This document shows positions 1-64,000 of a stretch of 64,000 nucleotides of DNA, one piece after another (the stretch's first letter is position 1; each line of letters begins with the position of its first letter). The notes beneath the pieces were generated by a model. That model was not told the DNA's origin. It was given only the letters and a program-made list of their open reading frames with translations, and made no database searches. Origin of the DNA: Mesorhizobium loti (GTDB lineage: Bacteria > Pseudomonadota > Alphaproteobacteria > Rhizobiales > Rhizobiaceae); NCBI GenBank assembly GCA_002356515.1, contig AP017605.1, positions 7,177,020 to 7,241,019 of the forward strand, given 5' to 3'. Position numbers and translations under genes: made by a program.

Positions 1-529
1 GGTTTCCTTTCATGCCGCTCCCGTAGACCGGAGGCAGCCGCAGCACGGCGGCGTCGGAACGGCCATGCGACGCATAGGTGTCCAGCACTCTGATCTCTGC
101 TTCGCGCTTCGAGCGCCCATAGGCGCATTGCGGATCGGGTATCGTGTCCGCGTCGATCGTTGCGCTGACGCGCGCGCCGATCACGGCCCGGATCGAGGAG
201 AGCTGGATAAACCGTCCGCTTGCCTGTTCGGCCGCCGCTTGCGCCAACCGTGCGCTCAATTCCGCATTGGCCTGCCGAAAATCGGCGTCGGTGGCATTGC
301 CTTCATCATTGTTCAGACCCGCGCAATGGACGACATCCGTAACGTCCCTGGTAAGCGCCAGGAAGGCAGCCGTCGGCGCATCGAAACCGGGCATCTGCAC
401 GGCGTCATGTCCGGGACCAAGCCTCTCCGGGTGGCGGGACGCGAGGCGGAGCTCGGCGCCGGCCTTTCGAAGCTGGCTGACCACCTGACGGCCGATAAAG
501 CCCGTCGCGCCTGTGACCAGGACTTTCAT
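1..529 (-). CDS. NAD-dependent epimerase/dehydratase (extended SDR), 3' end outside window
   Basis: The reading frame runs off the left edge, so only about the first 176 residues are visible. The N-terminus reads MKVLVTGATGFIG, giving the Rossmann dinucleotide-binding motif at residues 7-13. The catalytic YxxxK appears as Tyr137-Gly-Arg-Ser-Lys141, and a VYGSGMKGN stretch near the cut is typical of nucleotide-sugar epimerases acting in O-antigen or capsule synthesis. It starts 18 bp after the stop of the O-antigen ligase gene on the same strand, so the two probably form one surface-polysaccharide operon. The substrate is not determinable; a UDP-glucose/UDP-GlcNAc 4-epimerase-like role is an inference from family and context. 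Confidence 0.8.
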   Translation of the reverse strand, partial: MKVLVTGATGFIGRQVVSQLRKAGAELRLASRHPERLGPGHDAVQMPGFDAPTAAFLALTRDVTDVVHCAGLNNDEGNATDADFRQANAELSARLAQAAAEQASGRFIQLSSIRAVIGARVSATIDADTIPDPQCAYGRSKREAEIRVLDTYASHGRSDAAVLRLPPVYGSGMKGN

Positions 530-547
530 CGCCTTTGCCCTGAACGC

Positions 548-1906
548 CTATTGGGTGACGGATGGACGCATCTGCTCTTCCATCGTCGGCGAAAGGATTG
601 GGTCTTCCGCCACCGGCGCCAGCTCTCGTTCGTCCGTCATCGGCGCAAGTGCCTGGTCTTGCGGCAATGGAGCCTGACGTCCGGAGGCGAGATACGTTCC
701 CGACACCAGGAAGACCATCAGCATCGAGTCCAGAATGTCGTGGCCGACCAGGATGCCTGTCATTCCGGCCGTGAGATAGGTGATCACCACGATGACAATC
801 ATGGTGGCGCCGAACCGCTCGATCGCATCGGTGCTGTTTCGCAGGACCAAGGCGGCATTCCTGGCGGCAACGACAAAGATTGCCGCCAGCGTCACCGCGC
901 CCAGGATTCCCGCCTGCACCAAGGCGGTCAGGAAGCCGTTGTGGAAATGGCTGAAGCCTGCATCCATTCCGAACTGATCGCGGAAGCCCTGTTTTATCAA
1001 GGTCTGGGTGGCACCCACTCCATGTCCGAACAGGGGCATCTCACGAAACGCCTTCAGACCGATATCCCACACGGCGAATCGCAATCCGATGGGCGTCGTG
1101 TAGTCACCATGGGTGGCGAGCGCGTCCAGGTCGGAGCGCAGAAAGTCGACACGCCCGGATATCGTCTGGAAACCGACGGCCGCGATCACGGCGCCGACCG
1201 CCACCAGCAGCACCAGCAGGCGAATGGCATTCCTTCCTTTCAGCCTCTGTTGGTTGATCAGCAGGACGGCGATGCCGGCGATGAGCAGCGACAGCCAGAT
1301 AATGCGCGTACCGGAGTAGATGATGGCGATCGTTCCGCCAAGGGCTGCGCAGATGAGGGCGTTCCTGTGTCTCTCGATACCCGACAAGGCACCAGCCACA
1401 CAGACCATTACGGCAAGGCAAAGCACCTCTGCGAACACTATCGCATTGCCGGCCCCGCCCTTGGCCCTCATCCCCAGCCAATATTGCTGGATAACGGCCA
1501 GCAGCAGCGCGACGAAACAGGCGGCCAGGCTGCTGAGCACGATGATGCGGACGAGCGTGGTTTTCTGCGTGATGCTCCAGGTTGAATAGGAGATCGGGAA
1601 AAGCAGGAAGGTCACGAGCGGAATAAGGCGTGGTGCATCCCGGACGATCGCATTGTTGACAATGGACGCCACGATATTGGCCGTGCAGTAGGCATAGATC
1701 GCGATCGTCAGCGCCATCATCGCCCTGTCGATGTTGAAGCGCCTCTTCTTCAAGGCTATCAACAGGACGGACCACAGGCCGCCGCCATTGAACACGAAGC
1801 TGACCAGCGATCCCAGGACCGGTGGAAAAAAGAAGCAAAGAATGGAGAAGTAGATATTGATCCGCGACGGCGTAAGTTGCGGTCTGATGGACGAAAGCCG
1901 GTTCAA
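548..1906 (-). CDS. O-antigen ligase / Wzy-type polymerase family membrane protein
   Basis: This 452-residue protein has about ten hydrophobic segments from residue 17 onward. A long periplasmic loop carries an HFHNGFLTALVQAG stretch (around residues 320-335) that matches the conserved region of the O-antigen ligase family (Wzy_C, PF04932). Such proteins transfer or polymerise oligosaccharides on the periplasmic side of the inner membrane. The C-terminal 50 residues are polar and low-complexity (Pro/Glu/Met-rich). It is the first gene of a two-gene unit with the downstream epimerase. Ligase (WaaL) and polymerase (Wzy) roles cannot be told apart from sequence alone. Confidence 0.78.
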   Translation of the reverse strand: MNRLSSIRPQLTPSRINIYFSILCFFFPPVLGSLVSFVFNGGGLWSVLLIALKKRRFNIDRAMMALTIAIYAYCTANIVASIVNNAIVRDAPRLIPLVTFLLFPISYSTWSITQKTTLVRIIVLSSLAACFVALLLAVIQQYWLGMRAKGGAGNAIVFAEVLCLAVMVCVAGALSGIERHRNALICAALGGTIAIIYSGTRIIWLSLLIAGIAVLLINQQRLKGRNAIRLLVLLVAVGAVIAAVGFQTISGRVDFLRSDLDALATHGDYTTPIGLRFAVWDIGLKAFREMPLFGHGVGATQTLIKQGFRDQFGMDAGFSHFHNGFLTALVQAGILGAVTLAAIFVVAARNAALVLRNSTDAIERFGATMIVIVVITYLTAGMTGILVGHDILDSMLMVFLVSGTYLASGRQAPLPQDQALAPMTDERELAPVAEDPILSPTMEEQMRPSVTQ

Positions 1907-2399
1907 GTTTCGGGCTCGCTGTTCTCGAGTAGCTTAATGCGGCACATCCCGTTCAGCGGAACCGAATATGCTCGCCTCGAATTGCCCATGCCTGATGACG
2001 CATCTTGCCCGCTTCCGCAGGTTGTATAACGGCTGGACGGTCTTTTCGATAGTGCGCCGGGGCTTGTTGTCACGGAAAATCGGCGGCCCGGCGCCCGTCG
2101 ATTGGCAAAGGGCGCCAGGGGTGTTTGTCGTCATGGTCTCCCGAGTAATATTTTTCCTGCCTTTTCCCGGCTGGCGGCCTTGCGAACAGAAATTTTCGGG
2201 TTATGGCGAAAGCGTGGAAAATTCATTCCCGAACCGACCGCTGCCGGGCTGGTCTTGCATTGTTCTGCCGTGCGCCGATCTGCTAGAACGCCCGCACGAA
2301 AACACTTTGTCCAGAAGCGAAGCTTGAACCGGGCGCAAAAGGCTCGATGATTTGACGCAAGGTCTTCTGTCGCAAGGCACGAGAGAACGCTCACAGTCT
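1907..2399. other. Intergenic region, divergent promoters of O-antigen ligase and cysD
   Basis: About 490 bp separate two divergently transcribed units. Open frames here are short, lack convincing ribosome-binding sites and have no family-like features. I see no hairpin, tandem repeat or recognisable riboswitch. It presumably holds both promoters and the sulfur-responsive control site of the cys operon, but I could not identify a specific binding sequence. Confidence 0.4.
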
Positions 2400-3305
2400 A
2401 TGACCATAGCACTTACGCATCTGCAGCGGCTTGAAGCCGAGTCCATCCACATTTTCCGCGAGGTCGCGGCCGCCTTCTCCAAGCCGGTCATGCTGTATTC
2501 GGTCGGCAAGGATTCATCCGTGCTGATGCATCTGGCAATGAAGGCGTTCTATCCCGCCAAGCCGCCGTTCCCGTTCCTTCACGTCGATACCACCTGGAAA
2601 TTCCGCGAAATGATCGCTTTTCGCGATCAGATGGCGCAAAAACTCGGCTTCGACCTTTTGGTGCATGTCAACGAAGACGGCGTGCGCGACAAGATCAACC
2701 CGTTCGACCATGGCTCGAACACCCACACCCATGTGATGAAGACCGTGGCGTTACGCCAGGCGCTCGACAAATACGGTTTCGATGCCGCCTTTGGCGGCGC
2801 CCGTCGCGACGAGGAGAAGTCGCGCGCCAAGGAGCGCATATTCTCTTTCCGCAATGTCCAGCATGTCTGGGATCCGAAGAACCAGCGCCCCGAAATGTGG
2901 AAGATATTCAACACCCGCATCGCATCGGGCGAATCGATCCGCGTCTTCCCGCTGTCGAACTGGACCGAACTCGATATCTGGCAGTACATCCTGCAGGAGA
3001 ACATCCCGATCGTGCCGCTCTACTTCGCCAAGGAACGGCCGGTGGTGGAGCGCGACGGCATGCTGATCCTCAAGGACGACGATCGCATGAAACTGCGCCC
3101 CGGCGAAACGGTCGAGAACCGGCTGGTCCGGTTCCGCACTTTGGGCTGCTATCCGCTCACCGGCGCTATCGAATCGGATGCCGACACGCTCGAAGCCATC
3201 GTCGGCGAGATGCTGACCGCCCGCACCTCCGAGCGGCAGGGCCGCCTGATCGACCGTGATGAAGCTGGCTCCATGGAAAAGAAGAAGCGCGAGGGGTATT
3301 TCTGA
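2400..3305 (+). CDS. cysD: Sulfate adenylyltransferase subunit 2 (ATP sulfurylase, small subunit)
   Basis: CysD adenylylates sulfate to APS as a heterodimer with the GTPase CysN, the first step of assimilatory sulfate activation. The 301-residue protein begins [19 protein letters not shown] and carries the pyrophosphatase loop SVGKDSS (residues 34-40), then [16 protein letters not shown] and the C-terminal [11 protein letters not shown] block. Length and N-terminus agree with E. coli CysD (302 aa). An in-frame TTG at 2352 would add 16 residues that the family lacks, so ATG 2400 is preferred. The cysNC start follows 2 bp after the stop, indicating a tightly coupled operon. Confidence 0.96.
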
Positions 3306-3307
3306 CC

Positions 3308-5245
3308 ATGCGTCACATCATGGCAAAAAGCCTCGCCCCCACCGATGGCGTCCGCGACTATCTGGCGGCGCAGGAGAAGAAGTCGCTGCTGCGCTTCCTG
3401 ACCTGCGGTTCCGTCGATGACGGCAAGTCGACGCTCATCGGGCGTCTGCTGTCCGACACCAAGCAGATCTTCGAAGACCAGCTTGCCGCGCTCGAACGCG
3501 ATTCGCGCAAGCATGGCACCACCGGTGACGACATTGATTTCGCGCTGCTGGTCGACGGCCTCGAGGCCGAGCGCGAGCAAGGCATCACCATCGACGTCGC
3601 CTACCGCTTCTTTGCGACGCCCAAGCGCAAGTTCATCGTCGCCGACACGCCCGGCCACGAGCAGTACACCCGCAACATGGCGACAGGTGCCTCGACAGCC
3701 GATCTGGCGATCGTGCTGATCGATGCAAGGCAGGGGGTGTTGCGCCAGACAAGGCGCCATTCGATCATAGCCTCGCTGCTCGGCATCCATCACATCGTGC
3801 TGGCCGTCAACAAGATCGATCTCGTCGATTTCGACCAGGCGGTTTTCGACCGGATCGTCGAAGACTATGGCCAATTCTCGCGTGATCTCGGCTTCCAGAC
3901 CATCGTGCCGATCCCGATGTCGGCCCGCTATGGTGACAATGTCAGCAGCCGGTCGCAGAACATGCAATGGTATTCCGGTCCGACGCTGATCGAGCACCTC
4001 GAGACCGTTTCGGTCGAAGAGGCTGCCGTCGAACAGCCGTTCCGTTTTCCGGTGCAGTACGTCAACCGCCCCAATCTCGACTTCCGTGGTTTTGCCGGCA
4101 CGATCGCGTCCGGCGCCATCGCGCAAGGCGACGAGGTCGTCGTCGCCAAATCCGGCAAGTCCTCGCATGTCAAACGCATTGTCGCTTATGGCGGCGATCT
4201 CAAACAGGCGGTGGCTGGCCAGGCCATCACACTCGTCCTCGACGACGAGGTCGAGGTCTCCAGAGGCAACATGCTGGTATCGCCAGCTGCTCGGCCACAG
4301 GTGGCCGATCAGTTCGCCGCCAACATCGTCTGGTTTGACGAGCATGCGTTGCTGCCGGGCCGTTCCTACATCCTGCGCACCGAAACCGACCAGACCAGCG
4401 CCACCGTAACCGATCTGAAATACCGCATCAACGTCAATGACTTCGCCCATGAGGCGGCCAAGTCACTTGAAATGAATGAAGTCGGCATCTGCAACATCTC
4501 GACGCGGGCGCCGATCGCTTTCGATCCCTTCGCCGAGAACCGCACCACCGGCGCCTTCATCCTGATCGATCGCATCTCGAACGCCACCGTCGGCGCCGGC
4601 ATGATAGTGCACTCGCTGCGCCGTGCCGAGAACATCCATTGGCAATCGCTCGATGTCGGCAAGCGTGTGCGCGCCGACATAAAGAACCAGCGGCCCGCCG
4701 TGTTCTGGTTCACCGGGCTTTCGGGCTCCGGCAAGTCGACCATCGCCAACCTGTTCGAGAAGAAGCTGTTCGCCACCGGCCGGCACACCTATATCCTGGA
4801 TGGCGACAATGTCCGTCACGGTCTGAACCGCGATCTCGGCTTCACCGACGCCGACCGCGTCGAGAACATCCGCCGGGTGGCCGAAGTGGCCAAGCTGATG
4901 GCCGATGCCGGGTTGATCGTCATTGTTTCGTTCATTTCGCCGTTCAGCGCCGAACGGCGGATGGCCAGGGAATTAATGGCCGACGGCGAGTTCATCGAGG
5001 TCTTTGTCGACACGCCCTTCGAGGAGTGTGCCAGGCGTGATCCGAAAGGCCTCTATGCCCGCGCGCTGAACGGCGAGATCAAGAACTTCACCGGTGTCGA
5101 TTCCCCATACGAAGCGCCGGAAAAACCGGAAATCCATCTGAAGACGCTCGGCAGATCGGCGGAAGAGATGGTAGATGCCCTGGAACACTGGCTGAACGAG
5201 CGTGACATTGCCGAAGACCAATATGACAGCGGCGGCGGTATCTGA
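3308..5245 (+). CDS. cysNC: Bifunctional sulfate adenylyltransferase GTPase subunit / APS kinase (CysN-CysC fusion)
   Basis: The 645-residue protein fuses the EF-Tu-like GTPase CysN (residues about 25-450) to APS kinase CysC (about 460-640), so it drives APS formation and then makes PAPS. GTPase motifs are GSVDDGKST (34-42), DTPGHEQY (113-120) and NKIDL (168-172). The kinase P-loop GLSGSGKST is at 470-478, followed by [15 protein letters not shown]. Rhizobial NodQ has the same architecture, but no nod genes are visible nearby, so a housekeeping role is more likely. An internal ATG at 3320 (MAKSLAPTD) is an alternative start. The 3' end overlaps cysQ by 23 bp. Confidence 0.95.
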
Positions 5246-6047
5246 CGACAGGTCGATGCTGGACGTCTTCGAGCGGCTGGCGCTGGCGGCCGGACGCGAG
5301 GTCATGCGCGTGTTCGACGCCGGCTGTGCGGTCGACCGCAAATCGGACGCCTCGCCGGTAACTGAGGCGGATCGCGAGAGCGAGAAGATCATCCTCGCCG
5401 GCCTGCGCGCCGCATTTCCCGACATTCCTTGCGTGGCAGAGGAGGAAGCGGCGGCCGGAATCATGCCGACCGATCTTGGCGAGGCCTTCTTCCTCATCGA
5501 CCCGCTCGACGGCACCAAGGAATTCGTCAATCGCCGCACCGACTTCACCGTCAACATCGCGCTCGTGCGCCATGGTGTGCCGGAAGTCGGCGTCGTCTTC
5601 GCACCTTGCACTGGCCGCTTCTTTTCGGGACGGCCGGACAGGGCGGAATCCCTGGAGATCGATGGCGATTACCAGATCGTCGGCCGCCGGCCGATTTCGG
5701 TGAGAACGGCAGCAGCGCCGCTGGCCGTGGTCGCCAGCCGCTCCCACAACACGCCGGAAACCGAAGCCTATATTCGCGACCTCGGTGCCGCCGAGATCGT
5801 CTCGGTCGGTTCGTCCTTGAAATTCTGTCTTCTCGCCAGCGCCGAGGCGGATGTCTATCCGCGCTTCGGACGCACCATGGAATGGGACACCGCGGCGGGC
5901 GACGCGGTGCTGCGCGCGGCGGGCGGCACGACACGCACGCTGGACGGCAAGCTCTTGGCCTACGGTAAACGAGACCAGGCCGACGACGAGGATTTCGCCA
6001 ACCCGCATTTCATCGCCAGCGGCAGGGCAGGGGCGAACCCCGTCTGA
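5223..6047 (+). CDS. cysQ: 3'(2'),5'-bisphosphate nucleotidase
   Basis: CysQ removes the 3'-phosphate of PAP or PAPS and so protects the sulfate activation pathway from product build-up. This 274-residue member of the inositol monophosphatase superfamily shows VTEADRESE (46-54), the metal-binding DPLDGTKEF (93-101) and [10 protein letters not shown] near residue 222. ATG 5223 is chosen; a GTG at 5202 would add seven residues. It overlaps the end of cysNC by 23 bp, and the three genes form a complete sulfate activation and PAP recycling operon. It converges with the aminotransferase gene 13 bp away. Confidence 0.92.
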
Positions 6048-6060
6048 GATCGGCTGCCGA

Positions 6061-7203
6061 CTACTCGGCCGCGGCCTGCGCCGAGTTCGAGCCGATATAG
6101 TTGCGGATCGTCTCGATGATCCGGTCTTGGTCGGCCTCGCTGAGATAGGGGTGCATCGGCAGGCACAGGATGCGCTTCGGCAGGTCCTCCGAGACAGCAA
6201 GGCCTGTCGGGGTGCGCGGATAGTCGCGATAGGCGACCTGGGCGTGCAGCGGCTTGACGTAGTAGATGACGGACGGAATGCCCTTTTCGCCCAGATGCGC
6301 CTTCAGGCCGTCGCGCTTGGGCGTCTCGATAGCGTATTGCGCCCAGGCCGAACGGCTGCCGTCGAGGTTGCGGGCGGCAGCCACGACATCGCCAAGCCCT
6401 TCGGCATAGCGGTTTGCCACCACCTGGCGTGCGGCCATCTCGTCTTCGAGAATGGCGAGCTTTTCGATGAGGATCGCCGCCTGCAGCGTGTCGAGCCGCG
6501 AATTGATGCCGACGCGGACGTTGTCATATTGCGTCTCGCCCTTGCCGTGGAAGGCGAAGGAACGCAGCTTGTCGGCCATCTCGTCGTCGTTGGTGAACAT
6601 CGCGCCGCCGTCGCCATAGCAGCCAAGCGGCTTGGCCGGATAGAAGCTGGTCGAGCCGACATGGCCGAAGGCGCCGCACATCTTACCGTCGAGCGACCCG
6701 CCCATCGACTGGGCGGCGTCCTCGATCACCAGCAGTCCTTCGCGGTTGGCGATCGCCATGATCGCATCGTAATCGGCTGCAAGGCCGAACAGGTCGACCG
6801 GGATGATCGCCTTCGGCTTCAGCCTTCCTTCCTTCTTGATCATGGCGATGGCCGCTTCGAGGCTGGCGATGTCGATATTGTAGGTCACCGGATCGACATC
6901 GACGAAGACGGGTTCCGCCTTGGCCAGCGCCACCACTTCGGCGGTGGCGGCGAAGGTGAAGCTCGGCACGAACACGGCGTCGCCCGGGCCGATGCCGGCG
7001 GCAAACAGCGGCAGCAGCAGCGCATCGGTGCCGTTGGCGCAGGCCACGACATGCTTGGTGCCGACATAGGCGGCGAGCTTCTTCTCGAACTCCGCCACCT
7101 GGGGCCCCAGGATGTAGCGACCGTCTTCGACGACATGGTCGATCGCGGCCTTCAGCCGGTCGCGGATACGTTCGCGCTGTGCGCCAAGATCGATGAACTG
7201 CAT
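6061..7203 (-). CDS. DegT/DnrJ/EryC1/StrS family PLP-dependent sugar aminotransferase
   Basis: The 380-residue protein is a fold-type I PLP enzyme that aminates keto-sugar nucleotides for surface polysaccharides. Visible motifs are the cofactor-binding NGTDAL (57-62), EDAAQSMGG (161-169) and the Schiff-base lysine in SFYPAKPLGCYGDGGA (Lys191). Family members of this type include WbpE (UDP-3-keto-GlcNAcA aminotransferase). It stands alone on the minus strand, convergent with cysQ, and has about 300 bp of upstream DNA. The exact sugar is unknown; the O-antigen genes at the left edge suggest an envelope glycan. Confidence 0.88.
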   Translation of the reverse strand: MQFIDLGAQRERIRDRLKAAIDHVVEDGRYILGPQVAEFEKKLAAYVGTKHVVACANGTDALLLPLFAAGIGPGDAVFVPSFTFAATAEVVALAKAEPVFVDVDPVTYNIDIASLEAAIAMIKKEGRLKPKAIIPVDLFGLAADYDAIMAIANREGLLVIEDAAQSMGGSLDGKMCGAFGHVGSTSFYPAKPLGCYGDGGAMFTNDDEMADKLRSFAFHGKGETQYDNVRVGINSRLDTLQAAILIEKLAILEDEMAARQVVANRYAEGLGDVVAAARNLDGSRSAWAQYAIETPKRDGLKAHLGEKGIPSVIYYVKPLHAQVAYRDYPRTPTGLAVSEDLPKRILCLPMHPYLSEADQDRIIETIRNYIGSNSAQAAAE

Positions 7204-7504
7204 ATCGGCCTCTAAACGGTGGAGTACGTTCTCGCCCGAACCGGGGTTTGCGATACGTACAGAAACAACAACTTAACTGGCCCGCTGGTACCAGACTTGG
7301 GCCGGTCGAGAAAGCCGGCCCGGCTGCAGCGCAGGTTGCCCAGGTGTCGCAGCCTGTTACTTCAGGCCTTCCCCGGTAGCGCCAAAGATGCCGGAAATCC
7401 GGGCTTCGCCAGGCATAGACTGGCAAGTTTATCGCGTCTTTCCGGCTCGCGGAAACATAAAGTGATCAGCCTTTGGCGCGGCTTGCAGCCCACTGACGGC
7501 CAGA
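7204..7504. other. Intergenic region between aminotransferase and fructokinase genes
   Basis: About 300 bp that must hold the promoter of the aminotransferase and the 3' end of the kinase transcript, both on the minus strand. It contains a 6-bp-stem hairpin at 7439-7455 (TTTCCG/CGGAAA, loop of 5) that could mark the kinase transcript end, though no clear U-run follows. A 10-bp palindrome CTGGTACCAG is also present at about 7282. No gene is apparent. Confidence 0.35.
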
Positions 7505-8428
7505 TCAGGCGATTTCGTGCCGCCACGGCGGATTGGCGCCAGCGCGCGACACGGTCACCGCCGCCGCCTTTGCGCCGAGCGCCAAGGCCTTGCGGATGGC
7601 GTCTTGCGTAAGGGTGCCGATGGCCGCCTTGGTCAGCAGGCCCTGTTCATGCAGCGAGGCGAGGATGCCGGCGTTGAACGTGTCGCCGGCGCCGACGGTG
7701 TCGACCACCTCGACCTTTTCCGGCATCACGGTGACGGCATGGTCCTTGGTGTAACCGACAGCGCCTTCACTGCCATGCGTGACGACGATCAGCTTCGGCC
7801 CGCGCTCAAGCCAGTTTCGCACGACATCCTCATGCGAGCCGGCTTCGCCGAACCAGTTCAGGTCTTCGTCCGACAGTTTCACGATGTCGGCCATCGCCAT
7901 CATGGCGCGAATGCGCTTGAGGTGCTTTGCCTTGTCCGGGATGAAGTTCGGCCGGATGTTGGGGTCGAGCATCATGACGCGGCTCGCGTGTTCGCGCAGC
8001 ATGAACTCTTCATAGGCGCTGCCGGCGGGCTCCGAAATCAGGCTGATGGCGCCGAACAGCATGGCTTCGATCTCGCCGCCGAGCGCCGGCAGGTCATCGA
8101 TCGTCAGCATGCGTCCGGCGGTGTTCTCGTCATAGAATGTGTAGGTCGCCTGACCGTTGGTGAGCCGCACGAAGGCGAGCGTGGTCGGCCTGGGCGAGGT
8201 GTGGGCATAGGTAGAGCTGACCTTGCTCGCGCCGAGCGCATCCCTGAACTGGCCACCGAAAAGGTCAGACGACAGGCCGGAAAAGAAGCCGGCCGGCGCG
8301 CCGAGCCGTCCAAGCGCGATCGCCGTGTTGAACACCGCGCCGCCGACATAGGGGGCAAAAGCCGGCTCACCTTGCGTCGTGGTGCGCGGCAGCATGTCGA
8401 TCAGGGCTTCGCCGCAGCAAAGGATCAT
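7505..8428 (-). CDS. frcK: Fructokinase, PfkB-family carbohydrate kinase
   Basis: The 307-residue protein is a ribokinase/PfkB-family sugar kinase, expected to phosphorylate fructose delivered by FrcBCA. It begins MILCCGEALIDMLPR, has the substrate-binding GGAVFNTAIALGRLG near residue 29 and the signature DTVGAGDTFNAG near residue 250, with the catalytic Asp in GAGD. ATG 8428 overlaps the stop of the upstream RbsD/FucU-like gene in an ATGA arrangement, showing translational coupling. In Sinorhizobium the kinase lies downstream of frcA; here it is in the divergent regulator operon, so the symbol rests on context. Confidence 0.85.
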   Translation of the reverse strand: MILCCGEALIDMLPRTTTQGEPAFAPYVGGAVFNTAIALGRLGAPAGFFSGLSSDLFGGQFRDALGASKVSSTYAHTSPRPTTLAFVRLTNGQATYTFYDENTAGRMLTIDDLPALGGEIEAMLFGAISLISEPAGSAYEEFMLREHASRVMMLDPNIRPNFIPDKAKHLKRIRAMMAMADIVKLSDEDLNWFGEAGSHEDVVRNWLERGPKLIVVTHGSEGAVGYTKDHAVTVMPEKVEVVDTVGAGDTFNAGILASLHEQGLLTKAAIGTLTQDAIRKALALGAKAAAVTVSRAGANPPWRHEIA

Positions 8429-8871
8429 GGTTTTCTGGTCTCCGGCGGATAGATCACGCCCTTGCGGATGATGATGTTGGCGTAAAGCCTTGGCTCGCTT
8501 GTCGCGACGATGGCATGCGCCGATTTGACCCGTGCATAGAAGTCGGCGCCGGCCAGTGCAACCACCTTGCGACCCGGTGCGTGCCTGGCGCAGACCGCCT
8601 CGATCTCGTGATGGACTGGATCGGCAATCGAGGGATTGCCTTTGACCGAGGCGCGAAACAGGGCTTCCGGAACGGCGTCGTCGACCGGCAGCACGCTCAG
8701 GATCGCATCGAGCACCGGGATGAGATGATGACCGTCGGCCCGGACCAGGCGCCTTGCCTGCTCCTCTGCCGGATAGTTTGCGTCGACAAGGGCGATCTCG
8801 TCGCCATGGCCCATGGCGCGCAGTGTCGCCAGAAGGTCCGGTCCAAGGAGCGCCGGGATTCCGATCAGCAT
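8425..8871 (-). CDS. RbsD/FucU-family sugar mutarotase-like protein
   Basis: The 148-residue protein belongs to the RbsD/FucU family, which interconverts sugar anomers and pyranose/furanose ring forms. The N-terminal MLIGIPALLGPDLLATL followed by GHGDEIALVDANYP (about 20-33) is the family hallmark, and the C-terminal YANIIIRKGVIYPPE is also characteristic. It lies directly between the ROK regulator and the fructokinase and overlaps the kinase start by 4 bp. The location suggests that it supplies the ring form that the kinase uses, which is an inference. FucU-like (L-fucose) activity on a different sugar remains possible. Confidence 0.85.
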   Translation of the reverse strand: MLIGIPALLGPDLLATLRAMGHGDEIALVDANYPAEEQARRLVRADGHHLIPVLDAILSVLPVDDAVPEALFRASVKGNPSIADPVHHEIEAVCARHAPGRKVVALAGADFYARVKSAHAIVATSEPRLYANIIIRKGVIYPPETRKP

Positions 8872-10098
8872 TCAGGCACTCCTGGAAATCGTCGTCGAGC
8901 CGATCAGAAAGCGTTCGGAAAGCGGCAGGCTGGCGCCGCCGAGCGCCCGGGCGTGGATGCCGACGGTTCCTTCGCGAACGGCGGGGAGTTTCAGGCCCTC
9001 GCCGTCGATTGTGGCGATGGCGGCGACAATGGCATCGACCAGCCGGCGGCGCACTGCCTGTGGCATCCAGCCGTCGACCACCGCCGCCTCGAAATCGATA
9101 ACCGAGGACGCCGCGACGATGGCATAGGCGAGCGCCTGCGAGGCGCTGGCGATCCAATCGTCGAGTTCGGAGCCGATGTCGCCCCAATCCTCGGGCGAGG
9201 TCCACAGATGCGAGGCCTCGACGCCGCGCGCATTGAGCGCTTTTTCCAGCATGGCGATCGACGCCACATCGATCAGCTGGGTCGGCTTGCCGTCCGGGCC
9301 GGGCACCGGCATAGAGCCGAGCGCGCCGGCATTGCCGGTCGGGCCGCCGAACAGCCGGCCGTTGAGCACGATGCCGCCGCCAGCGAAGGCGCCGATATAG
9401 AAATAGACGAAGTCACGTGCGCCACCCGCCTGGCCGAACACGAGTTCGGCGCCGCAGGCCGAGGTGGCATCGTTTTGCAGATAGACCGGAAACTCGCATT
9501 GCGCCTGGATGTCGGCCCTGATGTCGCGGTGGCGCCACTCGTCCATGACGTCGCGCGGCGCGCCGGCGGTGTCGGCCCAGTTCCACAGTTCGAATGGCAT
9601 GGCGATGCCGAGCCCGGCGATACGCTTGTCCTGCGCCGGCGTCAGTTCGCCGCGCATCTTTTTCATGCCTTCGGTGACGAACTCCACCGTTTCGCGCGGA
9701 GCCGGATAGCGATAGGAGTGCTGCAGCATCGAGCGCACATGCCCAAGAAAATCGATCAGCACCAGTTCGGCGCTGCGGCGGCCGATCTTAAGGCCGATGA
9801 AGAAGGCGCCTTCCGGATTGAGCGCCATTGGAATTGACGGCTGGCCGATCTTGCCGCGCAGCGGCGCCTGGCGGACGAGCAGGCCTTCTTCTTCCAGTTC
9901 GCGCATGATGACCGAAACCGTCTGCGCCGAAAGTCCGGTCATGCGGGCGATGTCGGATTTCGCCAGGCTGCCATGCTGGCGCACCAGCGACAGCACCAAC
10001 CGCTCGTTGTGGTCGCGCATGCCGCTCTGGTTGGTGCCGCGGTGAATCAGGCTGTCATTCGCTTCGGGCGAACCGTGCCTCGCAGTGGCGGTCTCCAC
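8872..10098 (-). CDS. frcR: ROK-family transcriptional regulator of the fructose locus
   Basis: The 408-residue protein has an N-terminal winged helix-turn-helix ([20 protein letters not shown], then [13 protein letters not shown]) and a C-terminal ROK sugar-binding domain containing [13 protein letters not shown] choose the GTG at 10098 because a GGGAGGA Shine-Dalgarno lies 6-7 bases upstream; the open frame continues further but crosses the operator palindrome. Its stop abuts the RbsD/FucU-like start. It is divergent from frcBCA and most likely represses both directions through the palindrome at 10160-10197. The symbol follows the position next to frcBCA. Confidence 0.85.
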
Positions 10099-10159
10099 CC
10101 TGTTCCTCCCGTCGTTTCCCCCGAATGCTTTTGGGCCAGAATGGGTGAACGGCGCAAGG

Positions 10160-10197
10160 CTGTCAATAATAAATAAGAGTGATTTAATTATTGACAG
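10160..10197. promoter_or_regulatory. Divergent operator/promoter of the frcR and frcBCA operons
   Basis: Two exact 11-bp inverted arms, CTGTCAATAAT (10160-10170) and ATTATTGACAG (10187-10197), flank a 16-bp AT-rich centre. Each arm contains a perfect -35 hexamer TTGACA reading outward: on the minus strand at 10161-10166 and on the plus strand at 10191-10196. A bound regulator would therefore cover the -35 of both promoters. Candidate -10 hexamers 17 bp further out are weak (CATTCT on minus, TCTGTT on plus). The size and AT-rich symmetry suit a ROK-family operator. Confidence 0.75.
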
Positions 10198-10309
10198 CGC
10201 CTGCGGTCTGGTGTCTGTTGGGGCGGCGTCCACGCTGGGAGAAATTCGATGGATGCGCCGTAGATGCCGATTGGCCGGCATCCGGAATGGTTCCACTGGG
10301 AGGAAGATC

Positions 10310-11344
10310 GTGACCAATACAAAACTGTTGAAATCGACCGTTTTTGCCGCCGCTGCCCTGGGTCTGATGGCGTTTGCGTCGTCTGCATCCGCGGCCGGTG
10401 TCGGCGCTTGCCTGATCACCAAGACCGACACCAATCCCTTCTTCGTCAAGATGAAGGAAGGCGCGACCGCAAAGGCCAAGGAGCTCGGCGTCGACCTCAA
10501 GACCTACGCCGGCAAGATCGACGGCGACAGCGAGAGCCAGGTGGCGGCGATCGAAAGCTGCATTGCCGACGGTGCCAAGGGTATCCTGATCACCGCATCC
10601 GATACCAAGGGCATCGTGCCGACCGTCAAGAAGGCGCGTGACGCCGGCCTGCTGGTGATCGCGCTCGACACGCCGCTCGATCCGATCGACGCGGCCGATG
10701 CGACCTTCGCCACCGACAATCTCGAGGCCGGCAAGCTGATCGGCGCCTGGGCCGCCGCGACGCTCGGCGACAAGGCCAAGGACGCCAAGATCGGCTTCCT
10801 CGACCTGACGCCTTCGCAGCCGACGGTCGACGTGCTGCGCGACCAGGGCTTCATGATGGGCTATGGCATCGACGTGAAGGATCCCAACAAGATCGGCGAC
10901 GAAACCGATCCGCGCATCGTCGGCCACGACGTCACCAACGGCAATGAGGAGGGCGGCCGCAAGGCGATGGAGAACCTTCTGCAGAAGGACAACACCATCA
11001 ACGTCATCCACACCATCAACGAGCCGGCCGCTGTCGGCGCCTACCAGGCGCTCAAGGCCGTCGGTCTTGAAAAGCAGGTGCTGATCGTTTCCGTCGACGG
11101 CGGCTGCCCCGGCGTGAAGTCGGTGACAGAGGGTGTCATCGGTGCGACGTCGCAGCAATACCCGCTGCAGATGGCAGCGCTCGGCATCGAGGCGATCGCC
11201 GCCTTCGCCAAGGATGGAACCAAGCCGAAGCCGACCGAAGGCAAGAACTTCTTCGACACCGGCGTCAATTTGGTGACCGACAAGCCGGCCAACGGCGTCA
11301 AGTCCATCGACACCAAGGAAGGCCTCGCCAAGTGCTGGGGCTGA
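10310..11344 (+). CDS. frcB: Fructose ABC transporter, periplasmic substrate-binding protein
   Basis: FrcB captures the sugar in the periplasm for the FrcC/FrcA importer. The 344-residue precursor has a lysine-containing N-region, a hydrophobic core ([15 protein letters not shown]) and a cleavage site near ASA-A at about residue 27, followed by a Peripla_BP_4 domain. GTG 10310 is preceded by GGGAGGA at 10298-10304, and the length fits the S. meliloti protein (about 340 aa). A 160-bp gap with a stable hairpin separates it from frcC, as expected when the binding protein is made in excess. Confidence 0.92.
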
Positions 11345-11374
11345 TGCTGGTCTGACCGGCAATTACCGAACTCG

Positions 11375-11402
11375 AGCGGTTGGGGCTTGATCCCCGACCG
11401 CT
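11375..11402 (+). other. Intercistronic hairpin between frcB and frcC
   Basis: AGCGGTTGGGG (11375-11385) pairs with CCCCGACCGCT (11392-11402) through 11 base pairs including one G-U, closing a 6-base loop. No U-run follows, so it looks like an mRNA-stabilising or partial-attenuation structure and not a full terminator. Its place just after the binding-protein gene fits differential expression within an ABC transporter operon. Confidence 0.6.
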
Positions 11403-11504
11403 TCGGGTGGACGATGGGTCGCGTGACCGCGAACAATCCCGGCAACAGACCGGAAAGGCGTGGACGGGCGTTGGCGCTAGGCTGACACCTCACGGGGAGG
11501 AAAC

Positions 11505-12566
11505 ATGGCTCAAGCTCAGGAATTCGAGAAGGTTCTCTCGGGCAGCGACACCAGCGTCGCCGCTTTTGACGAGCACAAATCGGCCGTCAAGCGCATCCAG
11601 CATTTCCTGCATTCGACGCCGGCGGCAGTGCCGCTGATCGTGCTGGTCCTGTCAATCATCATTTTCGGCATCGCCATCGGCGGACGTTTCTTTTCGTCCT
11701 ATACGCTGACGCTGATCCTGCAGCAGATCGCCATCGTCGGCATTCTGGGCGCCGCGCAGACACTGGTCATCCTGACCGCCGGCATCGACCTGTCGATTGG
11801 CGTGATTATGGTGATTTCAGCCGTGATCATGGGCAATTGCGCGGTCAGCTACGGTATGCCGGCCATTCTCGCCGTGGCGATCGGGCTTGCCGCGGGTGCG
11901 GCCTGCGGGCTGCTCAACGGGTTGCTGGTCGCCTATATGAAACTGCCGCCCTTCATCGTGACGCTTGGCACCTGGAACATCGTCATGGCCACGAACTTCA
12001 TCTATTCGGCCAATGAGACGATCCGCGACACCGACGTCGACACCCAGGCGCCGTTGCTGCATCTGTTCGCCCTGAGCTTCAAGATCGGCACGGCGGTGCT
12101 GACGCTCGGCGTCATTGCCACGGTCGTGCTCGTGCTGATCCTCTGGTACGTGCTCAACCACACCGCATGGGGTCGCCATGTCTACGCCGTCGGCGATGAC
12201 CAGGAGGCGGCGAAGCTGTCGGGCATCCAGACCAAGAAGGTGCTGGTGACGGTCTATACCCTTGCCGGGCTGATCGCCGCTTTCGCTGCCTGGGTTTCTG
12301 TCGGCCGCAACGGCTCGATCTCACCGTCCGCCGCCGTCACCGATTACAATCTGCAGGCCATCACCGCGACCGTGATCGGCGGTATTTCTCTGTTCGGCGG
12401 GCGCGGCTCTATCCTGGGCACGCTGTTCGGCGCGATGATCGTCGGCGTCGTCTCCATGGGTCTCAACATGCTGGGCGCCGATCCGCAATGGAAAGTGCTG
12501 CTCACCGGTGTGCTGATCATCGGCGCCGTGGCAATCGACCAATGGATCAGAAAGGTTTCGGCATAG
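11505..12566 (+). CDS. frcC: Fructose ABC transporter, permease subunit
   Basis: The 353-residue inner-membrane permease belongs to the RbsC-like family of sugar importers. It has a polar N-terminal segment of about 40 residues, then eight to ten transmembrane segments. The conserved TAGIDLSIGVIMVISA block lies near residue 90, and the AITATVIGGISLFGGRGS block, where the ATPase couples, lies near residue 285. A GGGAGGAAAC Shine-Dalgarno precedes ATG 11505. FrcA begins 2 bp after its stop. It works with FrcB and FrcA to import fructose, and possibly related monosaccharides. Confidence 0.93.
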   Translation: MAQAQEFEKVLSGSDTSVAAFDEHKSAVKRIQHFLHSTPAAVPLIVLVLSIIIFGIAIGGRFFSSYTLTLILQQIAIVGILGAAQTLVILTAGIDLSIGVIMVISAVIMGNCAVSYGMPAILAVAIGLAAGAACGLLNGLLVAYMKLPPFIVTLGTWNIVMATNFIYSANETIRDTDVDTQAPLLHLFALSFKIGTAVLTLGVIATVVLVLILWYVLNHTAWGRHVYAVGDDQEAAKLSGIQTKKVLVTVYTLAGLIAAFAAWVSVGRNGSISPSAAVTDYNLQAITATVIGGISLFGGRGSILGTLFGAMIVGVVSMGLNMLGADPQWKVLLTGVLIIGAVAIDQWIRKVSA

Positions 12567-12568
12567 TC

Positions 12569-13351
12569 ATGACCCAGGAACCCATCCTCACCGCGCGTGG
12601 CCTGGTCAAGCGCTACGGTCGCGTCACCGCCCTCGACAATGCCGACTTCGACCTTTATCCCGGCGAAATCCTTGCCGTCATCGGCGACAACGGCGCCGGC
12701 AAGTCGTCGCTCATCAAGGCGATTTCCGGCGCGGCCGTGCCCGACGAAGGTGAAATCCGGCTTGAAGGCAAAGCCGTTTCCTTCAAATCGCCGATGGAGG
12801 CCCGCGAAGCCGGTATCGAGACGGTTTACCAGAACCTCGCTTTGTCGCCGGCACTGTCGATCGCCGACAACATGTTCCTCGGCCGGGAGATCCGCAAACC
12901 CGGCTTCCTCGGCCAGTGGCTGCGCATGCTCGATCGCCCGGCGATGGAAAAGCGCGCCCGCGACAAGCTCACCGAACTTGGCTTGATGACCATCCAGAAC
13001 ATCAGCCAGGCGGTGGAGACGCTGTCGGGCGGCCAGCGCCAGGGCGTGGCGGTGGCGCGCGCCGCTGCCTTCGGCAGCCGCGTGGTAATCATGGACGAAC
13101 CAACGGCCGCCCTTGGCGTCAAGGAAAGCCGCCGCGTGCTCGAACTGATCCTCGACGTCAAGAAGCGCGGCCTGCCGATCGTGCTGATCTCGCACAACAT
13201 GCCGCATGTCTTCGAGGTGGCCGACCGTATCCACATCCACCGCCTGGGTCGTCGCCTGTGCGTCATCGATCCCAAGCAATATACGATGTCCGATGCCGTC
13301 GCCTTCATGACCGGCGCGAAGGCACCTCCGGAGGCTGCGCTCGCGGCCTGA
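12569..13351 (+). CDS. frcA: Fructose ABC transporter, ATP-binding subunit
   Basis: The 260-residue ATPase has a single nucleotide-binding domain: Walker A GDNGAGKSS near residue 38, signature LSGGQRQ near 153, and Walker B VVIMDEPTAALG. Most RbsA-like sugar importers have two fused domains, whereas the fructose Frc system has one, which supports the assignment; the S. meliloti FrcA length is also 260 aa. ATG 12569 lies just after the frcC stop; longer in-frame starts overlap frcC and lack family homology. It ends the visible operon, 131 bp before glgP. Confidence 0.92.
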   Translation: MTQEPILTARGLVKRYGRVTALDNADFDLYPGEILAVIGDNGAGKSSLIKAISGAAVPDEGEIRLEGKAVSFKSPMEAREAGIETVYQNLALSPALSIADNMFLGREIRKPGFLGQWLRMLDRPAMEKRARDKLTELGLMTIQNISQAVETLSGGQRQGVAVARAAAFGSRVVIMDEPTAALGVKESRRVLELILDVKKRGLPIVLISHNMPHVFEVADRIHIHRLGRRLCVIDPKQYTMSDAVAFMTGAKAPPEAALAA

Positions 13352-13482
13352 TTGTCAAATTGCCGCAGGGTAAGCCGGCGCATGCTCATCTAAATCGATT
13401 GAATATATGTTGCAATGCAGTAACATGGGCTGGGATGAATGGTGAAAGCCGGTATGATCATTGCAACCGCACGAGAGGCAGC

Positions 13483-15951
13483 ATGACGCGCGCGATGACA
13501 TCCGAGACCCTTCCTCCACTGCTCGAAAATCCTGATCCGAAGACGCTCGCAAGGGAAGTCTTGGTGGCCCTCAAATACCGGGTCGGCAAGGATACCACCG
13601 TCGCGACCCAGTACGACTGGCTGACGGCCTCGATCAAGGTCGTGCGCGACCGCATCGTCGATCGCTGGATGCAGGCAACGAAAGAGGCCTACGACCAGCA
13701 GGAAAAGCGCGTCTACTATTTGTCGCTGGAGTTCCTCATCGGCCGCTTGATGCGCGACGCCTTCTCCAATCTCGGTTTGATGGCCAATATGCGCGAGGCG
13801 CTGTCGTCGCTCGGCGTGGACCTCGATCTCATCGCGGCGCTTGAGCCCGATGCCGCGCTCGGCAATGGTGGCCTTGGCCGGCTCGCCGCCTGCTTCATGG
13901 AAAGCATGGCGACCGTCGACATTCCGGCACACGGCTACGGCATCCGCTACGCCAACGGCATGTTCCGCCAGGAGATTCAAGGCGGCTGGCAGGTCGAACT
14001 GCCCGAGACATGGCTCGACCACGGCAACCCTTGGGAATTCGAACGGCGCGAACGCTCCTTCGAAGTCGGTTTCGGCGGTTCGGTGGAGTCCATCACCTCG
14101 AAGGACGGCCGGCTCGAGCGTCACGTCTGGAAGCCGACCGAGCATGTCCTGGCTGTCGCCTACGACACGCCTGTCGTCGGCTGGCGGGGCAACCGCGTCA
14201 ACACGCTGCGGCTGTGGTCGGGCATGCCGGTCGATCCGATCCTGCTCGACAAGTTCAATGCCGGCGACCACATCGGCGCGCTCGCCGAAAGCAACAAGGC
14301 TGACGCGCTGTCGCGCGTGCTTTACCCCGCCGATTCCCATATGGCCGGGCAGGAGCTCAGGCTGCGGCAGGAGTATTTCTTCTCGACCGCCTCGCTACAG
14401 GACATCGTGCAGCGCCATCTCAGCCAGTATGGCGACCTGAAGTCGCTGCCCGACAAGGCGGCGATCCACCTCAACGACACCCATCCGGCGATCGCCGTGC
14501 CGGAGCTGATGCGGCTCTTGATGGATGTCCACGGCATGGACTTCGATCTCGCCTGGGACATCACCAAGCGCACCTTCGGCTACACCAACCACACGCTTCT
14601 TCCGGAGGCGCTGGAAAGCTGGCCGGTGCCGCTGTTCGAGCGGCTTTTGCCGCGCCATATGCAGATCGTATACGCCATAAATGCGCAGGTGCTTCTGGAG
14701 GCGCGCGCCACCGACCAGTTCTCGGACGAGCAGATCAGCCGCATCTCGCTGATCCAGGAGAATGGCGATCGCCGCGTGCGCATGGGCAACCTTGCCTTTG
14801 TCGGCTCGCACTCGATCAATGGTGTCTCGGCGCTGCATACAGAACTGATGAAGGAAACGGTGTTCGCCGACCTGCACAAGCTCTATCCCGATCGCATCAA
14901 CAACAAGACCAACGGCATCACGCCGCGGCGCTGGCTGATCCAGTGCAATCCTGGGCTGACCTCGCTCGCCCGTGAGGCGATCGGTGACCGCTTTCTCGAC
15001 GACATCGACGCCATCAAAGGGCTCGAGGGCTTTGCCGATGACAGCGCGTTCCGGGAAAAATTCGCGGGCGTCAAGCGGCAGAACAAGGTGCGGCTGGCCA
15101 ATCTCGTCGCCGACCGGCTCGGCATCAAGGTCGACCCTTCGGCGCTGTTCGACATCCAGGTCAAGCGCATCCATGAATACAAGCGCCAGCTCCTGAACAT
15201 CCTCGAGGCGATCGCGCTCTACGACCAGATCCGTTCGCATCCCGAACGCGACTGGATGCCGCGCGTGAAATTCTTCGGCGGCAAGGCGGCGCCCAGCTAT
15301 CACAATGCCAAGCTGATCATCAAACTCGCCAACGATGTCGCCAAGGTCATCAACCGTGATCCGGCGGTGCGTGGCTTGCTGAAAGTGGTGTTCGTGCCGA
15401 ACTACAATGTCAGCCTGGCCGAAATCATGATGCCGGCCGCCGACCTGTCCGAGCAGATTTCGACCGCGGGCATGGAAGCGTCGGGTACCGGCAACATGAA
15501 GTTCGCGCTGAACGGCGCGCTGACCATCGGCACGCTCGACGGCGCCAATGTCGAGATCAAGGAATGCGTCGGCGACGACAACATCTTCATCTTCGGCCTG
15601 ACGACAGCTGAAGTGGCCGAGCGGCGCAACAATGGCTACAACCCGCGCGCCGTGATCGAGGGTTCGTCCGAACTGGCGCAGGCTGTGGCCGCTGTTTCGT
15701 CCGGCGTCTTCTCGCCCGATGATCCCAATCGCTACCGCGAGCTGATCAACGGCCTCTACGACAGCGACTGGTTCATGGTCGCCGCCGACTTCGACGCCTA
15801 CGCCGCCGCCCAGCGTGATGTCGACGCCGTCTGGCGCAACAGCCCGGATTGGTATGCCAGGGCAATCCGCAATGTCGCGCGCGTCGGCTGGTTCTCGTCC
15901 GATCGCACCATCCGCCAATACGCGAAAGAAATCTGGAACGTGCCTGCCTGA
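13483..15951 (+). CDS. glgP: Glycogen phosphorylase
   Basis: GlgP releases glucose-1-phosphate from glycogen chain ends using PLP and phosphate. The 822-residue protein matches the family length. It starts with a short leader before RVYYLSLEFLIGRLMRDAF, carries the glucan-binding and RIHEYKRQLLN blocks, and binds PLP through Lys673 in EASGTGNMKFALNGAL. ATG 13483 is preferred because it follows a GAGGC-like site; an in-frame ATG at 13435 would add 16 residues. It is the first gene of the glg operon, 105 bp before glgB. Confidence 0.95.
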   Translation: MTRAMTSETLPPLLENPDPKTLAREVLVALKYRVGKDTTVATQYDWLTASIKVVRDRIVDRWMQATKEAYDQQEKRVYYLSLEFLIGRLMRDAFSNLGLMANMREALSSLGVDLDLIAALEPDAALGNGGLGRLAACFMESMATVDIPAHGYGIRYANGMFRQEIQGGWQVELPETWLDHGNPWEFERRERSFEVGFGGSVESITSKDGRLERHVWKPTEHVLAVAYDTPVVGWRGNRVNTLRLWSGMPVDPILLDKFNAGDHIGALAESNKADALSRVLYPADSHMAGQELRLRQEYFFSTASLQDIVQRHLSQYGDLKSLPDKAAIHLNDTHPAIAVPELMRLLMDVHGMDFDLAWDITKRTFGYTNHTLLPEALESWPVPLFERLLPRHMQIVYAINAQVLLEARATDQFSDEQISRISLIQENGDRRVRMGNLAFVGSHSINGVSALHTELMKETVFADLHKLYPDRINNKTNGITPRRWLIQCNPGLTSLAREAIGDRFLDDIDAIKGLEGFADDSAFREKFAGVKRQNKVRLANLVADRLGIKVDPSALFDIQVKRIHEYKRQLLNILEAIALYDQIRSHPERDWMPRVKFFGGKAAPSYHNAKLIIKLANDVAKVINRDPAVRGLLKVVFVPNYNVSLAEIMMPAADLSEQISTAGMEASGTGNMKFALNGALTIGTLDGANVEIKECVGDDNIFIFGLTTAEVAERRNNGYNPRAVIEGSSELAQAVAAVSSGVFSPDDPNRYRELINGLYDSDWFMVAADFDAYAAAQRDVDAVWRNSPDWYARAIRNVARVGWFSSDRTIRQYAKEIWNVPA

Positions 15952-16056
15952 TGTGATTGCATGAGGCCACGAACAATGTGGTCCCGGTGACGTGGGTTGA
16001 ATGCCAACCCGCATCGCCAGAACAAACACCTGGTGCCCTGGGAGGGACACTGCCTG

Positions 16057-18270
16057 ATGAGGAAGCCGCGCGCGACCGCTGCGACAAGCGGGCCGGACGG
16101 ACTGGCGCCAGCCAGCGATGTTGCGGCGATTGTCGCCGGCACGCATGGAGATTCGTTTGCGGTCCTCGGTGTCCATGAGGTCGGCAAAAGCCTGTTTGCC
16201 CGTTGCTTCGTTCCGCATGCCGAAACCGTCACCGCCTATACGCTGACGGGCATCGAGGCTGGTGAATTGTCGAGGCGAGACGATGCCGGCTTCTTCGAAG
16301 GGCAGTTGACGATCAAGAAGCGGCAGCCGCTGCGCTACCATGCGCGCAATGCCGGCGGTGACTGGTGGCTGACCGATCCCTATTCGTTCGGCCCGGTGCT
16401 CGGGCCTCTGGATGACTACTATATCGCCGAGGGATCGCATCTCAGGCTGTTCGACAAGCTTGGCGCGCATGTCATCGAGCATGAAGGCGCCACCGGCGTG
16501 CATTTCGCCGTCTGGGCTCCCAATGCAAAACGCGTCTCGGTGGTCGGCGATTTCAACGACTGGGATGGCCGCCGCCACACGATGCGCGACCGCCGCGACA
16601 CCGGCATATGGGAGGTATTCATCCCCGACATCGGCGCCGGGCGGCCCTACAAATACGAGATCATCGGCCCCGACGGCGTCAGGCTGCCGCTGAAGGCTGA
16701 CCCGTTTGCGTTCAAATCCGAACTGCGTCCGGCCACGGCTTCTGTCGTTGCCGTGCCGCCGGCGCATGAATGGGGCGATGAGGCGCACCGCAATTTCTGG
16801 CGCAATGCCGATCACCGGCGCGAAGCGATCTCCATCTACGAGGTCCATGCCGGATCCTGGCAGCTTCGCGACGACGGCACGTTCCTGTCATGGGACGAAC
16901 TGGCCGACCGGCTGATCCCCTATGCAGTCGAGACCGGTTTCACCCACATCGAATTCATGCCGATCTCCGAACATCCCTATGACCCGTCCTGGGGTTATCA
17001 GACAACCGGGCTATACGCGCCGTCGGCCCGCTTTGGCGATCCCGACGGCTTTGCCCGGTTCGTCGATGGCGCGCATCGCGCCGGCGTCGGCGTCATCCTC
17101 GACTGGGTGCCGGCGCATTTTCCGGTCGACGCGCATGGCCTGGCCCATTTCGACGGCACCGCGCTCTATGAGCATGCCGATCCGCGCAAGGGTTTTCATC
17201 CCGACTGGAACACCGCGATCTACAATTTCGGCCGCCGCGAAGTGGTGTCGTTCCTGGTCAACAACGCGCTGTTTTGGGCCGAAAAATATCATGTCGACGG
17301 TTTGCGCGTCGATGCGGTCGCCTCGATGCTCTACCTCGACTATTCGCGCAAGGCCGGCGAGTGGATCCCCAATGAGAAGGGTGGCCGCGAGAACCTCGAG
17401 GCGGTCTCTTTCCTGCAGAAAATGAACAAGGAGGTCTACGGCCACCATCCCGGCGTCATGACCATCGCCGAGGAATCGACCTCGTGGCCGAAGGTCTCGG
17501 CACCGGTGCATGAAGGCGGGCTGGGCTTTGGCTTCAAGTGGAACATGGGCTTCATGCACGACACGCTGGAGTATTTTGCCAAGGAGCCGATCTTCCGCAA
17601 GCACCACCACAACGACCTGACCTTCGGCCTGACCTACGCCTTCTCGGAGAATTTCGTGCTGCCGCTCTCGCATGACGAGGTGGTGCACGGCAAAGGCACG
17701 CTGCTGGGCAAGATGGCCGGCGACGACTGGCAGAAATTCGCGACGCTGCGCGCCTATTACGGCTTCATGTGGGGCTATCCCGGCAAGAAGCTCTTGTTCA
17801 TGGGACAGGAATTCGCGCAGCGCCGCGAATGGAGCGAGGCGCGCGCGCTCGACTGGAACCTGCTCGATTTCCGCCCGCATCGCGGCGTCTGGCAGACGGT
17901 GCGCGATCTCAACTATCTCTATCGCTCGCGCCCCGCGCTGCACGGTCGTGACTGCGAGCCGGAAGGGTTTTCCTGGCTGATCGTCGACGACAGCCAGAAT
18001 TCGGTTTTCGCCTGGGTGCGCAACGCGCCGGGCGGCAGTCCGGTGGCCGTCATCTCCAACTTCACGCCGGTGCCGCGCGACAATTACCGCGTGCCGCTGC
18101 CGAAGGCCGGCAAGTGGCGCGAGATCATCAACACCGACGCATCCGAATATGGCGGCTCCGGCATGGGCAATGGCGGCATGGTCGAGGCAAGGGCGGAAGG
18201 CAAGAGCATCTCGGCGACGATGCTTCTGCCGCCGCTGTCGACAATCATGCTTGAACTCGTTGTCGACTGA
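16057..18270 (+). CDS. glgB: 1,4-alpha-glucan branching enzyme
   Basis: GlgB cuts alpha-1,4 chains and re-attaches them as alpha-1,6 branches. The 737-residue protein has an N-terminal carbohydrate-binding region, the CBM48 domain ([19 protein letters not shown]) and a GH13 catalytic barrel. Nucleophile Asp419 (DGLRVDAV) and acid/base Glu472 (TIAEEST) both sit 14 residues beyond their E. coli positions, so the core aligns without gaps. ATG 16057 follows a GGGAGGG stretch 11 bases upstream; a TTG at 15997 is a weaker alternative. It lies between glgP and glgC. Confidence 0.94.
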
Positions 18271-18324
18271 GCCCGTCAAGGCCGAGGTAACAGGGCGAGA
18301 CTTGAGTAACTTGGGAGGGTAGAA

Positions 18325-19590
18325 ATGGCAGACTTGAAACGGACCCAGCCGCTGGCGCGCGATGCCATGGCCTATGTACTGGCCGGCGGCCGTGGCAGCC
18401 GCCTCAAGGAACTGACGGACCGTCGCGCCAAGCCGGCGGTCTATTTCGGCGGCAAGACGCGCATCATCGATTTCGCGCTCTCCAACGCGCTGAACTCGGG
18501 TATCCGCCGCCTTGGCGTCGCCACGCAGTACAAGGCGCATTCGCTGATCCGCCATCTGCAGCGCGGCTGGAACTTCCTGCGGCCGGAACGAAACGAGAGT
18601 TTCGACATCTTGCCGGCCAGCCAGCGCGTCTCGGAAACGCAATGGTATGAAGGCACGGCCGACGCCGTCTACCAGAACATCGACATCATCGAGGCCTATG
18701 GCCCGGAATACATGGTCATCCTGGCTGGGGACCACATCTACAAGATGGATTACGAGCTGATGTTGCGCCAGCACGTCGATGCCGGCGCCGATGTCACGGT
18801 CGGCTGTCTCGAAGTGCCCCGCATGGAAGCGACAGGCTTCGGTGTCATGCATGTCGATGCCAAGGACAACATCATCGCCTTCGTCGAAAAGCCCGCCGAT
18901 CCGCCTGGCATTCCGGGCAACCCGGACTTCGCCTTGGCCTCGATGGGTATCTACGTCTTCAAGACCAAGTTCCTGATGGAGCAGTTGCGCCGCGACGCCG
19001 CCGAGCCGGGCTCCAGCCGCGACTTCGGCAAGGACATCATCCCCTATATCGTCCAGCACGGTAAGGCGATCGCTCACCGCTTCACCAAGTCCTGCGTGCG
19101 CTCAACCGCCGAGAATGAGGCCTACTGGCGCGATGTCGGAACGGTCGACGCCTATTGGGAAGCCAATATCGACCTGACTGATATTACGCCCGAGCTCGAC
19201 CTCTACGACCGCGACTGGCCGATCTGGACCTATGCCGAGTTGAAGCCGCCGGCAAAGTTCGTCCATGATGAGGATGGCCGGCGCGGCTCGGCCGTTTCTT
19301 CCCTGGTCTCGGGCGACTGCATCGTCTCCGGCGCTTCGCTGAAGAAGAGCCTGATCTTCACCGGCGCCCGCATCAATTCCTATTCTACGCTGGAAGAAGT
19401 CGTCATGCTGCCGGACGTTCATGTCGGCCGGAACGCAAAGTTGAAGCGCGTCGTCATCGACCACGGTGTAAGGATACCGGAGGGCCTGGTGGTCGGCGAG
19501 GATCCCGCGCTCGACGCCAAGCGCTTCCGCGTTTCGGAGAAAGGCATCTGCCTGATCACACAGGACATGATCAACAAACTCGGACTCTAG
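18325..19590 (+). CDS. glgC: Glucose-1-phosphate adenylyltransferase (ADP-glucose pyrophosphorylase)
   Basis: GlgC makes ADP-glucose from ATP and glucose-1-phosphate, the committed step of glycogen synthesis. The 421-residue protein carries the activator/nucleotide motif [20 protein letters not shown] near residues 17-36 and the substrate-binding FVEKP block, then a C-terminal left-handed beta-helix domain. A GGGAGGG Shine-Dalgarno precedes ATG 18325. Family enzymes from rhizobia are regulated by fructose-6-phosphate and pyruvate, which would link it to the neighbouring fructose uptake genes; that link is inference. Confidence 0.96.
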
Positions 19591-19604
19591 GACGGGATAG
19601 ACGC

Positions 19605-21050
19605 ATGCAGGTTCTGTCGGTCACGCCCGAGATCTTTCCGCTGATCAAAACCGGCGGGCTTGCCGACGTAACCGGCGCGCTGCCCATCGCGCTTGCTGCC
19701 AAGGGCGTGACCATGCGCACGCTCATTCCGGGCTTTCCCGTGGTGATGGACGCCTTCAAGAAAAAGAAGGCCGTTTATCAATATCCGCTGCTGCAGGGTG
19801 GCAAGGCTTCCGTCCATGCCGTCCAGCTTGCCGGGCTCGATCTCTTCGTGCTCGACGCGCCGCATCTGTTCGACCGCCCGGGCGGCCCCTACGGCAATGC
19901 GTCTGGCGCGGACTGGCCGGACAATTGGCGGCGCTTCGCGGCGCTGAGCCAGGTTGGTGGCGATATCGCCGGTGGTGCCATATCGGGCTATCAACCTGAC
20001 ATCGTCCACGCCCATGACTGGCAGTCGGCGATGACGCTGGCCTATATGCGCTACGGCAAGGCGGTCGGCGTCCCATCGATGATGACCGTCCACAATCTCG
20101 CCTTCCAGGGCCAGTTCGGCGCCGGCATCTTTGGCGAGCTTGGCCTGCCGGCGGTGGCGATGGCGCTTGAGGGCGTCGAATATTACGGCGGCGTCGGCTT
20201 CCTCAAGGCCGGCCTGCAGGCCGCCTGGGCGATCACCACGGTCAGCCCCACCTATGCGCAGGAAATACGCTCGCCAGAATTCGGCATGGGCCTGGACGGC
20301 CTGATCAACATGCGCTCCAGCGATCTCTATGGCATCGTCAACGGCATCGACACCGCCATCTGGGATCCGGAGACGGACAAGCATCTGGTGTCGAACTATA
20401 CGGCCGCGACGCTCAAGGCGCGGGCGCCGAACAGGGCCGCCGTGGAGGAACGCTTCGGCCTCGATCGCGACGACAGCCCGATTGTCTGTGTCATCAGCCG
20501 GCTGACCTGGCAGAAAGGCATGGACATATTGGCGACGGTGATCGACGGCGTCGTCGCGACGGGCGCGCGGCTGGCCATACTTGGCTCCGGTGACGCGGGT
20601 CTTGAAGGCGCGCTGCTTGCCGCTGCCGCACGCCACCGTGGCCGTATCGGCGTGGTCATCGGCTATGACGAAGGGCTGTCGCACACAATGCAGGGCGGCT
20701 GCGACGCCATCATCATCCCGTCACGCTTCGAACCCTGCGGACTGACGCAGCTTTACGGCCTGCGCTACGGCTGCGTGCCGGTTGTCGCCCGCACCGGCGG
20801 CCTCGCCGACACCATCATCGACGCCAACGAGGCGGCGATGGCGGCCGGCGTGGCGACAGGGTTCCAGTTCGCTCCCAACAATGGCGGCGCGATGCTGCAC
20901 GCCATCCGCCGCCTTGCCGACGCCTATGCCAATCCCGCGGCCTTCGAGACCATCCAGTGCCAGGGCATGAAGTCCGACGTGTCGTGGGACCGAAGCGCGG
21001 AAAAATACGTCGAACTCTATCGCCTGCTGCTTTCGAAAAGGGTTGCCTGA
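19605..21050 (+). CDS. glgA: Glycogen synthase (ADP-glucose type)
   Basis: GlgA transfers glucose from ADP-glucose to the growing alpha-1,4 chain. The 481-residue GT5 enzyme shows the N-terminal ADP-glucose motif [13 protein letters not shown] (about 15-27), [11 protein letters not shown], the second lysine motif [12 protein letters not shown] and the conserved [18 protein letters not shown] block with its catalytic Glu. It follows glgC by 14 bp and its stop is 3 bp before pgm, so it is translated as part of the glg operon. Confidence 0.96.
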
Positions 21051-22682
<1,632 letters not shown>

Positions 22683-22695
22683 CATAACGCAACCT

Positions 22696-24750
22696 ATGGC
22701 TGCCTCAAATCAATCCGGAATGGGCGCCTATCCTCACGCCAACTTGTTAGGCAAGGGCGTGTTCTTCGCCTTCGCGTCCAACAACGCGTCTCGTGGCTGG
22801 GTTTCCTTGTTTGACTCGACCGGGTCGGTAGAAACGCAACGAATAGAGCTTGCCCAAACACCGCTGAAGCCTGCCCGAGATTTGACTGTTTTTGCCGCGT
22901 TCGTGCCGAATCTCAAAGCTGGTACCCGCTACGGGTTTCGCGTCGACGGTCCTTACGACCCCGACAAAGGCCTGTGGTTCGATCCCGCCAAACTGCTCAT
23001 CGATCCATACGCGATCGAAATCGACCGGCCATATCAATACCACTGGCGACTGGCCGCCAAACGCAACGAAGGCGCCGACACCGCGCCGATCATGCCGAAA
23101 TCGATCGTGGTCGCAATGCCGGAACCGGTCACGCCACTGCCACCCGTCTTTAAGCCCGGCGGCCTGATCTATGAGCTCAACGTCCGATCCTTCACCAGGA
23201 TGCACCCGGATGTGCCGGAAGCGCAGCGCGGCACGATTGCGGCACTTGCCCATCCCGCCATCATCGAGCATTTGAAGCGCCTCGGCGTGTCGGCCGTCGA
23301 ACTGATGCCGATCACTGCGTCAATCGACGAACGGCATCTGCCGCCGCTCGGCCTGAGCAACGCCTGGGGCTACAACCCCGTCACCTTCATGGCGCTCGAC
23401 CCCCGGCTTTCACCGGGCGGGCTGGCGGAATTGCGCGACACCGTCGCTGCACTGCGGCAGGCCGGCATCGGCACCATCCTCGATCTCGTCTTCAACCACA
23501 CGGGCGAAAGCGACCGGCTGGGGCCGACGCTGTCGCTGCGCGGGCTCGACAATCAGGCCTACTATCGGCACCAGCCCGACGGTCGGTTGGCCAACGACAC
23601 CGGCACCGGCAACACCGTCGCCTGCGATCATCCGGTGGTGCGCGACATGGTGCTCGACACACTGCGCCACTTCGTCCGCCATGCCGGCGTCGACGGTTTT
23701 CGCTTTGACCTTGCGCCGGTGCTGGGCCGCGTCGACGGCGTCTTCGATCCGGCGGCGCCCTTGCTCGCGGCGATCGCCGGCGATCCCGTGCTTGCCGATC
23801 GGGCGCTGATCGCTGAGCCGTGGGACATTGGCTCGAACGGCTACCAGCTCGGTAATTTCCGTCCGCCCTATCTGGAGTGGAACGATCGCTACCGTGACGA
23901 TGTCAGGCGCTTCTGGCGTGGCGATGCCGGCTCGATCGGTTCGCTCGCCACGCGGCTCGCAGGGTCGTCCGACGTGTTTGGCAAGGCCAGCGAACCGGCC
24001 AGCCGCACGGTCAATTTCATCGCCGCCCATGACGGCATGACGCTGGCCGACATCGTCGCCTATGAGCGCAAGCACAACGCGGCCAATGGCGAGCAGAACC
24101 GCGACGGCCACAACGACAATCTGTCCTGGAACAATGGCGCCGAGGGCGAGACTGGCGACGCGGCGATCGCCGATGCCCGCTTCGGCGATCAGTGTGCGCT
24201 GCTCGCCACGCTATTTGCCTCGCGCGGCACCATCATGCTGACCGCCGGCGACGAATTCGGCCGCAGCCAGAAGGGCAACAACAACGCCTACGCGCAGGAC
24301 AATGCCATCACTTGGCTGGACTGGGCCGGACGAGACCAGGCGCTGGAGCGCTACGCATCGGCGCTCGGCATGCTTCGCCGCACGATTCCGGCCTTGGCCG
24401 ACACGCATTTCCTCACGGGAGAACCGGCCGATGGCATCCCCGACGTTGCCTGGTTGACCGAGACCGGCATGCCGCTTGTCGAGGCGGACTGGAACGACCC
24501 CGCCCGACATCGCCTCGTCATGCTATTGGGCGATGCTGGCGGCGGCCGCCTTGCCGTCATCATCAACGGCGATCGTCGCCAATGCGTCTTCACCTTGCCG
24601 GAGCGGGAAGGCTTCCGATGGCAGCCGGCGATCGAAACGCAGCCGATCGATCTTGCGCGGCCGCTGCCGGGTCGCAGCGTCCATTTCATGGCAGAGCATC
24701 GGATCGAAAAGTGGCCCCTGGTTTTCGGGCAATCCGATGCGAAAAAATAG
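22696..24750 (+). CDS. glgX: Glycogen debranching enzyme (isoamylase type)
   Basis: GlgX hydrolyses alpha-1,6 branches left after phosphorylase has trimmed glycogen. The 684-residue protein has a CBM48-like N-terminal domain (FVPNLKAGTRYGFRVDGPYDP), then a GH13 barrel with VFNHTGES, nucleophile region DGFRFDLAPVLG and acid/base region ALIAEPWDIG. The SWNNGAEGE and GDEFGRSQKGNNNAYAQDN stretches are typical of the subfamily. It completes the synthesis and breakdown set in the operon and is followed 42 bp later by an alpha-glucosidase. Confidence 0.94.
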   Translation: MAASNQSGMGAYPHANLLGKGVFFAFASNNASRGWVSLFDSTGSVETQRIELAQTPLKPARDLTVFAAFVPNLKAGTRYGFRVDGPYDPDKGLWFDPAKLLIDPYAIEIDRPYQYHWRLAAKRNEGADTAPIMPKSIVVAMPEPVTPLPPVFKPGGLIYELNVRSFTRMHPDVPEAQRGTIAALAHPAIIEHLKRLGVSAVELMPITASIDERHLPPLGLSNAWGYNPVTFMALDPRLSPGGLAELRDTVAALRQAGIGTILDLVFNHTGESDRLGPTLSLRGLDNQAYYRHQPDGRLANDTGTGNTVACDHPVVRDMVLDTLRHFVRHAGVDGFRFDLAPVLGRVDGVFDPAAPLLAAIAGDPVLADRALIAEPWDIGSNGYQLGNFRPPYLEWNDRYRDDVRRFWRGDAGSIGSLATRLAGSSDVFGKASEPASRTVNFIAAHDGMTLADIVAYERKHNAANGEQNRDGHNDNLSWNNGAEGETGDAAIADARFGDQCALLATLFASRGTIMLTAGDEFGRSQKGNNNAYAQDNAITWLDWAGRDQALERYASALGMLRRTIPALADTHFLTGEPADGIPDVAWLTETGMPLVEADWNDPARHRLVMLLGDAGGGRLAVIINGDRRQCVFTLPEREGFRWQPAIETQPIDLARPLPGRSVHFMAEHRIEKWPLVFGQSDAKK

Positions 24751-24792
24751 TTCGCGCCAGGCCGCAAAAGGCTGCGCCAGGAAGAGTTCGTG

Positions 24793-26424
24793 ATGGCCGA
24801 CGACAATCCGGGGCAGGGGGCCGAATGGTGGCGCGGCTGCGTCATTTATCAGGTCTATCCCCGTTCCTTCCAGGACACGACCGGCGACGGCAGCGGCGAT
24901 CTCAGGGGTATCACCACGCGGCTTGCCCATATCGCCTCGCTTGGCGTCGATGCCGTCTGGCTGTCGCCCTTCTTCAAGTCGCCGATGGCCGATATGGGCT
25001 ATGACGTCTCGGACTATCGCGACGTCGATCCGATGTTCGGTTTGCTGGAGGATTTCGACGCTCTGGTCGCCGAAGCGCACCGGCTCGGACTGAAGGTCGT
25101 CATCGACCAGGTCTTGTCGCACTCATCCGACAAGCACGAATGGTTCATCGAAAGCCGTGCCAGCCGCGACAATCCCAAGGCTGACTGGTACGTCTGGGCC
25201 GATACCAAGCCCGACGGCAACGCGCCCAACAACTGGCTGTCCGTCTTCGGTGGGCCGGCCTGGGAGTGGGATTCGACCCGCCGGCAATATTACATGCACA
25301 ATTTCCTCGCCTCGCAGCCCGACCTGAATTTTCACAATCCGGAAGTCCAGGATGCGCTGCTGGACACGGTGCGCTTCTGGCTTGAGCGTGGCGTCGACGG
25401 TTTCCGGCTCGACACGGTCAACTACTATGTCCACGACCGCTGGCTGCGTAGCAATCCGCCTCTGGCATCGAGCGTCGCCGGCACCAATGGCGAGACCAAC
25501 ACCTACCTCTACCAGGAGCATCTGTTCGACAAGACGCAGCCGGAAAACCTGGCCTTCCTCAGGCGCTTTCGCGCGCTGCTCGACGAGTATCAGGACCGCG
25601 CCGCCGTCGGTGAAATTGGTGATGAGGGGCGCTCGCTGCAGACGCTGGCCGCCTACACCTCCGGCGGCGACAAGCTGCAGATGTGCTACACCTTCGATCT
25701 GCTCGGCGCGCAGTTTTCGGCGGCGCATGTGCGCGGCTGCGTCGAAGCCTTCGAGCATGCGGTCGCCGACGGCTGGGTCTGCTGGGCGTTTTCCAATCAC
25801 GACGTGGTGCGCCATGTCAGCCGCTGGACAGGGCCTGACGGCGATGCCGACGCGGTGGCCAGATTCTCGATCATGTTGCTCGCCTGCCTGCGCGGCTCGA
25901 TCTGCCTCTATCAGGGCGAGGAGCTTGGCCTGGAGGAGGCGGAGCTTGCCTATGAGGATCTGCGCGACCCCGTCGGCATCCGCTTCTGGCCAGGGGTGAA
26001 GGGCAGGGATGGCTGCCGCACGCCGATGGTCTGGGAGGCCGGCGCCGACAATGCGGGTTTCTCAACGGGCAAGCCCTGGCTGCCGGTCCCGGCCAGCCAT
26101 CGCGCCCGCGCCGCCGATGTGCAGAACGACAACGAGCAATCGGTGCTGTCCGCCTACCGCTCCACGCTCGCCTTGCGCAGGCGCCATCCAGCGCTGGTCG
26201 GCGGTTCGATCCGCTTTCTCGACGCCGAGGGCGACGTGCTCGCCTTCATCCGCGAAGGCGACGGGCAGAGGCTGCTCTGTGTCTTCAATTTCGCTGGGGA
26301 GCCGGCGGATTGGCCCTTGCCGCTGGACATCGGCGCTGTCGCACCTTTGGATGGCACCGCTGCTGTTGGGGATGAAGCGCTTTTGCTGCCGGCTCTCGGT
26401 TGCTTCCTTGGTCGGCTCGACTGA
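24793..26424 (+). CDS. Alpha-glucosidase / oligo-1,6-glucosidase-like GH13 enzyme
   Basis: The 543-residue GH13 enzyme likely hydrolyses alpha-glucosides or short malto- and isomalto-oligosaccharides. The N-terminal WWRGCVIYQVYPRSFQD, DQVLSHSSDKHEWF, nucleophile motif DGFRLDTVNYY, acid/base context AAVGEIGDEG and FSNHDVVRH match the alpha-glucosidase/trehalose-6-phosphate hydrolase group. No signal peptide is seen, so it is probably cytoplasmic. AGGAAGAG precedes ATG 24793 (a GTG sits 3 bp earlier). Its place right after glgX suggests it degrades the oligosaccharides that debranching releases. Confidence 0.88.
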   Translation: MADDNPGQGAEWWRGCVIYQVYPRSFQDTTGDGSGDLRGITTRLAHIASLGVDAVWLSPFFKSPMADMGYDVSDYRDVDPMFGLLEDFDALVAEAHRLGLKVVIDQVLSHSSDKHEWFIESRASRDNPKADWYVWADTKPDGNAPNNWLSVFGGPAWEWDSTRRQYYMHNFLASQPDLNFHNPEVQDALLDTVRFWLERGVDGFRLDTVNYYVHDRWLRSNPPLASSVAGTNGETNTYLYQEHLFDKTQPENLAFLRRFRALLDEYQDRAAVGEIGDEGRSLQTLAAYTSGGDKLQMCYTFDLLGAQFSAAHVRGCVEAFEHAVADGWVCWAFSNHDVVRHVSRWTGPDGDADAVARFSIMLLACLRGSICLYQGEELGLEEAELAYEDLRDPVGIRFWPGVKGRDGCRTPMVWEAGADNAGFSTGKPWLPVPASHRARAADVQNDNEQSVLSAYRSTLALRRRHPALVGGSIRFLDAEGDVLAFIREGDGQRLLCVFNFAGEPADWPLPLDIGAVAPLDGTAAVGDEALLLPALGCFLGRLD

Positions 26425-26433
26425 TGGCGGATC

Positions 26434-26454
26434 GGCCAGGCGATCCGCCTGGCC
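26434..26454. terminator. Hairpin between convergent alpha-glucosidase and tadG genes
   Basis: GGCCAGGCG and CGCCTGGCC form a perfect 9-bp stem with a 3-base ATC loop in the 38-bp gap between two convergent genes. No long T-run follows on either strand, so termination strength is uncertain, but position and symmetry suit a shared bidirectional terminator. Confidence 0.5.
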
Positions 26455-26462
26455 ACAAATGC

Positions 26463-28232
26463 CTACTGTACAAGCACCGCCCGTCCGCAGGTCGCCCCGG
26501 TGACACGCACATCGGCCTGGCCAACACCGACACCCAGGGCCGACAGCACATTGTAGAGCAAGTCGTCGACGGGCGCCGTTACACCGTTGAGCAGCGTCAC
26601 CACCGCCGGCTTGACCGTTCCGAGCAGGGCGGTGAGATCGATGCCGAGACCAAGCACATTGGCCGAAAGCGACAGGTTGTTGACCAGCGACGTGGTCAGC
26701 GACTGCGAGATGTTGCGCGTCGAAACGGTCTTCACCGTCTTGTTGGCGATGTCAGTCGCATTGAAGGTCAGGGTTTGCGGGCTGTTGTTGGTGATCGCGG
26801 TCGCGGCGGAGCCCATCACCTGGATCAAGGGAATGTTGATCAGCAGCAGATGGAGGCTCACATCGGCGATCTCGGCGTCGGTGAAGGTCTGCGGCTGGCT
26901 GAAATCGGCGAAGCCGGAGGGATTGTTGCTGTTGGCCAGGTTCAACTGGGCAATGCCGGGGTGTGCGGCGATGGAAACGCTGATGCTGGAGGGGCCGGTC
27001 GGACAGGAGATGTCGGTCAGCTTGGCCTCGGCGTAGGCGACTTCCACATTGAGCGGCAGATTGACGGCCAGCAGGCTGATGCCGCCGCCGAGACCTGGTG
27101 TGCCGACACCGACGGAGGCCGTTAGTTTGATGCGCGTCTGGGCTGTCCGCACGGTAGTGCCTATGCCATCGATCGCCAGCCAGGGTGAGGATTGCGCCGG
27201 CTCGCCAATGGCGATGTTGAGCTGGGTGTTGACCAGCCCCGGGATGGTGGCGCCGAGATTGACCGCGGCCTGGTTGGTGCCGTTCGCCAGCACGGCGGCG
27301 GCGGTCAGCATCCCCATGGCGCTTGCGTCGACACCGAGGCCGGACGGCTGTTGACCGAGGCCCACGCTGCCGACGGACCCGAGGTCGATAAGGCTGCTGA
27401 GCGGGATCTTGACCGTGCTGGTCGACTTGGAGGCGATGGTCTGCAGGGCGACCTTGGCCGTATTGCCGAGGCCGGGAACATTGGCCATGGCCGTGGCGAT
27501 CTGGCCGACTGTCGCCTTCGAGGCCAGCACGTCCGAATAGGTGCCGGCCGTGATGTTCAGCTGTGTGGCGAGCGCACTGACGAAGGAAAGCACGCTGACA
27601 TCGGCGGAGATCAGCCCGTTATAGTCCATGACGCTGAGCGAGATGTTGCCGCCGAGAAGTCCGCTCAGCAAAGCGTTGAGGATGCCGCCATTGACGCTGA
27701 GCAGTCTCGATCCGACCGAGAAAGTCGCCTGCGGCGTCATGCTGGCCGTGGCTTGGGTGCCGATGACCGGAGTGGGGATGAGCGAGCTCGCGAAATAGCG
27801 GGCTGGGATTTTCGTCAGCGTGACACGCACTGCATTGTACGGTGTTACGCCCGCCTGGAAGCGCTGGGTGACATTGGTGGTCGACGAGGCGTATCGGCCT
27901 TTCGTCACCGTTACCACCGTCTTCCCGACAGCCGGGGCAATGGTCTGGCCCGAAGCCTGAACGACGACGCCCGGCATGCCGTTGTCGGTGAGCGTGGTGA
28001 CGACCGCCGTGTTGACATTGTTGATGTTCGAGGCGGCGGTAATCGCTGCCAGATCGACCATCGCCTGGGCTTGCCGGCGCTCGGTGTAGATTGAGGCCTC
28101 ATCGATGGCCACCGCGGCCAACGCCAGCGCGACCGGCGCGCTCAGGGCGGTCATGACGGCGAAGTTCGCCTTCTTGTCGACCAGCAGACGCTGGGCGATC
28201 CGGCCGATCTTGGTGCGCGCGCGCAGCAACAT
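26463..28232 (-). CDS. TadG-like pilus-assembly / envelope protein
   Basis: The 589-residue protein opens with a cytoplasmic stretch (VDKKANFAVMTALSAPVALALAAVAIDEASIY) in which a single transmembrane helix precedes the TadE/TadG-like region. The rest is a large extracytoplasmic domain, very rich in Ala, Leu, Ser, Thr, Val and Asn, with only two cysteines near the C-terminal half. TadG-like proteins belong to Flp/Tad pilus systems, but no other tad genes are in the window. It begins directly at the stop of the TadE-like gene, so the two form an operon. Function beyond the envelope location is unclear. Confidence 0.72.
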   Translation of the reverse strand: MLLRARTKIGRIAQRLLVDKKANFAVMTALSAPVALALAAVAIDEASIYTERRQAQAMVDLAAITAASNINNVNTAVVTTLTDNGMPGVVVQASGQTIAPAVGKTVVTVTKGRYASSTTNVTQRFQAGVTPYNAVRVTLTKIPARYFASSLIPTPVIGTQATASMTPQATFSVGSRLLSVNGGILNALLSGLLGGNISLSVMDYNGLISADVSVLSFVSALATQLNITAGTYSDVLASKATVGQIATAMANVPGLGNTAKVALQTIASKSTSTVKIPLSSLIDLGSVGSVGLGQQPSGLGVDASAMGMLTAAAVLANGTNQAAVNLGATIPGLVNTQLNIAIGEPAQSSPWLAIDGIGTTVRTAQTRIKLTASVGVGTPGLGGGISLLAVNLPLNVEVAYAEAKLTDISCPTGPSSISVSIAAHPGIAQLNLANSNNPSGFADFSQPQTFTDAEIADVSLHLLLINIPLIQVMGSAATAITNNSPQTLTFNATDIANKTVKTVSTRNISQSLTTSLVNNLSLSANVLGLGIDLTALLGTVKPAVVTLLNGVTAPVDDLLYNVLSALGVGVGQADVRVTGATCGRAVLVQ

Positions 28233-28679
28233 TCAGATACCTCCGACCCTGATCGTCGACTGGCGCGTGATCGTGGTCCCCGGCATGGCTATGCCCGGGA
28301 ACAGATTCCAGATCGGCAGGTTGCGCGCATCGTACGAGATCGACACCACGAACTGGCTGCCATCGGCCACGCTGTCATTGGCCTGGTAGGTCAGTTTGCT
28401 GGCGTCCACGAACGGGTAGCCACCGGCATTGTTGGTAAGGTAGCTGGCCACCAGCGTCTGCCGCTCGGTCTGGTTCAACCCGGCGATGGCCGTCCGCGCG
28501 GCATCCGCCGCGATCTGCTGGATCGAGTTGGCAGCGCCAAAATAAATGCCGTACGCAACCATTCCGAGTAGAAGAAGGATAAAAAGTGGCGATAGCAGAG
28601 CGAATTCGACCGCCGAAGTTCCCGAATTATCTGTTCGGAACGCGCGCCTTCGGACCCTGGAAATGAGGTTCTGAACCAT
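28233..28679 (-). CDS. TadE-family pseudopilin-like protein
   Basis: The 148-residue protein has a basic N-terminus, then NSGTSAVEFALLSPLFILLLLG, which is the prepilin-like TadE motif with its conserved Glu after the processing region. One transmembrane helix and a small periplasmic domain follow. I take ATG 28679 because the family motif then sits about 20 residues in; an ATG at 28730 has no ribosome-binding site. It is the upstream gene of a two-gene unit with the TadG-like protein and is divergent from oppA. Confidence 0.78.
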   Translation of the reverse strand: MVQNLISRVRRRAFRTDNSGTSAVEFALLSPLFILLLLGMVAYGIYFGAANSIQQIAADAARTAIAGLNQTERQTLVASYLTNNAGGYPFVDASKLTYQANDSVADGSQFVVSISYDARNLPIWNLFPGIAMPGTTITRQSTIRVGGI

Positions 28680-28792
28680 GCTGCCAGCATGCCAAATTTC
28701 GCATGCAGAAAGCGAAAACTCCGGGCACAACCGGGGGATGTGTGCGATTGAAAATGATGCTCTAATTTAGCCGTTGCTTCTTCGATTCTGAG

Positions 28793-28811
28793 GATTGACT
28801 TAGGGTCAATC
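28793..28811. promoter_or_regulatory. Palindrome upstream of oppA (candidate operator)
   Basis: GATTGAC and GTCAATC form exact 7-bp inverted arms around a 5-bp spacer, about 150 bp before the oppA start and 115 bp before the tadE-like start. It lies in the only intergenic space shared by the two divergent operons. The regulator is unknown. Confidence 0.4.
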
Positions 28812-28962
28812 AGTACTCGGTTGAAAAGAGCTTACCTCCTGTCTAGTCTCCTGCCACCAGCTGCCGGAGGGAACCGGCGGCGCGCTCAAAGGAACCAGGC
28901 ATCGGTTCCGGGGCGTCAACACGAAAAGGCGCGCCAACGGCAGCGCCGACAGGGAGAACTTC

Positions 28963-30555
28963 ATGCTGAAAAACATGCTGAAGGCGACGGTATTCGCCAC
29001 CACCATGGCGGTAGCCGCCGGCGCATTCTACACGCCGGCTTTCGCCGAGAGCGTCTACAACAGGGGCACCGCCGCCGAATCGGAATCGGTCGACCCGCAC
29101 AAGACCTCGACGGTCTATGAAGCCAATGTGCTGCGCGACCTGTTCCAGGGCCTGGTCATGCAGGACGAGAAGGCCAACCTCATTCCGGGCGCCGCCGAAA
29201 GCTGGACGGTATCGGATGACGGCACCGTCTACACCTTCAAGCTGCGCAAGGACGGCATGTGGTCGGACGGCAGCCCGGTGACGGCGGACGACTTCGTCTA
29301 CGCCTTCCACCGGCTGGAAGACCCGGCGACCGGCGCCGAATACGCCTCGATGCTGTATCCGGTGAAGGGTGCGGAGGATTTCAACACCAAGAAGGGCAAG
29401 CCCGAGGACATGGGTGTCAAGGCGATCGACGCCAACACCCTGGAAGTGACGCTCAAGGCGCCGACGCCTTACTTCCTGGAGATGCTGACCCATCAGGCGA
29501 CCTACCCGGTCAGCAAGGCCTCGATCGAAAAGCTCGGCGCCGACTGGATCAAGCCCGGCAATCTCGTCTCGAACGGCGCCTATACGCTGGCCGAATGGGT
29601 TCCCAACGACCACATGAAACTGGTCAAGAACCCGAAATTCTGGGACGCTGCCACCGTCAAGTTCGACGTGGTCAACTACATCCCGACCGAAGACCGCTCC
29701 TCGGCGATGAAGCGCTTCGAGGCTGGCGAACTCGACAGCTATGACGATCTGCCGACCGAACAGCTCGCCGACCTCAAGACCAAGTTCGGCGCCCAGATCC
29801 ATGTCGGCCCGTACCTCGGCACCTACTACTACGCGATCAAGACCGACAAAGCGCCGTGGAACAATCCCGAACTGCGCACCGCCATCTCGATGGCCATCGA
29901 CCGCGACTTCATTGCCGAAAAGGTCTGGCAGAACTCGATGCTGCCCGGCTATTCGATGGTGCCTCCCGGCATCGAGGGCTACACGCCGGCAATGGCCAAA
30001 TACGCCGACATGCCGCAGATCGACCGCGAGGACGCGGCCAAGAAGATCCTCGAGAAACTCGGCTATACACCCGAGCATCCGCTGAAGATGGAAATCCGCT
30101 ACAACACCTCGGAGAACCACAAGAACACCGCGGTGGCCATCCAGGAACAGCTGAAGCCGCTCGGCGTCGACGTCACGCTGCTCAACACCGACACCAAGAC
30201 CCACTATTCCTTCCTCGAGCAGAAGGGCGACTATGACGTGGCGCGTGCCGCTTGGATCGCCGACTACAAGGACCCGGAAACCTTCCTCGGCATCTCGCGC
30301 AAGGCGAGCGGCAACAACTACTCGAACTACAACAGCCCGGCCTATGAAGCGGCCATGGACAAGGCGGCGGCCGCCGGCGGCAAGCCCGAAGAGCGCATGA
30401 AAGAGCTCTCCGAGGCCGAGCGCATTCTCATCGACGATGTCGGCCAGATCCCGCTTCTCTATTACAGCTACCACGATATCGTGTCCTCGAAGCTGCATGG
30501 CTTCGTCGACAATGTGATGGATGTCCATCCGTCGCGCTTCGTCAGCAAGGACTGA
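28963..30555 (+). CDS. oppA: Oligopeptide ABC transporter, periplasmic substrate-binding protein
   Basis: The 530-residue precursor begins with a signal peptide (MLKNMLKATVFATTMAVAAG, cleavage near AFA-E at residue 29) and continues as an SBP_bac_5 family protein: NRGTAAESESVDPHKTS, LRKDGMWSDGSPVTADDFVYAF and PYFLEMLTHQATYPVS are typical of OppA-like peptide binders. It captures oligopeptides for the OppBCDF importer. A 164-bp gap with a strong hairpin follows, as expected when the binding protein is expressed in excess. Murein-peptide binding (MppA-like) cannot be excluded. Confidence 0.92.
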   Translation: MLKNMLKATVFATTMAVAAGAFYTPAFAESVYNRGTAAESESVDPHKTSTVYEANVLRDLFQGLVMQDEKANLIPGAAESWTVSDDGTVYTFKLRKDGMWSDGSPVTADDFVYAFHRLEDPATGAEYASMLYPVKGAEDFNTKKGKPEDMGVKAIDANTLEVTLKAPTPYFLEMLTHQATYPVSKASIEKLGADWIKPGNLVSNGAYTLAEWVPNDHMKLVKNPKFWDAATVKFDVVNYIPTEDRSSAMKRFEAGELDSYDDLPTEQLADLKTKFGAQIHVGPYLGTYYYAIKTDKAPWNNPELRTAISMAIDRDFIAEKVWQNSMLPGYSMVPPGIEGYTPAMAKYADMPQIDREDAAKKILEKLGYTPEHPLKMEIRYNTSENHKNTAVAIQEQLKPLGVDVTLLNTDTKTHYSFLEQKGDYDVARAAWIADYKDPETFLGISRKASGNNYSNYNSPAYEAAMDKAAAAGGKPEERMKELSEAERILIDDVGQIPLLYYSYHDIVSSKLHGFVDNVMDVHPSRFVSKD

Positions 30556-30567
30556 TCCCTGGCCAAG

Positions 30568-30593
30568 CCGCCGCGCCCTGAGAGGCGCGGCGG
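30568..30593 (+). other. Intercistronic hairpin between oppA and oppB
   Basis: CCGCCGCGCC (30568-30577) and GGCGCGGCGG (30584-30593) form a perfect 10-bp G/C stem with the 6-base loop CTGAGA, starting 12 bp after the oppA stop. No U-run follows. It probably protects the oppA message end or attenuates read-through into the permease genes. Confidence 0.6.
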
Positions 30594-30719
30594 TGCTGGT
30601 TTGCCATCGCATCGGCCCGGGACGCGGAATCGTTTTTCGGAAAATCCGGTGCGAAGATTTGAAGGCTGGAGCATAATCATCCAACTGGATGGGCGTGTTC
30701 CGGATCAAGCGGGGCACCG

Positions 30720-31643
30720 ATGCTGCGATATGTATTCCGGCGGCTTTTGACCGCCATACCGACGCTGTTCGTCATCGTGACGATGGCGTTCTTCCTGATG
30801 CGCGTCGCGCCAGGCGGCCCCTTCAACCAGGAGCGAGGGCTGAGCCCCGAGATCAAGGCCAACCTTGAAGCCCAGTTCGGCCTCAACGATCCGCTCTGGC
30901 TGCAATATGTCCACTATCTCGGCAATCTGTTGCGCGGCAATTTCGGCCCGAGCTACAACATGCCGGACTTCACCGTCACCGAACTGTTCGCCAAGGGCCT
31001 GCCCATTTCCGTCCAGCTCGGTGCCTCGGCGCTGATCCTGGCGCTGCTGCTGGGTTCCGTGCTCGGCACCATTGCCGCGCTCAACCAGAACAAGCTTGGC
31101 GACTATACGGTGATCGCGTTGGCCACCGCCGGCAGCACCATCCCGACCTTCGTCATCGCGCCGGTGATCCAGCTGCTGTTCGGACTGACCTGGAAGCTCC
31201 TGCCGATCGGCGGCTGGGGCGACGGCGCCTTCATCAACAAGGTCGGACCGGTGCTGACGCTCGCCCTACCGCAGATCGCCATCGTTGCCCGCCTGATGCG
31301 GGGGTCGATGATCGAATCGCTGCGCTCCCATCACATCCGCACGGCGCGCGCGCTCGGCCTTTCCGACTGGTCGGTGGTGGTCAAGCATGCGTTGCGTGGC
31401 GCTATCCTGCCGATCGTCTCGTTCACCGGCCCGGCGGCGGCGGCGCTTTTGACCGGGTCGGTCATCGTCGAGACGATCTTCTCCATTCCCGGCGTCGGCC
31501 GGTATTTCGTCGATGCCGCGCTCAACCGCGATTATACGCTGGTGATGGGGACTGTGGTGGTGATCGCCATCTTCACCATCGTCTTCAACCTGATCGTCGA
31601 CGTCATGTACGCGGTCGTCGACCCGAGGGTGCGCTATGACTGA
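30720..31643 (+). CDS. oppB: Oligopeptide ABC transporter, permease OppB
   Basis: The 307-residue inner-membrane protein starts MLRYVFRRLLTAIPTLFVI, the classic OppB/DppB first helix, and has six predicted transmembrane segments. The EAA coupling loop reads HHIRTARALGLSDWSVVVKHALRG-like around residues 202-225 (part of this stretch quoted). The length matches E. coli OppB (306 aa). It overlaps oppC by 8 bp, so the two permease subunits are translationally coupled. Confidence 0.94.
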   Translation: MLRYVFRRLLTAIPTLFVIVTMAFFLMRVAPGGPFNQERGLSPEIKANLEAQFGLNDPLWLQYVHYLGNLLRGNFGPSYNMPDFTVTELFAKGLPISVQLGASALILALLLGSVLGTIAALNQNKLGDYTVIALATAGSTIPTFVIAPVIQLLFGLTWKLLPIGGWGDGAFINKVGPVLTLALPQIAIVARLMRGSMIESLRSHHIRTARALGLSDWSVVVKHALRGAILPIVSFTGPAAAALLTGSVIVETIFSIPGVGRYFVDAALNRDYTLVMGTVVVIAIFTIVFNLIVDVMYAVVDPRVRYD

Positions 31644-32757
31644 CATCGCAGCCACGGCTCCCGCCATCGTTGGTCGTTCGCTCTGGGGCGATGCTTGGGC
31701 GCGCCTCAAGGCCAACCGCGCCGCCATGTTGAGCCTCTACTACCTCGCCTTTATATCAGTCATCAGCGTGTTCGGGCCCTGGTTCGTGCCGCACCAGTAC
31801 ACGACCATCTATGCCGACTATGTGCGCATGCCGCCAAGCCTGTCGGCCTATCCCAAGCCCGACATGATCGAAACGGCGCTCACCGAAGCGATCAAGCGCA
31901 TGCGGGTCGACATCAAGGAGTGGCATCAGGAGGGCAGTCAGGTCTTCGTCACCGTCAAGTCGACCAAGCCGATCGATGACCGCAACATCCGCTACCTCGA
32001 CCGGTCCGATGCCTTTGACGACACCAAGATCGAGAACAAATCGCCCGACGGTCTGGAAGTGACGATGAGCGCGTCGGTCAAGCAGCAATATTTCCTGTTC
32101 GGCACCGACAACACCGGCCGCGATCTTCTCTCACGCACGCTCATGGCCGGGCGCATCTCGCTGGCCATCGGCTTGCTTGCCGGCGTCGTGGCGGTGGTGA
32201 TTGGCGTGATCTATGGTGCTGCCGCCGGCTTTTCCGGCGGCAAGATCGACGAGGTGATGATGCGCATCGTCGATGTGCTCTATTCCTTGCCGTTCATCTT
32301 CTTCGTCATCATGCTGGTGGTGTTCTTCGGCCGCAACTTCGTGCTGATGTTCCTGGCCGTGGGTGCGGTGCTGTGGCTCGACATGGCGCGCATCGTGCGC
32401 GGGCAGGCGCTGTCGATCCGCCGCCAGGAATATGTCCAGGCGGCGGAGGCCATGGGCGTCGGCCAGCGCGGCATCCTGCTGCGCCACGTCATCCCCAATC
32501 TGCTCGGCCCGGTGGTGATCTACATGACGCTGCTGGTACCGCAGGTCATCATCCTGGAGAGTTTCCTGTCATTCCTTGGCCTCGGCGTGCAGGAGCCGAT
32601 GACCAGCTGGGGCGTGCTGATTTCGGTCGGCGCCAAGAACATCGGCACCGCCAACTGGCTGCTTCTGTTCCCCGCCTTCTTCCTCGTCTCGACGCTGTTC
32701 GCGCTCAATTTCGTCGGCGACGGCCTGCGCGACGCACTTGACCCAAGGGATCGATAA
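31636..32757 (+). CDS. oppC: Oligopeptide ABC transporter, permease OppC with enlarged periplasmic loop
   Basis: The 373-residue protein is the second permease subunit. After TM1 (residues about 28-50) it has an extra polar stretch of roughly 80 residues (about 70-150) before the conserved FGTDNTGRDLLSR motif at 155-167. In E. coli OppC (302 aa) that motif comes much earlier. The rest carries five more helices and the coupling loop QAAEAMGVGQRGILLRHVIP. The insertion could form a small periplasmic domain that contacts OppA. It overlaps oppB and precedes oppDF by 2 bp. Confidence 0.93.
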   Translation: MTDIAATAPAIVGRSLWGDAWARLKANRAAMLSLYYLAFISVISVFGPWFVPHQYTTIYADYVRMPPSLSAYPKPDMIETALTEAIKRMRVDIKEWHQEGSQVFVTVKSTKPIDDRNIRYLDRSDAFDDTKIENKSPDGLEVTMSASVKQQYFLFGTDNTGRDLLSRTLMAGRISLAIGLLAGVVAVVIGVIYGAAAGFSGGKIDEVMMRIVDVLYSLPFIFFVIMLVVFFGRNFVLMFLAVGAVLWLDMARIVRGQALSIRRQEYVQAAEAMGVGQRGILLRHVIPNLLGPVVIYMTLLVPQVIILESFLSFLGLGVQEPMTSWGVLISVGAKNIGTANWLLLFPAFFLVSTLFALNFVGDGLRDALDPRDR

Positions 32758-32759
32758 AG

Positions 32760-34394
32760 ATGGGGATCGCTGACATGGCCACTCCCGAAACGATCCTCAG
32801 CGTCAAGGACCTGCGCGTCCGCTTCCGCACGCTCGACGGCGCCGTGGAAGCGGTGAAGGGCATCAACATCCACGTCAATGCGGGCGAGACCGTTGCCGTG
32901 GTCGGCGAGTCCGGCTCCGGCAAGAGCCAGACGATGATGGCGGCGATGAGCCTGCTGGCCTCGAACGGTGAGGCGACGGGCCATGTCGACTATCGCGGCC
33001 GCAACCTTCTGACGCTGAGCAAATCCGACCTGAACAAGGTCCGCGGCGCCAAGATCAGCATGATCTTCCAGGAGCCGATGACCTCGCTCGATCCGCTCTA
33101 TTCGATCGGCAACCAGCTGATCGAACCGATCCGCCGGCATCGCGGCCTGAATGCCGCCGAGGCACGCGAGGAGGCGCTCAAGCTCTTGCGGCTCGTGCAT
33201 ATTCCCGATCCTGAGCGGCGGATGAAATCCTATCCACACGAAATGTCGGGTGGCCAGCGCCAGCGCGTGATGATCGCCATGGCGCTCGCCAACGATCCCG
33301 ACATACTGATCGCCGACGAACCGACGACGGCACTCGACGTCACCATCCAGGCGCAGATCCTGATGCTGCTGGCCGAACTGCAGCGCAAGCTCGGCATGGC
33401 GATTGTTTTCATCACCCATGATCTCGGCATAGTCCGGCGCTTCGCCGACCGCGTCTATGTCATGCGCCAGGGCGAGGTCGTCGAGGAGGGCGACGCGGAA
33501 GCCATCTTCGTCAACCCGCAGCACGCCTACACCAAGATGCTGCTGGCGGCCGAGCCGACAGGCACCAAGGCGCCGCCGCCGGCCAATGCGCCCGTGGTGC
33601 TCGAAGGCAGGAATGTCGAAGTTACATTCAAGATTGGCGGTGGCTTCCTTGCCGGCGAGCCGCTGATGCTGCATGCTGTCGATGACATTTCGATCCGGCT
33701 GCAGCGCAACCAGACCATCGGCATTGTCGGCGAATCCGGCTCGGGCAAATCCACGCTCGGCCGTGCTCTGCTGCGGCTGCTGCCCAGCGATGGCTTGATC
33801 CGTTTCGGCGATCGCGACATTTCCACCGCCGACCGGCAGCAGATGCGGCCGCTGCGGCGCCAGATGCAACTTGTCTTCCAGGATCCGTTCGGCTCGTTGT
33901 CGCCACGCATGACGGTCGGTCAGGTCATCACCGAAGGTCTCCTGGTGCATGAGCCGAACCTGTCGCACAAGCAGCGCGATCAGCGCGCGGTCGAGGCCTT
34001 GCTTGAGGTCGGCCTCGATCCCAATGCCCGCAACCGTTACCCGCATGAATTCTCCGGTGGCCAGCGGCAACGCATCGCCATTGCCCGCGCCATGATCCTG
34101 AAGCCCAAAATGGTGGTGCTGGACGAGCCGACCTCGGCGCTCGACCGTTCGGTGCAGAAACAGATCGTCGAACTGCTGCGCAAGCTGCAGGCCGACCATG
34201 AACTGTCCTACCTCTTCATCAGTCACGACCTGTCGGTCGTGCGCGCCATGGCCGACTACATCATCGTCATGAAGCAGGGCAAGATCGTCGAACAGGGGCC
34301 GACCGAGGCGATCTTCAGCAATCCGCAGCACGTTTACACGCAGACGCTGATGGCCGCAGCGATCGATGTGACGCGGTTCCGGCTGAGCGCCTGA
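32760..34394 (+). CDS. oppDF: Oligopeptide ABC transporter, fused ATPase OppD-OppF
   Basis: One 544-residue polypeptide carries both nucleotide-binding domains that are separate in E. coli. Domain 1 has Walker [11 protein letters not shown] (49-58) and MSGGQRQR; domain 2 has Walker [11 protein letters not shown] (324-333) and FSGGQRQR, each followed by a DEPT Walker B. It energises OppBC. An in-frame ATG five codons in (MATPETILS) is an alternative start. It closes the opp operon; no strong terminator is visible before the convergent lipoprotein gene 39 bp away. Confidence 0.93.
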
Positions 34395-34433
34395 GACGTC
34401 ATATCAGGTAAGGCAATCATCGTGACTGTTCGC

Positions 34434-34778
34434 TTAGCCCGCTGACCTCGGGCACTTGCGCGCTCGCGCAGCCGCAATGGCATCCTGCTGCTGTTTCAGC
34501 CGCTCGATCCTGGCTGTTTCGCGGTTGGCCACCGCGGTTTTCACACGCGAGCCACCAAGCAGCCACCGCGGAACACTGGTGTTGGCGACCTTGCCGCGCG
34601 TGATCGCGGTTTGCGAGATTTCGCCGGCGTTTTGACCCAGCGCGCTGTTGAGCTCGGTACAGCTCATGCTGTCGTACTTCGCCGGATCGGCCGTCCTGCC
34701 GATCGACGAGCAGCCGGTAACCAGAAACAGCGCTATGACAAGAGCGGGTGCCGAGGCTGTCGTTGAAATTAAATTCAT
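34434..34778 (-). CDS. Small putative outer-membrane lipoprotein
   Basis: The 114-residue product begins with a lipoprotein signal peptide (MNLISTTASAPALVIALFLV) and a lipobox ending in Cys23 (LVTGC). The mature part has two cysteines, SMSCTELNSALGQNAGEIS and an Arg/Gln-rich helix near the C-terminus. Similar small rhizobial lipoproteins have no known function. Longer in-frame starts would place the signal sequence internally, so ATG 34778 is chosen. It is convergent with oppDF. Confidence 0.65.
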   Translation of the reverse strand: MNLISTTASAPALVIALFLVTGCSSIGRTADPAKYDSMSCTELNSALGQNAGEISQTAITRGKVANTSVPRWLLGGSRVKTAVANRETARIERLKQQQDAIAAARARKCPRSAG

Positions 34779-35095
34779 GTCCACATCCGGCTCGCCAGTT
34801 TCACCGGCTTCATCATATCCACCGAACCATCTGGAGCCGACGATTATTTCGTCAACGATGCGCTCGCGACGGAACCTGTGGCCGCCTGAACACAAGGTTT
34901 CCAGCCTATATGGGAACGTTCTCGGCCACTCGAAGTTGGTATCCGTCGAGTGTCTAAATGCAATCACTGGAAACGGAGAGAGTCGTCTCGGTTGATGCCG
35001 GGGCGGCTTTTCGTCACCTAGGGACGCACTTTCGGCGGCTTAAATTGGTTGTGGCAACCTGCCTCGTCCCGCGCCTTTTATCCAGTCTCGAATTC
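34779..35095. other. Intergenic region with an orphan EcfG-like promoter
   Basis: About 317 bp between two minus-strand genes. Plus-strand frames here run antisense into the next gene and have no family features, so I call no CDS. The stretch contains a GGAAC-N16-AGTT match on the plus strand at 34913-34937 (listed separately). Confidence 0.4.
34913..34937 (+). promoter_or_regulatory. Orphan EcfG-like promoter (GGAAC-N16-AGTT)
   Basis: GGAAC (34913-34917) and AGTT (34934-34937) are separated by 16 bp, matching the general-stress sigma pattern GGAAC-N16-17-CGTT except for one base. No convincing gene follows on the plus strand; a transcript from here would run antisense to the 35096-35524 gene. 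Confidence 0.35.
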
Positions 35096-35524
35096 TCATG
35101 CTGCTTCGGCGATGAATGCGGTGGGAGTGCAACCGCCGAGTACTGCTTGGACGATGTCGGTTGCATTTTCATCAACATGCGCCGTCACCAAGACGATCCC
35201 GTCGGCAACGCTCCGATCATCTGGCGTTGCCGGAGTGGTGATGAATGCGCCGAGAAACCCGCCGGCACAGACCGCACAAACCAGTGCTGTTGCCGGTAGT
35301 CCTGCGGGAATAGGACTGACGCCGCAAACGGCCATGGCGCTCAGGCAGGCCAATGCCGCACCGACCGTACCAAGGACGACACTCGGGGACCTCAGAACTG
35401 TGACTTCGTCCCGGTAGGGCCCGATAAAGGCAATCTGAACGCGAGGAACACCGACCGCCACCAACTCTCCAGCAACCCGGGCTGCTTCAGCATGGGAATC
35501 AAAAAGCTTGCTGATTGTCCGCAT
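35096..35524 (-). CDS. Hypothetical membrane protein with general-stress-protein-like N-terminus
   Basis: The 142-residue protein begins MRTISKLFDSHAEAARVAGE, a fold start seen in small YflT/general-stress 17M-like proteins. It continues with two Gly/Ala-rich hydrophobic segments (about 48-72 and 78-97) and a soluble C-terminal part (GIVLVTAHVDENATDIVQA). It starts 4 bp after the stop of the 75-residue gene, so the two are probably one operon read from the EcfG-like promoter at 35797-35821. No enzymatic motif is visible. Confidence 0.6.
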   Translation of the reverse strand: MRTISKLFDSHAEAARVAGELVAVGVPRVQIAFIGPYRDEVTVLRSPSVVLGTVGAALACLSAMAVCGVSPIPAGLPATALVCAVCAGGFLGAFITTPATPDDRSVADGIVLVTAHVDENATDIVQAVLGGCTPTAFIAEAA

Positions 35525-35528
35525 GGTC

Positions 35529-35756
35529 TCAGGGCGTTTTCTTGTCGAGCAACGTGTTGGTAACGAAGGACGCGGCGATTAAATCGTCATGGTCAATGCT
35601 GCCCCGTCCGTCCTCCATCATGGCCGCGACCCTTTGGAAGGTCTTCATTTCGCTCATGGTAATTCTGGCATGCTGCATTCTGGTCCTAAGGTCCGCTACG
35701 CGCGTTCCCAAGGCATCGGATCTTATGGCCTCAATGTTAGACATGGTGACGTTCAT
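35529..35756 (-). CDS. Small hypothetical protein, first gene of a stress-type operon
   Basis: The 75-residue product (MNVTMSNIEAIRSDALGTR...) is soluble, mostly helical by composition, with SEMKTFQRVAAMMEDGRGS in the centre; I do not recognise the family. An alternative start is ATG 35744 (MSNIEA). A GGAAC-N16-TGTT site lies about 40 bp upstream on the same strand. The downstream 142-residue gene is 4 bp away. Confidence 0.55.
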   Translation of the reverse strand: MNVTMSNIEAIRSDALGTRVADLRTRMQHARITMSEMKTFQRVAAMMEDGRGSIDHDDLIAASFVTNTLLDKKTP

Positions 35757-35796
35757 CCACTTCCGCTCATGTAATTATCTTCGGGTCCAGCAACCG

Positions 35797-35821
35797 AACA
35801 GGGCCGCAGCACAAACGTTCC
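35797..35821 (-). promoter_or_regulatory. EcfG-like promoter of the 35756-35096 operon
   Basis: Read on the minus strand, GGAAC (35821-35817), 16 bp, then TGTT (35800-35797). This differs from the EcfG consensus CGTT by one base. A start site about 8 nt further on would give a leader of roughly 30 nt before ATG 35756. Confidence 0.5.
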
Positions 35822-35899
35822 CGGGCTGGGCTTCGGTCTGGTGGATCCCAGACTTTAGTCTGGCCGCAAAATGCAATGGTCTTACCTATGGTGCTGTTC

Positions 35900-35924
35900 G
35901 GAACGGCCACTGTTCGTAGCCGTT
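35900..35924 (+). promoter_or_regulatory. EcfG (general stress sigma) promoter, exact consensus
   Basis: GGAAC (35900-35904), exactly 16 bp, then CGTT (35921-35924): a full match to the alphaproteobacterial EcfG consensus GGAAC-N16-17-CGTT. The expected start near 35932 leaves a leader of about 20 nt carrying AGGAGGAA before ATG 35951 of the 30-residue micro-protein. Confidence 0.7.
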
Positions 35925-35950
35925 GTCCACCGCACGTCAGGAGGAAGTTG

Positions 35951-36043
35951 ATGGACAAGAGTGTTGGCCAGGCGCGCTGGTTGCTCGCACTGATCTTCGC
36001 TGTGGCCATCACTTTCATGGCGATTGGAATGACCCATGGCTGA
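35951..36043 (+). CDS. 30-residue single-pass membrane micro-protein
   Basis: A 30-codon frame encodes MDKSVGQARW followed by one transmembrane helix (LLALIFAVAITFMAIGM) ending in THG. It has a near-perfect Shine-Dalgarno (AGGAGGA, about 6 bases before the ATG) and an exact EcfG-type promoter 27 bp upstream of the start. The combination of promoter, ribosome site and a clean membrane helix makes it unlikely to be chance. Function is unknown; small stress-induced membrane peptides of this kind are often missed in annotation. Confidence 0.65.
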   Translation: MDKSVGQARWLLALIFAVAITFMAIGMTHG

Positions 36044-36108
36044 CCATCGGAAAGATCGAGCACGAATGTTTTGCAGATCGGCGCAGCTACGTCCCTTCCT
36101 GCGCTGAT

Positions 36109-36146
36109 AGGGTTCGCTCGCCGCGCCCGTGTGGCGAGCGAACCCT
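36109..36146. terminator. Strong 14-bp hairpin between convergent small genes
   Basis: AGGGTTCGCTCGCC (36109-36122) and GGCGAGCGAACCCT (36133-36146) form a perfect 14-bp stem with a 10-base loop. It lies between the micro-protein gene (plus) and the His-rich gene (minus), 66 and 94 bp from their stops. No long T-run follows on either side; it probably acts as a shared terminator or 3'-end stabiliser. Confidence 0.55.
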
Positions 36147-36239
36147 AAATATCAATGGGTCGTTGACGTGTGAGTGCGGGCCCACTCCAAAAATCTTGCA
36201 GGCAGGCCCGGCTACAAAGAGCCGAGCCTTCGGCGTCGA

Positions 36240-36521
36240 TCAATAGCCGTTGTTTTCGATCACCACGGAGCGATGGTGATGGTGCCTGGAGACGGCGCCC
36301 GTGACGATGACGGTATCCGGCCGATGGTGCCGGCGGCCGTGATCGTAGAACGCGACGGTGCCGTGGTGACGATGATGCAGACGCTGGCCGTCCTCGTTGA
36401 TGATCTTGACGTTGCTGTGGTGACGATGGTGGGTCTTGATGATGACGTCGGTCTGGGCCGCCGAAGCGATAGCCGGCAATCCGACGGAAAGCGCCAAAGC
36501 GCATATGATCATTGATTTCAT
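36240..36521 (-). CDS. Secreted histidine-rich small protein
   Basis: The 93-residue precursor has a signal peptide (MKSMIICALALSVGLPAIASA, cleavage near residue 21). The mature part of about 72 residues contains 15 histidines in clusters THHRHH, LHHRHH, RRHH and RHHHHR. Such clusters usually bind Ni, Zn or Cu in the periplasm. GGAGA precedes ATG 36521 by about 7 bases, and a GGAAC-N16-AGTT site lies 40-64 bp upstream. Metal storage or buffering under stress is an inference; no enzyme motif is present. Confidence 0.7.
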   Translation of the reverse strand: MKSMIICALALSVGLPAIASAAQTDVIIKTHHRHHSNVKIINEDGQRLHHRHHGTVAFYDHGRRHHRPDTVIVTGAVSRHHHHRSVVIENNGY

Positions 36522-36560
36522 TGCAATTTCTCCACTATCTTGATTTGCCCTTCGCTGGAT

Positions 36561-36585
36561 AACTGCCGCTGGCCCCTTTGGTTCC
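36561..36585 (-). promoter_or_regulatory. EcfG-like promoter of the His-rich protein gene
   Basis: On the minus strand GGAAC (36585-36581), 16 bp, then AGTT (36564-36561), one base off the EcfG consensus. The predicted start gives a leader of about 30 nt before ATG 36521. Confidence 0.5.
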
Positions 36586-36645
36586 GGACTGTCCCAGGAC
36601 AGTCTCGGAGGCCTCCGGAAAGTCGAAGGACGGGCTATGGCTTCG

Positions 36646-36954
36646 CTAAGGCTGAGAAGGGGCAGCCTCTCGCTGACGGTACTTGCAAAGAACGAAGTGG
36701 CTCGATGCATCGGTCGTGCCCGCATCGGGGAACACGACGATCTGTGCCCAAAAATCGCAATATCGGGCTATCGTTTCCGGCACCTCTTTGGCGCTCATGC
36801 CGGAGATAGTGGCGACATCGCCGTCTCTACAGTTGGTCTTTCCGGACAGCTGGGCTGACGCCGCCACGATTTCGCATGACCGCTCGTTGTCCGCGTGGGA
36901 GGGAGCGCAATGGCAGGCAAGCGCAAATGCTGCTGTGAGAACCAGTTTTTCCAT
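36646..36954 (-). CDS. Small secreted hypothetical protein
   Basis: The 102-residue product starts MEKLVLTAAFALACHCAPSHADN, a signal peptide with probable cleavage after SHA. The mature chain has four cysteines (RSCEIV, TNCRDG, ARYCDF, VLCKY) that could make two disulfides in the periplasm. The family is not recognised. Longer in-frame starts only add residues before the signal peptide. No EcfG-like site is present upstream, unlike its neighbours. Confidence 0.55.
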   Translation of the reverse strand: MEKLVLTAAFALACHCAPSHADNERSCEIVAASAQLSGKTNCRDGDVATISGMSAKEVPETIARYCDFWAQIVVFPDAGTTDASSHFVLCKYRQREAAPSQP

Positions 36955-37056
36955 GGCGGCTCCAGCCATCACCGGCAGTCCCTCAGGAGAGAGCATGCGC
37001 CATCGCTAATATAAAGGCAATTCAACAGGCCCTTTGCTCGATCTTGCTCATGCGAT

Positions 37057-37081
37057 GGAACATTAGGTGAGTCTAATTGTT
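37057..37081 (+). promoter_or_regulatory. EcfG-like promoter upstream of the 24-residue micro-protein
   Basis: GGAAC (37057-37061), 16 bp, then TGTT (37078-37081), one base off the consensus. The start codon at 37189 would be about 100 nt from the predicted transcription start, a longer leader than for the other sites in this cluster. Confidence 0.45.
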
Positions 37082-37188
37082 CTGTCCTCACAGCCGACGC
37101 CATCGGCAGAAGATCAGCCGGGCAAACGCTGATCGGCTCGCTTTTCTCACCAGAGGCGCGAGCTTTTCCAGGCAACAGGAGAAGGATC

Positions 37189-37263
37189 ATGAACAATATA
37201 ATTTGGCTCGTTGGAGCGGTGGTCATCGTACTAGTGATATTGAGCTTCTTCGGCCTGCGATAA
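37189..37263 (+). CDS. 24-residue single-pass membrane micro-protein
   Basis: The frame encodes MNNIIWLVGAVVIVLVILSF followed by FGLR, which is almost entirely one transmembrane helix with a polar start and a terminal Arg. A strong AGGAGAAGG ribosome-binding site ends a few bases before ATG 37189. It lies 15 bp before the next small gene, so the two may be co-translated. Very short hydrophobic proteins of this type recur in rhizobia, usually unannotated or hypothetical; the function is unknown. Confidence 0.62.
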   Translation: MNNIIWLVGAVVIVLVILSFFGLR

Positions 37264-37277
37264 GCTCGACGTCCGAT

Positions 37278-37538
37278 ATGCCTATGGACCCCTCATCGGA
37301 AGATGACCAGCCCAAGCGGACACTGCGAAAGCGCCGCAGGCTATCAGCCGAAGGCCGAAACGATGGCAGGGAGTTCGTCGCCCCTTTTCCACCTGAAGAC
37401 AGGAGCTTCCGCGTCTGGTTCCTGTCCAATGAAACAGGCATCAGCGTCGACCAGGCCAGCGAACTTGTCGACAGGATCGATACGGATGGCGCGGCGTTGT
37501 TGAACGCCGCGCGACGGATGAAAATTCATGTGCAATGA
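37278..37538 (+). CDS. Small hypothetical protein, DUF3606-like C-terminus
   Basis: The 86-residue protein has a basic, charged N-terminal half (QPKRTLRKRRRLSAEGR) and a C-terminal RVWFLSNETGISVDQASEL segment resembling DUF3606-type small proteins. It starts 15 bp after the micro-protein stop and has a weak ribosome site, so translation is probably coupled to it. The assignment to DUF3606 is tentative. An upstream in-frame extension would overlap the micro-protein gene. Confidence 0.5.
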   Translation: MPMDPSSEDDQPKRTLRKRRRLSAEGRNDGREFVAPFPPEDRSFRVWFLSNETGISVDQASELVDRIDTDGAALLNAARRMKIHVQ

Positions 37539-37706
37539 CTGATAAACTGCAGCCGGTTACGTCGTCTGCGTTTTCAACAGCCCACTTTGCAGTGCGTTGG
37601 CGACAAAGGGAAGGGCTGCGCCAAGACGGCCGCTCATCTCGCCATATTTTCAAGTGTGATATCAGTTTAAGCGCCAAAGTCGGGATGCGCTAACACGTTG
37701 TTTTTC

Positions 37707-37783
37707 TGGTCGGAGTGGCAGGATTTGAACCTGCGACCCCCTCGTCCCGAACGAGGTGCGCTACCAGGCTGCGCTACACTCCG
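37707..37783 (-). tRNA. tRNA-Pro(CGG)
   Basis: A 77-nt cloverleaf on the minus strand. The acceptor stem CGGAGTG pairs with CACTCCG, the anticodon loop TTCGGGA has anticodon CGG, the T-arm holds GGTTCAAATCC, and the CCA end is encoded (37709-37707). The discriminator base is A. Confidence 0.97.
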
Positions 37784-37858
37784 TGACCAGTCGGCGGGCT
37801 TATAGCCGCCACACTTCATTCCTGCAAGCGGCAATGGCAGCACTTCTGTCGCATTTCA

Positions 37859-38743
37859 TCAGCTTTCGCCGCGCAGGCCGCTGACGCCCCAGTTAAATGC
37901 GCGCGCCCAGTCGGCAAAACTGTGCCAGCGGACTTCAGGGAATTGGCTGTGCAAGGCGGCGATGTCGACGTCGTAGCCGACTCGGTCGAACCATTCGAAC
38001 ATCAGCGCCGCGTCCTCGCTCTGCTGGCGGGCAGCAGCAATCGGGATCTCCTGATAGCGGATCGGGCGGCCGATGGCCTCGGACAGTATTCTTGCTTGCT
38101 CCTCGCCGGACAATTCATCCCCGGCAAAATCGAAACGCTTTCCGAACACCTGCTCCCGCCGTTCCGCGAGGGCGGCGACGAAGGCGCCGATATCCGCCAG
38201 CGAAACCAGTTGGAGGACGCGCTTCGGCGGCATGGCGAAGGCATGAGTGCCCTGGCTGAGCGCGCCAATCGACCACGGGGCGACGGCATTCTCCATGAAG
38301 GCGACCGGCGCGCTGATCGTGTAGGGGATGCCGAGCTGCCTGACATGCTGCTCGACCAGGTATTTGCTTTCGAAATGTGGAATGCCGGTCTTCTTGTCTG
38401 CATCGGCGACGGATGAATAGATCAGGTGTCCGATGCCGGCCGCCTTCGCCGCATCGGCGGCAAGGATTCCCTGGCGGGTTTCCTCCTCAAGGCCGGCCTC
38501 GTAGCTGTTGCCCATCAGGAACATGGTGTCGACGTCTTTCGCGGCCTTCACCACGGAGGCCGCATCGGCGAGATCGCCGGCAACGACCTCGGCGCCCGCC
38601 GCCGCCAGCTGCCGTGCGGCTTCGCTGTCCGGCTTGCGCGTCAGCGCCTTGACGCGATGGCCCCTGGACAACAGGGCACGCGCAACAGCGCCGCCTTGCT
38701 GACCCGTGGCGCCGGCCACAAGAATGCTTCGTTTGCTGGTCAT
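37859..38743 (-). CDS. NmrA/NAD(P)H-binding family protein
   Basis: The 294-residue protein has an N-terminal Rossmann motif SILVAGATGQQGGAVARALL and belongs to the NmrA-like atypical SDR group. FVAALAERREQVFGKRFDFAGDE-type sequence follows in the second half (only part quoted). Members act as redox sensors or NAD(P)H-dependent oxidoreductases. ATG 38743 has CGGAG upstream; a longer frame crosses into the divergent LysR gene. It shares a 100-bp promoter region with that LysR gene, a layout typical of a regulator and its target. Confidence 0.85.
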   Translation of the reverse strand: MTSKRSILVAGATGQQGGAVARALLSRGHRVKALTRKPDSEAARQLAAAGAEVVAGDLADAASVVKAAKDVDTMFLMGNSYEAGLEEETRQGILAADAAKAAGIGHLIYSSVADADKKTGIPHFESKYLVEQHVRQLGIPYTISAPVAFMENAVAPWSIGALSQGTHAFAMPPKRVLQLVSLADIGAFVAALAERREQVFGKRFDFAGDELSGEEQARILSEAIGRPIRYQEIPIAAARQQSEDAALMFEWFDRVGYDVDIAALHSQFPEVRWHSFADWARAFNWGVSGLRGES

Positions 38744-38775
38744 CTCATTGCTCCGTCTTGTTTTGTCTGGAGCAA

Positions 38776-38815
38776 AATTAGGCTCTGTCGCATTGATGCA
38801 TAATTGCCTATAATT
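38776..38815. promoter_or_regulatory. Divergent LysR / NmrA promoter region
   Basis: The 100-bp gap holds a perfect -10 TATAAT at 38809-38814 for the LysR gene. It also holds an imperfect inverted repeat (AATTAGGC at 38776-38783 against GCCTATAATT at 38806-38815) with a 22-bp spacer, which could be a LysR-type binding site. The -35 is not obvious. Confidence 0.4.
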
Positions 38816-38843
38816 GGAAAACTTTGTCCCAATCGTGAGCACA

Positions 38844-39743
38844 ATGATCGATCTCAACGATGTCATCGTGTTTGCCCGCGTCGTCGAAGCCGGCAGCTTC
38901 ACCGCTGCAGCGCGCCTGCTCGCCATGCCAAAGACGACCGTCAGCCGGCGTGTTGCCGCGCTCGAACGTGAGGTCGGTGTGCGCCTGCTGCAGCGCACCA
39001 CGCGCAGCCTCAACCTGACGGATGCCGGGCGCCTCTACTATGAGCAAAGCAGCCAGGGCCTGCGGACGATCGAGGAGGCCAACCTGCGCCTCGCCGAGGC
39101 GAGGGCGGAGCCTTCGGGGACGATCCGCATTTCGGCGCCGGTCGGTTTTGGCGGCCACTTCCTCATTCGCGCCGTGGTCGAGTTTCTGGCGCTGTACCCG
39201 AAGACCAATGTCGAACTCCGTCTCACCGACGACAAGCTCAACCTGGTCGAGGACGGCATCGACCTCGCTTTCCGCACCGGGAGACTTGAGGATTCGACGC
39301 TGATTGCCCGCAAGATCGGTTCCACGCACAGGTTGCTCTGTGCCAGCCCCGACTATCTGGCACGGTATGGCATGCCGGAAAGCCCGGCCGATCTCGCCCG
39401 CCATCGATGCGTCATCGCTGGCCCGTCGGCTTCAGGCGCTCACTGGGTGCTGGACGGACCACAAGGCCAGGAAACCGTCGTGGTCGCCGGGCGCTTCGCC
39501 GCCAATGAGATGCAGGCGGTGGTGGCGGCCGCAATCGCGGGATTCGGCATCGCCCAATTGCCCCAGCTGATGGCCGACGGGCTGATCAACGAGGGACGGC
39601 TGCGGCGCGTTCTCGACGGCTACACGACGCCGGTCGGCGGCCTGCACGTTCTCTATCCCAGCAGCCGGCACCTTTCACCCCTGGTTAAGGCCTTCATCGA
39701 TCTGGCGGTCGAGCGGATTTCCAATCGGGCAAACGCGGCTTAA
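38844..39743 (+). CDS. LysR-family transcriptional regulator
   Basis: The 299-residue protein begins MIDLNDVIVFARVVEAGSFT with the winged HTH (AAARLLAMPKTTVSRRVAAL) of LysR regulators, subgroup close to the DsdC/AaeR-like single-target regulators. The C-terminal part is the effector-binding domain with GTIRISAPVGFGGHF. TTG 38814 and GTG 38835 are alternative starts. It is divergent from the NmrA-like gene and probably controls it. Confidence 0.9.
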   Translation: MIDLNDVIVFARVVEAGSFTAAARLLAMPKTTVSRRVAALEREVGVRLLQRTTRSLNLTDAGRLYYEQSSQGLRTIEEANLRLAEARAEPSGTIRISAPVGFGGHFLIRAVVEFLALYPKTNVELRLTDDKLNLVEDGIDLAFRTGRLEDSTLIARKIGSTHRLLCASPDYLARYGMPESPADLARHRCVIAGPSASGAHWVLDGPQGQETVVVAGRFAANEMQAVVAAAIAGFGIAQLPQLMADGLINEGRLRRVLDGYTTPVGGLHVLYPSSRHLSPLVKAFIDLAVERISNRANAA

Positions 39744-39785
39744 GGCATGTCTGCTACGTCAGGCCAACTTCCAAGCGAGACCCGA

Positions 39786-42026
39786 ATGAGCCAGCGCATC
39801 GTCAGTTTTGTCATGAGCGGCGGCGTCGGCTCGCGGCTCTGGCCGCTGTCACGCGAGGACAATCCCAAGCAGTTTCACGATTTTTCGGGCGACGGCTCGA
39901 TGCTGGCCAAGACCTTGCGCCGGTTGACGGCAAGGCCGGCCGGCCAAACGCCGATCTTCCTGATTGCCTCCGAGCGCCATGCCGATCGTGTCCATGCCGA
40001 CCTGGCCGGGCTCGATCTCGCCGGCGGGGGCCCATTGTTCGAACCCACGGGGCGCAACACCGCCGCCGCGATCGCACTGGCAACGCTGCGCACTTTGTCT
40101 GAATTTGGCGACAGCCTGGTGCTGGTCGTGCCGTCGGACCACGAAATATCAACCCCAGGGCAATTCTGGCAGAGCGTCGAGGCAGGCGCCGAGGCGGCGC
40201 AAGCTGGCCGGCTCGTGGTGTTCGGCATCAAGCCGACGCAGCCCGAAACCGGCTATGGCTATATCGAGGTGGCGCGCGCGCAGGGCGGCATCTTCGACGT
40301 CACGCGCTTCGTCGAGAAACCGGACCTTGCGACGGCGCAGAGTTATCTCAGAGCGGAAAGCTTCTACTGGAACACCGGCATTTTCCTGTTTCGCGCCGCC
40401 GCCATGCGTGACGCGTTCGCCGCTTTCGAGCCCGATATCTGGCGGACCACCGAAGCCGCCTACAAGGCGGCGACATCGGACCTTTCCGGCCTCTATATGC
40501 CGCTCGAGCTCTATGAGGCCATCCCCTCGATCTCGATCGACTATGCCATCATGGAACGGGCGCAAGGCATTGCCATGGTGCCGGCCGACTTCCGCTGGAA
40601 CGATCTCGGTTCCTGGCAATCGCTGCTCGATGTCGGCCCAGCCGACGACAAGGGCAATGTCGTCATCGGCGATGTCGTCGCCATCGATTGCGAGAACTCC
40701 TACATCCGCAGCGACGGCCGCCTGCTGTCGGCGATCGGCATGAGGGATGTCGCCATCGTTTCGACCGCCGATGCCACTTTCGTCGCGCCGGTCAGCCACA
40801 GCCAGCACGTCAAGAAGATCGTCGAGCAGCTCGAAAAATCCGGCCGGCTTGAAACCCGGTTCACGCCGGCGCATGACCGCGTCATCGAAAGCGGCGCCTG
40901 GCGACGGCGCGTCCATCACTGGCTGTTCCAGGAGACCTTGCCGCTGTGGTCGACATCGGGCGTCGACGAACGCCATGGCGGTTTCCATGAAGCGCTCGGC
41001 TTTGATCGCGCGCCGCTGATGAAACCCAAGCGCATGCGCACGATGGCCAGGCAGGTCTATGCCTTCGCGGTCGCCAGCGCGCGCGGCTGGGACGGTCCGG
41101 CCGACCGGCTGATCAGCCACGGTATCGAGTTCATGGTCAGAAATGGCCGTACCGACAAAGGCGGCTGGGTGCGCACGCTGCATGTCGACGGCTCCGTCGC
41201 CGACGCCACCGAGGATGCCTACGATCATTCCTGCGTGCTGCTCGCGCTTGCGCATGCGCATATGTCGGGCAATCCGGACGCGTTGAGGCTCGGCGAGGAA
41301 ACCTTCGCCTTCCTCGATGCCCATCTCGAGGATCATCGCATGACCGGCTTCCTCGAAACGTCGGACGGGGAGGGCGAGCGGCGCTCCAACCCGCATATGC
41401 ATCTGCTCGAAGCCTTCCTGGCCTGGCATCAGGCGACCGGCGAGCGTGCCCATCTGCGCCGCGCGGCGCGCATCATCGATCTCTTCCGCAGCCATTTCTT
41501 CGATCGGGACAGCTGGACGTTGGGCGAATATTTCGATGACGAATGGAAGCCGTCAGCCGGCGACAAGGGCGCCTGGACCGAGCCCGGCCATCACTTCGAA
41601 TGGGCCTCGCTGCTGGTCGATTTCGCCGGACGCAGCGGCCAGGCCGAGTTGAGTGGCTTCGCCAGGAAACTCTATGCCTCGGCCATCGCCAATGGCCTCA
41701 ACCGCGCCACCGGCCTTGCCTATGGCGCCGTCTCCCGGCAGGGCCTGCCGATGGACCTGATCTCGCGCAGCTGGCCACAGGCCGAAGCGGTCAAGGCGGC
41801 GATTGCGCTTGACGGTTCGGGTGGACCCGATCTCAAGCCGGAGATCGAGGAACGCGTCGGCCGGCTGTTCCGCTGGCACATCGACCCGGCGCCGCTCGGC
41901 CTGTGGATCGACCGCATCGATGAGCGCGGCCGCTCACTGGCGTCGGATGTTCCGGCCAGCATCTTCTATCACCTGGTCTGTGCGTTGACCCAGTATCTGG
42001 ACGGAACGGCGGGGGAGGCGGCTTAA
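39786..42026 (+). CDS. Mannose-1-phosphate guanylyltransferase fused to AGE-family sugar isomerase
   Basis: The 746-residue protein has two parts. Residues 1 to about 350 form a GDP-mannose pyrophosphorylase: MSGGVGSRLWPLSRED (the family's usual MAGGxGTRLWP is altered), PTGRNTAAAIALA, FVEKPD and FRWNDLGSWQSL. Residues about 370-746 form an (alpha/alpha)6 AGE-family domain related to N-acylglucosamine 2-epimerase and mannose-6-phosphate isomerase (HGGFHEALG, EPGHHFEWASLL). Many bacterial homologues instead fuse a cupin-type isomerase. It would make GDP-mannose from fructose-6-phosphate with a separate phosphomannomutase. ATG 39747 is an alternative start. Confidence 0.88.
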   Translation: MSQRIVSFVMSGGVGSRLWPLSREDNPKQFHDFSGDGSMLAKTLRRLTARPAGQTPIFLIASERHADRVHADLAGLDLAGGGPLFEPTGRNTAAAIALATLRTLSEFGDSLVLVVPSDHEISTPGQFWQSVEAGAEAAQAGRLVVFGIKPTQPETGYGYIEVARAQGGIFDVTRFVEKPDLATAQSYLRAESFYWNTGIFLFRAAAMRDAFAAFEPDIWRTTEAAYKAATSDLSGLYMPLELYEAIPSISIDYAIMERAQGIAMVPADFRWNDLGSWQSLLDVGPADDKGNVVIGDVVAIDCENSYIRSDGRLLSAIGMRDVAIVSTADATFVAPVSHSQHVKKIVEQLEKSGRLETRFTPAHDRVIESGAWRRRVHHWLFQETLPLWSTSGVDERHGGFHEALGFDRAPLMKPKRMRTMARQVYAFAVASARGWDGPADRLISHGIEFMVRNGRTDKGGWVRTLHVDGSVADATEDAYDHSCVLLALAHAHMSGNPDALRLGEETFAFLDAHLEDHRMTGFLETSDGEGERRSNPHMHLLEAFLAWHQATGERAHLRRAARIIDLFRSHFFDRDSWTLGEYFDDEWKPSAGDKGAWTEPGHHFEWASLLVDFAGRSGQAELSGFARKLYASAIANGLNRATGLAYGAVSRQGLPMDLISRSWPQAEAVKAAIALDGSGGPDLKPEIEERVGRLFRWHIDPAPLGLWIDRIDERGRSLASDVPASIFYHLVCALTQYLDGTAGEAA

Positions 42027-42033
42027 GCTCGGC

Positions 42034-43497
42034 TCAATACGGGCTCGCCACGTCCCCGGTCTCGACATAGACCGACTTCAGCTGCGAATAGAGCGCCAGT
42101 GCCGCCAGCGAATTCTCGCGCCCGATGCCTGACTGCTTGAAGCCGCCGAACGGGATTTCCACCGGCGTCAGATTGTAGGCATTGATCCAGCAGGTGCCGG
42201 CCTGCAGCTCGGCGATGACGCGGTGGGCGCGCGGCAGGTCGCGGGTGAAGACACCGGCGGCGAGGCCGAATTCAGTGTCGTTGGCGCGGTCGATCACCTC
42301 GTCCTCGCCATCGAATTTCAGCACGCTCATGACCGGTCCGAAAATCTCCTCGCGGGCGATGCGCATCGTGTCGGTGACACCGGTGAAGACCGTCGGCTCG
42401 ACGAAGAAGCCGCCGGCAAAACCCTGCAGCGAAGGCACGTTGCCGCCACAGGCCAGTGTGGCACCATCCTGCTTGCCGATCTCGATATAGCCGACCACTT
42501 TCTCATGCTGTGCCTTCGACACCAGCGGCCCCATCTGCGTCTCGGGATCGAGCGGATCGCCGATGCGGATTTTTTTCGTCCGCTCGACCAGCCGCTCGAC
42601 GAAGCGGTCGTGAATGCCGCTCTGCACGAAGACCCGTGTGCCGTTGGAGCAGATCTGGCCGGTGGAGTAGAAATTGCCGAGCATGGCGCCGCCGATGGCG
42701 TTCTCGATGTCGGCATCGTCGAAGACGATCAGCGGCGACTTGCCGCCGAGCTCCATCGTCGCGTGCTTCACCTTCGAGCCGGCAAGCGACAGCACCTTGC
42801 GGCCGGTCGGCACAGAGCCGGTCACCGAAACTTTTGCCACGACGTCGTGGTCAACGAGGCCCGCGCCAACATCGCCATAGCCCTGCACGACGTTGAACAA
42901 CCCGTCGGGCAGGCCGGCCTCGCTGTAGATCTCGGCCAGCGCCAGCGCTGAAAGCGGCGTGTTTTCCGACGGCTTGAACACCATGGCATTGCCCATGGCG
43001 AGCGCCGGTGCCGATTTCCAGCCGGCGATCTGGATCGGGTAGTTCCAGGCGCCGATGCCGACACAGACGCCGAGCGCCTCACGCCGCGTATAGGCAAAGG
43101 GCCCGCCGAGGTCGACGGCCTCGCCATTGTAGGCGGCGACCGCGCCGCCGAAATATTCGAGGCAGTCCGCGGCGGAAGGCGCGTCGGCCACCAACGTCTC
43201 CTGGATCGCCTTGCCGGTGTCGAGCGTCTCGATGCGGGCGAGGTCGGCATTGCGGGCGCGCAGGATGTCGGCGGCGCGGCGCAGGATGCGGCCGCGCTCG
43301 ACAGGTTTCAGCCGCGCCCAGGCCGGCTGCGCGGCGCGTGCGGCCTCGATGGCGAGTTCCAGCACGTTCGGCGTCGCCGAGCGCAGGGTGGCGATGACCT
43401 CGCCGGTTGCCGGATAGATCACCGGCAGCGGCGCACCGCCTTCGTCCTCTATGTAGCGTCCGTTGACATAGTGCGATGCCGTGGGCTGGGCGCGCAT
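42034..43497 (-). CDS. betB: Betaine aldehyde dehydrogenase
   Basis: BetB oxidises betaine aldehyde to glycine betaine with NAD+. The 487-residue protein has the same length as S. meliloti BetB and nearly the same start (MRAQPTASH). It shows [16 protein letters not shown] (174-189), the general-base Glu249 (MELGGKSPL) and nucleophile Cys283 (GQICSNGTR). GGAG 6 bases before ATG 43497 supports that start; a TTG 12 bp further up is less likely. It is the last gene of the bet operon, 78 bp after betA. Confidence 0.95.
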
Positions 43498-43575
43498 GGG
43501 AGTCTCCAAGTGGTCCGACGCCCAAATGGGCGGCTCAATCTATCGGGCAGCTCGATTTGTCGTGTGGATCATGCG

Positions 43576-45228
43576 CTATCTGTCCGAGGTCTGCCAGCGC
43601 GGATTGATCCAGGGTTCCTGGTTGGACGGCGCCAGCGGCGTGCGGCCAAGGATGTGATCGGACGCCTTCTCGCCGGTCATGATCGACGGCGCGTTGAGAT
43701 TGCCGTTGGTAACGCGCGGGAAGATCGAGGAATCGGCGACCCGCAGCCCGTCGATGCCGATCACCCGGCATTCCGGATCGACGACGCTCGTCACATCGTC
43801 GGCCCGGCCCATCTTGCAGGTGCCGCAGGGGTGGTAGGCGCTCTCGGCATGGTCGCGGATGAAGACATCGAGATCGTCGTCGGATTGCACATGGCTGCCT
43901 GGCGAGATTTCCTGACCGCGATAGGCATCGAACGCCGATTGCCCGAAGATCTCGCGGGTCAGCCGGATGCAGTGACGGAACTCCGTCCAGTCGTCCGGAT
44001 GCGACATGTAGTTGAAGCGGATCACCGGTTTCGCTTTCGGGTCCGGCGAACGCAGCGTCACCGAGCCGCGCGACTTCGACCGCATCGGTCCGACATGCGC
44101 CTGGAAGCCGTGCGACTTCGCCGCCGCCTTGCCGTCATAGCGCACAGCCGCCGGAATGAAATGGTACTGGATGTCGGGATAGTCGACGCCGGCGCGCGAG
44201 CGCACGAAGGCCGCCGCCTCGAAATGGTTGGTGGCGCCGAGGCCCGATTTGAAGAACAGCCACTGCGCCCCGATGAGTGCCTTGGAGAACGGGTTCAGCA
44301 CTGAATTCAGCGTGATAGGCTTGGTCGATTCCTGCTGGATATAAAGCTCCATATGGTCCTGCAGATTGCGGCCGACGCCGGGCCGGTCGGCCACCACGGC
44401 GATGCCGTTTTCCCGCAGATGTTCGGCCGGGCCGATACCCGACAGCATCAGGATCTTGGGCGAATTGATCGAGGAGGCGGCGACGATCACCTCACGTCGC
44501 GCCTTAACGACCTGAATCTGTTTGTGAGCTTCGATTTCGACGCCGACGGCGCGTTGATTCTCGATGATCACCCGGCGGGCGAAACCCTTGACCAGGCTAA
44601 CATTTCTGCGTTTCAGAGCCGGCTTCAGATAGGCTGATGCCGCCGACCAGCGGCGGCCGCCACGAATGGTCTGCTCCATCGGCCCAAAGCCTTCCTGCTT
44701 GGAGCCGTTGTAGTCGTCGGTCAGTTCGAAGCCGGCCTGGCGGCCCGCCTCGACGAAGGCGCCGTAGAGCGGATTTTTACGCGAGCCGCGCTGCACGTGC
44801 AGCGGTCCACCGTGGCCGCGCCAGCCATCCTCACCGCCGTCATTGTCTTCCATGCGCTTGAAATAGGGGAGCACGTCGGCGAAGCCCCAGCCGGTCGCAC
44901 CTTCTTCGGCCCAGTGGTCGAAGTCACGGGCATGGCCGCGCACATAGACCATGCCGTTGATCGAGGACGAGCCGCCAATCACCTTGCCGCGCGGCGTCGC
45001 CAGCACGCGGCCGCCGAGATGCGGCTCCGGCTCGCTGGCGAAACCCCAATCATAGAGGCTCATATTGAGCGGGATCGACAGCGCCGACGGCATCTGGATC
45101 AGCGGCCCGATATCGCTGCCGCCGAACTCGATGACGATGACAGAGTTTTTGCCGTCCTCAGACAGGCGATAGGCCATGGCCGAGCCGGCCGAGCCGGAGC
45201 CGATGATAACGAAATCCGCTTCAAGCAT
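43576..45228 (-). CDS. betA: Choline dehydrogenase (GMC oxidoreductase)
   Basis: BetA is an FAD-dependent, membrane-associated flavoprotein that oxidises choline to betaine aldehyde. The 550-residue protein carries the FAD motif [16 protein letters not shown] (residues about 7-22), the GMC signature [16 protein letters not shown] and the C-terminal active-site block [11 protein letters not shown]. Its start overlaps the dehydratase-like gene by 8 bp. It lies in the operon betI, betC, dehydratase, betA, betB. Confidence 0.94.
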
Positions 45229-46222
45229 GGTTCATATGCGCCATAAAATCGGCGAGCGAGACATTGCCGCCGGTTGCCACGACAAGGACGGTCTTTCCCG
45301 CCACATCCACTTTGCCGCCGAGCAGCGCCGCCAGCGACGCCGCGCCCGACGGCTCAAGCACCAGCTTCATGCGCTCGAAGGCGATTCGCATGGCACGCCG
45401 CACCGAGGCGTCGTCGACGGTGATGCCGCGAACGCCGGCGGTCTTGACCGCCGCGAACGGCGCATCGCCTGGCCGGCGCGACATCAGTCCGTCGCAGATC
45501 GATTTCGGGCCGATCGGCATGGTCTCGATGCTGCCATGCGCCAGCGACGAGCCCATGCCGTTGAAACCGTCCGGCTCGACGCCGATGATCTCGGTCGCCG
45601 GCGACAGATAGTGGAAGGCGAGCGAAACGCCGCCGATCAGCCCGCCGCCGCCGACCGAGCAGAACAACAGGTCGGCGCTGGCGTCCTTGGCTTCGAGCTG
45701 ATCGAGCGCTTCGAGGCCGGCACCCGCCTGGCCGGCGACGATCTCCGGATCGTCGAACGGGTGCAGCAGGGCGAGCCCCTCCGTCTGAGCGATCTCGCGC
45801 GCCTTGGCGGCGGCGACTTCCTCACGCGCACGCTCGCCATGATCGGTCAGCACGACGCGCGCGCCGTAGCCCGCGGTCGCGTCGCGCTTGGCCGCCGGCG
45901 CATCGATCGGCATGACGATGGTGACCGGGATGCCGAGCGCCTGGCCGGCAGCAGCCAGCCCTTGCGCGAAATTGCCGGAAGAATAGGCGACGACGCCCTT
46001 CCTCGCTTCGTCGGCCGAAAGCCGCTTCAGCCGCCAATAGGCGCCGCGTATCTTGAACGATCCCGCCCATTGCAGCGATTCCGGCTTGATGAAGACGCGG
46101 GCAGCACCGGTCTCCCTGGCAAGCGCTGTCGATTCCAGCAGCGGCGTGATCTGCGTCGCCTTGGAGGTGACTGCATAGGCCTGTTTGAGATGGGCCAGCG
46201 AGGGGACGAGAAGGTCTGTCAT
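45221..46222 (-). CDS. Serine/threonine dehydratase-like PLP enzyme within the bet operon
   Basis: The 333-residue fold-type II PLP enzyme has the Schiff-base lysine in [15 protein letters not shown] (about Lys57) and the phosphate-binding glycine loop [12 protein letters not shown]. Such proteins deaminate L-threonine or L-serine to 2-oxo acids, or act as serine racemase-like enzymes. The start ATG overlaps the betC stop in an ATGA-type junction (a second ATG lies 3 bp up), and the 3' end overlaps betA by 8 bp, so it is a true operon member. S. meliloti betICBA lacks it; its role in choline metabolism is unknown. Confidence 0.88.
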
Positions 46223-47751
46223 CATTCGCCTCGCGGAAACCGTTTCTGCTCTTCGAGCACGTTGAGATCCATATGGTTGCGCATGTAGCGTTCCGAAGCC
46301 TTTTGCAGCGGCTGGAACTCCCAGGGGTAGTGCGTGCCGTTGCGCAGAGCGGGATAGACGACCCAGCGCCGTGCCTGGCTGGCGCGCACGGCGGCGTCGA
46401 AGGCCGCCATGTCCCAGCGCGCCCGCACCTTTTCCAGGAAAGCCGCCACCAGATCCCGGTGCGCTGGGTCAGCGGCGAGATTGCTCAACTCATGCGGGTC
46501 GGCTTCGACATCATAGAGCTGCGGCGGATCGATCTCGCAATGAACGAACTTGTAGCGTCCCTCGCGGATCGCCACCAACGGCGCGTTGGAGCCTTCGGCG
46601 GCATATTCCATCAGCACCGGAGCGGTGCGCTGCTTGCCATCGAGCAGCGGCAGCAGCGACTGACCATCGGTCCATGGCGCGATCGCGCTCATGTCGATGC
46701 CGGCGAGATCGCACAGCGTCGGCGTCACGTCGAGATTGGAGACCGGCGCTTCGATGAGCCCTGCGGTCACGCCCTTGCCGGCAATCATCAGCGGCACCCG
46801 CGCCGAACCCTCGAAGAAGCACATCTTGAACCACAGGCCGCGCTCGCCGAGCATGTCGCCGTGGTCCGAGCAGAACAGGATGATCGTGTCGTCGAGCATG
46901 CGCGTGCGCTCGAGCACCGACAGCAGTTCGCCGACCTTGTCGTCGAGATAGGAGATGTTGGCGAAATAGCCGCGCCGCGAGCGGCGGATTTGTTCCGCCG
47001 TGATGTCGAAACTGTCGTAGTCGGAAGCCTTGTAGAGCCGCTGCGAATGCGGGTCCTGCTTGTCGTAAGGGATGAAGCCAATCTCCGGCTCAAGGGCTGG
47101 GCAATCTTCGTAGAGATCCCAGTACTGCCGCCGCGCCACATAGGGGTCGTGCGGATGGGTGAAGGAGACGGTCAGGCACCAGGGCCGGTGCGCGGCATCG
47201 TCGGAGACGCGGGCGAAGTCATAGAGTTTCTGCACCGCGTGGAAGGCGACCTCGTCGTCATACTCCATCTGGTTTGAGATCTCGGCGACGCCGGCGCCGG
47301 TCACCGAGCCCAGATTGTGATACCACCAGTCGATGCGCTCGCCGGGCTTGCGGTAGTCCGGCGTCCAGCCGAAATCGGCCGGGTAGATGTCGGTGGTCAG
47401 CCGCTCCTCGAAGCCATGCAACTGGTCCGGCCCGACAAAATGCATCTTGCCCGACAGCACGGTGTGATACCCGTCGGCGCGCAGATGATGGGCAAAGGTC
47501 GGGATCGACGAGGCGAATTCGGCGGCGTTGTCATAGACCTCGGTGCGCGACGGCAGCTGGCCGCTCATGAACGAGGCGCGGCCCGGCGCGCAGAGCGGCG
47601 AGGCCGTGTAGTTGTTGGCAAAGCGCGCCGAACGCGCGGCGAGCGCTTTCAGATGCGGCGCATGCAGAAACGCGGCCGGCCCATCGGGAAAAAACGTCCC
47701 GTTGAGCTGATCGACCATGACGATCAGGAAATTGGGTCGCTTCGTTGTCAC
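46222..47751 (-). CDS. betC: Choline-sulfatase
   Basis: BetC hydrolyses choline-O-sulfate to choline and sulfate, feeding BetA and BetB. The 509-residue protein is an alkaline-phosphatase-fold sulfatase. Cys54 in [12 protein letters not shown] is the residue converted to formylglycine, and metal-binding residues lie in [10 protein letters not shown] (about 9-18) and [12 protein letters not shown]. It overlaps betI by 4 bp. The presence of betC indicates use of choline-O-sulfate as osmoprotectant precursor or sulfur source, which ties in with the cys genes. Confidence 0.95.
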
Positions 47752-48338
47752 TGTTTGGGCCGCTCGCCGAGTTTGGTTTCGAGATAGTCCTCGACCAGCG
47801 CGATCGCGGTCGCGGCATCGGGCACGCCATCCTTCAGCGCCCGCCTGATGTAGAGCCCGTCGATCATCGCCGCTGTCGCTTCGGCAGCACGGTCGGCCTC
47901 GGCCCTGGGCAGGATGCCGGTCAACCCGCTCATCAGGTTCGAGTGCAGCCGCCTTGCATAGACCCTGAGCAGCCGGCGCAAAGCCGATGATTTCTGCGCC
48001 TCGACATAGAAGGCAAGCCAGGCGGCGATGGTTTCCGGCTGGAACTGCAGGTCTGAGAAATTGACGGCGACAACGGCGGAGACGCGCTGACGAGGAGTGG
48101 TGGCGGAACCAAGGGCGCGCAGTGTGTCCGCGGTCAGCTCGGCCAAGATGTGGCGCATCGTCGCCAGCAGCAGCTCGTCCTTGGCGCCGAAATAATGATG
48201 GGCAAGTGCGGAGGACACACCGGCCCGGCCGGCGATCTCGGACATGGTCACGTCAAGCGAGCCGCGCTCGCCGATCGCTGAGATCGTCGCGTCGATAAGC
48301 GCCTTGCGGCGCAGTGGCTCCATTCCGATTTTCGGCAT
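47748..48338 (-). CDS. betI: TetR-family repressor of choline metabolism
   Basis: BetI represses bet genes and is relieved by choline. The 196-residue protein starts [19 protein letters not shown], close to S. meliloti BetI, with HTH residues [19 protein letters not shown]. The next ATG upstream (48392) would put extra residues before the conserved start, so ATG 48338 is used. It is the first gene of the operon and its own probable operator lies 35 bp upstream. Confidence 0.93.
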
Positions 48339-48372
48339 GCTGTTCCCGATTTTTGCACGGAGATTATTTTTT

Positions 48373-48386
48373 ATTGACGGGTCAAT
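48373..48386. promoter_or_regulatory. Probable BetI operator
   Basis: ATTGAC-GG-GTCAAT is a perfect 6-bp inverted repeat with a 2-bp centre, set in AT-rich DNA (a TTATTTTTTATT run on one side, ATCAACAAAAAAT on the other) 35-48 bp before the betI start. It resembles the ATTGA-containing BetI-binding palindrome of E. coli bet promoters. Confidence 0.65.
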
Positions 48387-48538
48387 CAACAAAAAATCGA
48401 CGCCACAGCGACCTGTACCAAGCGATTGTCGGCTTCCGGCCCTTCACGGCTCGGGCAAGAATGTTTATATTTGAACAATAACGGCGAAGTGCGCCATGAG
48501 CCCGGTATGCTAGGCTGGCGCCAAGGATGGAGACCGCC

Positions 48539-49705
48539 ATGACCGCATGCATCGTCGGCTGGGCGCATTCGCGCTTCGGCAAACTCGAAGGCGAGACGCT
48601 CGAAAACCTGATCGTCAAGGTCGCGACGGACGCGCTCGACCATGCCGGCATCGGCCCGGACGAGGTCGATGAGATCGTGCTTGGCCATTTCAACGCCGGC
48701 TTTTCGGCGCAGGATTTTACCGCGAGCCTTGTGCTTCAAGCCGACGACCGGCTGCGCTTCAAGCCGGCGACGCGCGTCGAGAACGCTTGCGCCACGGGAT
48801 CGGCGGCGGTCCGGCAAGGCATCCGCGCCATCGATGCCAACGCGGCCCGTATCGTTCTGGTGGTCGGTGCCGAGCAGATGACGACGACGCCGGGGCCTGA
48901 GATCGGCAAGAACCTGCTGAAGGCGTCCTATCTGCCAGAGGATGGCGAGACACCCGCAGGCTTCGCCGGCGTCTTCGGCAAGATCGCGCAGGCCTATTTC
49001 CAGCGCTATGGCGACCAGTCGGATGCGCTCGCCATGATCGCCGCCAAAAACCACAAGAACGGCGTCGACAATCCCTATGCGCAGATGCGCAAGGATTTCG
49101 GCTATGAATTCTGCCGTCAGGAAAGCGAGAAGAACCCCTTTGTCGCCGGCCCGCTGAAGCGCACGGACTGTTCGCTGGTCTCGGACGGGGCTGCCGCTCT
49201 GATCCTTGCCGACACGGCGACCGCGCTGAAGATGCGCCGTGCGGTGGCTTTCCGCGCCAACGAGCATGTGCAGGATTTCCTGCCAATGTCGAAGCGCGAT
49301 ATTCTCTCCTTCGAAGGCTGCGAGCAGGCCTGGACCCGAGCGCTGAAGAACGCCGGCGTGACCCTCGACGATCTCTCCTTTGTCGAGACGCATGACTGCT
49401 TCACCATAGCCGAATTGATCGAATATGAGGCGATGGGCCTGGCCAGGCCGGGCGAGGGCGCCAAATTGGCGCTCGACGGCACGACGGCGAAGGACGGTCG
49501 CCTTCCGGTCAATCCCTCCGGCGGGCTGAAGGCCAAGGGCCATCCGATCGGCGCCACCGGTGTGTCCATGCATGTCCTGACCGCCATGCAGCTTGTCGGC
49601 GAAGCCGGCGGCATCCAGGTGCCGGGCGCGAAGCTTGGCGGCATCTTCAACATGGGTGGGGCTGCGGTCGCCAACTACGTTTCCATTCTCGACCGGATCA
49701 GGTAA
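48539..49705 (+). CDS. Thiolase-family acetyl-CoA acyltransferase (SCP2-thiolase type)
   Basis: The 388-residue protein has the thiolase fold with catalytic Cys84 (RVENACATGSAA), the His motif THDCFTIAE and the C-terminal KGHPIGATGVSMHV. The arrangement matches the SCP2-thiolase-like group, which is involved in fatty-acid or side-chain degradation. ATG 48539 follows GGAG by 6 bases; an ATG four codons earlier is possible. It precedes the asparaginase gene by 27 bp, divergent from betI. The substrate is not determinable. Confidence 0.87.
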   Translation: MTACIVGWAHSRFGKLEGETLENLIVKVATDALDHAGIGPDEVDEIVLGHFNAGFSAQDFTASLVLQADDRLRFKPATRVENACATGSAAVRQGIRAIDANAARIVLVVGAEQMTTTPGPEIGKNLLKASYLPEDGETPAGFAGVFGKIAQAYFQRYGDQSDALAMIAAKNHKNGVDNPYAQMRKDFGYEFCRQESEKNPFVAGPLKRTDCSLVSDGAAALILADTATALKMRRAVAFRANEHVQDFLPMSKRDILSFEGCEQAWTRALKNAGVTLDDLSFVETHDCFTIAELIEYEAMGLARPGEGAKLALDGTTAKDGRLPVNPSGGLKAKGHPIGATGVSMHVLTAMQLVGEAGGIQVPGAKLGGIFNMGGAAVANYVSILDRIR

Positions 49706-49732
49706 ACCGCCCCAGCATTCGTTGGAGGTGGC

Positions 49733-50737
49733 ATGGCAAATCCGGTTCTGATCGAGGTTCTGCGCGGCGCGATCGTCGAGAGCGCGCATCGCGGTGCCGT
49801 CGCGGTCTTCGATGCCGATGGCAAGCCGGTCCTGGAGATCGGCGACACCTCGAAGCCGGTGTTTCCGCGCTCGGCGGTCAAGGCCATCCAGGCCCTGCCG
49901 CTGGTCGAAACGGGTGCTGCCGATGCCTATGGGTTCGGCAATCGCGAGCTGGCGCTGGCCTGTGCCTCGCATTCGGGCGAGCCGGCGCATGTCGAACTGG
50001 CACGGTCCATGCTGGCCAAGGCCGGGTTGGACAAGTCGGCGCTTGAATGCGGCGCTCATTGGCCTTCAAACCACGACGCCGAGATCGCACTCGCCCGCAC
50101 TGGCGATTTGCCCAATGCGTTGCACAACAATTGCTCCGGCAAACATTCCGGTTTCCTCTGTACCTGCGTGCACTCCGGCATTGCGCACCGTGGCTACGTC
50201 AAGGCGGGGCACGCACTGCAAGAGATGGTGCGCGACGCCATGCAGGCGGTCACCGGCGCTGTCCATGGCGCCGATGAGCGGGCGACCGATGGCTGCTCGA
50301 TCCCGACCTATGCGGTGCCGCTCAAGAGTTTCGCACTCGGCTTTGCCCGCATGGCCACGACAAATGGTTTCGGCCCTGAGCGGGCCAAGGCGGCCAAGCG
50401 CCTGCTGGCCGCCTGCATGGCGGAGCCCTTCTATGTCGCCGGCACCGGCCGCGAAGACGTCGCCCTGATGGAAGCAGCACCGGGCCGGATTTTTGCGAAA
50501 GGCGGCGCCGAAGGTGTCCACTGTGCAGCAATTCCGGAGCTTGGCCTCGGTATCGCGCTGAAATGCGATGATGGCGCCCACCGCGCCAGCGAAGCCATGG
50601 TCGCCGCCGTCCTCGCCAAGCTGCTGCGTGCGGACGAGGCCCTGTCGGCAAAGCTCATCGAACTGGCAAACGCACCGATCGAAAGCCGGATCGGCGCCAA
50701 GGTCGGGGCGCTGAGGCCGACCCCAGCCTTGAATTGA
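49733..50737 (+). CDS. L-asparaginase of the R. etli (class 3) type
   Basis: The 334-residue protein hydrolyses L-asparagine to aspartate and ammonia. It carries the Ser-Lys tandem of the R. etli enzyme: Ser47 and Lys50 (PRSAVKAIQ), Ser79 (CASHSGEP), and the zinc site Cys134, Lys137 (NNCSGKHSG) and Cys188 (DGCSIP), each one residue before the R. etli numbering. GGAGGT precedes ATG 49733. No signal peptide is present, so it is cytoplasmic. It converges with the next gene after 9 bp. Confidence 0.9.
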   Translation: MANPVLIEVLRGAIVESAHRGAVAVFDADGKPVLEIGDTSKPVFPRSAVKAIQALPLVETGAADAYGFGNRELALACASHSGEPAHVELARSMLAKAGLDKSALECGAHWPSNHDAEIALARTGDLPNALHNNCSGKHSGFLCTCVHSGIAHRGYVKAGHALQEMVRDAMQAVTGAVHGADERATDGCSIPTYAVPLKSFALGFARMATTNGFGPERAKAAKRLLAACMAEPFYVAGTGREDVALMEAAPGRIFAKGGAEGVHCAAIPELGLGIALKCDDGAHRASEAMVAAVLAKLLRADEALSAKLIELANAPIESRIGAKVGALRPTPALN

Positions 50738-50746
50738 AGATTGCTC

Positions 50747-52123
50747 TCAGCTGACGCGGTTGCGCTCGACAGTCAGATGGGCAAAGCCGCTGTTGCTTAG
50801 CTGGGTGAGGTCAGCTGTCACCGGCTCGGCCCAGCGCTGGCCGATGACGGCGCCCTTCAGCGCGCCGTCGATGACATTGTCGGAGATGACGGCGGCGCCG
50901 GCGCCCTCGACCACGCTGACGACGATGCCGGTGCCGGCCTTGCGGATGATGTTGCCCGTGGCCACGACATTGCGCAGATACGGCCCCCAGCCGATCGACA
51001 TGCCGTAGAGCGGCGCGCTCTCGATGACGTTGTTGGAAGCGATGGTGTCGGCCTCGACGGCGATGCCGACGCCGAAGCCGGGCGGATCGGCGGTGTAGGG
51101 GCCGCTGGTCGACAGATTGCGCACGATGTTGCCGGAGCAGACACCCATGCGGCCGCCTTCGTTGAAGTTGACGATCGAGATGCCGTTGGCCGCGCCATCG
51201 ACGATGTTGTTGCTGATGACGGCGCCCTCGAACGAGAATTCGGAATAGACCGCGGTCTCGCCCGAGCGCGAACAGGTATTGCCGGAAATCTGCAGATTGC
51301 TGGAACTGTTGGCGCGGATCGCCGAGAAAGCGCAATCCGAGACGACATTGCCCGAAATGATGACGTTGCCGGCGCGGAAGGCATTGATGCCATTGCCGTT
51401 CTGACCGGTTCCGCCGCTGCGCGCGCCGATGCGTTCGACACGGTTGCCGGTGACCATTGTGCCGTCTTCGGCCGCCTGCCAGCGATGCACCAGAATGCCG
51501 CCATTGGCACAGTCGGAGACCGTGTTGCCCGATATCGCCAGCCCGGCTGCTTCGACCGAATAGATGCCGGCGTCGGCCGCGCCCGATATGTCGGAGCGTT
51601 CGATGCGGCCCGCCGCATGTTCCAGCGCCAGCCCGTTCTTGCCGCTGCCGGTTATCTGGCAATTGTCGACAACGAGATGGCCGACCCGGCGCAGGTCGAG
51701 CAGCCCTTGCGCATAGTCGCCCATCGAGCGGTTCGAACCGTCGAAGACCAGCCCGCTGAGTTCGACATGGTCGGCCTGTTCGGCCATGAAGAGGTGGCCA
51801 TCGCCGCCATAGACGATCCGCGTGGCGCCCGGTACGCCGGAAAGGCGCACGCGGCTGGGCAGCGAGAGGTTGGACACCACATAGGTACCCGCCGGCAGGA
51901 ACACCGGTATATCGCGGTCGTTCGAGTCACGCAGCAGCTTGGCAAAGGCCTTGCTCTGGTCATCGAACGTGCCGGGCTGCACGCCAAGTTCGGTGGCGTT
52001 GATCGAGCCGCGCATCGAGGCCTTTTCGATACCAGCCAGGCTGGCTGCCGCCGCCTTGCCAAGCGCGAGACCCATCACGGCAAAGCCGGCGGTTCCGGTC
52101 AGCAGCGTTCGTCTGTTCAACAT
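50747..52123 (-). CDS. Tat-exported beta-helix repeat protein (TIGR03808 type)
   Basis: The 458-residue precursor has a twin-arginine signal peptide (MLNRRTLLTGTAGFAVMGLA). The mature part is a right-handed parallel beta-helix: repeats of about 22 residues with ISGNTVSDC-, VISGNVVSDC- and ISNNIVDGA-type turns run from about residue 100 to 440. Similar proteins are annotated as Tat-translocated repeat proteins without known function; pectate-lyase-like folds often bind polysaccharide. A GTG at 52129 is a possible alternative start. It is divergent from the Gre-like gene. Confidence 0.85.
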   Translation of the reverse strand: MLNRRTLLTGTAGFAVMGLALGKAAAASLAGIEKASMRGSINATELGVQPGTFDDQSKAFAKLLRDSNDRDIPVFLPAGTYVVSNLSLPSRVRLSGVPGATRIVYGGDGHLFMAEQADHVELSGLVFDGSNRSMGDYAQGLLDLRRVGHLVVDNCQITGSGKNGLALEHAAGRIERSDISGAADAGIYSVEAAGLAISGNTVSDCANGGILVHRWQAAEDGTMVTGNRVERIGARSGGTGQNGNGINAFRAGNVIISGNVVSDCAFSAIRANSSSNLQISGNTCSRSGETAVYSEFSFEGAVISNNIVDGAANGISIVNFNEGGRMGVCSGNIVRNLSTSGPYTADPPGFGVGIAVEADTIASNNVIESAPLYGMSIGWGPYLRNVVATGNIIRKAGTGIVVSVVEGAGAAVISDNVIDGALKGAVIGQRWAEPVTADLTQLSNSGFAHLTVERNRVS

Positions 52124-52243
52124 CGGCACAGATTCCTAGAGTTCACCTCCGATGTCGCAGGAATCGTGCCAGATGTTGTGTTCCTTTTCGCAAGACATCG
52201 GCAATGGCTTGTCGAGCAGCCACGCTGCGCATAAGTTCAGGGG

Positions 52244-52717
52244 ATGAGCAGAGCTTTTACCCGCGAAGAAGACAGCGAGAATGCCATCGCCGGCGTCGGC
52301 GAGCGGCCGATCAGCACGCACCGCAATCTGGTGACGGAGCGCGGCCTGGCGCAGATCGAGGACAATCTGACCGATCTGCGCGATATCCTGGCGAAGGCCG
52401 AACGGAAAGCCGACCGCGAGCGCATCGCGGTCGTGTCGCGCGACCTGCGCTACTGGACGGCCCGGCGCGAAAACGCCGAACTGTCCGTGCCGGAGCCCGA
52501 CAGCGACGTCGTCCGCTTCGGCATGGGCGTCACCTTGGAAGGCGATGACGGCAAGAAGGTGCACTGGAAGATCGTCGGCGAGGACGAGGCCGATCCGGCC
52601 AAGGGCACGATTTCCCACGTCTCGCCAATGGCGGTCGCTCTGTTCGGCAAGAAGATCGGCGAGGTCGTCACGGTCAACGGCAAGGAATGGGAAATCGTCA
52701 AGCTGTCGGACAGTTAG
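52244..52717 (+). CDS. GreA/GreB-family transcription elongation factor
   Basis: The 157-residue protein has a GreA/GreB layout: an N-terminal coiled-coil (NLVTERGLAQIEDNLTDLRD to about residue 75) that enters the RNA polymerase channel, then a C-terminal domain with VHWKIVGEDEADPAKGTIS and SPMAVALFGKKIGEVV. It is shorter and more divergent than standard GreA, and may be the second Gre-like protein found in rhizobia. It converges with mutB 11 bp away. Confidence 0.85.
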   Translation: MSRAFTREEDSENAIAGVGERPISTHRNLVTERGLAQIEDNLTDLRDILAKAERKADRERIAVVSRDLRYWTARRENAELSVPEPDSDVVRFGMGVTLEGDDGKKVHWKIVGEDEADPAKGTISHVSPMAVALFGKKIGEVVTVNGKEWEIVKLSDS

Positions 52718-52728
52718 AGCCACATAGC

Positions 52729-54852
52729 CTAGTTGGCGGCCAGCAGCCGATCCATCAACCGGTCCGCCGCCTCCGGAATAACAGTCCCTGGCGGAAAAAT
52801 TTCCGCCGCGCCGGCTTGCAGCACCGCGTCGTAGTCCTGCGGTGGGATAACACCGCCGGCGACGATCAGCATGTCGCCTCGGCCGAGCTTTTTCAGCGCG
52901 TCGCGCAATTCGGGGATCAGCGTCAGGTGTCCTGCCGCCAGCGATGAGGCGCCGATGATATGGACGTCATGCTGGACCGCCAGTTTCGCGATCTCTTCCG
53001 GTGTCTGGAACATCGCGCCGACAGTGACGTCGAAGCCGAGATCGGCGAAGGCCGTGGCGATCACCTTCTGGCCGCGGTCGTGGCCATCCTGTCCCATCTT
53101 GGCAACGAGGATGCGCGGTTTGCTGCCGTTCTTCTTCTCGAAAGCTGCGAGCTTGTCCTGCAGCCCGTCGACCAAGGGACTGTCGCCAAGCGCCTTGCGA
53201 TAGACGCCGGAAATGGTCTGCACCGTCGCGACGTGGCGGCCAAAGGCTCTTTCGAGCGCAAACGAGATCTCGCCGACCGTGGCATTGGCGCGCGCGGCGC
53301 GTATGGCGAATTCCAGCAGGTTCTCATTGCCCTGTGCGGCGCGGGTCAGCGCATCGAGCGCGCTTTCCACGGCAGCGACATCGCGCGTGCCCTTCAGCCG
53401 CTGCAGCTTCGACAATTGCCGGGCCCTGACCTCGGCATTGTCGATCTTCAGCACGTCGACCTCGATGTCGTTCTCGGGGCGATGCGCATTGACGCCGACC
53501 AGCATCTGCTCGCCGGAATCGATGCGCGCCTGCGTGCGCGCCGCCGCTTCCTCGATGCGCAGCTTCGGAATGCCTTGTTCGGTCGCGGCGGCCATGCCAC
53601 CGAGAGCCTCGACTTCCTCGATATGGCTCAGCGCGCGCGCCGCCAGGTCGTGCGTCAGCCGTTCGAGATAGGCCGAGCCGCCCCACGGGTCGATGATGCG
53701 TGTGGTGCCGGATTCCTTTTGCAGGATGAGCTGCGTGTTGCGGGCGATGCGCGCCGAATGGTCGGTTGGCAGCGCCATCGCCTCGTCGAAGGAGTTGGTG
53801 TGCAGCGACTGGGTATGCCCTTGCGTCGCGGCCATCGCCTCGATCATGGTGCGGATAATGTTGTTGTACGGGTCCTGCGCCGTCAGTGACCAGCCGGACG
53901 TCTGGCAATGGGTGCGCAGCGACAGCGAGCGCTCGTCCTTCGGCGCAAAATTCTTCTTCATCAGCGTCGCCCACAGCAGGCGCGCCGCCCTGAGCTTGGC
54001 CACTTCCATGAAGAAGTTCATGCCAATCGCCCAGAAGAAGGACAGGCGTGGCGCGAAGCGGTCGATATCGAGGCCCGCCGCGACACCGGCGCGGGCATAT
54101 TCTATGCCGTCGGCGATCGTGTAGGCAAGCTCCAGGTCGGCCGTCGCGCCGGCTTCCTGCATGTGATAGCCGGAGATCGATATCGAATTGAACTTCGGCA
54201 TGTTCTTCGATGTGTAGGAGAAGATGTCCGAAACGATCCGCATCGAGGGCTTTGGGGGATAGATGTAGGTGTTGCGGACCATGAACTCCTTCAGAATGTC
54301 GTTCTGAATGGTCCCGGCCAGATCCTTCTGCGCAACGCCCTGTTCTTCCGCCGCGACGATATAGAGCGCCATGATCGGCAGCACCGCGCCGTTCATCGTC
54401 ATCGACACCGTCATGTCACCGAGCGGAATGCCGTCGAACAACTGCCGCATGTCGAGGATCGAATCGATGGCGACGCCCGCCATGCCGACATCGCCGGCAA
54501 CGCGCGGATGGTCGCTGTCATAGCCGCGATGCGTGGCGAGATCGAAGGCGACCGACAGGCCTTTCTGGCCGGCGGCAAGATTGCGCCGGTAAAACGCGTT
54601 GGACTCCTCGGCCGTCGAGAAACCGGCATATTGCCGGATCGTCCAGGGCTGCTGGACATACATGGTCGGGTAGGGGCCACGCACGAAAGGCGGCAGGCCC
54701 GGATAGGTATCGAGATGCGGCAGACCCTTGAGATCGCCCTGATTGTAGAGATGCTTGACGACAAGGCCTTCTGGCGTCACCCGCTGGCCCTTGACCTCGA
54801 CCGGCGCGCGGCGCGGCGGCGCCCAGCCGACCTGACTGAAATCCGGAATCAA
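52729..54852 (-). CDS. mutB: Methylmalonyl-CoA mutase large (B12-binding) subunit
   Basis: MutB converts methylmalonyl-CoA to succinyl-CoA with adenosylcobalamin. The 707-residue subunit has the TIM-barrel substrate domain ([37 protein letters not shown]) and a C-terminal cobalamin-binding domain with Asp589-Gly-His591-Asp-Arg-Gly594 (the DxHxxG motif) and GASSLAAGH. The TTG start at 54852 overlaps the mutA stop as TTGA, which explains the absence of an ATG where homologues begin. It pairs with MutA. Confidence 0.93.
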
Positions 54853-56291
54853 GAGGCGGCCCCGATGGATTGGTCGATGCGAACAGGAGGGAGAGGTTCG
54901 CACAGCACGACGCCTTCGGTGAAGGCAGGCCGCTGCTGTGCGTCCAGCGTCTCGACCGGACGCTCGGTCTTCTGCGGATAGAGCGTTGTGCCGATGATCG
55001 CTCGCTCACCGGACTTGAAGGCGGCGTCGCGACGAGCGGCGGCCGCGCGAACGCGCTTCTGGATGTGCCCGTCCCGAAGGCTGGACAATACGCCTCCTTC
55101 GGCCTCGATCGTCTGCAGTTCCGCCCAGGCGGCTTCGCAAAGGTCCGCTGTAAGCGCTTCGACCGCACCGGACCCATAGGCGGGATCGGCGACATGATCG
55201 ACATGGCTTTCATTGGCCATGATCAGCTGCGCGTTGCGTGCGACGCGGCGGGCAAAAGGCGCCGGCAGGCCGTGCGCGATCGTGTGCGGCAGGATGGAGA
55301 TCGAATCGGCTCCCCCCGCCGCCGCGGCGAAACAGCCGATCGTCGTGCGCAGGATGTTGGTCTCCGGGTCCAATGCCGTCATCATGCGAAAGGAAGTCTC
55401 GGCATGGATGTTGGCCGTGGAATTGGGGATCGAGCAGGCCTCCTGCACCCGTGCCCAGAGCCTGCGCAGCGCCCGGACCTTGGCCATTGACAGGAACTGG
55501 TCCTGGTCGACACTGAGGGCGAAGCCGATATGCGGCGCGGCATAGACGAGCGGCTGCCGCGCCTTCTCGAACATTCTGAGATACGAGACAGCCGAAGCCA
55601 GCATGATGCCGAGTTCCTGCGCCTCCGTGGCGCCGGCATTGTGGAAGACGCGACCGTCCGCTTCCAGAAGCACGCCGGGAACGCCCATCGAGAAGAAATG
55701 CGCCAGCGATTGCGGCATCGATTCCTGCAGCGCCTCGATCGACATGCGCAGCCGGCCGGTGCCGGCGAGGATCGCCGCCGGGTCGATGCCGAAGGACAGG
55801 TTGAGTTTTGCCGGATCGGAGCGGCGCTTGCTCAGGAACGCCACCAGCCAGTCGGCCATGGGGCGGCTCCACGGGTGGGTGTCGATGCGGATCTGGACCC
55901 GGTTGAGGGGTACGCCCTCCAGCACCGTCTCCAGCGCCTGCGCGGTTCTCGGCAGGCCGTAGCCGAATGCGTTCGGGGCGCCTTCGAAGACGAGCGACAG
56001 TCCCGTCGCGCCCTGTGCGATATCATCCAGGACCTGCGCCTTGGCGCGATCGACATCGGGATCGTCGACGCGCTGGTTGACGATCCACGGCGATCGGGGA
56101 TTCGCGCGCACGATCGGCTCGGCCCCGGTAGAACGGTCGTAGAGCGGCTCGATGCGGATGGCGTCGTCGGTGTGCGAAACCAGCTTTTCCTCAAAGGATG
56201 CGCCGGCCAGCGCCTTTTCCGCCAGGGCCAGCCATCGCTGGCGCTCCGCGTTCACAGGTTCAGCATCCCTAGTCAAGGCTCCGGCGCCCAT
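54849..56291 (-). CDS. mutA: Methylmalonyl-CoA mutase small subunit
   Basis: The 480-residue protein is homologous to the barrel domain of the large subunit but lacks the cobalamin-binding domain, as in heterodimeric methylmalonyl-CoA mutases. It contains [40 protein letters not shown] and [20 protein letters not shown]. The gene ends in overlap with the mutB start, so stoichiometric synthesis is likely. Together they complete propionyl-CoA to succinyl-CoA conversion; epimerase and carboxylase genes are not in the window. Confidence 0.92.
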
Positions 56292-56598
56292 CCATCTTCC
56301 TCATTCATGTGGCCGCACCAGCCGGGCGGTTCAGTCTACGGTCCCCGGTCGGTTATCGCAATGCACGTCCGGGGTCCGAATGCGATCCATTGGATATAGG
56401 TCGGCTTGCGTGGACGAACCATGAACGATTGCCAAACACCAGCAAAATCCGCAAGTTCCAAAATCCGATTTGAGCGATTGGCCCGCTTTGGACGATAAGC
56501 CCCAGTTTGGACAATTGTCATTGTCGCTGTGCGACAGCCTCACTATACCTTCGGGCAAAGGCTGGCTTTTGACACATCAATTTGCGGAGACCCTGGAT
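56292..56598. other. Intergenic region upstream of mutA and the HerA-like ATPase gene
   Basis: About 307 bp between divergent genes. It contains both promoter regions, including an AT-richer stretch from 56510 to 56590 before the ATPase gene. In-frame sequence upstream of 56599 is not family-like, so I treat it as non-coding. No hairpin or clear binding site was recognised. Confidence 0.35.
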
Positions 56599-58146
56599 AT
56601 GGCTGACGACACCAGTATTTTCATCGGCGCCAGCCGCAAGCCCGACGACAGCTATCAGCGCCCCGAGGAATTGCTGCTGCAGTACGGGAATCGGCATGGT
56701 CTGGTGACCGGAGCCACCGGCACCGGGAAGACCGTCTCCTTGCAGATTCTGGCCGAAGGGTTTTCAAATGCCGGCGTGCCGGTGTTCTGCGCCGATATCA
56801 AGGGCGATCTGTCGGGCATCGCGATGATGGGCACGGCGCAGGATTTCCTGGTCAAGCGGGCCGCGCAGGTCAAGCTCGACCCCTACGACTTCCAGGAATT
56901 CCCGGTCATCTTCTGGGACCTGTTCGGCGAGCAGGGCCACCCCATCCGCGCGACCGTCTCTGAAATGGGACCGCTTCTGCTGTCGCGGCTGATGAACCTG
57001 ACCGACGCGCAGGAAGGCATCATGAACATTGCCTTCCGCATTGCCGATGAAGAGGGCCTGCTGCTTCTCGATCTCAAGGACCTGCAGGCGCTGCTGGCCA
57101 ACATCGCCGAGCGCGCCGAAGAGATCAGCGCGCGCTACGGCAATGTCACCAAGCCATCGGTGGGTGCCATTCAGCGCACGCTGCTGGTGCTGGAGCAGCA
57201 GGGCGCGGCCAACTTCTTCGGCGAGCCGGCCCTGCGCATCTCCGACATCATGCGCACCACGCGTGACGGCCGGGGCGCCGTCAGCGTGCTCGCCGCCGAC
57301 AAGCTAATGATGAACCCGCGGCTCTACGCGACCTTCCTGCTCTGGCTGATGTCGGAGCTGTTCGAGGAACTGCCGGAGGTCGGCGATCCCGACCAGCCGA
57401 AGCTGGTGTTCTTCTTCGACGAGGCGCATCTGCTTTTTGACGAGGCGCCGAAAGTGCTGATCGACCGCGTCGAACAGGTGGTCCGCCTGATCCGCTCGAA
57501 GGGCGTCGGCGTCTATTTCGTCACGCAGAACCCGCTGGATATCCCGGAAAAGGTGCTGGCCCAGCTCGGCAACCGTGTTCAGCACGCGCTGCGCGCCTAT
57601 ACACCGCGCGAGCAGCAGGCGGTTAGGACGGCGGCCGACACGTTCCGGCCGAATCCCGATTTCGACTGCGCCACCACCATCACCCAGCTCGCCACCGGAG
57701 AGGCACTGGTCTCGACACTAGAGGACAAGGGCATTCCGTCCATGGTTCAACGCACCTTGATCCGTCCGCCGTCGTCGCGGCTCGGGCCGATAACTCCCGC
57801 CGAGCGGCAAAAACTGATCGCGGAGAGCCCGGTCGCCGGCCAGTACGACCAGGTCATCGACCGCGAATCGGCCTTCGAGATCCTGCAGAAGAAGGCCAAG
57901 GAAGCACAGGACGCCGAAGCGCAGGCGCAGCAGGCCGGCACTGGCGGTTCGCGCTGGACCATTCCGGGCTTCGGCAATGATGATCCCGCGCCGCAGTCCG
58001 GCGGCCGGCGCGCGCCGGCGCCACGCCCGTCCAATCGCCAGACGGTGGCCGAAGCCGCGATCAAGTCGGTGGTGCGCTCGGTCGGCTCGTCGGTCGGACG
58101 CGCCATCGTGCGCGGGATTTTAGGAAGCCTGTCGCGGGGGCGTTGA
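56599..58146 (+). CDS. HerA-like / DUF853 P-loop ATPase
   Basis: The 515-residue protein is a RecA-fold ATPase with Walker A GATGTGKT (38-45) and Walker [10 protein letters not shown] (Asp274-Glu275-Ala-His277), followed by [20 protein letters not shown] with the arginine-finger region. The DUF853 group is named helicase HerA-like, but its substrate is unproven. ATG 56599 is chosen; an in-frame upstream extension (56470) encodes residues not seen in the family. Its C-terminal 90 residues are Ala/Gln-rich, then basic. It converges with the LacI gene. Confidence 0.85.
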
Positions 58147-58179
58147 GCCCCAGGCCGACAGCGTGTCGGGCGCTGCCCC

Positions 58180-59217
58180 CTAGATGTTTTCGCGGGTGTA
58201 GATCTCGAAGGGCAGGATGTTTGTAAAACTCCCGCCTTCGTTCGGCGCTGAGACAGCGCGAATCATGCCAGCCAAGGTCTCTTGCGCGATGCGGGCGAGG
58301 GGGTGTGAGATGATGAAGGTCAGCGTGCCGTCGAGCAGCGCCGGGCGGGTCGACTCCATCAGTTCATAGCCGACAACGACGAGGCTTCCGGCCCTGCCGG
58401 TGGAGCGCAGGGCGGCAATAGCGCCGGTGATGCCGCCGCCGGCGACATAAAGCCCGGACAGATCGGGATTTTCGTTCAGAAGCTTTTCGGTCATTTCCTG
58501 CGCGATGGCGCTCGATTCGAAGGTCAGCAGCGGCTCGAGCAGGGTGAAGCCAGGGGCGTGCTCGCGAAAATAGGAGCGAAAGCCACTCTCGTTCATCTCC
58601 TGGCAGCGGTAGCGGTGGTTGCCGACAAGGATGCCGAGCTTGCCGGGCGCCTTGCAGACATGCTCGAACACCCAGGCCGCCGTGCGCCCGACCTTCCAAT
58701 TGTCCAGTCCGATGTAGCGCACATGTCCGGTCGCCGAAATCTGCGAGATCAGCGCAAACACCGGCACGTTGCGGGCATGCAATGTGTCCACCGCCTGGGT
58801 GACGAGAGGATGCACCGCTGCAACGACGCCGACGGCATCGCATTCGGCGCCGAGCGCCAGCATGCGCGAGGCGACGTTCTGCGGTGACAGATCGTCCAGA
58901 AACTCCGTGCGCAGCTCTATCTCGCAATCGGGTATCGTTTCGGTTGCCAGGCGCAGCGCCTCGGCCATGTTGCGGTAGAAGGCGCGGCCAGGCTGGTGCA
59001 GCAGGAAACCGAACCGGTAGCGCTGCCGGGCGGCCGCCACGCGGCTGCGCAGCGCGCCCATGCCGTAGAAGCCGATTTGCTCCGCCGCCAGCCGGACGCG
59101 CTCGCGCATGCCCTGGCGGACGGCGCCCGAGCCGCTTAGCACGCGGTTGACGGTGGCCACCGAAACATTCGCCTCGGCAGCTACATCCTTGATCGTTGGC
59201 CGCTTGTTCTGATCCAT
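58180..59217 (-). CDS. LacI-family transcriptional regulator
   Basis: The 345-residue protein has the N-terminal LacI HTH (TIKDVAAEANVSVATVNRVL, residues about 8-27) and a periplasmic-binding-protein-like sugar domain (RFGFLLHQPGRAFYRNMAEAL). It is divergent from the oxygenase and ABC transporter genes and is the most likely regulator of them, responding to the transported compound. The short spacer in the upstream region contains the candidate operator at 59255-59284. Confidence 0.9.
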   Translation of the reverse strand: MDQNKRPTIKDVAAEANVSVATVNRVLSGSGAVRQGMRERVRLAAEQIGFYGMGALRSRVAAARQRYRFGFLLHQPGRAFYRNMAEALRLATETIPDCEIELRTEFLDDLSPQNVASRMLALGAECDAVGVVAAVHPLVTQAVDTLHARNVPVFALISQISATGHVRYIGLDNWKVGRTAAWVFEHVCKAPGKLGILVGNHRYRCQEMNESGFRSYFREHAPGFTLLEPLLTFESSAIAQEMTEKLLNENPDLSGLYVAGGGITGAIAALRSTGRAGSLVVVGYELMESTRPALLDGTLTFIISHPLARIAQETLAGMIRAVSAPNEGGSFTNILPFEIYTRENI

Positions 59218-59254
59218 TTCGTTTCATCCGCTTGGTGCAATTGATACTAAAATA

Positions 59255-59284
59255 TCATTTATCGTGCCAGATTGATATAAATGA
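59255..59284. promoter_or_regulatory. Candidate LacI-family operator
   Basis: TCATTTAT (59255-59262) and ATAAATGA (59277-59284) form an exact 8-bp inverted repeat with a 14-bp spacer in the AT-rich upstream region of the LacI gene. A second small repeat (TGATA/TATCA, 59242-59257) overlaps its left arm. LacI-family sites are usually shorter and more compact, so this is uncertain. Confidence 0.4.
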
Positions 59285-59498
59285 CACAATCCAATTGGAA
59301 CAAACATTCTATTCTTGCTTCATTTTGGATCAAGATGTTTATCTCGTCAAAAGCGAGCAAGGCGGACGCACCGCCAGCCCAAGGATAGCAGCAGCGCAGA
59401 CGGTTTTTCGCCCACCGCTCACAGGCGGTGTGAGGCAGCGTGCGCGTGTGGCCCATCCCAAGGCGTTGCGGGTGCGGCATTGCGGGTGGAGGAATTGC

Positions 59499-60506
59499 AT
59501 GGACGATCTCAAATATGGCGTGCGCGACAAGCGCGGCGACTGGAAGCCGAACGGACGCGTCGAGGGGGCGCCCTTATGGAACTGGCCGCCCAAACTGCCG
59601 AAGATACTGGCGTGGCTGCCCGGCTATATCTGGCCGTGGAATGCCTTCCACATGGCCACCGCTCTGCTCTACTGGTTCTATGTCGTCCCGAGCGTCGAGA
59701 CGATGAAGGCCATCGGCTGGGGTTGGGCGCTATGGCTCTATGCCGTCAACGCCGCGGCGATCCTCGTCTTCTACGGCATCTTCGAGCTGCGCTACTACAT
59801 CAAGCGCGCCCAGGCGACGCGGTTCAAATACAACCACAAATTCCCCGCCGATGCGCCCTCCGACGTGTTCTGGTTCCAGAGCCAGAACCTCGACAATTTC
59901 CTGCGCTCGTTCTTCATCACCATCCCGTTGTGGACGCTGGTCGAAGTCGTCTTCCTCTGGTGCTTTGCCAATGGCTACGTGCCGTGGGTCGGTTGGACGG
60001 ATCATCCGGTCTACCTCGCGGCACTGGTGCTGGTCGCGCCGGCCATCCACGAGGTGCATTTCTTCTTCATCCACCGGCTGATCCACTGGGGTCCGCTCTA
60101 TCGCTGGATCCATTCGGTCCATCACAATTCGATCAACCCGTCGCCCTGGTCGTCGCTGTCGATGCATCCGGTGGAGGGGTTCCTCTACCACGCGGTCGCC
60201 TTCTGGCACCTCGTCATCCCGTCCAATCCGATCGTCGCGCTGTTCCAGCTGCATGTCGCCGGCTTCGGCGCCGTCAATGGCCATCTCGGCTTCGACAAGC
60301 TCGAGGTGACCGAGGACATGGCCGTCAACAGCCACGCCTACACGCATTACCTGCACCACAAATATTTCGAGGTGAACTATGGCGGCGACGGGCTGATCCC
60401 GCTCGATCGATGGTTCGGCACCTGGCACGACGGCACCCGGGAGGGCGAAGCCATGATGGACGCCCGCTTCCAGAAAAAGAAGGAACGCATGAACGCCAGG
60501 GCGTGA
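59499..60506 (+). CDS. Membrane di-iron oxygenase of the sterol desaturase / fatty acid hydroxylase family
   Basis: The 335-residue protein has transmembrane segments at about 50-66, 74-93, 138-156 and 171-190, and the histidine boxes HRLIH (192-196), HSVHH (205-209) and HYLHH (283-287) that bind two irons. Such enzymes hydroxylate or desaturate lipid-like substrates using electrons from a ferredoxin or cytochrome b5. GGAGGAATT precedes ATG 59499. It is divergent from the LacI gene and precedes the binding-protein gene by 100 bp. The substrate is unknown. Confidence 0.88.
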   Translation: MDDLKYGVRDKRGDWKPNGRVEGAPLWNWPPKLPKILAWLPGYIWPWNAFHMATALLYWFYVVPSVETMKAIGWGWALWLYAVNAAAILVFYGIFELRYYIKRAQATRFKYNHKFPADAPSDVFWFQSQNLDNFLRSFFITIPLWTLVEVVFLWCFANGYVPWVGWTDHPVYLAALVLVAPAIHEVHFFFIHRLIHWGPLYRWIHSVHHNSINPSPWSSLSMHPVEGFLYHAVAFWHLVIPSNPIVALFQLHVAGFGAVNGHLGFDKLEVTEDMAVNSHAYTHYLHHKYFEVNYGGDGLIPLDRWFGTWHDGTREGEAMMDARFQKKKERMNARA

Positions 60507-60606
60507 GCAACGCCGCATTCGCAACGCGCGCAATCGGGAGAGAGGCGCGATGGAGCGAGCCACTGTTTTTCTAACCCGTCTGACGACGGCAACCGGGAGG
60601 AATGAA

Positions 60607-61587
60607 ATGAAAACGATCACGAAACTGCTGACGGCGATCATGCTTGCGGGCGTGGCGGCGACATCGGCCACGTCGGCAATGGCTGACGGGGCGAAAATCT
60701 TCGTCATCGGCGGCAAGGCGGACGATCCGTTCTGGTCGAAGGTCAAGAAGGGCGCCGACGATGCCGGCAAGGTTGCAGAGTTGACCGGCGGCTCGGTGAC
60801 CTGGCTCGGTCCGCAGAACTACGACAATCTCGGTCCGGATGCGGCCAAGCTGATCCGCACAGCGCTCAGCCAGAAGCCGAGCGCCATTGTCGGCCCCGAC
60901 TGGGTGCCGGAGGCCATGGACGAGGCCTTCAAGGAAGTCGTTGCGGCCGGCGTGCCGCTCATCATCTACAATTCCGGGGGGATGGACGCGGCCAAGCGCC
61001 TTGGTGCCATGAACTATGTCGGCAACGAAGAATACGCCGCCGGCCTCGGTGGCGGCAGCTATTACGGCAGCCACGGCGCCAAGAACGTTCTGTGCGTCAA
61101 CACTTTGCCGGGCGCCACCAACACAGAAGACCGCTGCAAGGGCATTGCCGATGCCATCGCCAAGAGCGGTGGCAAATCCAGCCAGTTGCCGCTGCCCTCA
61201 TCCAGCTTCGGCAACCCGACCGCGGTCGCCGAGGCGATCAAGGCCGCCGTGCTGAAGGACAACAGCATCGACGGTGTCATCACCATCAGCGCCGGCGACG
61301 CCAACAGCGCCGCCAACGCCATCAGCCAGGCCAATGCCGGCGACAAGGTCAAGCTCGCTTCCTTCGACATGGACGAGACCGGCCTGCAGCGCATCAAGGC
61401 CGGCACGCAGATGTTCGCTGTCGACCAGCAGCCCTATCTGCAGGGCTATCTCGCGGTGTCGCTGCTGAATGGCTTTGTCAATTACGGGCTCGACCTGCCG
61501 ACCAGACCAGTGCTGACCGGACCGGGGATCGTCGACGCCGCCAATGTCGACGCGACAATGGCCGGTGCGACTGCCGGCGCCCGCTAG
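60607..61587 (+). CDS. ABC transporter periplasmic sugar-binding protein (RbsB/MocB-like)
   Basis: The 326-residue precursor has a signal peptide (MKTITKLLTAIMLAGVAATS, cleavage near AMA-D at residue 26) and a Peripla_BP_4 domain with FVIGGKADDPFWSKVKKGAD. The family binds monosaccharides, inositols, rhizopines or autoinducer-2. GGGAGGA precedes ATG 60607. It is separated from the permease gene by a palindromic repeat element that may limit read-through. The ligand is not predictable from sequence. Confidence 0.88.
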   Translation: MKTITKLLTAIMLAGVAATSATSAMADGAKIFVIGGKADDPFWSKVKKGADDAGKVAELTGGSVTWLGPQNYDNLGPDAAKLIRTALSQKPSAIVGPDWVPEAMDEAFKEVVAAGVPLIIYNSGGMDAAKRLGAMNYVGNEEYAAGLGGGSYYGSHGAKNVLCVNTLPGATNTEDRCKGIADAIAKSGGKSSQLPLPSSSFGNPTAVAEAIKAAVLKDNSIDGVITISAGDANSAANAISQANAGDKVKLASFDMDETGLQRIKAGTQMFAVDQQPYLQGYLAVSLLNGFVNYGLDLPTRPVLTGPGIVDAANVDATMAGATAGAR

Positions 61588-61594
61588 CGCTGAG

Positions 61595-61748
61595 CCTCCC
61601 CTTCTCCCCTTGTGGGAGAAGGTGGATTGGCGCGCAGCGCCGAGACGGTTGAGGGGTGCGTGACGGAGCGCCGTCATTGCCAAGCTGGAACACCCCTCAT
61701 CCGTCGCCTGTGGCGACACCTTCGCCCACAAGGGGAGAAGGGGGAGCC
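61595..61748. repeat. Palindromic intergenic repeat element (about 154 bp)
   Basis: Long imperfect inverted arms bracket a central loop. The outermost 19 bp match exactly (CCCCTTCTCCCCTTGTGGG at 61598-61616 against its complement at 61725-61743), and an inner TGAGGGGTG/CACCCCTCA pair (61650-61658 and 61691-61699) also matches. The layout is that of short palindromic repeats found in rhizobial intergenic regions. It carries no coding sequence and sits between the binding-protein and permease genes, where its RNA would fold into a large hairpin. Confidence 0.75.
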
Positions 61749-61780
61749 TTATCTCAAGCCACAATGCCAGGGACATTTCG

Positions 61781-62848
61781 ATGACATCCCAAGCCCATCA
61801 CCAACCCGCCATGGCTGCCACCGCGCCGCCCTCCCAGCGCTCTTCGATGCCCTCGATCGGCAGCCTCGTACGCCGGCCCGAGGTCGGCTCGCTGATCGGC
61901 ATGATCGTCGTTCTGGTCTTCTTCTCGATCTTCGGCGGCGCCAATTTCATGTCGGCCGGGGGTGCCGCGAGCTGGCTCAACGTTGCTTCGGAACTCGGTA
62001 TCATCGCGCTTCCCATCGGGCTGCTGATGATCGCCGGGCATCTCGATCTCTCCGTCGGCTCGATGGTTCCCGCCAGCTCGATGACCATTGCCATCCTGTC
62101 GGGCCATTACGGCCTGCCGATCATCGTCGGCATCCTTGCAGCACTTGGCCTGGGGCTCGGCGTCGGCTTCATCAACGGCGTGCTGGTGATCCGCACCAAG
62201 GTGCCGTCCTTCGTCGTTACGCTGGCCACGCTGTTCGCACTGGCCGGACTGACGCTCGGCCTCTCGGTCATCCTGTCCGGCAGCACCAGCGTCGCGCTGA
62301 AGAGCGGCCCCACCGCCAAGCTCCTGTTCGGCGACTATCTCGGCGGCAAGTTCGAGGTGACACTGTTCTGGTGGATCGCAGCCATCCTGATCGTCGGCTT
62401 CATCCTGAACTTCTCGCGTTTCGGCAACTGGATCCTGGCCATGGGCGGTGACGCCGTCAGTGCCCGCAACGCCGGCATCCCGACCGACCGGGTGACCATA
62501 GCGCTGTTCATGAGCAGCGGCCTTTGCGCCTCCTTCGTCGGCATGTCGCAGGCGATCCTCTACAACAGCGCCCAGGTGGCCGCCGGGCAGTCCTTCATCT
62601 TCAACTCGATCATCGCGGTGGTCATCGGCGGCGTGCTGCTTACCGGCGGCTATGGTTCGGTGGTCGGCATCGTCTTGGGCACGCTGACTTTCGCCATCGT
62701 CAACCAGGGCATTTTCTACACCGGCTTCGACGCCAACTGGGCGAGCCTGATCATCGGCGTCCTGCTGCTCGCCGCCGTGCTGATGAACAACACCTTCCGC
62801 ACCGTGGCGCTGACCTACGCACCACGTGCCAAACCGAGGGCACGCTGA
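61781..62848 (+). CDS. ABC transporter permease (RbsC-like)
   Basis: The 355-residue inner-membrane protein has a polar N-terminal segment of about 38 residues, eight to ten helices, the AGHLDLSVGSMVPASSM block and the coupling region IIAVVIGGVLLTGGYGS that mark sugar permeases of the RbsC family. It is the partner of the binding protein at 60607 and the ATPase at 62848, whose start codon overlaps its stop (TGATG). Confidence 0.9.
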   Translation: MTSQAHHQPAMAATAPPSQRSSMPSIGSLVRRPEVGSLIGMIVVLVFFSIFGGANFMSAGGAASWLNVASELGIIALPIGLLMIAGHLDLSVGSMVPASSMTIAILSGHYGLPIIVGILAALGLGLGVGFINGVLVIRTKVPSFVVTLATLFALAGLTLGLSVILSGSTSVALKSGPTAKLLFGDYLGGKFEVTLFWWIAAILIVGFILNFSRFGNWILAMGGDAVSARNAGIPTDRVTIALFMSSGLCASFVGMSQAILYNSAQVAAGQSFIFNSIIAVVIGGVLLTGGYGSVVGIVLGTLTFAIVNQGIFYTGFDANWASLIIGVLLLAAVLMNNTFRTVALTYAPRAKPRAR

Positions 62849-63672
62849 TGACCACGCCCCTGCTCAAACTAACCGCAATCAACAAGTCGTTCGGCCCGAT
62901 CGACGTGCTCCACGACATCTCGCTCGAGGTCAACCGAGGCGAGGTGCTGTGCCTGCTCGGCGACAATGGCGCCGGCAAGTCGACGCTGATCAAGATCCTC
63001 TCCGGCGTCCACAGGCCGACATCGGGCACGATGGAAATGGACGGTAAATCGGTCGCCTTCGACAGCCCCCGTGATGCCAGCGACCATGGCATCGCGACCG
63101 TTCACCAGTTCGGCGGCACGTTCCCGCTGATGAGCATAGGCCGCTCCTTCTTCGTCGGCGCCGAGCCGACGCGGCGCTGGGGGCCGCTCATCATCTACGA
63201 CCGCAAGCGGGCCAATGAGATCGCCGTCACCGAGATGCGCCAGCTCGGCATCACCCGCATCGACGACGGCGATCGCCTCGTCGGCGGACTGTCGGGTGGC
63301 GAACGCCAGGCGCTGGCGATCGCACGCGCCGTGCATTTCGGCGCCAGCGTGCTAATCCTCGACGAGCCGACGGCGGCGCTTGGCGTCAAGGAGGCGGCGC
63401 ATGTGCTGCGCATTGTGCTCCAGGCGCGCCGCAAGGGCATCGCGGTGATCTTCATCACCCACAATGTCGTCCATGCGCTGACCGTCGGCGACCATTTTGC
63501 CGTGCTCATCAGAGGCGCCAAGGCCGCCGATTTCCGCAAGGGCGAGAAAAGCCGCGAGGCGATCACCGACCTGATGGCCGGCGGCGAGCAGATGGCCGAG
63601 CTCGAAGCCGAGATCGAGAGCTTCTCCGCCACCGATGACGGGCATGCACCGCAGGGCGCGAGCCATGCATGA
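62848..63672 (+). CDS. ABC transporter ATP-binding protein, single domain
   Basis: The 274-residue ATPase has Walker A GDNGAGKST (38-46), signature LSGGERQ (148-154) and Walker B LDEPTAAL (171-178). A variant Q-loop reads VHQFGGTFPLM in place of the more usual VYQ-type sequence. As in the Frc system it has one domain. Start codon and permease stop overlap, so it is translationally coupled. An intrinsic terminator follows 46 bp after its stop. Confidence 0.9.
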   Translation: MTTPLLKLTAINKSFGPIDVLHDISLEVNRGEVLCLLGDNGAGKSTLIKILSGVHRPTSGTMEMDGKSVAFDSPRDASDHGIATVHQFGGTFPLMSIGRSFFVGAEPTRRWGPLIIYDRKRANEIAVTEMRQLGITRIDDGDRLVGGLSGGERQALAIARAVHFGASVLILDEPTAALGVKEAAHVLRIVLQARRKGIAVIFITHNVVHALTVGDHFAVLIRGAKAADFRKGEKSREAITDLMAGGEQMAELEAEIESFSATDDGHAPQGASHA

Positions 63673-63717
63673 CCAGCGAAGACGCCCATCTCTCCTCCTC
63701 CCGGGCATCTTCCTGTG

Positions 63718-63750
63718 CGGTCGGCGGAAATCCCGCCGGCCGCCCTTTTT
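63718..63750 (+). terminator. Intrinsic (rho-independent) terminator after the ABC ATPase gene
   Basis: CGGTCGGCGG (63718-63727) and CCGCCGGCCG (63733-63742) form a 10-bp stem with one G-U pair and a 5-base loop, followed by CCCTTTTT. This is the clearest intrinsic terminator in the window. It separates the transporter genes from the Rieske ferredoxin, so the two may be separate transcription units or linked by attenuated read-through. Confidence 0.75.
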
Positions 63751-63782
63751 CAACCAACCAAAGAACAGACGGCAGAGTGACA

Positions 63783-64000
63783 ATGGCAAAGTGGATTGAT
63801 GCGTGCGCGACCGATGACATCGACGAAGAGGACGTCATCCGCTTCGATCACGAGGGCCGGACATTCGCCATCTACCGCAGTCCCGACGACGCGTTCTTCT
63901 GCACCGACGGGCTGTGCACGCATGAGAAGGTGCATCTGAGCGAAGGGCTGGTTATGGAACACAGGATCGAATGCCCGAAACACAGCGGTGTGTTCGATTA
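63783..64000 (+). CDS. Rieske [2Fe-2S] ferredoxin (MocE-like), 3' end outside window
   Basis: The first 72 residues are visible. Cys45-Thr-His47 and Cys64-Pro-Lys-His67 give the CxH-x16-CxxH Rieske cluster ligands. It begins MAKWIDACATDDIDEEDVIR, resembling the small Rieske ferredoxins that feed oxygenases, such as MocE of the rhizopine system. It follows the transporter operon but comes after an intrinsic terminator. It may supply electrons to the di-iron oxygenase at 59499; this is an inference from its family and position. Confidence 0.85.
   Translation, partial: MAKWIDACATDDIDEEDVIRFDHEGRTFAIYRSPDDAFFCTDGLCTHEKVHLSEGLVMEHRIECPKHSGVFD

Follow-up and report, generated by a model that had tools for sequence, protein, structure and literature searches.

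Why should five GGAAC-N16-NGTT sites lie within about 2.2 kb of Mesorhizobium loti DNA, in a window of 64,000 nt (contig AP017605.1, positions 7,177,020 to 7,241,019)? The promoters read by the general stress sigma factor EcfG consist of a GGAAC −35 element and a (C)GTT −10 element with 16–17 nt between them, and under stress PhyR sequesters NepR, freeing EcfG, as is established for the family. An earlier note, made from the letters of the window alone, had read the five sites (here S1–S5, Table 1) as a general stress island. All five are present as it described them, in position and strand, and 35900 alone has the exact CGTT −10 element, the other four having A or T before GTT instead of C. 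Four sites also lie 5′ of small genes on the correct strand as it proposed, with 40, 26, 39 and 107 nt between site and start codon for the 75-aa, 30-aa, His-rich and 24-aa proteins, respectively; the site at 34913 (+) has no protein gene behind it, as the note implied. We consider it probable that these features form a conserved Mesorhizobium stress island read by EcfG, comprising five promoters, micro-proteins, a small RNA behind S1 and, at S5, a dual device.

Table 1. Features of the island, in window coordinates
Feature	Position	Strand	Remarks
S1 EcfG-type promoter site GGAAC-N16-AGTT, small RNA	34913..34937	+	exact in 14 of 31 loci
S1 small RNA, about 70 nt, conserved	34943..35015	+	evidence from two covariance models, R1 and R3
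142-aa protein, second gene of S2 operon	35096..35524	-	matches neither Pfam nor NCBIfam at cut-off
75-aa protein, first gene of S2 operon	35529..35756	-	68–87 aa in relatives; no Pfam match
S2 EcfG-type promoter site, 75/142-aa operon	35797..35821	-	exact in 28 of 31 loci; displaced in one more, L019
S3 EcfG-type promoter site, exact CGTT, 30-aa protein	35900..35924	+	exact in 28 of 31 loci; displaced in one more, L019
30-aa membrane micro-protein	35951..36043	+	can be recognised in 24 of 32 loci, this one among them; the search script picked the first ORF having a ribosome site, and the other 8 may still encode it
93-aa His-rich protein	36240..36521	-	putative signal peptide, read by eye
S4 EcfG-type promoter site, His-rich protein	36561..36585	-	exact in 25 of 31 loci
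S5 EcfG-type promoter site, 16-nt spacer is a palindrome	37057..37081	+	exact in 19 of 31 loci; where just 1500 nt were available on that side, the locus may stop short of S5
Palindrome ATTAG-N6-CTAAT in S5 spacer, putative operator	37062..37077	+	genome count, NolR consensus
S5 structured RNA, three hairpins, third terminator-like	37084..37173	+	15 of 29 pairs changed on both sides
24-aa membrane micro-protein	37189..37263	+	found in 16 relatives and nearly invariant; in 3 the locus end truncates it
86-aa ORF 3′ of the 24-aa gene, possibly co-transcribed with it	37278..37538	+	no family match

Several lines of evidence support this reading. First, the sites are locally clustered and share one spacing. 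Between 34913 and 37081 there are five, against a mean of 0.06 and a maximum of 3 in 2000 dinucleotide shuffles, and the local excess that the earlier note had put at about 0.1 expected sites thus holds. The whole window has eight, where 1.05 are expected from 100 shuffles, none of which exceeds 5; the remaining three seem unrelated to the island, two being antisense inside ORFs of 165 aa (28298, +) and 460 aa (51898, +) and one lying 168 nt 5′ of a 480-aa ORF (56435, −). In a scan of all GGAAC-to-GTT gaps of 5–39 nt, the 17-nt gap occurs eight times in the window and five times in 34400–37700, whereas any other gap occurs at most four times and at most once, respectively. Genome-wide, the exact GGAAC-N16/17-CGTT consensus is not enriched (143 sites versus 234 for the reversed control), so we dropped this count as evidence, and what carries the argument is local clustering together with conservation, not motif number.

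Second, the sites are conserved at orthologous positions. We compared 31 non-redundant loci holding the 142-aa gene, chosen for how well they matched the 142-aa protein (of 96 matching genomes the best 30 listed, our own included, plus nine named ones), so that genomes without this gene fall outside the counts. Across these loci the N16-NGTT spacing accounts for 113 sites, against at most 15 for each of the other spacings from 8 to 29, and the individual sites recur exactly in 14 to 28 loci. The earlier note had named a lack of such conservation as grounds for refutation, and its reading withstands this check. The same island stands in L094 and L095 without the 75/142-aa operon. A chance cluster, which the missing genome-wide enrichment might have favoured, is refuted beyond reasonable doubt by the 0.06 sites expected locally, by the fixed places of the exact sites and by the spacing counts in orthologous loci.

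Third, the genome encodes NepR (PF18557), PhyR (PF22233 with a receiver) and a sigma-70 r2/r4 protein adjoining NepR. Several marks of an EcfG regulon are found here: the −35/−10 spacing, the encoded EcfG-type sigma factor, NepR and PhyR, and sites conserved at orthologous positions. The small ORFs of the island are also conserved at the protein level among relatives. Clustering, site conservation, conserved ORFs and core genes together support the general stress reading, and from them we infer that the five units depend on EcfG.

Under stress, PhyR would sequester NepR, and polymerase carrying the freed EcfG would read all five promoters. S2 would drive the 75/142-aa operon, S4 the His-rich periplasmic protein, S3 and S5 the 30-aa and 24-aa membrane micro-proteins, respectively, and S1 a terminated small RNA of about 70 nt, which would most likely target mRNAs in trans, using its conserved 5′ portion and the purine-rich linker. 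S5 would be both a regulated promoter and the source of a structured leader: as the palindrome fills its spacer, a bound dimeric regulator should block polymerase, and the transcript would open with a three-hairpin RNA that is either a small RNA of its own or read through into the 24-aa gene. Such an island would be a well-delimited set of Mesorhizobium general stress promoters, testable on a single DNA fragment, and it adds two RNA families unmatched in Rfam: neither the S1 nor the S5 RNA reaches the gathering score of any family, in the window region or in ten S5-type or related loci.

The island resembles the EcfG/RpoE2 regulons of Alphaproteobacteria in its GGAAC −35/−10 spacing and its many targets without known function and, like the S. 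meliloti RpoE2 regulon as described in PMC3616915, it has a small RNA among its targets and PhyR, NepR and EcfG encoded in the genome. According to that paper, sigma-E2 motifs stand at 23 S. meliloti small RNAs; for eight of the small-RNA regions with the motif, array data support a dependence of transcription on rpoE2. Unlike these regulons, the island packs five units into 2.2 kb far from the core locus (NepR/EcfG-type sigma/PhyR at C1:3524–3526 kb; S1 RNA at 7212 kb, 3.7 Mb apart), and one of its promoters has a palindrome in the spacer.

Conservation behind S1 runs from the −35 element to the terminator and not further. Among 15 relatives, identity is 0.90 in the site versus 0.53 just upstream, and 0.84 in the RNA versus 0.42 downstream. 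The RNA, which presumably starts 6–8 nt 3′ of the −10 element, has a terminator hairpin at about 34980–35012, and the fold of 34944–35018 has a z of −3.2. Compensatory change is slight (3 pairs, a level that 19 of 500 shuffles reach), and the 5′ fold is therefore uncertain. The earlier note had missed this conserved RNA. A survey in M. huakuii lists 40 candidates (PMC5596092).

A promoter without a product, the downstream conservation being only a neighbouring unit's terminator, would account for the strong hairpin with a short T-run in the 3′ half and for the weak model matches elsewhere, which are plain terminators, but we regard it as improbable. Conservation in the 40 nt 5′ of the hairpin equals or exceeds that of the hairpin itself (0.88 versus 0.80), and these nucleotides recur together with the promoter at other places. 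The covariance model R1, built from the RNA alone with the promoter excluded, has 15 matches in other genomes that lie outside the island. Of the 13 retrieved, seven have an exact site 30–31 nt upstream, two have a site differing at one base, and four are site-free and resemble plain terminators. Within the island, the promoter of the S1 RNA is lost or weakened in L092, L099, L102, L103, L105 and L109. Of three loci cut at a contig end (L093, L099 and L106), L106 has no site.

A product behind S1 remains our preferred reading. Model R3 has matches in 23 of 297 genomes of the family, four of them Mesorhizobium, with no convincing relative outside the genus; the 22 matches retrieved there lack an exact site in the 60 nt 5′ of them and resemble plain terminators. 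A look for paralogues within this genome gave only terminators among the four next-best matches inspected. Like GsrN of Caulobacter and the GsrN-like RNAs proposed for Rhizobiaceae in PMC5869019, the S1 RNA stands behind an EcfG-type promoter, and a purine-rich linker is present. Unlike GsrN, its 5′ half has no C tract and hence no exposed C-rich 5′ loop; the text of that paper calls the loop cytosine-rich, whereas its figure legend has a G-rich one for Rhizobiaceae. Outside Caulobacteraceae, closeness to ecfG-nepR-phyR serves there as the rule for GsrN-like RNAs, a rule from which the distant S1 RNA departs; it also differs from them in its confinement to Mesorhizobium as far as convincing relatives were found.

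At S5, the order is a promoter with a palindrome, the three-hairpin RNA and the 24-aa membrane protein. The RNA structure is supported by strong compensatory change, with 109 cells changed on both sides versus 37.5 in shuffles, none of 500 of which reach this level, for a structure derived from the same alignment that was counted. The search model R2 was built from sequence only, without structure, from an untrimmed alignment, and so did not favour the structure counted later. The S5-type promoter and RNA recur together, with up to ten RNA copies per genome, and the RNA occurs in 0 of 292 genomes of other genera. Subtracting from 40 copies the four that lie at a 24-aa gene or less than 2 kb from a 142-aa-like gene (L165, L166, L187 and L192) leaves 36 off-island copies, 22 of which (19 of 31 distinct ones) have the exact site directly upstream, while 14 do not. 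An S5-type copy, L048, aligns over the full model of the Rhizobiales small RNA Atu_C7 (RF02501) at 20.6 bits, far below its gathering score (45); an unrelated family, sX13, does equally well (22.1, with a cut-off of 50), and the window copy is unmatched.

The copies without an exact site bear on which sigma factor reads these promoters. TTGAC stands directly 5′ of the site in 10 of these 14 copies versus 6 of 26 with an exact site, and could mark a sigma-70 promoter. It is conceivable, though rather unlikely, that a different sigma factor, or an additional one, reads S5-type promoters and recognises ATTAG/CTAA as part of its site, the degenerate TTGAC copies being sigma-70 promoters. Against this, neither the window copy nor any of the 30 top-scoring copies has TTGAC at that place, the palindrome halves are symmetric around a variable centre, and 7 of the 10 genomic palindromes lie outside S5-type promoters, with an eighth in a degenerate one.

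In our preferred reading, EcfG reads S5 and a dimeric regulator would bind its spacer. ATTAG-N6-CTAAT has 10 sites in the genome versus one for the reversed control, and in S5-type copies both halves are conserved around six variable central bases. Were the palindrome an operator, one could test directly how the general stress response and a second signal come together at one promoter in a rhizobium. The binding protein may be NolR, an ArsR-family symbiosis regulator that would then repress a subset of EcfG promoters, although we hold this hypothesis only tentatively. The window palindrome satisfies the consensus (A/T)TTAG-N9-A(T/A) quoted in PMC12445080 and PMC8960804, sharing the ATTAG half-site and spacing of Sinorhizobium NolR operators as shown in the former, and a protein encoded in the genome at C1:2528142 has NolR as its best relative of solved structure (4omy, E 1.6e-26; next HlyU, 1.9e-17). 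That consensus is loose, however, with 308 sites in S. meliloti by the same source, and the window copy fails the stricter (A/T)TTAG-N8-GA(T/A)G, reading AATT there, whereas some relatives fit it (CTGATG half, for example L133). Unlike the Sinorhizobium operators, as far as that source describes them, S5 has a full palindrome that coincides with the spacer of its EcfG-type promoter. No such palindrome, with up to two mismatches allowed, precedes the NolR homologue. Outside the genus, moreover, the S5-type promoter does not rise above background (with one mismatch allowed, 4 matches in 292 genomes versus 5 for the reversed control), whereas NolR is described from Sinorhizobium and Rhizobium in PMC9957244. 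Naming the regulator by autoregulation was also tried and given up: among the 20 of 32 ArsR-type domain matches inspected, only L218 had a palindrome-like sequence, with two mismatches.

If the NolR reading is true, general stress control would be joined to symbiotic control. More speculatively still, Mesorhizobium might have a stress sub-branch in which EcfG promoters with a spacer operator, possibly NolR's, drive a genus-specific, multi-copy three-hairpin RNA before micro-proteins; this would merge stress and symbiotic state at individual promoters, the output being an RNA family not yet described. The palindrome and the structured leader at the 37057 promoter had both escaped the earlier note.

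The small-gene island is real, and the most likely reading of it is a cluster of the EcfG regulon. What is new here are the RNA outputs and a promoter that carries a palindrome. EcfG regulons, controlled through the PhyR–NepR–EcfG switch, serve in general stress, and GGAAC-N16/17-CGTT is the EcfG consensus. All five GGAAC-N16-NGTT sites (S1–S5) described in an earlier note were found where it placed them, and the local excess that it claimed is borne out: 5 sites lie in 34913–37081, against a mean of 0.06 in 2,000 dinucleotide shuffles. When the gap before GTT was scanned from 5 to 39 nt, 17 nt was the sole outlier. Counted over the whole genome, exact GGAAC-N16/17-CGTT sites show no enrichment (143 versus 234 in the reversed control). 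The genome (G000; 8.45 Mb, 4 contigs) also encodes the core regulators and holds other runs of sites.

Features of the island and of related loci (plain numbers, window positions; C1, contig 1)
Feature	Position	Strand	Remarks
Island	34913–37263; C1:7212–7214 kb
S1	34913	+	precedes ~70-nt RNA
S2	35797–35821	−	precedes 75/142-aa operon
S3	35900	+	precedes 30-aa protein gene
S4	36561–36585	−	precedes gene for 93-aa His-rich protein
Palindrome GACTGTCC-CA-GGACAGTC	36587–36604		immediately upstream of S4
S5	37057	+	precedes three-hairpin RNA, then 24-aa membrane protein gene
S5 RNA	37084–37173	+
tRNA gene	37710–37783	−	Rfam tRNA, 66.5 bits; right edge of island
NepR, EcfG-type sigma factor and PhyR genes	C1:3524–3526 kb
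Core general-stress locus (L001)	G000:C1:3514000–3530000		ten exact GGAAC-N16/17-CGTT sites in ~9 kb, surrounding nepR, ecfG and phyR and a gene for an HWE histidine kinase
Second run of sites (L002)	G000:C1:1556000–1570000		ten GGAAC-N16/17-NGTT sites in ~10 kb; one S5-type promoter is among them, at L002:4932 (−)
Neighbouring RNA copies	G134:C1:3569363–3569598		S1 RNA copy (L104) and S5-type RNA copy <240 bp apart, opposite strands

Conservation at orthologous positions, which the earlier note had proposed as a check, was scored over 31 loci (from L005–L042) selected by a match of 54–95% identity to the 142-aa protein: the 29 best matches, with the window's own left out, less seven that duplicated named loci, plus the nine named loci, all nine from Mesorhizobium. 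The exact site is present in 14/31 (S1), 28/31 (S2), 28/31 (S3), 25/31 (S4) and 19/31 (S5), counts that omit S2 and S3 of L019, where an insertion shifts both, that are silent on genomes without the 142-aa gene because the loci were chosen by it, and that understate S5 because 22 of the loci reach only ~1,500 nt past the gene start. Across these loci (165,745 bases), GGAAC-Nk-GTT occurs 113 times with k = 17; of the remaining values of k between 8 and 29, none gives more than 15. Sequence conservation is also seen in three of the small proteins (24, 30 and 75 aa). In L019, a 99-aa ORF, secreted by eye, lies immediately 3′ of the S2 promoter displaced from the 142-aa gene.

Behind S1, identity in 15 relatives is 0.90 over the promoter and 0.84 over 34944–35014, against 0.53 upstream and 0.42 downstream, and small insertions and deletions in this stretch argue against a coding sequence. 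The 3′ half of the RNA forms a terminator fold (fold z of −3.2 for 34944–35018), with weak compensatory change. A search model spanning the RNA only, with strict filters (R1), matched 32 of 146 genus genomes, our own included. Fifteen of the matches listed lie away from the island; upstream DNA, examined for 13, has an exact site at 30–31 nt in seven (L096, L097, L098, L100, L101, L252 and L255), a site departing by one base in two (L104 and L253) and none in four (L106, L107, L108 and L254). Two further genomes (L256 and L257) have the S1 RNA within an island with S1, S4 and S5 and without the S2 and S3 sites. In some island copies the S1 RNA promoter is lost or weakened (L092, L099, L102, L103, L105 and L109). 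A broader model (R3) gave no convincing member beyond the genus.

The RNA directly behind S5 folds into three hairpins. In an alignment of 43 members, hand-picked among the copies fetched, 95.1% of cells are paired. Both sides have changed in 15 of the 29 pairs, and 109 cells show such a double change, against 37.5 in shuffles. A sequence-only model (R2) found this RNA in 88/146 genus genomes at E 1e-7, with up to 10 copies each, and in none of 292 genomes of other genera at E 1e-6. Neither RNA reached an Rfam cut-off. Small RNAs that depend on EcfG have precedents: Caulobacter has GsrN (PMC5869019), and S. meliloti has RNAs linked to RpoE2 (PMC3616915).

The spacer of S5 reads ATTAG-N6-CTAAT. 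With up to one mismatch, GGAACATTAG-N6-CTAA-NNGTT occurs 9 times in the genome and never in the reversed control; the palindrome alone occurs 10 times versus once. Of these ten (L203–L212), two belong to S5-type promoters and L211 to a degenerate version of one; the other seven fall elsewhere, L204 and L207 directly before an ATG. The S5 palindrome agrees with the NolR consensus (A/T)TTAG-N9-A(T/A), as quoted in passages of PMC12445080 and PMC8960804, and the best solved relative of a protein encoded at L216 is NolR (E 1.6e-26). The palindrome is a possible NolR site. No palindrome was found upstream of the homologue's own gene. The matches listed in literature searches include nothing tying NolR to EcfG or on the island, which is weak evidence of absence, subscription journals being mostly uncovered; excerpts of one review (PMC9957244) treat NolR and the 'general stress response' separately.

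Forty S5-type copies were fetched from R2 matches below the best 30; matches in our own genome were passed over, as were a few more elsewhere. Four of the forty were discarded as island-like. An exact site stands directly upstream in 22 of the remaining 36 copies (19 of 31 distinct RNAs). At least a degenerate promoter, with up to 4 of 14 bases off, precedes 75 of 77 copies (the 40, seven from our own genome and the 30 best), and is absent from L065 and L185. TTGAC immediately precedes the site in 10 of 14 inexact copies versus 6 of 26 exact ones (L168, L176, L181, L190, L193, L198, L201 and others), as if a sigma-70 promoter might be overlaid on, or substituted for, the S5-type promoter. Without the RNA, the S5-type promoter stands before 25-aa and 43-aa small proteins (L047, L247 and L251); the 25-aa protein of L047 and L247 is a relative of the 24-aa membrane protein.
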